Source: a virus. From it: DNA of 20,436 nt. Made by a program: the position numbers and the translations under genes. The stretch spans positions 1 to 20,436 of the IMG/VR virus record IMGVR_UViG_3300009550_000076; one strand, given 5' to 3'. The notes beneath the pieces are model-generated. The model searched no databases. It was given only the letters and a program-made list of their open reading frames with translations, and was not told where the DNA came from. Of this stretch, positions 1 to 20,436 are shown one piece after another. How positions within the stretch are numbered: position 1 is the first letter of the stretch; each line of letters begins with the position of its first letter.

Positions 1-2
1 AA

Positions 3-512
3 TTAAAGAGTGAAGCCGATGATTTTTATTTAACTATCTTACAAAATTTAATGGGAGAAGATGGAATAAAAAATCTAGCAGTAAGATCTATCCTGCCTTC
101 TTTTAATAATCATATACTTTTAATGGGGAGGGAAATGGGAATTCCTTTTGGTATTAGGTTTGATGAAAAGTTTTATTGTACCCTTCATCATTTAGGAACT
201 GAAATTAGTCCAAAGACATTAAGCACAGGTGAAAAGAAGAAAGTAGATTTTGTAATTATTATGGCATTAATGAAAATGATTAAAGTTAGGTTCCCATCTT
301 TAAATATTTTATTTTTAGATGAAATATTTTCTTCAATAGATTCCGATGGTGTATATCATATAATTAATATCTTACATGATACAATACAAGATATAGGTCT
401 TAATACTTTTGTAATTAATCATACAGTACTGCCTAGTGAATATTTTGATAAAAAATTAGAAATAACTAAAGATGCAGGCTTTAGTGAATTTACAATTGAA
501 ACTATTGGATAA
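3..512 (+). CDS. 46: gp46-like recombination endonuclease subunit (Rad50/SbcC ATPase), C-terminal part
   Basis: This is the 3' end of a gene that enters from the left edge; the frame is open from base 3, so the ATG at 51 is internal. It shows the C-terminal half of an SMC/Rad50-type ATPase. An ABC signature LSTGEKKK lies at about 219-242, a Walker B strand ILFLDE at about 306-323, and a D-loop SSID follows directly. In T4, gp46 pairs with the nuclease gp47 to resect double-strand ends for recombination-dependent replication; that role is family knowledge. The Walker A half and the gp47 gene lie outside the window. The order signature-Walker B-D-loop and the short C-terminal lobe are typical of gp46/SbcC. 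A candidate promoter for the next gene overlaps the stop region. Confidence 0.85.
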   Translation, partial: LKSEADDFYLTILQNLMGEDGIKNLAVRSILPSFNNHILLMGREMGIPFGIRFDEKFYCTLHHLGTEISPKTLSTGEKKKVDFVIIMALMKMIKVRFPSLNILFLDEIFSSIDSDGVYHIINILHDTIQDIGLNTFVINHTVLPSEYFDKKLEITKDAGFSEFTIETIG

Positions 513-520
513 ATATAATA
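509..520 (+). promoter_or_regulatory. candidate promoter (ATATAATA) before the gp15-like gene
   Basis: ATATAATA at 513-520 lies in the 31-base gap after gp46 and ends 23 bases before the next ATG. It resembles the AT-rich elements before other genes here. It is a weak match in AT-rich DNA and unproven. Confidence 0.25.
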
Positions 521-543
521 CAAGTAAAAATTAAAGATGACGA

Positions 544-1545
544 ATGTCAGCATATAATCAAGAGTTTAATAAAGACAATACTATACTGCGTTATATTATA
601 GTAGCTCTTTTAGCAGAACTAAAAGATAAAGTCTATTATTATAATCAAATAGATGAAGATACATTAAAGAAAATTCCAGTTCCTTTCTTTTATTCAATTA
701 CAGGAGATGGTAGATTTTTAATGGATAATTTCTTATGGGGAGCTGAAGCTGCAGGTAAAGCTATAGGTGACTATGAATCAGTACCAAGAGGTATTATACA
801 GCTAACAGGAATATCCATAGATTCAGGTAGTCAAACAAATAAGTTTGCTAGAAGTGAGTTTGTTCAAGAATGGGAAGGTATACTAAAAAGCTTTTCGATG
901 GAAACAAATTTTCTTCCACTTAATATGACTTTTGACTGTACCGTTGTATGTTCTTCTAATTTAGAAATGTTGAAAGTCACAGAATCTTTAATGAGTAAAA
1001 TTTATAAAAATACTCTTTTTCAAATTGATCTTGGGATGATGAGAGTGGCTGGTACTTTTGCAGTACCCGAGGATTATCAACAAAACAGATTATTTGAATT
1101 TCAACTAAATGATAAAAAAGAGTGGAGTGTAACATTTCCTCTTGAGGTACAATCATTTATGCCAGTGTTTGAACAAGGTATTTTAATTCCTGAAATAAGT
1201 CTTATGACAAAGGCAGCAATTAAAGCTAATCCTAAAGCATCTGGTGTAGGTATGCTAAGACCAGGTCCTAATAATGAATTAGGTATTTATTTTGGTGGAA
1301 TATTCCAAAAATTTGAATATTCTGAAGAGAGTATATTAAAGTTGCAGCCTAGTGGTATGTTAAGTAATAAAGGATATATTAATCCAGATGCTATACAAAC
1401 TGGGCCTAAGTTTAATGAATCACAAATAACATCAGCTCCAATTGTACCTGAGGATCCAGAAAGCCGTATTTATAGAAATGCTAATTCAGAACCAGATGTA
1501 GAAGAATCTGGATTAGGGAGTGTTGATTCTGGTTTTGATGGATAA
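544..1545 (+). CDS. 15: gp15-like proximal tail sheath stabilizer/tail terminator
   Basis: The 333-residue protein resembles T4 gp15, which caps the contractile tail and connects the sheath to the neck. The resemblance is in layout as recalled, not by alignment. The N-terminus begins with a YNQEF...ILRYI segment followed by IPVPFFYSITGDGRFL, matching the T4 pattern FYNSSFRRYATL...VPITYASKEHFM. A central stretch, IQLTGISID...LPLNMTFDCTV, is followed by an EW-SVTFPLEV segment where T4 has EWSLTFEV. The last 100 residues are Gly/Pro/Ser-rich and look disordered. It is somewhat longer than the roughly 270 residues of T4 gp15. The start ATG follows GACGA with no real ribosome site. Another tail-tip or neck protein remains possible. 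Confidence 0.6.
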   Translation: MSAYNQEFNKDNTILRYIIVALLAELKDKVYYYNQIDEDTLKKIPVPFFYSITGDGRFLMDNFLWGAEAAGKAIGDYESVPRGIIQLTGISIDSGSQTNKFARSEFVQEWEGILKSFSMETNFLPLNMTFDCTVVCSSNLEMLKVTESLMSKIYKNTLFQIDLGMMRVAGTFAVPEDYQQNRLFEFQLNDKKEWSVTFPLEVQSFMPVFEQGILIPEISLMTKAAIKANPKASGVGMLRPGPNNELGIYFGGIFQKFEYSEESILKLQPSGMLSNKGYINPDAIQTGPKFNESQITSAPIVPEDPESRIYRNANSEPDVEESGLGSVDSGFDG

Positions 1546-1563
1546 ACAATTAATCAAAGAGAC

Positions 1564-1577
1564 TTATAATATATAAA
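1564..1577 (+). promoter_or_regulatory. candidate late promoter TTATAATATATAAA
   Basis: A 14-base sequence identical to 6687-6700. Both lie in short intergenic gaps, 19 and 17 bases before an ATG. The core ATATATAAA resembles the T4 late -10 element TATAAATA, and this phage encodes a gp55 late sigma factor. Transcription from here has not been shown. Confidence 0.45.
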
Positions 1578-1596
1578 ACAAATCAAATAGTGTAAT

Positions 1597-3480
1597 ATGG
1601 AAAACACAGTTAACGAAGGACAAACTCAAGTTTATGCCGATGGGGCAATCGATGCTCAACCTGGTGTAAATACTAATGCCCTTTACCTCAATAACCCTAA
1701 GCAACAATTATTGGATATAATTCACGTATTGTTTAGCCAAAGTGGTAGAATGTCAGATATTGACAATGATGGTAAAATTGACCATAGTGGATCTATGACA
1801 GATCAACAGGTTATGACAATCTTAGTAGGAATGGGAATTCCGCAACAGATGGCGATGAGTGGTATTGCTAAATATCGTGAAATGCATAAAGATCAATCAA
1901 ATATATACACTGAAAATAATAATCAAAAAAATCATAACAAAATGAAATTTACATTAACAGACCTATACGAAAACGTTATGGATAGCATTAATGGATTAAA
2001 GGCAATGGATAATGATAATTCCAGAGTTTCGTATTCTGTTAAGGAATCTTTAACTATTTTGGAAGAAGCATTAACTGCATTCCCAATGAAATTAAAAAAT
2101 GCAGATCTTTCTGCAATAAGTGAAGAATTAGAAAACTCGGTTAGCCCAGATCTTAAATTCAGTATTGCAAGAAATCTATATTCTAAATTAGCTCAGTCAA
2201 CCTGGTTAAATCCAGTTTCTGAATTAAGAAATTATATAATGGAATCATACAACAATTCTAAATGGCATTTTAGAATTAGCGAATCTATTGCAAGAACATC
2301 AGACCAAAAAGGAAAATTAATGGAATCATTTAATGCTGATTTAGTTTCTTTGTTAAATGAATCAGATGTAAAATCTAAATTTTCTGTGGTTGCTGCAAAA
2401 CACCCATGGTCAATGGATGCTAAGGCAATCATAAATGAAATGAATGCTGAAGATAAGAAAGTTGCATCTACTGCAAACGGTAAAGTTGTATCTGTTCTTT
2501 CTCCAGTATTAGAATCTGAAGAAGGTTTAACATTCCACTTACATGGAAAGAATTATACTTATAATGGTAAAGACATTACTGAAGCTAATGTAACTGATCC
2601 AAGATTCTTTGATATTACTGAAGGATTAAATATGTTCTCAAGAAATGGAAACATTCTTTCATTACATGGAGAAAATGGTAAATCATTAGAATACAATATT
2701 GCTGAAGGTACTTTAACAATGGGTAAAGTTGATATGAGTAATTACAGTATCATTGAATTAAAAGAAGCTTTATTAGCAACTAATTTCTCTGGTTACAGAA
2801 ATCAATGGCAAAATGATAAAATTTGTAAATTCTTTGAATCGGTTGATTTAATTGCAGAGATGGATAATTTTACAACTATTCAAAATCAAGAATTCTTAGA
2901 TGTATTTTTAACAATGATTGGAGTGAATGAAGGAATTTATATTAATAAAGTAAATCCTGGAATGAAACTAAATGAAATGTCAAAAATTGATACTGCTTCT
3001 GAAACTGTAGAAATAGTAAAAGAATTTATTAACTTTGATGTTTCTCCAATTCTTTCTGAAAGATTAATTGCTGAAGATAATGAAAAAGCAATTGAGGAAA
3101 ACAAAAGAAAAGATCTTACTGATGCAATTTCTTTCCTAGAAGAAAAGAAATCTGAGGTTGAGGCTGCTATTAAAAAGTTAGGTGAAACTGAAGAATTAAC
3201 TGAAGCTCTAAATTTAATAGCTGAAGAATTAAAAGGAAAAGAAAAAGAATTAGCTGATTCATATATTTCTGAAAAAAAAACTAAAGACGACTATTTAAAT
3301 GATGGTTTCGTAGAAGCATCAGTTAAAAAGAACGGACAAGGTTTAAAAAAGAGACAAGAAGTATTAGTTAATGCTGAAGAATATGCTTCTTTAGGTGATG
3401 ATGATTTATTAACAATCATTGTTCCTAAAAATGGTAAAAGTATCGTACTTCCTAAAGAAGATTTAGAAGTTAAGATTTAA
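1597..3480 (+). CDS. large phage protein of unknown function, probable virion component, with EF-hand-like loop and C-terminal coiled coil
   Basis: I do not recognise a family for this 627-residue protein. Residues 54-62, DIDNDGKID, look like the first nine positions of a calcium-binding EF-hand/dockerin loop (Asp at 1, 3, 5 and 9, Gly at 6), but position 12 is Gly rather than the usual acidic residue. Residues 1-115 form a separate segment ending in a low-complexity N/K/Q linker. A new, more regular region starts at Met116 (MKFTLTDLYENV). Residues about 310-385 are beta-rich (GLTFHLHGKNYTYNGKDI...). Residues about 490-560 are Glu/Lys-rich and probably coiled coil. The protein ends with a short beta-like segment (LLTIIVPKNGKSIVLP). 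It lies between a tail gene and a strong terminator and follows a candidate late promoter, which suggests a late, possibly structural product. There is no signal peptide or membrane segment. Confidence 0.75.
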   Translation: MENTVNEGQTQVYADGAIDAQPGVNTNALYLNNPKQQLLDIIHVLFSQSGRMSDIDNDGKIDHSGSMTDQQVMTILVGMGIPQQMAMSGIAKYREMHKDQSNIYTENNNQKNHNKMKFTLTDLYENVMDSINGLKAMDNDNSRVSYSVKESLTILEEALTAFPMKLKNADLSAISEELENSVSPDLKFSIARNLYSKLAQSTWLNPVSELRNYIMESYNNSKWHFRISESIARTSDQKGKLMESFNADLVSLLNESDVKSKFSVVAAKHPWSMDAKAIINEMNAEDKKVASTANGKVVSVLSPVLESEEGLTFHLHGKNYTYNGKDITEANVTDPRFFDITEGLNMFSRNGNILSLHGENGKSLEYNIAEGTLTMGKVDMSNYSIIELKEALLATNFSGYRNQWQNDKICKFFESVDLIAEMDNFTTIQNQEFLDVFLTMIGVNEGIYINKVNPGMKLNEMSKIDTASETVEIVKEFINFDVSPILSERLIAEDNEKAIEENKRKDLTDAISFLEEKKSEVEAAIKKLGETEELTEALNLIAEELKGKEKELADSYISEKKTKDDYLNDGFVEASVKKNGQGLKKRQEVLVNAEEYASLGDDDLLTIIVPKNGKSIVLPKEDLEVKI

Positions 3481-3512
3481 ACTCCATATTACATTCTAGT
3501 TTAATATAATTA

Positions 3513-3550
3513 GAGGACCGATTGAACATTAAACAATCGGTCCTTTTTTG
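3513..3550 (+). terminator. rho-independent terminator
   Basis: A perfect 10-bp stem, GGACCGATTG at 3515-3524 with CAATCGGTCC at 3534-3543, has a 9-base loop and is followed by six T (3544-3549). It closes the unit ending at 3480 and directly precedes the gp55 promoter region. Confidence 0.92.
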
Positions 3551-3564
3551 TATATAATAATAAA
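3551..3564 (+). promoter_or_regulatory. candidate promoter before the gp55 gene
   Basis: TATATAATAATAAA lies directly after the terminator and ends 13 bases before the gp55 ATG at 3578. A terminator followed at once by an AT-rich element marks a transcription-unit boundary. The exact element is a guess. Confidence 0.35.
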
Positions 3565-3577
3565 TAAATCAAAGTTA

Positions 3578-3943
3578 ATGGCAAGAAAAAGAAATTATTT
3601 AAATAATAGAGACCTCCTTGAGCAGATCGTTATATCTAAAGAACAAGGAGAGTTAACACCGAAGGCGTTAGAATTTTTGATGCTATTAGCTGATAAGTGT
3701 TCTAGAAAATTAACATATAGAAATCCAGAAGATAGGCAAGATTGTATTGCTTATGCTTATATGGATCTTTATAGATATTGGAGAAATTTTAATCCAGAAA
3801 AAAGTACTAATGCATTTGCTTATTTTACTGAAATAGCAAAAAGAGGATTTGCAAAAGGTTGGAATAAATTACATCCTAAGAAATATCATGGCACAGTTTC
3901 AATTAATGGAAGTGCTGATAGTGAAGGTATCTATACAATATAA
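3578..3943 (+). CDS. 55: gp55-like late-transcription sigma factor
   Basis: This 121-residue protein matches T4 gp55, the small sigma-like factor that directs host RNA polymerase to phage late promoters. The N-terminus RNYLNNRDLLEQIV lines up with the T4 start YNYVNNKELLQAII. Further on, DCIAYAYMDLYRYWRNFNPE, then AFAYFTEIAKRGFAKGWNK, reproduces the sigma region-2 helices seen in gp55. I place the start at the ATG at 3578. A TTG ten codons upstream lies inside the terminator T-tract and is unlikely. The protein is about 60 residues shorter than T4 gp55, losing mainly C-terminal sequence. In T4 the C-terminal tip binds the sliding clamp; here the end is EGIYTI, which might do the same. gp4 follows after 8 bases. 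Confidence 0.85.
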   Translation: MARKRNYLNNRDLLEQIVISKEQGELTPKALEFLMLLADKCSRKLTYRNPEDRQDCIAYAYMDLYRYWRNFNPEKSTNAFAYFTEIAKRGFAKGWNKLHPKKYHGTVSINGSADSEGIYTI

Positions 3944-3951
3944 AATGTTAA

Positions 3952-4428
3952 ATGAGTATAAAGAAGGTAAAGCCTACTGTAAAATCAGGATTTAAACAAG
4001 GTTATTATAAACCAAAATTTCCTCAAAAGTACAGAGGAGAAGGTCCTATCATATACAGGAGTAGTTGGGAAAGAAAATTTTGTCATTGGTGCGATCATAA
4101 TGAAGATGTGATTTACTGGATATCTGAACCTTTCTCTATACCTTACTTTAATCTTTTGGATAATAAATTTCATAAGTATTATCCTGACTTTTTCTTTAAA
4201 ATGAAAAAGGGAGATACAACACAAGAATATGTAGTAGAGATAAAACCTAAAGCACAATTAACTAAACCAAAAGAACCTAAAAGAAAAACCGCAAAAGCAA
4301 TGAAAAATTTTAAATATGCGTATGAATCGTATGTTAGAAATTTATGTAAGACTAATGCGTTAAATAAAATGGCAAAAGAAAGGAACTGTAAAGTAATGTT
4401 ATTAACAGAAGATTCAAAATTATTCTAA
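3952..4428 (+). CDS. 4: gp4-like head completion protein, PD-(D/E)xK nuclease fold
   Basis: The 158-residue protein closely follows T4 gp4 (also called gp50), needed to complete filled heads before tail joining. The hallmark YRSSWERKFCHWCD (residues 35-48) corresponds to T4 YRSNWEKFFFEWLD. IPYFN, KYYPDFFF and EYVVEIKPK follow in the same order. Glu40, Asp79, Glu96 and Lys98 fit the active-site pattern of TnsA-like PD-(D/E)xK endonucleases (inference from motif spacing). The C-terminus LLTEDSKLF matches the T4 RILTEDGL. Its stop overlaps the next start by one base (TAATG), so translation of the two is probably coupled. Confidence 0.9.
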   Translation: MSIKKVKPTVKSGFKQGYYKPKFPQKYRGEGPIIYRSSWERKFCHWCDHNEDVIYWISEPFSIPYFNLLDNKFHKYYPDFFFKMKKGDTTQEYVVEIKPKAQLTKPKEPKRKTAKAMKNFKYAYESYVRNLCKTNALNKMAKERNCKVMLLTEDSKLF

Positions 4429-5006
4429 TGGCTTTAATTGGACAATTCACAGACGATTTAGATATTTACCTTACAGATTATAAAGGTAGGTCTGGTGCAT
4501 CTAAACAATCAGAGTTAGATATACCTAGAGTTAGTGCCACGGCTGATGGTGTTTTAAATCCTGGCCAAATGTATTGTTTTAATTATTATACTACAGATGA
4601 AATCTTTTATGATACAAAACCATTAGTAATAGGATTAGGTGAATCTGATAATGGTCATCAATTAGGAATTAATTTACACTATATGCCTTATGAAGCTAGG
4701 ATTCCTTTTTTAACTGAACTTACAGTGTCTTTACAGACTCAAATAGCATCATTAACAAAAGGAACTGCTTTAGGTAATCCTGATCAACAGAAACCTATTA
4801 CAGCATTTAAGTGGGATTTTGTTAAGAGAGCTTACGGAAAGAAATATAATTTAACTTACTGCACAAGGCAGTATATAATAAAGAAAATGAAAAATCCTTA
4901 TGTCTTAGGATATGAAGATTGGTATGTTGGGGCTGTTAATAATGAAAACCAATTTTATGGTGGAAATATTAACCAAGCTCAAGCATTATACTATAAGAAT
5001 ATATAA
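4428..5006 (+). CDS. conserved-looking phage protein, probable virion/assembly component, function unknown
   Basis: The 192-residue protein starts on the last base of the gp4 stop. It has a compact pattern: GQMYCFNYYTTD, then FYDTKPLVIGLG, then GHQLGINLHYMPYEARIPFL, with a basic aromatic C-terminal half (KKYNLTYCTRQYIIKKM). My impression is that unnamed proteins of T4-like cyanophages share the Y-D-PLVI-G-LG-N-HY-P-R arrangement, but I cannot name a function. It lies between head-completion protein gp4 and portal gp20 and is probably co-translated with gp4, so a role in head or neck assembly is plausible. In T4 the neighbours of gene 4 are 2 and 53, but I see no convincing match to either. 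There is no signal peptide or membrane helix. Confidence 0.75.
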   Translation: MALIGQFTDDLDIYLTDYKGRSGASKQSELDIPRVSATADGVLNPGQMYCFNYYTTDEIFYDTKPLVIGLGESDNGHQLGINLHYMPYEARIPFLTELTVSLQTQIASLTKGTALGNPDQQKPITAFKWDFVKRAYGKKYNLTYCTRQYIIKKMKNPYVLGYEDWYVGAVNNENQFYGGNINQAQALYYKNI

Positions 5007-5007
5007 A
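4999..5007 (+). promoter_or_regulatory. candidate late promoter ATATATAAA before portal gene
   Basis: ATATATAAA ends 19 bases before the portal ATG, the same spacing as at 1569-1577. It overlaps the stop of the preceding gene (TAA 5004-5006), so the composition is partly constrained by coding. Confidence 0.4.
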
Positions 5008-5026
5008 CTAATAATAAAAATAGATT

Positions 5027-6673
5027 ATGGCAGGTTTTACAGATAGAAGAGGTCCTTTAAGTACTGGGAATCCAGTAAGAAGGCTTCTAAAAGATCTTTC
5101 TAATTTAGGAATGGCATATGATGATATGATCATTCGTAATTCACGTGCAGTAGGTTTTACTGAAAATCAAATGGGTTATTCATTTAATCCAATGGGATCT
5201 GATAGTGATGATATGTATGGAGCATTTGCTGCACTTTCATTAACTGATACCAATATGAAGAAAAATATTTCTTTCTTCGATACGGATTATATTAGAAAAA
5301 GAGATCAACTTAGAACATTTGCAGTACAAGATGAAATAGAAGATATCTTAGATGTATTAACAGATGAAGCAATTGTTTTTGATGAATCTAATTATATGGC
5401 TTATGCTGAATTTAATGGTCATATTGGTGAATCAATAGAAGAAGAGATTGCAGATGTATATAATAATATCTACAATTACTTTGGGTTTAATGATTCAGTA
5501 GCACCGTGGAATTATTTTAGAAAATGGTTAATTGATGGTTATCTTGCTTTTGAAATTGTTTATAATGATAAACAAACAGAGATTATAGGATTTAAAGAAT
5601 TAGATCCTGTATCATTAATGCCAGGTATTGATACCGATGATGGTAAAAAAGTTTGGATCCAATATAAAGGTGAAGGTGCAAAAGAAAGGACATTATGGGA
5701 TTCTCAAATAATTTATATTTCATATTCTTCAATTAATTCTCCAATGAGAATATCTTATGTTGAAAGATTAATAAGATCTTTTAACCTTTTAAGAATCATG
5801 GAACATAGTAGAATTATCTGGGCTGTATCTAATGCTTCATTCAAAACCCAATTTACAATCCCAGTTGGTGGTAAATCAAAAACCAGAGCAAAACAATCAT
5901 TAGCTACTTTAATGAACTCATATCGTGAGGTTGTAGACTTTAACTTTGAGAGTGGTGAAATTCAAACCAATGGTAAACCAATGATGCCGTTTAACAAGGA
6001 GTATTGGTTACCTTCTAAAGATGGTGAATCACCAGAGATTACTACATTAGGTGGTGATGGACCAGATCTAGGAGATACTGAATCTTTAAAATACTTTTCA
6101 GATAAATTACAACTAGCTTCTAAGATTCCATTTTCTAGATTTGATAGGGAAGGTGGTAATACTTATGATATGGAGGCAAGCGGTATGTTAAGAGATGAAA
6201 TTAAATTTGGTAGATTTATTTCAAGATTAAGATCAATATGGCAAGAAATATTAGTTAAGCCTGTATATCTTCAAATGTGTCTTAATCATCCTGAATTAAA
6301 AAATGATATTGCATTTAAAGCAGGATTAGGATTAAACTTTATGAAAGATAATGTTTTTGAAGAAATGAAAGAAATGGAACTCCAAACAAAACGTGTAGAT
6401 TTTATTGGTAATCTAAAAACACAATTAAGTACAATGACTGCTGAAATGGAGGAAATACCATATTTTGATTTAGGATTCTTAATTAAGAGATATGGTGGAT
6501 TTACACGTGATGATATTAAAGCAAATGCCCGAGCTAAAGAACGTACTGAGTTAGAAGCAGAAGGGTATTCGCAAGAAGATATAGAAAAGATTCTTTTAGG
6601 TGCAAACAAGAAGGATTTTAAACCTGAAGAGAAATCTGATGGGATGGATGAAGACCCATTGGCCGGAATCTAA
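5027..6673 (+). CDS. 20: portal vertex protein gp20
   Basis: The 548-residue protein is a T4-type portal, the dodecameric ring at the head vertex through which DNA is packaged and ejected. T4 gp20 has 524 residues. Supporting stretches are AVQDEIEDILDVLTDEAIVFDE (residues about 99-120), RKWLIDGYLAFEIVYND, IIGFKELDPVSLMPGI, the clip/stem region MEHSRIIWAVSNASFKTQFTIPVG, and LQLASKIPFSRFDREGGNTYDMEASGMLRDEIKFGRFI. The N-terminus is Gly/Arg/Pro-rich and probably flexible. The C-terminus is acidic and ends DEDPLAGI. Downstream come the protease/scaffold and capsid genes in the T4 order 20-21-22-23. The start at 5027 follows an A-rich leader with no Shine-Dalgarno. Confidence 0.95.
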   Translation: MAGFTDRRGPLSTGNPVRRLLKDLSNLGMAYDDMIIRNSRAVGFTENQMGYSFNPMGSDSDDMYGAFAALSLTDTNMKKNISFFDTDYIRKRDQLRTFAVQDEIEDILDVLTDEAIVFDESNYMAYAEFNGHIGESIEEEIADVYNNIYNYFGFNDSVAPWNYFRKWLIDGYLAFEIVYNDKQTEIIGFKELDPVSLMPGIDTDDGKKVWIQYKGEGAKERTLWDSQIIYISYSSINSPMRISYVERLIRSFNLLRIMEHSRIIWAVSNASFKTQFTIPVGGKSKTRAKQSLATLMNSYREVVDFNFESGEIQTNGKPMMPFNKEYWLPSKDGESPEITTLGGDGPDLGDTESLKYFSDKLQLASKIPFSRFDREGGNTYDMEASGMLRDEIKFGRFISRLRSIWQEILVKPVYLQMCLNHPELKNDIAFKAGLGLNFMKDNVFEEMKEMELQTKRVDFIGNLKTQLSTMTAEMEEIPYFDLGFLIKRYGGFTRDDIKANARAKERTELEAEGYSQEDIEKILLGANKKDFKPEEKSDGMDEDPLAGI

Positions 6674-6686
6674 AAACTATCAAGAG

Positions 6687-6700
6687 TTATAATATATAAA
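6687..6700 (+). promoter_or_regulatory. candidate late promoter TTATAATATATAAA before protease/scaffold gene
   Basis: Identical over 14 bases to 1564-1577 and placed 17 bases before the ATG at 6718 in a 44-base intergenic gap. This is the best-supported instance of the shared motif. Confidence 0.45.
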
Positions 6701-6717
6701 TCAAATAAACTAGAAAG

Positions 6718-8427
6718 ATGTCTAATAAGAAACTTTTAATTCTAGAAAGATCTAAGTCTAATTTAAGTATGACTAAAGATGCCGATGGCTCTGTCGTACT
6801 TGAAGGTGTATTTACTGAGATTGGAGTAAAGAATAAAAATAACCGTATTTATGAAGAAGCTGAAGTACTTCCTCATATCAATGAATTAAAGGAAAAGGTA
6901 AAAACTAACAAACTGTTAGGCGAACTTGACCACCCAAAAGATTTTGATATTAGTCTATCAAATGTTTCTCACGTTATCGAGGATTTAGATTACGATAGTG
7001 ATAAGAAACAAGTTCTAGGAAGAATTAGATTATTAAATACTTCAAAAGGTAAAGAAGCTCAGGCATTAATAGAGGATGGTATTCCATTACATATTTCAAG
7101 TAGAGCAGCTGGAACAGTTGATGAGTCTGGGAAAGTTAAAATTAAAAAATTCTTTACATACGATTTAGTTGCTGATCCTGGATTTGAAAATGCAGAATTG
7201 GCCAGAGTTAATGAATCATTCGGTTTTGAAAATACTGAAGGTTTATACATTTATGAAATGGGTAACTCTGAAGATGAAATAAATAAAACAAATAAAACAG
7301 ATCTAACAATGGAAAATACATCAGACAAATTTGTAACTGTTGAGGATTTTAATAAGTACACTGAATATGTAAAGAATACATTGGATAGTGTTAAAGAATC
7401 TGCAAATTCAAATAACGATGAGTTAATTGAAAAGCTAGTTAAATATACTGAGCATATTGCAGAGAAGGTAAATCAGGTTACTGATTATACTGAATACTTA
7501 TCCGAAAATCTTGACAAGAGCATATCTCACTCTGACTACTTAGCAGAGAATATCGATAAAATTAAAAATTATGCTTCTTACTTAGGTGAAGAATTAGATA
7601 ATTCAATTCAATACACTGAGCATGTTGCTGAACAAGCAGATAAAGGAATTGCATATTCTAATTATTTAGGTGAAAGCTTAGATAAAGGAATTAAATATTC
7701 TGAATACATCGCAGAAAAGGTTGATCAAAATATTGCTTATTCTGAATACCTTGGAGAAAATGTAGACAAGAGTATTAAATATTCTGAATACATTGCAGAA
7801 AATGTAGCTGCTGTAGATGCGGAAGCAATTAATGAGTCAACTGAAGAAACTAAAGATGAAGTAATTACTGAGTCTGTAGAAGTAAAAGAAGAAACAAAAT
7901 CTTATAAAGAATCTATTAGTGAAAAATTAGAAAGTTTAATTTCTAAGGCTGAAGCTAAAAATGTTTCTGAAATGCACTTTATGAATTTCTTATCAGAATC
8001 TAAAAAGAATGAATTTGATTCTTTATCTGAAGACAAGAAAAGTTTAATAGTTGAATCAATGAATTCTGATTCTATTATGTCAACTGTACAAGCTGAAAAC
8101 GTTTGGGACTCTTGTTTTGTAACTGAAAGAAAGGCAATTAACTTTATTGATGATATGCCAGAGAAATATGCTGACAAATGGAATTCTCTTTCAGAAAATA
8201 GAAAAGAACAAATTATTGCTGAATCTAAATTCCACTCTTTAGGTACTCCTTATGCTATTAATAACTTTTGGCAAACAAGAGATCTTAGAGATACTCAAAT
8301 GAATTTAGAAGCAATTAATGAAAGTAAAACTGCTGCTGAGGCTGCTCAAGAAAAGAAGGAGCCATTATTAAATGAAGCATACCAAGCAGATTTAATTCAA
8401 AAAATGAAATTCAGATTAAATAGATAA
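6718..8427 (+). CDS. 21: prohead maturation protease (gp21-like) fused to a scaffold (gp22-like) domain with tandem repeats
   Basis: Residues 1 to about 165 are a T4 gp21-type prohead serine protease. GELDHP (68-73) supplies the catalytic His72, HISSRAAG (125-132) supplies the Ser127/Ser128 site, and FTYDLVADPGFENAEL (146-161) is the family's closing motif. After a polar linker (about 181-197), residues 198-569 form an acidic, helical, scaffold-like region with no enzyme motifs. It contains nine perfect 14-residue tandem repeats (243-368, consensus YSEYLGENVDKSIK). It ends in a basic tail, KMKFRLNR, preceded by LLNE-A, a gp21-like cut site. In T4 the scaffold gp22 is a separate gene between 21 and 23; here no such gene exists and the gap to gp23 is 108 bases. 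A fusion is therefore the simplest reading. An internal ATG at 7309 could also yield free scaffold. The start follows AGAAAG with weak ribosome-site character. Confidence 0.92.
   Translation: MSNKKLLILERSKSNLSMTKDADGSVVLEGVFTEIGVKNKNNRIYEEAEVLPHINELKEKVKTNKLLGELDHPKDFDISLSNVSHVIEDLDYDSDKKQVLGRIRLLNTSKGKEAQALIEDGIPLHISSRAAGTVDESGKVKIKKFFTYDLVADPGFENAELARVNESFGFENTEGLYIYEMGNSEDEINKTNKTDLTMENTSDKFVTVEDFNKYTEYVKNTLDSVKESANSNNDELIEKLVKYTEHIAEKVNQVTDYTEYLSENLDKSISHSDYLAENIDKIKNYASYLGEELDNSIQYTEHVAEQADKGIAYSNYLGESLDKGIKYSEYIAEKVDQNIAYSEYLGENVDKSIKYSEYIAENVAAVDAEAINESTEETKDEVITESVEVKEETKSYKESISEKLESLISKAEAKNVSEMHFMNFLSESKKNEFDSLSEDKKSLIVESMNSDSIMSTVQAENVWDSCFVTERKAINFIDDMPEKYADKWNSLSENRKEQIIAESKFHSLGTPYAINNFWQTRDLRDTQMNLEAINESKTAAEAAQEKKEPLLNEAYQADLIQKMKFRLNR
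7444..7821 (+). repeat. nine tandem 42-base repeats encoding 14-residue helical units in the scaffold
   Basis: The encoded units begin at residues 243, 257, 271, 285, 299, 313, 327, 341 and 355 with no length change. The consensus is Tyr-Ser/Thr-Glu-Tyr/His-Leu/Ile-Ala/Gly-Glu-x-Leu/Val-Asp-Lys-x-Ile-x. Fourteen residues equals two heptads, and the hydrophobic positions form one face of a helix. The DNA copies have diverged, so this is an old, selected protein repeat rather than fresh duplication. Confidence 0.9.
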
Positions 8428-8535
8428 TCATTTAATCTAAAAGATATAATCGAATAGTCAAGAAGAAAAGGACTCAGGCGATTAGAAACGGAATATTAAT
8501 AGTATTCCACAAAATGCGAAAAATAATTTTTTAAA
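8428..8535 (+). promoter_or_regulatory. capsid gene leader: candidate promoter, hairpin and six-codon upstream ORF
   Basis: The 108-base gap before the capsid gene is the longest non-coding stretch in the window. GATATAAT at 8443-8450 is a possible promoter element. A hairpin pairs GGAATA (8490-8495) with TATTCC (8503-8508) around a 7-base loop, without a T-tract, so it is not a terminator. A six-codon ORF (8514-8534, MRKIIF) ends one base before the capsid ATG. All of these could shape capsid expression, but none is proven. Confidence 0.4.
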
Positions 8536-10428
8536 ATGTACGCAAATCAATTAATCAACGAGGCTGAGGTTCAAAAGACTTGGGGTCCTGTTATTGAGGA
8601 AAGTACTGGAATTACTGAAAAGTCTAAGTTATCTTGGATGTCTAAGTACTGCCATTACCATAACCTTAATGAGGGTGTCTACAATACTGTACACCTTAAC
8701 CCGAACATGAATGTTCAAAGTATGGGTAACGTAACATTACCAGGAGATCCTGGATCAATGAACGCTTTCCCAGCACAAGCTACCGGATCTGGAGACAGAC
8801 CTTTTTCTTTGTTACCACTTGCAATGCAAGTAGCTGCACAGACTGTAGGTTTAGACTTAGTTCCTGTAGTACCAATGCAAGGCCCTATGGGAGTTTTAAC
8901 TTACCTAGACTTTGTATATGGTGGAGGTAGAGCATCAGGTGCACCTGTAAATGGTAACCTTGATACTATCGGTTCTCCATTATTAATCAAATTCAACGTA
9001 ACTAACGACGATGGAACTGATTTTATAGTAAATGATGTATTATATGCAGATAGATTAAACTCTATAGCAGGTACTTCTACTCCAGTTTTGGCAAACTCTT
9101 GTTTTGCTTCTTACGAATTAAGTTTTGTAGGTTTATCAAGAATAGATGGGTTTCCAATATTCAGAGTAAGAGGTAATACAACTGCTCAAAAAGCTGTAAC
9201 TGCTGGTGGTACTTTAGTTGCTCCATTAGGATTAACTAACAGTGGATCTAACTACGCACAAGGTGCTGAAACTGCTGCATCAACTATTTATGGTGCTATT
9301 GAAGACAATGCTAGACTATACGGATTAGCAAGAGTTGGTGGTGCTGTAAGAGCTGGTTCTGCTAGTACTGAAATGGGTGTTGGTGCAACTATTACAGTAA
9401 TGGCTACTGTTGCTGCTGCATCTGGTTTAAGTTTGGTAAAAGCTTTAGAAGACCATATTTCTGGTTTCTCTGGTAATGCTTTCCAACCAACTAATGACCC
9501 TGCAACTGGTATTCCTCCATTCTCTCCTAACAATATGAACGGTGTAGATCCTTACCAAAGAGGTGTAGGTGAATCAACTGTTGATAACGTTATGGGACTT
9601 AGCTTATTCAACAAGTCTGTAGCTGCTGAAACTTTCCAAGTTGCTGCTGCTGTGACTAGAGAACAAGTTCAAGATCTGAAGCAATTCGGAATTGATGCTG
9701 TTGCTCAAGTTGAAGCTGTATTGGTAAATGAGTTAACTCAATCTATCAATAAATACATCTTGGATAGAATCTTTAGAAACGGTGTAACTAACAACGGCCA
9801 AATTGCTGCTGTAAACGGTACACAGTTATCTCAACAGTTCGACCAGGGTGGTGCTGCTACTACTGCAATTGCATTAGGACCTAACAACACTTCGAATACT
9901 ATCCAAAATGCGGTAGGACTTGGTGCAAACCAAACTAACGTTCTTGGTGGTGGTAATGTACAAGGTACTTTACAGAGAAGAATCTATACTAAGATTCTTG
10001 CTGCAAGTAACTTAATTGCTACAAGAGGTAGAAGAGGACCAGCTACTTTCGCTGTAACAGGTGGAGAAATGGCTACTGCTCTTCAATCAGTTGCTGGATT
10101 CGTTGCATATCCGTTATCAAATACAGTTAATCAAGCTGGTGGATCTTTATATCCAATCGGTGCGATCGCTGGGGTAACAATTTATGTAGATCCAAACAGA
10201 GCCTTTAATGACTACACAATTGCTGTAGGAAGAAAAGGTGATGGTAACTCACCTGGTTTAGTATTCATGCCTTACTTAATGGCTGAATCAGTAGAAACAA
10301 TCGCAGAAGGAACTATGGCTCCTAAAATCGCGGTTAAATCTAGATTCGCTTTAGTAGATGCTGGATTCAATCCTGAATTAATGTATTACACAATGAACTT
10401 TACGTTCACTGGTTGTTCTATTATCTAA
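8536..10428 (+). CDS. 23: major capsid protein gp23
   Basis: The 630-residue protein is a T4-type major capsid protein forming the hexamers of the head shell. SLLPLAMQVAAQTVGLDLVPVVPMQGPMGVL (about residues 95-125) corresponds to T4 IPNLIAFDICGVQPMNSPTGQVF. AAVTREQVQDLKQFGIDAVAQVEAVLVNELTQSINKYIL and the TRGRRGPATFAVTG segment are also family hallmarks. It exceeds T4 gp23 (521 residues) by about 110, with extra Gly/Ala/Ser/Asn-rich sequence roughly in residues 130-330. The N-terminal delta region holds gp21-type cut sites: INE-A after Glu9 and LNE-G after Glu46; the latter probably gives the mature N-terminus. More codons end in C (AAC, TAC) than in neighbouring genes, consistent with very high expression. 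A strong terminator follows. Confidence 0.97.
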   Translation: MYANQLINEAEVQKTWGPVIEESTGITEKSKLSWMSKYCHYHNLNEGVYNTVHLNPNMNVQSMGNVTLPGDPGSMNAFPAQATGSGDRPFSLLPLAMQVAAQTVGLDLVPVVPMQGPMGVLTYLDFVYGGGRASGAPVNGNLDTIGSPLLIKFNVTNDDGTDFIVNDVLYADRLNSIAGTSTPVLANSCFASYELSFVGLSRIDGFPIFRVRGNTTAQKAVTAGGTLVAPLGLTNSGSNYAQGAETAASTIYGAIEDNARLYGLARVGGAVRAGSASTEMGVGATITVMATVAAASGLSLVKALEDHISGFSGNAFQPTNDPATGIPPFSPNNMNGVDPYQRGVGESTVDNVMGLSLFNKSVAAETFQVAAAVTREQVQDLKQFGIDAVAQVEAVLVNELTQSINKYILDRIFRNGVTNNGQIAAVNGTQLSQQFDQGGAATTAIALGPNNTSNTIQNAVGLGANQTNVLGGGNVQGTLQRRIYTKILAASNLIATRGRRGPATFAVTGGEMATALQSVAGFVAYPLSNTVNQAGGSLYPIGAIAGVTIYVDPNRAFNDYTIAVGRKGDGNSPGLVFMPYLMAESVETIAEGTMAPKIAVKSRFALVDAGFNPELMYYTMNFTFTGCSII

Positions 10429-10452
10429 TAATAGTTTAATACTTTATATTAG

Positions 10453-10479
10453 AAAGCCACTCTTCGGAGTGGCTTTTTT
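10453..10479 (+). terminator. rho-independent terminator with UUCG tetraloop after the capsid gene
   Basis: AAAGCCACTC (10453-10462) pairs with GAGTGGCTTT (10467-10476) around the very stable TTCG loop, followed by a T run to 10479. It ends the head gene unit. Confidence 0.95.
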
Positions 10480-10494
10480 GTTTTAATATCATTG

Positions 10495-10507
10495 ATATAT
10501 AATAAAA
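10495..10507 (+). promoter_or_regulatory. candidate promoter before the internal-protein-like gene
   Basis: ATATATAATAAAA lies between the capsid terminator and the next gene and ends 19 bases before its ATG, the same spacing as at 1569 and 4999. A promoter is expected here because the terminator isolates the downstream genes. Confidence 0.4.
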
Positions 10508-10526
10508 GATAAAAAATTAAACCATC

Positions 10527-11363
10527 ATGGGAAAATTAAAAACATATGATCAATTTGTTAATGAAGCATTAATAGATGCAATTAAGAATCCAATCAAATG
10601 GAAGAAGATCAAAAACAATGCTAAGAAATACCAAAAGGCTAAAGTAGCACAAGCTCTTAATGATGTAGATTTTGCAAAGAAAAAAGCAAAAGGAAAGGTT
10701 AGTATGACTGCTAAACAAAAAGAAGTTTTGACTCAAGCAAATAAAGCTAAGAATTCTGCACTTAAAGATCAAGCCGATGCTATTACACAAAGAATGAATG
10801 ATTTAGCAACAACTGATGGTTTAAAAAAGGTTGCTGCATTGGCAAGAACTAAATCTAATCTTGCTGCTAATAAGATAGTACTTAAGGCTGCTGATGGTGA
10901 AGAAGCTAAACAATTAAAAATTAAACAAACTGCATTATCTAAAAAAGCTGCTGAACAAGGTAAAGCTTTAGCTGATTATGAAGATACCTCATCTGATTCT
11001 AAAGATGATAATGAAGGAGAAGCATCAGCAAAATTAGAAAAAGGTATTAAGGACTTTCAATCTAATATGGATGCTGCTCAAGAAACTAAGAAAAAAGCTA
11101 AAGAAGCTTTGGTTAAATTAGGAGATAAGAAAAAAGAACAAGAAAAGAAAGGTACTGGTGGTGAAGACGGTGAAAAGGCAATGGATAAAATTAATAAGGA
11201 AATCACTAAACAAGAAAGATTAGTAACTGGTGCTGATGAAGATTATGCTGAACTTAAAAAGAAAAGAGATGGCTTAAAAGATAAGTTAGCTAATTTAACT
11301 AGTGAATCTTTTGAATATGTAGCAGAATCTGTTGCTCAGAAATTTGCAAGATTAAGAAAATAA
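10527..11363 (+). CDS. lysine-rich head internal-protein-like protein with capsid-targeting N-terminus
   Basis: The 278-residue, lysine- and alanine-rich protein looks almost entirely helical. Its N-terminus LKTYDQFVNEA resembles the capsid-targeting sequence MKTYQEFIAEA of T4 internal proteins IPI-IPIII. That sequence sends them into the prohead and is removed by gp21 after the Glu. Here the equivalent cut would follow Glu13. Near the C-terminus a second such motif, SFEYVAES (cut after about Glu267), precedes a basic tail, SVAQKFARLRK. The middle is Lys/Glu coiled coil without catalytic motifs. It follows the capsid gene after a terminator. I infer a protein packaged with, or involved in forming, the prohead core, perhaps ejected with DNA. 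A scaffold-accessory role is the main alternative. Confidence 0.75.
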   Translation: MGKLKTYDQFVNEALIDAIKNPIKWKKIKNNAKKYQKAKVAQALNDVDFAKKKAKGKVSMTAKQKEVLTQANKAKNSALKDQADAITQRMNDLATTDGLKKVAALARTKSNLAANKIVLKAADGEEAKQLKIKQTALSKKAAEQGKALADYEDTSSDSKDDNEGEASAKLEKGIKDFQSNMDAAQETKKKAKEALVKLGDKKKEQEKKGTGGEDGEKAMDKINKEITKQERLVTGADEDYAELKKKRDGLKDKLANLTSESFEYVAESVAQKFARLRK

Positions 11364-11372
11364 TTATTAACT

Positions 11373-11438
11373 ATGAAATGTGAATGTACTAAATGCGGTT
11401 GTGGTAAATCATGTGAATGTACATGTTGTAACTGTTAA
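11373..11438 (+). CDS. 21-residue metallothionein-like cysteine-rich peptide
   Basis: A short ORF, ATG at 11373 to TAA at 11436-11438, encodes 21 residues of which nine are cysteine (3, 5, 8, 10, 14, 16, 18, 19, 21). They are arranged as CEC, CGC, CEC and CTCC with Lys, Glu, Thr and Gly between. CxC and CC spacings like these are typical of metallothioneins that wrap Zn(II) or Cu(I) clusters. No other residue class could explain the composition. The start lies 9 bases after the stop of the preceding gene, behind an A/T-rich leader like others here. The stop is 11 bases before the next gene, which encodes a zinc-ribbon protein. Tight packing on both sides supports a real gene, although its size prevents certainty. 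Confidence 0.6.
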   Translation: MKCECTKCGCGKSCECTCCNC

Positions 11439-11449
11439 ATTAAAACCTT

Positions 11450-11941
11450 ATGTATAAAGTTCGTAAAATAAACTTTGGATGGTATAAAAGGCGGTATGGG
11501 ATTCTTCTAGAAAACCTGCCGCCTTTGAAGCAAAAATTGCTTTTAAATAACCGTCATATGAAATGGCTAGATTCTGATACTCAAGCTTTTGAAGTTATAT
11601 TTAAAGTAGAGGATATGAATGGCCATGAAAAGAATGTTAATAAACCTATATGGAATCCTTTTAGAGAAACATTTACTACTCTTAAAGAATTAGAAAAAGA
11701 TGCAGATCTTATTGATTGGAATTGTGGAATATGTAAAGTTCCTATTAAATCTAGAATGGATTCTAAAAAAGTAGAAAATTTTGTTTGTAGTAAATGTTCT
11801 AAGGCTCATAACTCACGGAACAAAAGTGTAGATGGTAGAATTATAGATACATCAATTAAATTTACTAAACACTGTAAACACCTCTTAAAAAAGGAACAAA
11901 GAGAGTTTATGACTTATGCTAAAAGATCATCTAAGGCTTAA
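11450..11941 (+). CDS. zinc-ribbon protein of unknown function
   Basis: The 163-residue basic protein has two CxxC knuckles, Cys92/Cys95 (CGIC) and Cys113/Cys116 (CSKC), 17 residues apart. These form a probable zinc ribbon in the C-terminal half, followed by a basic tail with Cys142/His143. The N-terminal half has a basic patch (GWYKRRYG) and a hydrophobic ILLENLPPLKQKLLLNN segment; I do not recognise it. Zinc ribbons of this kind commonly bind nucleic acid, but nothing here fixes the role. It follows the cysteine-rich peptide by 11 bases. Its 3' end overlaps the convergent minus-strand gene by 15 bases, with no terminator between. A G+C-rich hairpin lies in codons 13-26. Confidence 0.7.
   Translation: MYKVRKINFGWYKRRYGILLENLPPLKQKLLLNNRHMKWLDSDTQAFEVIFKVEDMNGHEKNVNKPIWNPFRETFTTLKELEKDADLIDWNCGICKVPIKSRMDSKKVENFVCSKCSKAHNSRNKSVDGRIIDTSIKFTKHCKHLLKKEQREFMTYAKRSSKA
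11487..11526 (+). repeat. G+C-rich inverted repeat inside the zinc-ribbon gene
   Basis: AAAGGCGG (11487-11494) and CCGCCTTT (11519-11526) are perfect 8-base inverted copies 24 bases apart, with a possible inner GG/CC pairing and a TTCTAGAA palindrome in the loop. It stands out against the AT-rich surroundings. Confidence 0.55.
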
Positions 11942-12733
11942 TCCTTGATCTATTGTAATTTTTGGAAAAATATTTAATCTACTATAAGGTGAAGCATTTA
12001 ATACTGTTACACCTTTTGCTTTTAATTCAGAATCAAGTTGTTTAAATCCAGGTAAAAATTTATCAATATAAATATGGTCACCTGCCCCTCTAGTAGGATA
12101 ACCGTCATGAAAGTGTGTTTGGGTTCCATCATTAGACATGTCGAATCCTAATAAGATAATTTTAGCTGCTCCTAAATGATAAGCAAGATTAATAGCAGCA
12201 TATCCACTATTAAAACCATGTGCTAAAGTTTCAGGATCTTCTTCTAAACCATAAGGCTTACCTTTTCTTAATACTTGTATATCACTTGTATATTGGCTAC
12301 CTGCCTTTAATGCAAACTTTAAACCTTGATAATTATCTACTTCATTTTTAAACCAAGTATAAAACCTACCATCAGTCCAATAAACAACATCTGCACCGGC
12401 ATGATATATTAAGGCTTTATTAATTGCAATTGTTCTACAACCTCTTAATTTTCTAAAATCAAATCCTTTTAATGAAGGCCCACCTCCAATAATATAAATT
12501 GTTTCTCCAGAAAATATTTTAGGAACTTGTGAATACTTAACAGTTTTTACAGGCGGTTTTGCAGCATTAACTAAATTAATTGTTTTAGAAACATTAGCAC
12601 GAATCATTTCATTATTTGTAGTTCTTACTGGAACAACAGGTTCATGCCTACGTTGAATATTAGTTCTATGCTCCACTGCCTGGGGCTGTTGGATAATCTT
12701 TCTTATTTTTCTTCTTACGTGATTCCTTTGCAT
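11927..12733 (-). CDS. DUF115/GT42-like Rossmann-fold glycosyltransferase-like protein
   Basis: This is the only gene on the minus strand. From the ATG at 12733 it is 268 residues. A basic N-terminal tail (MQRNHVRRKIRKI) of about 75 residues leads into IYIIGGGPSLKGFDF, then CRTIAINKAL and ADVVYWTD. Later come GFNSGYAAINLAYHLGAAKIILLGFDM and a His-rich THFHDGYPTRGAGDH. This order matches GT42 sialyltransferases (GNGPSLK...TSGVYMCAVAIALGYKEIYLSGIDF) and DUF115/MptE-like proteins, which bind nucleotide-activated substrates. Its substrate is unknown. An upstream in-frame ATG at 12805 would overlap the divergent gp44 start, so the 12733 start, which follows an AT-rich leader, is preferred. Confidence 0.8.
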   Translation of the reverse strand: MQRNHVRRKIRKIIQQPQAVEHRTNIQRRHEPVVPVRTTNNEMIRANVSKTINLVNAAKPPVKTVKYSQVPKIFSGETIYIIGGGPSLKGFDFRKLRGCRTIAINKALIYHAGADVVYWTDGRFYTWFKNEVDNYQGLKFALKAGSQYTSDIQVLRKGKPYGLEEDPETLAHGFNSGYAAINLAYHLGAAKIILLGFDMSNDGTQTHFHDGYPTRGAGDHIYIDKFLPGFKQLDSELKAKGVTVLNASPYSRLNIFPKITIDQGLSLR

Positions 12734-12741
12734 AGCTGATC

Positions 12742-12794
12742 TATTTTTATATTTATTCAATGTAAACAATCTTATTTTTTTACATATAAAAATA
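12742..12794. promoter_or_regulatory. divergent promoter region with two TATAAAAATA elements
   Basis: The 70-base gap between the divergent starts holds TATAAAAATA on the minus strand (12742-12751), 8 bases before the ATG at 12733. The same sequence is on the plus strand (12785-12794), 9 bases before the ATG at 12804. Mirror placement of an identical decamer suggests paired outward promoters, though AT-richness tempers this. Confidence 0.4.
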
Positions 12795-12803
12795 AACAAA
12801 TTC

Positions 12804-13766
12804 ATGCGGAATATACAAAATATCTTACTTACTGAAAAGTACCGACCAACGGCATTAGAAGATTTAATAACACCTAAAAGAGTAGGTGAAAAATTAAGCA
12901 AAGGAGTTTATCAACATTTACTATTACACGGTAGTCCAGGTACTGGAAAAACATCAGCTGCTAAAGTATTGGTTAAACATTTTAAGCATCCTTATTTATA
13001 CATTAATGCCTCAACTGATACTTCAGTAGATATTGTAAGAAATAGAATAACAGACTTCTGTGCTAATCGTTCAATTATGGATGAGCCAGGAAAAATGAAG
13101 GTAATTATACTTGATGAGATTGATGGTGTATCAGATCAATTCTTTAAAGCTTTAAGAGCCACAATGGATCAATTTGCAATAAATGCAAGATTCATAGCAA
13201 CATGCAATTATATTAATAAAGTACCAGATCCAATTCAATCAAGATTTGAAATGATTGATTTTGATTTTTCTAAAGAAGAAGAAACTGAAATAATGAAAAG
13301 TTACATTATGAGGATTCTAAAAATCTGTAAAGAAGAAGGTATTGATATTGATAAACATGCAGCAGTTGAATTAGTGAAAAGAAAATTTCCTGATTTAAGA
13401 AATATGTTAAATCAATTACAAGGTTTTCAATCACAAGGTAAAGATAAAATAACAGTTGAAGATATAAAACAATTCAGTTCAGTCTATAAAGATATTTATG
13501 ATTTAGTTATAGATGGTGAAGATCCTGTAAAGAATTATCAATATATGTTATCCAATTATGCTAATAGAACTGATGATGTATTATCTTCTTTAGGTGCTGA
13601 ATTTATTGAATTCATTCAACAGGAAAGACAATCATATATTCAATTTATACCTCAAGTAGTCGTAACAGTAGCTAAATATCAATCTCAAAGACAACAAGTA
13701 ATAGATCCAGCAGTATCTATGCTTGCATGTATTTATGAACTGCAATCAATATTAAATGGCGTATGA
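12804..13766 (+). CDS. 44: gp44-like sliding clamp loader, ATPase (large) subunit
   Basis: The 320-residue protein is an AAA+ clamp loader of the RFC/T4 gp44 family, which with gp62 opens and loads the gp45 clamp during replication and late transcription. EKYRP (11-15) is the RFC box, GSPGTGKT (43-50) is Walker A and IILDEID (101-107) is Walker B. Asn135 in ATCN is sensor 1, and QSRF (145-148) provides the arginine finger Arg147. The C-terminal third is helical (collar domain). Length matches T4 gp44 (319). The start at 12804 lies in CATG; no other start fits the EKYRP spacing. Its TGA overlaps the ATG of the following small ORF (ATGA), implying coupled translation. Confidence 0.95.
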   Translation: MRNIQNILLTEKYRPTALEDLITPKRVGEKLSKGVYQHLLLHGSPGTGKTSAAKVLVKHFKHPYLYINASTDTSVDIVRNRITDFCANRSIMDEPGKMKVIILDEIDGVSDQFFKALRATMDQFAINARFIATCNYINKVPDPIQSRFEMIDFDFSKEEETEIMKSYIMRILKICKEEGIDIDKHAAVELVKRKFPDLRNMLNQLQGFQSQGKDKITVEDIKQFSSVYKDIYDLVIDGEDPVKNYQYMLSNYANRTDDVLSSLGAEFIEFIQQERQSYIQFIPQVVVTVAKYQSQRQQVIDPAVSMLACIYELQSILNGV

Positions 13767-13918
13767 GAGCACAATTTTTAGAAAAATTAATTAAGAAATT
13801 TCCTAATCATTATCAATTAGGAGCAGCAGTTAGCAGATATTATCATTTAAGACAATCCAGACTATCTAAAGAAGAATGTGAAGAAAAAGTCTTAACTTCT
13901 ACTTTCAGTAATAACTAA
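13763..13918 (+). CDS. 51-residue hypothetical protein translationally coupled to gp44
   Basis: An ORF of 51 codons starts in the ATGA overlap with the gp44 stop. The product is basic and helical: MRAQFLEKLIKKFPNHYQLG, then AAVSRYYHLRQSRLSKEECE, and a polar end. I do not recognise a family. In T4 the gene coupled to 44 is 62, but this ORF is too short and does not resemble it. The overlap, the codon use and the absence of any other ORF in the 180-base gap favour a real gene. It could be a small replication accessory protein, which is inference from position only. Confidence 0.6.
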   Translation: MRAQFLEKLIKKFPNHYQLGAAVSRYYHLRQSRLSKEECEEKVLTSTFSNN

Positions 13919-13924
13919 AATTTG

Positions 13925-13942
13925 TTATATTTATATTAAATA
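13925..13942 (+). promoter_or_regulatory. candidate promoter before the RNase H gene
   Basis: TTATATTTATATTAAATA fills most of the 31-base gap before the ATG at 13950. No specific spacing can be fixed. Confidence 0.3.
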
Positions 13943-13949
13943 GACTATT

Positions 13950-15188
13950 ATGAGAAAAACAGGAAGGCATACATTTGTAATTGATGGTAACTATTTTCTT
14001 TTTAGAACATTATATGTTTTACCGAGAAAATCTAAAAAGGCTGAAATGCTTGGCACTGAAGAAGATGCTAATGTATTTATGAGAAAGCTTGCAACTGACT
14101 TTGCATATCAAATCAGATTATTTGAAGGACTTATTGATAAGGTTGTATGGACCATTGATTCAAGATCATGGAGAAAGGATTTTTATCCAGAGGCAGAATA
14201 TAAAGGTAATCGTAAACAAGATAGTTCAATTAACTGGGCAAACTTTTCTAAAGTTACAGAAGAGTTTACACAGCTACTTATTAAACAAGGAGTTATCTAT
14301 TCTAAAGTAGATGGAGCAGAAGGTGATGATTTAATGTATGCTTGGAATACTGAATGTTTGGCAAATGATAAATCTGTTATTATGTTTACAGGTGACAGAG
14401 ATTTAGTTCAGTTGGTTAACAAAAGTCAAAATAATAATACTCATACTATTTTATTTTCACCAGCTCATAAAAAATTATATACTTATCAAGGATTTTCTGA
14501 ATGGCTAACAGAAGAAGAAAAAGAAGAGTCAACAGATTTATTTGATGTACTTAAAGTATCATCATCACCAGAGGCACAATCCAAAAAACTACTTTCATCA
14601 GTAATTTCTAAAAAGAAAGTTTCAGTTGTAGAAGTAGATCCAGAAGAGTTCCGTTTCCGCAAGGTTCTTACTGGTGACTCTGGTGATAATGTTCCTCCTG
14701 CATATTGGCATATATCAACACCTAAAAATGGAAAACCTAGAAGGTACGGTATTAGTGAAAATAAAGCTACATCTATTATACATGAATTTAAAGAAAAACA
14801 TGGTTCATTATCTCATATGTATTTGTATGATGAAGGTTATATTACTGATTTGGCTAATATCTTAATTAGGCATATGAAAGCTAAACATATGAGCAGAGAG
14901 CAAATCATTGCAAATCTAAAATCTAATGTTAATCTTATGGTTCTTAGTTCACATACTATCCCAGAAGGTATATTAGATGAAATGTTTCAATCAGTAGAAT
15001 CTCAAATAAATATTAATGAATTAGTATTGCCTAATGTTTCAACAATGAAAAAATTAGTAGCTGGGACTAAATATGATACAGATGATAACAGTGCAATTAA
15101 ATCTGCTATCTTTAAAGGTGATAAAGATGAAGACAGTAATGACTTTTCATTTATAACAAACAAAAAAACAAAAGGCAAAATATTTTAA
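13950..15188 (+). CDS. rnh: RNase H / 5'-3' exonuclease (FEN-1 family, T4 rnh-like)
   Basis: The 412-residue protein belongs to the flap-endonuclease/5' exonuclease family, and T4 RNase H, which removes lagging-strand primers, is the closest recognisable relative. Metal-binding acids are in place: Asp12 (VIDGN), Asp70 (TIDSRSWRKDF), Glu124/Asp126/Asp127 (GAEGDD), Asp149/Asp151 (TGDRD), and Asp243/Asp246 (TGDSGDN). WRKDFYPEAEYKGNRK parallels the T4 WRRDFAYYYKKNRGK, and FSPAHKKLY parallels WSPMHKKW. It is about 100 residues longer than T4 RNase H. Part of the excess is a Ser/Lys/Glu-rich insert at about 184-232, just before the GDSGDN motif, and part is a polar C-terminal extension. The glycosyltransferase gene follows after one base. 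Confidence 0.92.
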   Translation: MRKTGRHTFVIDGNYFLFRTLYVLPRKSKKAEMLGTEEDANVFMRKLATDFAYQIRLFEGLIDKVVWTIDSRSWRKDFYPEAEYKGNRKQDSSINWANFSKVTEEFTQLLIKQGVIYSKVDGAEGDDLMYAWNTECLANDKSVIMFTGDRDLVQLVNKSQNNNTHTILFSPAHKKLYTYQGFSEWLTEEEKEESTDLFDVLKVSSSPEAQSKKLLSSVISKKKVSVVEVDPEEFRFRKVLTGDSGDNVPPAYWHISTPKNGKPRRYGISENKATSIIHEFKEKHGSLSHMYLYDEGYITDLANILIRHMKAKHMSREQIIANLKSNVNLMVLSSHTIPEGILDEMFQSVESQININELVLPNVSTMKKLVAGTKYDTDDNSAIKSAIFKGDKDEDSNDFSFITNKKTKGKIF

Positions 15189-15189
15189 T

Positions 15190-16086
15190 ATGACAATTAA
15201 GTATAAGATATTTTTATGTTTACTTACTCATCACAGAGTTGATAAATTAACACGACTAGTAAAGTCAGTTAAAAATCTTGAACCTCATCCTTTACTTGAA
15301 GTAGAACCTGTAATTGTTGTTAATACTTTAAATGATAACTTTTATCAAGAAGTATTAGATGCTGATTTTGGATTTAAAGTTGTTAGAACTGAAAGTAATG
15401 GAAAACCTGGTAAAGGTAAAAATTCGTGTAGAAAATTATTCTTAGAGAGTGATGCTGATTTTCTATCTCAAATAGACGGAGATGATTGGTTATATCCAAC
15501 CTTTATAAGATCTATGTATCAACATATTGAACATTATCCTAATATAGATGCTGTAGGATTGCATCCTTTAGATATTGTAGATCATATTCAACGAGGAGGA
15601 CATATGTTCCCAGTTGGAGACCAAGGTCAATATTGGGGTTGTGTATGGGGTGTATCATTATGTGCACGCGAAAATCATGGTGCAGGTGTAGGTCATTGGG
15701 TTAATGAAGAACACCCTAGTAATTATGATAGAATTTTATTGCAGAGTAAATTAAGTGCAAAAGAAATGATGGATGAAGATATACCTAATGGTGAAGATCA
15801 TTTATATTCTATACAATTACTTAAATTACACCAAGAAAGAAAAATAAGATATTTTATAACAATGTCCAGTGATTTATATGTTAGTGAAGGAACTATGGAT
15901 GATAACATTCAAAAGGAATTTCCATTTGCTCCTCACATCCAAACTATGAAGGATAAAATGTTAACTTACGTTAAACCGGAAAGATCAAGCCAAGAAGAGC
16001 TCCCTGTAATTTTTAATGAACTTTTAATGTTTCAACCAGAAAAACAGGCTTTTATTGAAGAAAGTTTTAATTGGGATAAAATATAA
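15190..16086 (+). CDS. GT-A fold glycosyltransferase (family 2-like)
   Basis: The 298-residue protein has the nucleotide-sugar-binding layout of GT-A transferases. It has an N-terminal FLCLLTHHRVDKLTRLVKSV helix-strand unit, a VIVVNTLND strand, a GKGKNSCRKLFLES segment, and the metal-binding FLSQIDGDDWLYP (DGDD at 96-99). A C-terminal GEDHLYSIQLLKLH segment may be the acceptor-side helix. The sugar and acceptor cannot be read from sequence. The acceptor could be phage DNA, as for T4 glucosyltransferases, or a virion protein or host surface glycan. It is placed one base after RNase H and before a gp62-like gene, so it is expressed with replication genes. The start follows TTTTAAT with no Shine-Dalgarno. 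Confidence 0.82.
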   Translation: MTIKYKIFLCLLTHHRVDKLTRLVKSVKNLEPHPLLEVEPVIVVNTLNDNFYQEVLDADFGFKVVRTESNGKPGKGKNSCRKLFLESDADFLSQIDGDDWLYPTFIRSMYQHIEHYPNIDAVGLHPLDIVDHIQRGGHMFPVGDQGQYWGCVWGVSLCARENHGAGVGHWVNEEHPSNYDRILLQSKLSAKEMMDEDIPNGEDHLYSIQLLKLHQERKIRYFITMSSDLYVSEGTMDDNIQKEFPFAPHIQTMKDKMLTYVKPERSSQEELPVIFNELLMFQPEKQAFIEESFNWDKI

Positions 16087-16107
16087 AACAAACTTACTAA
16101 CTTATCA

Positions 16108-16115
16108 TATAAATA
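16108..16115 (+). promoter_or_regulatory. TATAAATA, exact T4 late promoter -10 sequence
   Basis: The octamer matches the T4 late consensus and ends 10 bases before the ATG at 16126 in a 39-base intergenic gap. The spacing would leave a very short untranslated leader. Chance in AT-rich DNA is possible. Confidence 0.35.
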
Positions 16116-16125
16116 ATAAAAGGTA

Positions 16126-16536
16126 ATGAAATTATTTGATTACATAAAGGTCTTATTTGGTAAAGACCAGCAATGGAAGAAATTAAAAGGTTATGATAAA
16201 TCTAAAAATTCATTTATGACAAATAGATTTATGAGTATTAAATTTCCTATCCAAGCAAATATGTTTAATGCATTGAAAATTGATCCTATAGGACAAGCAG
16301 AAGCATGGAGAATGGTTGCATCAAAATTCAATAGAGTACCTGGTTTTATTTATACAAAAACAAAAGCTTCTAAAAAGGTAAAGAAATGGGATCCAGACCC
16401 TAAAGCGTTAGAGATGTATTTAAAGATTAATGAAATAGGTGAACGTGATTTTAATGAAGCAATGAAGCATATGCCATCTGAAATTAAAAATGCAATAAGC
16501 GTATTAGAAAAACAGATGAGTAATGATGTTAGTTGA
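16126..16536 (+). CDS. 62: gp62-like clamp loader small subunit
   Basis: The 136-residue protein fits the short gp62 proteins of non-enterobacterial T4-like phages, which bridge the gp44 tetramer. The pattern is KLFDYIKVL at the start, then NSFMTNRFMSIKFPIQANMF (the expected Y/F-M/L-x-NR-S---AN-MN motif). A basic turn, FNRVPGFIYTKTKASKKVKKW, comes next, and the protein ends in LKINEIGERDFNEAMKHM, a helix pair typical of the C-terminus. The match is by motif order as remembered, not alignment. In T4, gene 62 follows 44 directly; here three genes intervene. It overlaps the next gene by 14 bases. The leader AAAAGG before the ATG is one of the few with some Shine-Dalgarno character. Confidence 0.62.
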   Translation: MKLFDYIKVLFGKDQQWKKLKGYDKSKNSFMTNRFMSIKFPIQANMFNALKIDPIGQAEAWRMVASKFNRVPGFIYTKTKASKKVKKWDPDPKALEMYLKINEIGERDFNEAMKHMPSEIKNAISVLEKQMSNDVS

Positions 16537-17191
16537 TAATAGATTTGAATTAGAAATACCTACGCATATTGCATTTACTTTATATAAGAATGATTACATT
16601 GATAACTTAATTATTTCTAAAGTAAAGAAAGAATGCAGAAATGAATCTAAAAAGAAGAATGAATTTATTGTATCTTTAGAAGGATTCCAGAATGCAATAA
16701 ATTCTTCTGCATTTTTAAGAGCTGAATTAAAGAAAACTATTGGCCAGGATTTATTACCTAATCCTAATTTTAAACCTAATTCTATTTTCTTTTTGCAATC
16801 TATAATTAATAGATTACCTAATCTTAATAAAATTACTTTTAAAATATCCGATGAAAAAATATTTTCTAGGTTAGTTAAAGTAGATGGTGGTAGAGAAATT
16901 GTAAGTTTTCATTTTAATATTATTGAAGGTACTTTTGATCTAACTAAAATTTTAGATAGAGTACAATTAGATACTTTTAATAAAAGATTCATGGATGTAG
17001 GAATTATGAAAAATAGGTATTTAGAAAGAGTCTCATATTTTTACATAAAAGCCACAGTTCTATTTGATATACTTTCAGAAATGGATGAACGTAAAGTTTT
17101 TGATGCTTTTGAAATTATAACTTCTGTAGATCCAAAGATAGAAGAAGATGATCCAATACTTTTAGTTAAGACTGACTATACACCGTATTAG
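16523..17191 (+). CDS. hypothetical protein, function unknown
   Basis: I do not recognise this 222-residue protein. It is basic in the first half (SKVKKECRNESKKKN) and mixed alpha/beta, with the strand-like segments NKITFKISDE and EIVSFHFNIIEGTFDL. It ends in a helical region (RVSYFYIKATVLFDILSEMDERKVFDAFEII) and an acidic tail. There is no signal peptide, membrane helix or catalytic motif. Two adjacent ATGs (16523, 16526) lie inside the end of the gp62-like gene, so translation is probably coupled. The following 32-base gap has a candidate late promoter. Position suggests a replication or late-regulation link, but function is open. Confidence 0.7.
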   Translation: MMLVDNRFELEIPTHIAFTLYKNDYIDNLIISKVKKECRNESKKKNEFIVSLEGFQNAINSSAFLRAELKKTIGQDLLPNPNFKPNSIFFLQSIINRLPNLNKITFKISDEKIFSRLVKVDGGREIVSFHFNIIEGTFDLTKILDRVQLDTFNKRFMDVGIMKNRYLERVSYFYIKATVLFDILSEMDERKVFDAFEIITSVDPKIEEDDPILLVKTDYTPY

Positions 17192-17198
17192 AACATGA

Positions 17199-17207
17199 AT
17201 ATATAAA
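17199..17207 (+). promoter_or_regulatory. candidate late promoter ATATATAAA before holin-like gene
   Basis: The nonamer seen before three other genes occurs here 16 bases before the ATG at 17224, in a 32-base gap. Confidence 0.4.
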
Positions 17208-17223
17208 CAAATTATGTTTGTAT

Positions 17224-17484
17224 ATGAAAAAAATCATTAATTGGGTAAGTGGCCTTTTAAAAGATGAAAAAGGTACCCCATCATCAAAAAGATTTATTGG
17301 TATTATCGCTGGTTTATCTTTATGTGCAGCACTATTCATTAATCTTTATACTGAAACTCCAGTAGAACCTACTATTGTTAATGCAGTAGCAGCAATATGT
17401 ATTGGTGGTTTAGGTTTGGCTTCTGCCGATAAGATTTTTGGAAAGAAGAAACCTATTGGAGAAGAGCAACAAATAAATTCATAA
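17224..17484 (+). CDS. holin-like small membrane protein
   Basis: From the ATG at 17224 the product has 86 residues. A short amphipathic, charged N-terminus (MKKIINWVSGLLKDEKGTPSSKR) leads to two hydrophobic segments. These are FIGIIAGLSLCAALFINLY (about 24-42) and IVNAVAAICIGGLGLASA (about 51-68), separated by a TETPVEP turn and followed by a KIFGKKK basic tail. Two close helices with a charged tail are characteristic of phage holins, which permeabilise the inner membrane at lysis. The GTPSSKRF start of the membrane domain resembles small holin-like proteins common in phages of Bacteroidetes (impression, not a search). A TTG at 17218 is less likely as start. No endolysin gene is in the window. 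Other membrane roles are possible. Confidence 0.65.
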   Translation: MKKIINWVSGLLKDEKGTPSSKRFIGIIAGLSLCAALFINLYTETPVEPTIVNAVAAICIGGLGLASADKIFGKKKPIGEEQQINS

Positions 17485-17485
17485 C

Positions 17486-19462
17486 ATGGCAGTAACAGGA
17501 TCCAGTACAAATGCTAATGGCGACCAGTTATTAGTTAGTTTAAAAACACCTTATGAAAATGTAACCGAAGTATTAGGATTTACAGATTCTATCACCGGTG
17601 AAACTACCTCTTGTTTTTATAACAAAGATTTTAGGTGGGGTGTTGATGGTGTTACTTATTCAGATTGGGTTCCTTTAACCGATGTTAATTTACAGGCATT
17701 AGTTTTAAATCCTGCTAAACCTTTTTGGATTCAATATAGATATACACAACAAGGAGATTGTACATTAACTTTTAATTCTATAGCTTTAGAAATTGTAACT
17801 GATGGCGGTGTAATATGTAAAATACCTCAAATAGATTGCGGTGGGGTTGACGGTTGCTCAGGAGCATTAAACTTAGCTTTTGATTGTTGTGGATCAGGCT
17901 GGGATCCTTATGACATATCTAGAGCTGGTCAAATGTATACTCAACTTTCAGCAATGGCAAGTAATTTATTTGGCTTCTGTGTTGATTATTATAAAACTAA
18001 AGCTGATCAAAGAAGTAGAGATGTTATTTTAAAAGAATATTCTTTATTTGATGTTATCAAGGAAGGTGAAATAAAAATCATGGTTCCTGATAATGAATTA
18101 CCAACTAGAGATATAAACTTTAATCCATTAATGATGGATTTTCCAGTTCAATTTGAAATTCATATTGTAAAATCTGCATTTGAAGCTGTATTTGGAATTG
18201 GTGCTAAACCTCAGATGAGGGACTATTTATATTTTAAACAATTTATGAATAGAATGTATGAGGTTGATGCCGTTGCACAATCTGATGATTTTATGTATAC
18301 AGGAGCTTATTGGAGAGTAAGTCTAGTTACATATCAACAAAGAACAAATGTTGGCTTTGAAGATACTGCTGAAGGTGATGCTGCTGAAGCTTCAACCGAA
18401 GCCTTAGTTTCAAATGTAGAAGAAAAGTTTAGAGTTGAAAGAGAAAATGAATTTAAAGATGTTAGGAAGCCTAATGAGTATAATACTATAGGTAGCCAAG
18501 CAAATGATTATGTAAGAAGAGCTTTAAATAAGAAAATGACAATCACTGAAGAAAATGTTTATAATCAGTGGACTATCATTTCTAAATACCATTATGCTCT
18601 AGGTACATTAGCTGATAAAACAGTAGGTGTTAAATACCGATATACAGAAGGTTGGGCTGATACGGATAATAGAGCATTTACATTTTGGTTTAGGCCTCAA
18701 TATAATAAACCTATAGGTAAGAATGTATTAATAACACAAATAAGTAATAATGCAGGTAATCCTATGCTAACTACCCCAGGATTACCTTTGGGTGCTGAAG
18801 AAATAAAAGCAGGTGATTGGATTGTTATTAAAGGTACTAATTCATATAATGGAATTCAACCAGTTAAATCAGTAGATCAAGCAACTGCAACGATAACTTT
18901 AGATATACCTTTTATAGATAGCAATATTACTAATACTGCTAAATTTAATAAAGAGGTAAGTAATACATTCTTAGTTTATGAAAATGAATTACTCCCACCA
19001 ACAACTTATGTTGCATTTACATATACTACCAATTGGTTTATAATTAAATTAAATGATGTTTATTACAGATATGATTTATCCCAAAAATCTGTATCTTTCT
19101 TAAAGGGAGAGTGGTATGCAGCTGTAATTAATTTAAATAACCTAGCTAAACAATTATCACTGTTCTTATATAATACTCCAGAAGTAACAGGATCTATTAA
19201 TCCTGATAGGTCAGCTGACTTAACTAACATTTATACAAATACTCAAACAGTACCGGCAATTTCAGTTCCTAATGATTTGGCATGGATGTTATTAGGTAGT
19301 AAAACTGATTTAACAAATATAAGAATATGGAGTGAACCGATAGAGGAAGAATTACAAGAATTAATCTTAAGTCAATATGTAGTAAAAGATTCTCACTTAG
19401 CTTTAGTATTAGATAATGCTTCACCAGAATTATTACTTCCAACTGCTACTAACCCAAGGTAA
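17486..19462 (+). CDS. large virion protein with C-terminal LamG/concanavalin-like domain
   Basis: The 658-residue protein is probably a baseplate, neck or fibre component, but I cannot name a T4 counterpart. Residues 1-105 are beta-rich (GFTDSITGETTSCFYNKDFRWG...WIQYRYTQQGDCTLTFNSIAL). A short cysteine cluster follows (Cys111, 118, 124, 134, 135) in a Gly-rich stretch. Residues about 140-345 form a mixed domain (FPVQFEIHIVKSAFEAVFG, YLYFKQFMNRMYEVD, YTGAYWRVSLVTYQQRTNV). From about 365 to 635 the pattern RAFTFWFRPQY, WYAAVINLNNLAKQLSLFLYN, MLLGSKTDLTNIRIWSEPIEEEL is a LamG/pentraxin-like jelly roll, often sugar-binding. The start lies one base after the holin-like stop. Position before the terminase genes fits a late structural gene. 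Confidence 0.75.
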   Translation: MAVTGSSTNANGDQLLVSLKTPYENVTEVLGFTDSITGETTSCFYNKDFRWGVDGVTYSDWVPLTDVNLQALVLNPAKPFWIQYRYTQQGDCTLTFNSIALEIVTDGGVICKIPQIDCGGVDGCSGALNLAFDCCGSGWDPYDISRAGQMYTQLSAMASNLFGFCVDYYKTKADQRSRDVILKEYSLFDVIKEGEIKIMVPDNELPTRDINFNPLMMDFPVQFEIHIVKSAFEAVFGIGAKPQMRDYLYFKQFMNRMYEVDAVAQSDDFMYTGAYWRVSLVTYQQRTNVGFEDTAEGDAAEASTEALVSNVEEKFRVERENEFKDVRKPNEYNTIGSQANDYVRRALNKKMTITEENVYNQWTIISKYHYALGTLADKTVGVKYRYTEGWADTDNRAFTFWFRPQYNKPIGKNVLITQISNNAGNPMLTTPGLPLGAEEIKAGDWIVIKGTNSYNGIQPVKSVDQATATITLDIPFIDSNITNTAKFNKEVSNTFLVYENELLPPTTYVAFTYTTNWFIIKLNDVYYRYDLSQKSVSFLKGEWYAAVINLNNLAKQLSLFLYNTPEVTGSINPDRSADLTNIYTNTQTVPAISVPNDLAWMLLGSKTDLTNIRIWSEPIEEELQELILSQYVVKDSHLALVLDNASPELLLPTATNPR

Positions 19463-19470
19463 CTTGGAAT

Positions 19471-19482
19471 ATATATTATAAA
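19471..19482 (+). promoter_or_regulatory. candidate promoter before the small terminase gene
   Basis: ATATATTATAAA ends 11 bases before the ATG at 19494 in a 31-base gap. It is a variant of the motif seen at other starts. Confidence 0.33.
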
Positions 19483-19493
19483 TTTAGAGTATA

Positions 19494-20102
19494 ATGAAAG
19501 ATTCATCGAAAGAAAAATTTCGTGATAGTTTAGGAGATCTGTTAAATGATTTACCTGAAGAAGTAGAAGGGTTAGCTGATAACTCAGAAGAATTACAACC
19601 TGTAAGAGTAGACAGCGGCCAAGGTGCAGCATTAATAAAAGCTAGAGGAAAGGCTGAAAAGGTAATGAATAGTTTATTAACTTTTTATTTAAGTGAAGAG
19701 ATTATTGCAGAACATGAATATATCAGAGCAAAGGCTCAATTAGATGAATCTGCACTATCTATGTTAATAAGACAGATGCAAAATAGTGAAACAGCTATTA
19801 CCTTATTAATGGAAACAATACATGAAGGTGATGTATCACCAAGAATGTTTGAAGTATTAAGTGATTTACAAAGAACTCTTTTAGATATTATTAAAAGCCA
19901 AACAATGTACATGGTAGCAATTGAAGAGAATGCTAAAAAGATATCTCGTGATGTTGATGTTTATCATAGTACTGAAAGTTCAACCTCCAATAAACAAAGT
20001 GGTATTAAATCTCGTGGGACGAAAGATTTAATGAGAGCTTTACAAGACACAATTAAAGAAGAAGATATAGAAGATGTCGATAGCGATGAAAATGAAGAAT
20101 GA
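19494..20102 (+). CDS. 16: gp16-like small terminase subunit
   Basis: The 202-residue, acidic, helical protein resembles T4 gp16, which recognises DNA for packaging and regulates the gp17 motor. In the centre, DVSPRMFEVLSDLQRTLLDIIKSQTMYMVAI parallels the T4 segment [29 protein letters not shown]. A preceding coiled-coil helix (AQLDESALSMLIRQMQNSETAITLLMETI) matches the oligomerisation helix. N- and C-termini are acidic and probably disordered, and near the end RGTKDLMRAL resembles GSPTELMDEI. It is about 40 residues longer than T4 gp16. It overlaps the GroES-like gene by 11 bases, so the two are coupled. Confidence 0.78.
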   Translation: MKDSSKEKFRDSLGDLLNDLPEEVEGLADNSEELQPVRVDSGQGAALIKARGKAEKVMNSLLTFYLSEEIIAEHEYIRAKAQLDESALSMLIRQMQNSETAITLLMETIHEGDVSPRMFEVLSDLQRTLLDIIKSQTMYMVAIEENAKKISRDVDVYHSTESSTSNKQSGIKSRGTKDLMRALQDTIKEEDIEDVDSDENEE

Positions 20103-20352
20103 TTACTTGTTAATTCAAGAAATCAAACAAAAAGAAATTACAACCCCCAGTGGATTGATAATCCCACCACCTAAACATAATCGTAAAGCAAGAGTTATTG
20201 AGAGTGGTAGTGATTTAGTCAAACCAGGTGATGTAATTTTAAAAAATATGGGTAAAGGTACAATGATAACTTTAAATGATATAGAATTTGAAACTATTCA
20301 TATAAATCAAATCTTTGCCATTATAGAAGAAGATGCCAAGACCGCAAGCTGA
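20092..20352 (+). CDS. GroES-like cochaperonin (T4 gp31 functional type)
   Basis: From the ATG at 20092 the product has 86 residues, MKNDYLLIQEIKQKE..., with the complete Cpn10 layout. It has an N-terminal strand, a mobile loop ITTPSGLIIPPPKH that ends in the GroEL-binding IIP-type motif, a short roof region (KARVIESGSDLVKPGDVILK), the KGTMITLNDIEFETIH strands, and a closing INQIFAIIEE. T4 gp31 replaces host GroES so GroEL can fold the major capsid protein. Here a host-like GroES is carried by the phage, presumably for the same purpose. The open frame extends to an ATG at 20074, but the 20092 start gives the usual Cpn10 N-terminus. It overlaps gp16 upstream and the next gene downstream. Confidence 0.85.
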   Translation: MKNDYLLIQEIKQKEITTPSGLIIPPPKHNRKARVIESGSDLVKPGDVILKNMGKGTMITLNDIEFETIHINQIFAIIEEDAKTAS

Positions 20353-20436
20353 ATCCGCAGGATTTGAATTTAAGATTGATAAAGGTGCTGAATCATTTGC
20401 TTGGACAAGTGATAAGGTAGAACAACTTATGCTTGC
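20333..20436 (+). CDS. start of a further gene, possibly terminase large subunit gp17 (partial)
   Basis: An open frame begins at the ATG at 20333, overlaps the end of the GroES-like gene by 20 bases and runs off the right edge after 34 codons. The visible N-terminus includes FEFKIDKG and SFAWTSDKVEQLMLA. The AWTSDKVEQL piece is faintly like the T4 gp17 QWTREMVEEW helix, and 17 follows 16 in T4. Both points are weak, and the ATPase motifs would lie outside the window. Confidence 0.5.
   Translation, partial: MPRPQAESAGFEFKIDKGAESFAWTSDKVEQLML

Follow-up and report, generated by a model that had tools for sequence, protein, structure and literature searches.

The window analysed here, the whole 20,436-nucleotide stretch of virus record IMGVR_UViG_3300009550_000076, carries a gene in which a prohead protease of the T4 gp21 type is fused to a scaffold containing nine tandem repeats of 14 residues, each with a [LIV]-x-Glu motif. 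On balance it seems somewhat probable that the scaffold forms a helical rod of the prohead core, that its repeats serve as redundant sites of the fused protease, and that the same gene also supplies a scaffold-only product.

The gene is flanked on one side by a T4-type portal gene (5027-6673) and on the other by the gene for a Gp23-type major capsid protein (MCP; 8536-10428). It comprises the following parts.

6718..8427, + strand: fused prohead protease-scaffold ORF of 569 aa (Pfam and PHROG matches, gene neighbourhood).
6718..7206, + strand: protease domain with the T4 gp21 fold, residues 1-163 (Foldseek; invariant His/Ser/Asp columns).

The ORF matches Peptidase_S77 (PF03420) with an E-value of 4.5e-14 and 52.8 bits, the curated cut-off being 27; the weaker Pfam match is S80 (E 8e-08). 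Residues 7-465 match PHROG 207, head maturation protease (E 3.6e-39). The best Foldseek matches of the protease domain are three chains of 5jbl (T4 gp21; E 1.1e-9 to 1.7e-9), the sole PDB fold matches with E below 0.001, and the weak ones include herpes proteases 4v07 and 1o6e (E 0.02-0.04). By a profile score above the cut-off and by fold, the fused protease is of the T4 gp21 type, family S77, and a preliminary description that had placed a fused T4-type prohead protease beside the repeats was correct. His72, Ser127/Ser128 and Asp153 are invariant columns in an alignment of 27 protease sequences, and from family membership we infer that they are the catalytic residues. Beyond the approximately 163 N-terminal residues, the remainder of the ORF is scaffold. 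Neither Pfam nor PHROGs reported the gp22 family for this ORF, and the likeness to gp22 proposed here is one of role only.

Two regions of the scaffold bear the repeat.

7444..7821, + strand: array of nine repeats, each 14 residues with [LIV]-[AGS]-Glu; predicted long helix (translation, AlphaFold2).
7354..7395, + strand: isolated degenerate copy that lacks Glu, KYTEYVKNTLDSVK (found when position 8 is masked in the profile).

The array occupies residues 243-368 in nine contiguous units of exactly 14 residues. The preliminary description had reported Leu/Ile-x-Glu in eight copies and Val-Ala-Glu in one, followed mostly by Asn, Lys, Gln or Glu and not by Ala/Gly, and both readings are exact: positions 5-7 in that register are, in order, IAE, LSE, LAE, LGE, VAE, LGE, IAE, LGE and IAE, followed respectively by K, N, N, E, Q, S, K, N and N. 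In the numbering used below, which is that register plus one, Tyr is at position 2, Leu/Ile/Val at 6 and Glu at 8. The isolated upstream copy retains the Tyr/hydrophobic pattern despite its loss of Glu. P2 is Ala/Gly/Ser in the array and Asn at most of the putative single sites described below. Leu/Ile-x-Glu appears in only one of the 14 registers of the array (8 copies), the expectation from array composition being about 2% of positions. As the copies are homologous, however, nine matches are not nine independent events. Shuffling of the array gave a z of 3.8 for [LIV]xE and 7.1 for the reversed control Ex[LIV], which is high because a second Glu stands two residues before the hydrophobic residue. 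The motif count alone is little proof, and it is the evolutionary tests that carry weight. Searched against PDB sequences, the array matched nothing of significance, the best score (E 0.025) being to a designed helical protein, and no account of such a 14-residue array was found in the open-licence literature (full-text search; titles and abstracts).

Modelled alone with AlphaFold2, residues 235-372 form a single 130-residue helix spanning residues 2-131 of 138 in the best model (pLDDT 82.8), but the remaining four of the five models have a pLDDT of 35.8-60.2. In the full-ORF model the array is mostly below 50, with two helices at 234-292 and 300-365. The predicted array helix would measure some 20 nm, taking 0.15 nm per residue.

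To collect relatives, IMG/VR was scanned with the proteins of the window, LR756500 and LR745206, which yielded 80, 22 and 80 loci; named megaphages of 462-735 kb were added from a phage collection. The 183 full-length relatives (>450 aa; those shortened by an end-cut excluded) give 40 lineages, with representatives at 85% identity, which divide into a window clade (8 lineages), a divergent clade (7) and a megaphage clade (25). Position 8 was masked in the profile used to detect repeats, which kept Glu from favouring its own detection, and for lineage L089 only the five copies of the main run were counted and the rest omitted. The silent-change figures given below are parsimony estimates; repeat copies and lineages are related, and Fisher values are thus not strict probabilities. 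The main run comprises 9-11 copies among window-clade relatives and 12-15 among those of the megaphage clade, and an extra repeat unit is visible in one relative (L052, 806-2737). The notion that the scaffold acts as a ruler that sets capsid or genome size was dropped: main-array copies, counted by script, number 10, 14, 12 and 15 in genomes of 462, 635, 636 and 735 kb, a relation that is not monotonic (n=4), and the corresponding protein of a 540-kb Lak phage is without such an array.

The preliminary description had proposed to check whether the motif is conserved in relatives while the rest of the repeat drifts. For the Glu, this is the pattern in two clades. In the 77 copies of the window clade, Tyr2 is found in 74, L/I/V/M at position 6 in 76 and Glu8 in 75; in the 339 of the megaphage clade, Tyr2 in 301 (326 including His/Phe), L/I/V at position 6 in all and Glu8 in 321. 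The Tyr is nevertheless kept equally well, and in the 61 copies of the divergent clade Tyr/His2 is present in 58 and L/I/V at position 6 in 61, but Glu8 in 41 and Leu/Ile-x-Glu in just 27. A repeat that keeps its hydrophobic face and not its Glu, named there as the contrary outcome, is thus found in a third of the divergent-clade copies (20/61 without Glu), and the outcome differs between clades. Codon changes give a similar picture. In the window clade (59 sequences, nine copies) the amino-acid/silent counts are 0/38 for Glu8, 0/51 for Tyr5 and 29/50 for position 1; Tyr2 and Glu4 have five amino-acid changes each. The megaphage clade (65 sequences) has 13/166 for Glu8, 3/160 for Tyr2 and 87/147 for position 1. 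In the divergent clade (13 sequences) the counts are 13/20 for Glu8 and 3/22 for Tyr2, and Glu8 is no better protected than most positions. Positions 1 and 8 share the same helix angle (159 degrees from the hydrophobic centre), on the most exposed side. By these counts Glu8 is protected in the window and megaphage clades far beyond the demand of its helix place, yet Tyr is equally so.

This equal conservation points to a conserved Tyr/Glu binding face, a serious rival to cutting. According to this explanation, which we consider possible but rather improbable, Glu8 is structural: with Tyr2, Glu4 and Tyr5 it would form a helix face packing on core helices, capsid protein or portal, only the flanking [LIV]NE/[SAG] sites (the slash marks the cut) would be cleaved, and the rod would leave as a large piece or stay. 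The four residues do form a continuous strip (Tyr2 at -98, Tyr5 at -150, Glu8 at 159 and Glu4 at 108 degrees), on which Tyr5 and Glu8 are the two that never change in the window clade. Moreover, Glu8 is invariant there whichever residue follows, including K, E and Q, and the divergent clade retains Tyr2 while a third of its copies are without Glu. The same loss can be turned against a structural role, since it separates the Tyr/hydrophobic pattern from the Glu and so makes the latter dispensable for the fold. Glu4 also drifts to Asp and Glu8 does not: E:D ratios at position 8 are 75:0, 41:2 and 321:4 in the window, divergent and megaphage clades, against 50:9, 22:14 and 242:52 at position 4. 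Among distinct 14-mers of the divergent clade, A/G/S/N follows position 8 in 6/17 that lack Glu and in 34/41 that bear it; that Glu and the small residue or Asn are lost together fits the decay of whole sites, although shared ancestry inflates the contrast. The window clade, with only two copies lacking Glu, displays no such contrast. A salt bridge between Glu8 and Lys12 as the sole cause of Glu8 is weakened by the window and megaphage clades, in which 34/35 and 127/131 copies without K/R12 retain Glu8; the divergent clade behaves as a salt bridge predicts (24/42 copies without K/R12 and 17/19 with it).

T4 gp22 provides a yardstick in which the motif Glu is equally rigid in a protein that has no such repeat, which again argues against a purely structural Glu8. 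The gp21 motif is L/I-X-E and gp22 is cleaved to multiple fragments, as described in two papers (PMC9026906, PMC9958956). Amino-acid changes per Glu codon across 25 gp22 sequences number 0.10 for [LIV]xE[AGS] (10 codons), 1.60 for [LIV]xE with another P1' (10 codons) and 3.11 for the remaining Glu (27 codons); motif Glu that precedes Ala/Gly/Ser is thus some 30-fold less changeable than other Glu. Two gp22 sites that resemble the window repeats, KIAE/QA and WLAE/NK, have Glu in 25/25. Silent changes are also few at the protected codons (5 in 10 codons), so that amino-acid counts per codon are the better measure there. The same classes can be separated outside the array of the window clade, where Glu changes 0.20 times per codon in [LIV]xE[AGSN] (10 codons), 3.86 times with other P1' residues (7 codons) and 7.00 times elsewhere (24 codons). 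Given the rigidity of those ten outside codons, cutting would not be confined to the array. The megaphage clade is less clear outside the array (5.00 and 5.75 for motif Glu and 12.09 elsewhere), its array Glu changing 0.15 times. For the divergent clade, the mean is 0.67 changes at the six Glu that the array of the reference contains and 2.71 at Glu elsewhere.

Of 13 scaffolds or parts of scaffolds of the T4 type, 12 also have more [LIV]xE than shuffled sequences (z 2.9-6.4; the exception, PAU, has 0.7). For the reversed control, Ex[LIV], most of them lie close to the chance level, but the repeat-bearing ones are high (window 6.4, LR745206 5.4); the whole window scaffold has a z of 5.6 for [LIV]xE. 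Values for other proteins of the window are -1.8 (portal), 1.9 (MCP), 2.0 (gp15-like) and -0.8 to 1.4 (seven others); the window protease domain itself has 3.3. This count supports a family-wide rule and is not specific for the window array. Three further proteins are worth recording in this context. A 627-aa ORF at 1597-3480, which has no Pfam or PHROG match, contains 30 [LIV]xE (z 5.4) and an N-terminus reading MENTVNE/GQ; judging from these motifs, it is probably a further component of the prohead core and a substrate of the same protease. The 1207-aa fusion of Chryseobacterium phage MA9V-2 (L192:3411-7034) has 16 [LIV]NE in its scaffold where 1.5 are expected (z 12.3), an excess that suggests a preference for Asn at P2 in this protease lineage. 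The scaffold of Agrobacterium phage OLIVR5 (L197:4088-5578) has repeated VDEND/VDESD in an acidic region, another V-x-E pattern.

Candidate cleavage sites outside the array were found at the ends of the scaffold, in the MCP and in a further head protein.

7207..7218, + strand: candidate release site VNE/S at the protease/scaffold junction, residues 164-167 (E166 in 59/59 window-clade sequences, 0 changes).
8314..8325, + strand: candidate C-terminal cleavage site INE/S, residues 533-536 (E535 in 59/59 window-clade sequences, 0 changes).
8368..8379, + strand: candidate C-terminal cleavage site LNE/A, residues 551-554 (E553 in 59/59 window-clade sequences, 0 changes).
8662..8676, + strand: putative MCP maturation site NLNE/G, residues 43-47 ([LIM]xE in 39/40 lineages).
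10527..11363, + strand: probable internal head protein, 278 aa, with the CTS-like N-terminal sequence KTYDQFVNE/A (N-termini of homologues).

At the release-site position, [LIV]NE is found in 39/40 lineages by pattern, and the 40th (L083, LNES) was seen in the alignment. The two C-terminal candidates lie 34 (INE535/S) and 16 (LNE553/A) residues from the end of the ORF. The putative MCP site is LNE/S or LNE/G in the window clade, LYE/N, LNE/N or LNE/S in the divergent clade and [IM][NH]E/N in the megaphage clade; P1' is Asn in 30 of the 39 lineages scored, the site not having been found in L169. In a MAFFT alignment the MCP site falls opposite a gap and not in the column of T4 gp23 Glu65, and homology of the two sites is unsupported. 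Of the 47 homologues of ORF 10527-11363, all 25 distinct N-termini contain [VIL][NA]E and are of the type KTYDQF[VIL][NA]E/[AGKSN]; similarly, T4 IpI begins MKTFKEF and carries ITE/A. Within the window clade this N-terminus is conserved, and identity elsewhere in the protein varies widely among relatives.

That the window protease may cut after L/I-x-Glu is indicated only indirectly, by the protected Glu and by the conservation of [LIV]xE in the MCP, the CTS-like N-termini and the linker. Val at P3 seems to be acceptable to it. The preliminary description had regarded cutting efficiency as uncertain on account of the residues that follow the repeat Glu. For Asn this concern is removed, since the putative MCP site has Asn after the Glu in most lineages, in agreement with the CTS-like and gp22 sites; for Lys, Glu and Gln it stands. 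A scaffold of the window clade would have at least 19 candidate sites, nine in the array and ten outside it with A/G/S/N after Glu.

The idea of a built-in cutting array thus keeps part of its force. The protease type, the constraint on Glu8 in the window and megaphage clades and the parallel with gp22 support it, but the divergent clade loses the Glu, Tyr is as strictly kept, and there are sites elsewhere. We also count against cutting that Glu8 is invariant before K, E and Q when outside the array such Glu drifts, that a continuous helix, if formed as predicted, would have to be unwound by the protease, and that the reversed motif exceeds the forward one in the array and the protease domain is itself enriched. 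In its strongest form, in which every repeat is cut to give uniform 14-residue peptides that diffuse from the head, the idea appears quite unlikely. All nine window copies do have [LIV]xE, the Glu of which is never lost in 59 sequences, and their spacing is close to that of the motif in T4 gp22 (20 [LIV]xE in 269 aa, or 13.5 residues apart). However, P1' is K, E or Q in four of the nine, the class less protected outside the array, fewer than half of the divergent-clade copies read Leu/Ile-x-Glu, and published accounts of related systems tell of redundancy and incomplete cutting rather than of cleavage at every motif.

A second feature of the gene is a possible nested start in the linker between protease and scaffold.

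7309..7311, + strand: candidate internal start Met198 of a scaffold-only product of 372 aa ending at 8427 (conservation, context, third-base change).

The linker varies in length, and an equivalent of Met198 is present in 183/183 full-length relatives (179 by pattern, 4 by eye). Real gene starts of these phages have a Shine-Dalgarno-like motif in 0/75 cases and an A-run around -16 to -10; in Flavobacterium, initiation is reported to be promoted by A at -3, -6, -12 and -13 (PMC6847099). Start-like context precedes Met198 in 18 of the 27 lineages caught by pattern, out of 40, and 3/231 other internal Met; a later context scoring took 39 lineages, and since the two scorings use different backgrounds their scores are not interchangeable. 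The window's own Met198 scores only a middling -1.8, its nine real starts ranging from -4.6 to 5.6. Lys in the seven codons before Met198 is encoded by AAA 48 times and by AAG never, the ratio elsewhere being 1609:675. In the window clade, third-base change in these seven codons is 1.29 per codon against 5.51 overall, with 4/552 windows as low; the suppression is weaker in the divergent (11/566) and megaphage (50/690) clades. Together these data suggest a nested scaffold-only product from Met198. A nested start in T4-type fused proteases was not found described in the open-licence literature (full-text search; titles and abstracts). Other reports describe UL26.5 of herpesviruses as a scaffold-only product nested with UL26 (PMC12474303) and propose a nested scaffold-only product in Mu-like phages (PMC4378225).

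The favoured explanation, redundant cutting of a helical core rod, can be set out as follows. In a T4-type jumbo phage, one gene would combine a gp21-like protease with a gp22-like role, and the array would be a rod of the prohead core in which each two-heptad repeat has a double role, as a segment of the core-building long helix and as a P3-P1 site, [LIV]-x-Glu. The scaffold-only product from Met198 would probably supply the excess of scaffold over protease. At head maturation, the protease would free itself near VNE166/S and trim the C-terminal tail near INE535/S and LNE553/A; the rod would be digested at redundant sites, of which several lie within the array, and the pieces would leave ahead of DNA entry. 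The cuts within the array, their number and the use of the internal start are the steps that we infer.

The window gene can be regarded as the T4 gp21/gp22 core in a regularised and fused form. It shares with T4 (Straboviridae) an S77 protease of the same fold and the place between portal and Gp23 MCP, and with gp22 a scaffold rich in [LIV]xE whose Glu is strongly constrained and whose sites have a similar mean spacing. In T4, however, protease and scaffold are encoded by separate genes, gp22 has no tandem 14-residue array, and gp67 and gp68 are present. Closer in layout are the jumbo phages of Bacteroidota (Tenacibaculum phages PTm1 and pT24, Chryseobacterium phage MA9V-2 and the Lak phages), which have an N-terminal protease and the scaffold in the same ORF and share with the window many [LIV]xE, especially [LIV]NE. 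Their scaffolds differ from that of the window in the absence of the 14-residue repeat, and an internal Met like Met198 was not evident in the linkers of PTm1 and pT24, compared by eye only.

Two more distant systems offer parallels. Herpesvirus UL26/UL26.5, as described in PMC12474303, resembles the window gene in its fused protease-scaffold, with candidate release and near-C-terminal sites and a candidate in-frame start in the latter. The window gene differs in its tandem repeats, Glu-type sites and T4-type portal, and the likeness is one of layout and not of membership. The S80 proteases of phiKZ (gp175) and SPN3US (gp245) are Glu-specific prohead proteases with redundant propeptide sites and C-terminal autocleavage, according to three papers (PMC5694885, PMC10052503, PMC9026906); phiKZ propeptides in particular are stated to carry redundant cleavage sites (PMC9026906). 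What sets them apart from the window system is the SPN3US motif, A-x-E, and a protease to which no repeat scaffold is joined.

In a tentative and rather doubtful extension of this view, T4-type jumbo and megaphages with Bacteroidota-type starts would possess a herpes-like gene that provides both fusion and excess scaffold, with a rod of approximately 20 nm in which repeat and site are the same. Each 14-residue unit gained would then lengthen the rod and add cuts together.

More generally, the means by which giant capsids are cleared of a large scaffold may in this gene lie in the repeat itself, as unit of construction and site of cleavage at once. The strong protection of Glu in [LIV]xE[AGS(N)] in scaffolds also allows the cleavage maps of uncultured phages to be predicted from alignments. 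The predicted nested start would account for an excess of scaffold over protease from a fused gene, and would draw T4-type phages nearer to the herpesvirus layout.

Follow-up and report, generated by a model that had tools for sequence, protein, structure and literature searches.

The question raised by this locus is whether an open reading frame of only 21 codons, nine of them for cysteine, is a gene, and what its product might do. The window (the whole stretch of viral DNA that was analyzed, an IMG/VR virus record of 20,436 nucleotides) contains T4-type late and replication genes, among them genes for a late sigma factor, head closure protein, DNA end protector, portal, prohead protease, major capsid protein, clamp loader, an exonuclease/RNase H-like protein and GroES. 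The capsid protein was closest to those of uncultured huge phages (53% identity) and was also near those of Lak phages of Prevotella and of phages of Tenacibaculum, Chryseobacterium and Flavobacterium, so the host of the virus is likely a member of the Bacteroidetes. The reading frame occupies a gap of 86 bases between the end of one gene (11363) and the start of the next (11450), in the following arrangement:

10451-10478, hairpin resembling a terminator, immediately behind the major capsid gene
10527..11363, plus strand, upstream gene that follows the major capsid gene, 278 amino acids, no family match
11364..11372, plus strand, spacer of 9 bases, A/T-rich, 5' of the start codon of the cysteine-rich frame
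11373..11438, plus strand, cysteine-rich peptide gene, 21 codons, MKCECTKCGCGKSCECTCCNC, TAA stop
11450..11941, plus strand, downstream gene, 163 amino acids, CxxC-x17-CxxC, zinc-ribbon-like

Translation of 11373-11438 bore out an earlier note on this DNA, which had described a peptide of 21 residues with nine cysteines (42.9%, given there as 43%) in the 86-base gap. The cysteine signature of MKCECTKCGCGKSCECTCCNC is CxCxxCxCxxxCxCxCCxC, and the last cysteine abuts the stop codon. The spacer at 11364..11372 contains no Shine-Dalgarno-like purine run, which is usual for Bacteroidetes, and A/T-rich leaders of the same kind were found throughout the peptide family. The peptide also follows a homolog of the 278-amino-acid gene in close relatives of the window. 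Given the hairpin behind the capsid gene, this gene may be joined with the peptide and zinc-ribbon genes in a unit that is either separate or reached by read-through. Further downstream, a gene on the minus strand (11927-12901) matches phrog_4603, 'alpha-2,3-sialyltransferase' (E 3e-39), and its 5' end overlaps the clamp-loader gene (12804-13766).

Judged by its substitution pattern in related phages, the frame at 11373-11438 is a genuine gene under protein-level selection. Relatives were fetched by means of the downstream gene (11450-11941), a choice that is blind to the peptide, and 33 of the 80 loci obtained had the same frame directly before the same gene. Together with the window these made 34 orthologs, all of 21 codons, with 17 DNA alleles and 14 peptides, so that the conservation check proposed earlier for related phages was passed both in position and in coding-type substitution. 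The first and second positions of the cysteine codons were invariant with the sole exception of a CAC codon (C16H) in one ortholog (L008), and third positions varied at eight of the nine codons but were always T or C (TGT/TGC counts of 129/23, plus the one CAC). All nine cysteines were kept in 33 of the 34 orthologs, a set that was not forced by any search pattern. Other codons were more variable than the cysteine codons, although their changes were still mostly conservative, and pN/pS of the whole frame was 0.30. The RNA over positions 11340-11470 was less structured than shuffles (z = +2.0), which indicates that selection acts on the peptide.

The brevity of the frame, just 21 codons, is what would favor a functionless frame left open by chance. 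However, none of 300 resamples of the window under a first-order (dinucleotide) Markov model contained a frame of 15-40 amino acids with as much as 35% cysteine (mean maximum 17%, highest 32%), and this result, the conservation over 34 loci and the more than 130 distinct sequences described below leave chance with a negligible probability. The gene was missing from many close relatives of the window, and a pattern scan of six related named phage records did not find the cysteine signature; the gene is therefore dispensable.

The neighboring protein encoded by 11450-11941 had been taken for a zinc-ribbon protein. Its four cysteines (CxxC-x17-CxxC) were invariant in 20 relatives and are consistent with a zinc ribbon, but the predicted structure was poor (pLDDT 49). 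A special link with this neighbor was not supported: the peptide occurs in many other contexts. Even on several contigs of close relatives (such as L011, L016, L023, and L025) the peptide was encoded elsewhere and not beside the zinc-ribbon gene. A functional tie between the two was dropped, as they are neighbors in the window clade only. In two further relatives (L022 and L028) the last codons of the peptide and its trailer, TAACTGTTAAATTAAAAC, remain just before the zinc-ribbon gene and the rest is gone, an apparent deletion scar that would be a trace of gene loss.

The size of the family was estimated by searching 2.9 million viral contigs with a DNA pattern of the cysteine spacing followed by TAA; an earlier, looser pattern was swamped by poly-cysteine repeat frames, and the stricter pattern with the stop codon was used. 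At least 120 matches were obtained, and those inspected were true short frames with an ATG one to four codons ahead of the first cysteine. The distinct peptides, 20-23 amino acids in length, numbered at least 115 from viruses and 20 from contigs of marine Bacteroidetes. Marine virus sequences that carry the gene without annotation thus number well above 100. Because the search pattern itself imposes the cysteine spacing, most weight falls on the sets free of this constraint, which are the window locus and the loci of a phage dehydrogenase; in the latter the nine-cysteine signature was found in 15 of 15 peptides encoded upstream of the dehydrogenase. A free scan of the loci for cysteine-rich short frames, with no fixed spacing, detected 133 distinct peptides with the exact signature, and the only variants besides evident repeat or out-of-frame noise were C16H and a form of 36 amino acids in L150. 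This longer version (reverse strand, core near 13230; MRNRQNCNCENCKCQKACNCMKCNCSKSCDCACCDC) has 14 cysteines, and its extended CxCxxCxCxxxC half suggests growth of the cluster.

Sequence rules beyond the cysteines were evident. All members have their first cysteine at residue 2-5, asparagine or aspartate is favored after it and at core position 18, serine is favored at position 11, and glycine is favored at position 9 in the phage peptides. Spacers are hydrophilic (N/D/K/T/S/G). Phenylalanine, tryptophan and tyrosine were absent from the distinct cores compared (113 viral among the matches listed and 19 bacterial), and histidine was found once at a spacer position among them, the C16H variant being a separate case. 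No member has a signal peptide.

The expectation that annotation would overlook such a gene, and that no phage protein of this kind had been described, agreed with the family libraries and the literature searched. The peptide had no match in Pfam or NCBIfam at E up to 10, nor did the family consensus in a PDB sequence search, both having little power for very short queries, and the family had no PHROG match. A tblastn search of 50,697 phage records also gave no match, in a test weakened by low-complexity filtering, and no report on phage or viral metallothioneins was found in a literature search that covered few subscription papers. Common descent of the viral and bacterial peptides is likely rather than proven because very short peptides defeat homology statistics.

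A homolog of the window capsid protein was detected in only two of ten larger or diverse peptide-bearing records, one at 36-46% identity, and the peptide therefore appears to span distant phage groups. Close relatives of the window made up only seven of the 122 peptide-bearing viral loci among the matches listed. Gene contexts differed: the peptide gene was found beside structural genes, after holins, overlapping at its start with a predicted cupin gene, and before the dehydrogenase. Among the matches listed, the upstream gene was on the same strand in 115 of 117 phage loci and within 60 nucleotides in 110 of 117, with a median gap of 14 nucleotides; such small gaps fit co-transcription, and the arrangement is as expected for a passenger gene placed last in late operons. 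The gene is probably expressed late because it sits beside capsid, protease and holin genes.

The gene whose stop the peptide start overlaps or abuts in about 25 phage loci (e.g., L244:4103-4363) encodes a protein of 87 amino acids from a marine-phage family with no Pfam or PHROG match. Its model had a pLDDT of 92.5, Foldseek matched it to cupins including the Fe(II) enzyme HppE and the DMSP lyase DddQ, and H30, D32, and H71 were invariant in the family. The protein is thus predicted to be a cupin, and metal binding is common in this fold. No metal-resistance gene was consistently linked among the neighbors of the peptide gene.

An FAD/pyridine-nucleotide dehydrogenase is encoded by the next gene downstream in about 40 peptide-bearing viral loci, as would be expected if the peptide served as a redox buffer, that is, a thiol pool or a dithiol/disulfide electron carrier working, for example, with this adjoining enzyme. 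However, the peptide is present at just 15 of 67 dehydrogenase loci, and in the window lineage and the bacteria it occurs with no dehydrogenase as neighbor. Arrays dense in CC and CxC are typical of metal clusters and not of CxxC redox pairs. As the main function, redox buffering is unlikely, although metal binding would not preclude a redox role.

A conserved RNA was found between the peptide gene and the dehydrogenase gene, within the 110-127 nucleotides that precede the latter (e.g., L213, L230, and L322; about 90 other loci). It has a hairpin of 5-6 base pairs in about 19 different complementary stem versions, and pairing of its loop, CAUAGC, with GCUGUG further downstream gives an H-type pseudoknot whose helix also covaries (UAUAGC/GCUGUA, CAUAAC/GUUGUG). 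The second pseudoknot strand is partly shared with a terminator hairpin that has a U run, so the pseudoknot would compete with this hairpin. There was no Rfam match at E up to 1. In an independent scan, 60 of 69 copies were directly before the dehydrogenase gene, and others preceded a GIY-YIG-like gene, a P-loop kinase-like gene or one further family. The element looks like a transcription-attenuating riboswitch or a protein-binding leader, and is a candidate for either. As a regulator of the cysteine-rich peptide it was dropped, since its place is 3' of the peptide gene and it tracks the dehydrogenase with or without the peptide.

The presence of this terminator-bearing RNA after the peptide in one clade bears on another explanation, in which the frame is a cysteine-sensing leader where low Cys-tRNA stalls translation and switches the downstream gene. 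Polycysteine short frames of mycobacteria are reported as such leaders in PMC13236596, which cites Canestrari et al. (2020). The phage gene is likewise a very short, cysteine-rich frame, its nine cysteine codons often directly ahead of another gene. Several observations argue against a leader. The RNA occurs in 43 of the 67 dehydrogenase loci and so goes with the dehydrogenase rather than with the peptide. At about ten phage loci and no fewer than two bacterial ones the gene downstream is convergent; nothing is led there, and the same-strand target that an attenuator leader would control is missing. The mycobacterial leaders regulate downstream sulfur genes, whereas the genes after the phage peptide are diverse or absent and none is a sulfur gene. 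The low structure of the RNA at the window gene gave no sign of the alternative structures of an attenuator. Lastly, both the cysteine spacing and the other residues are conserved, and one cysteine is replaced by histidine. The leader reading is disfavored, and we regard it as very unlikely.

The gene is also present, by its sequence context, on chromosomes of some marine Flavobacteriia. The pattern matched 16 contigs of a GTDB-based collection, 15 of which were Bacteroidetes, mostly marine metagenome-assembled or single-cell genomes; the sixteenth (L317, Idiomarina) was rejected as a poly-cysteine repeat artifact. Most bacterial copies share a largely syntenic arrangement of cellular genes, which from their sequences we take to be glutamine synthetase, a sodium/calcium-exchanger-type protein, a frame of 119 amino acids, the peptide, a lipoprotein and a pirin-like gene. 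Because they are set among conserved cellular genes, the copies are not obviously proviral. In the genus of genome G001, at least 18 of 25 genomes carry the gene (a lower bound, the genomes being incomplete), with all nine cysteines present though two mismatches were allowed. It was found in two of 60 genomes of a family sample and in one of 396 of an order sample, G001 itself. The description of the peptide as phage-encoded thus holds for a selected phage gene but not as an exclusive property of phages. Two bacterial copies (L308 and L411) have ATA where their relatives have the ATG start, perhaps non-ATG initiation or a decaying copy.

The bacterial copies weigh on the proposal that the peptide is a takeover factor that strips zinc from host RNA polymerase sites, ribosomal proteins or a defense nuclease. 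Several phage lineages carry it, and metallothioneins bind zinc tightly, the bacterial ones tighter than animal or plant sites (PMC10612145). A toxic sink, however, would hardly be kept on the chromosome in 18 of 25 genomes of a marine flavobacterial genus, and the window gene lies among late and not early takeover genes. Such a role is quite unlikely.

Few functions other than a metal-thiolate cluster or thiol buffer are plausible because nine thiols are packed in 21 residues with no hydrophobic core, signal or leader. Cysteine-rich short peptides are common as precursors of ribosomally synthesized, modified peptides (RiPPs), and a precursor or a disulfide-rich structural or secreted peptide could be envisaged; however, the first cysteine is too near the start for a leader in all members, and the neighbors include no conserved modifying enzyme or exporter, which together with the missing signal peptide makes this highly improbable. 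The gene probably encodes a minimal, single-cluster metallothionein-like peptide that buffers or shuttles Zn(II) or Cu(I). A metal-cluster function as such is rather likely; the choice of metal and the role are inferred. The only cysteine replacement tolerated in the orthologs is by histidine, the other soft-metal ligand, and cysteine to histidine is a classic metal-ligand exchange.

The metallothionein-cluster layout proposed earlier held in its essentials, the peptide being small, with about 40% cysteine in CxC/CxxC/CC arrays, no aromatic residues and no histidine in the metal-binding core apart from the one spacer residue; what had been missed was the large size of the family and its presence beyond phages. 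The Zn3Cys9 beta domain of animal metallothioneins has nine cysteine ligands (PMC10243857). Both have nine cysteines (four CxC plus one), hydrophilic spacers and no aromatics, but the phage core has about 19 residues and the animal domain about 30, the cysteine spacing differs, and the phage peptide has a CC pair and a gene of its own; no sequence homology between the two was detectable. The copper metallothionein of Neurospora crassa (PDB 1T2Y, 25 amino acids) is a single-domain cysteine array of similar size, but it is fungal and has seven cysteines in a different spacing (CxCx5CxCx3CxCx2C); phmmer gave no match to the phage peptide, and membership in the fungal family was not indicated by the PDB search either. 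The SmtA/BmtA/PmtA-type metallothioneins are likewise bacterial, cysteine-rich and presumed to buffer zinc in the cytosol, but are more than twice as long as the phage peptide. They have zinc-finger folds with histidine ligands (PMC10612145). Pfam and NCBIfam matches, at E up to 10, did not place the phage peptide in any known bacterial metallothionein family.

As a metallothionein-like protein, the peptide would be made in the cytoplasm of the infected cell, a reducing environment, and could fold only by wrapping its nine thiolates around a small cluster of soft metal ions. These would be either several Cu(I) or three Zn(II), the latter as in the animal beta domain with its nine cysteines. 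The metal-loaded peptide would then buffer or shuttle zinc or copper. Phages of marine Bacteroidetes, T4-related ones and others, exchange the gene as an accessory cassette, and it is common to them and a genus of small-genome marine Flavobacteriia, which keeps it at a fixed chromosomal site. The phage might benefit by having metal buffered while host metalloproteins are lost and released metal is sequestered; equally compatible would be a supply of metal to phage metalloproteins such as the cupin.

More tentatively, the peptide could be the smallest known gene-encoded metallothionein, a ribosomal counterpart of phytochelatin-like buffers that is mobile, shared with host Flavobacteriia and in control of the intracellular zinc or copper pool during infection, a possibility that we rate as less likely than not. 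Because so small a peptide can be synthesized chemically, the metal hypothesis is open to direct tests. The family illustrates that a widespread, strongly selected gene can escape both length cut-offs and HMM libraries. If the metal-binding reading is true, gene-encoded metallothioneins would extend down to a new minimum size, and metal buffering would join the functions carried by ocean viruses.
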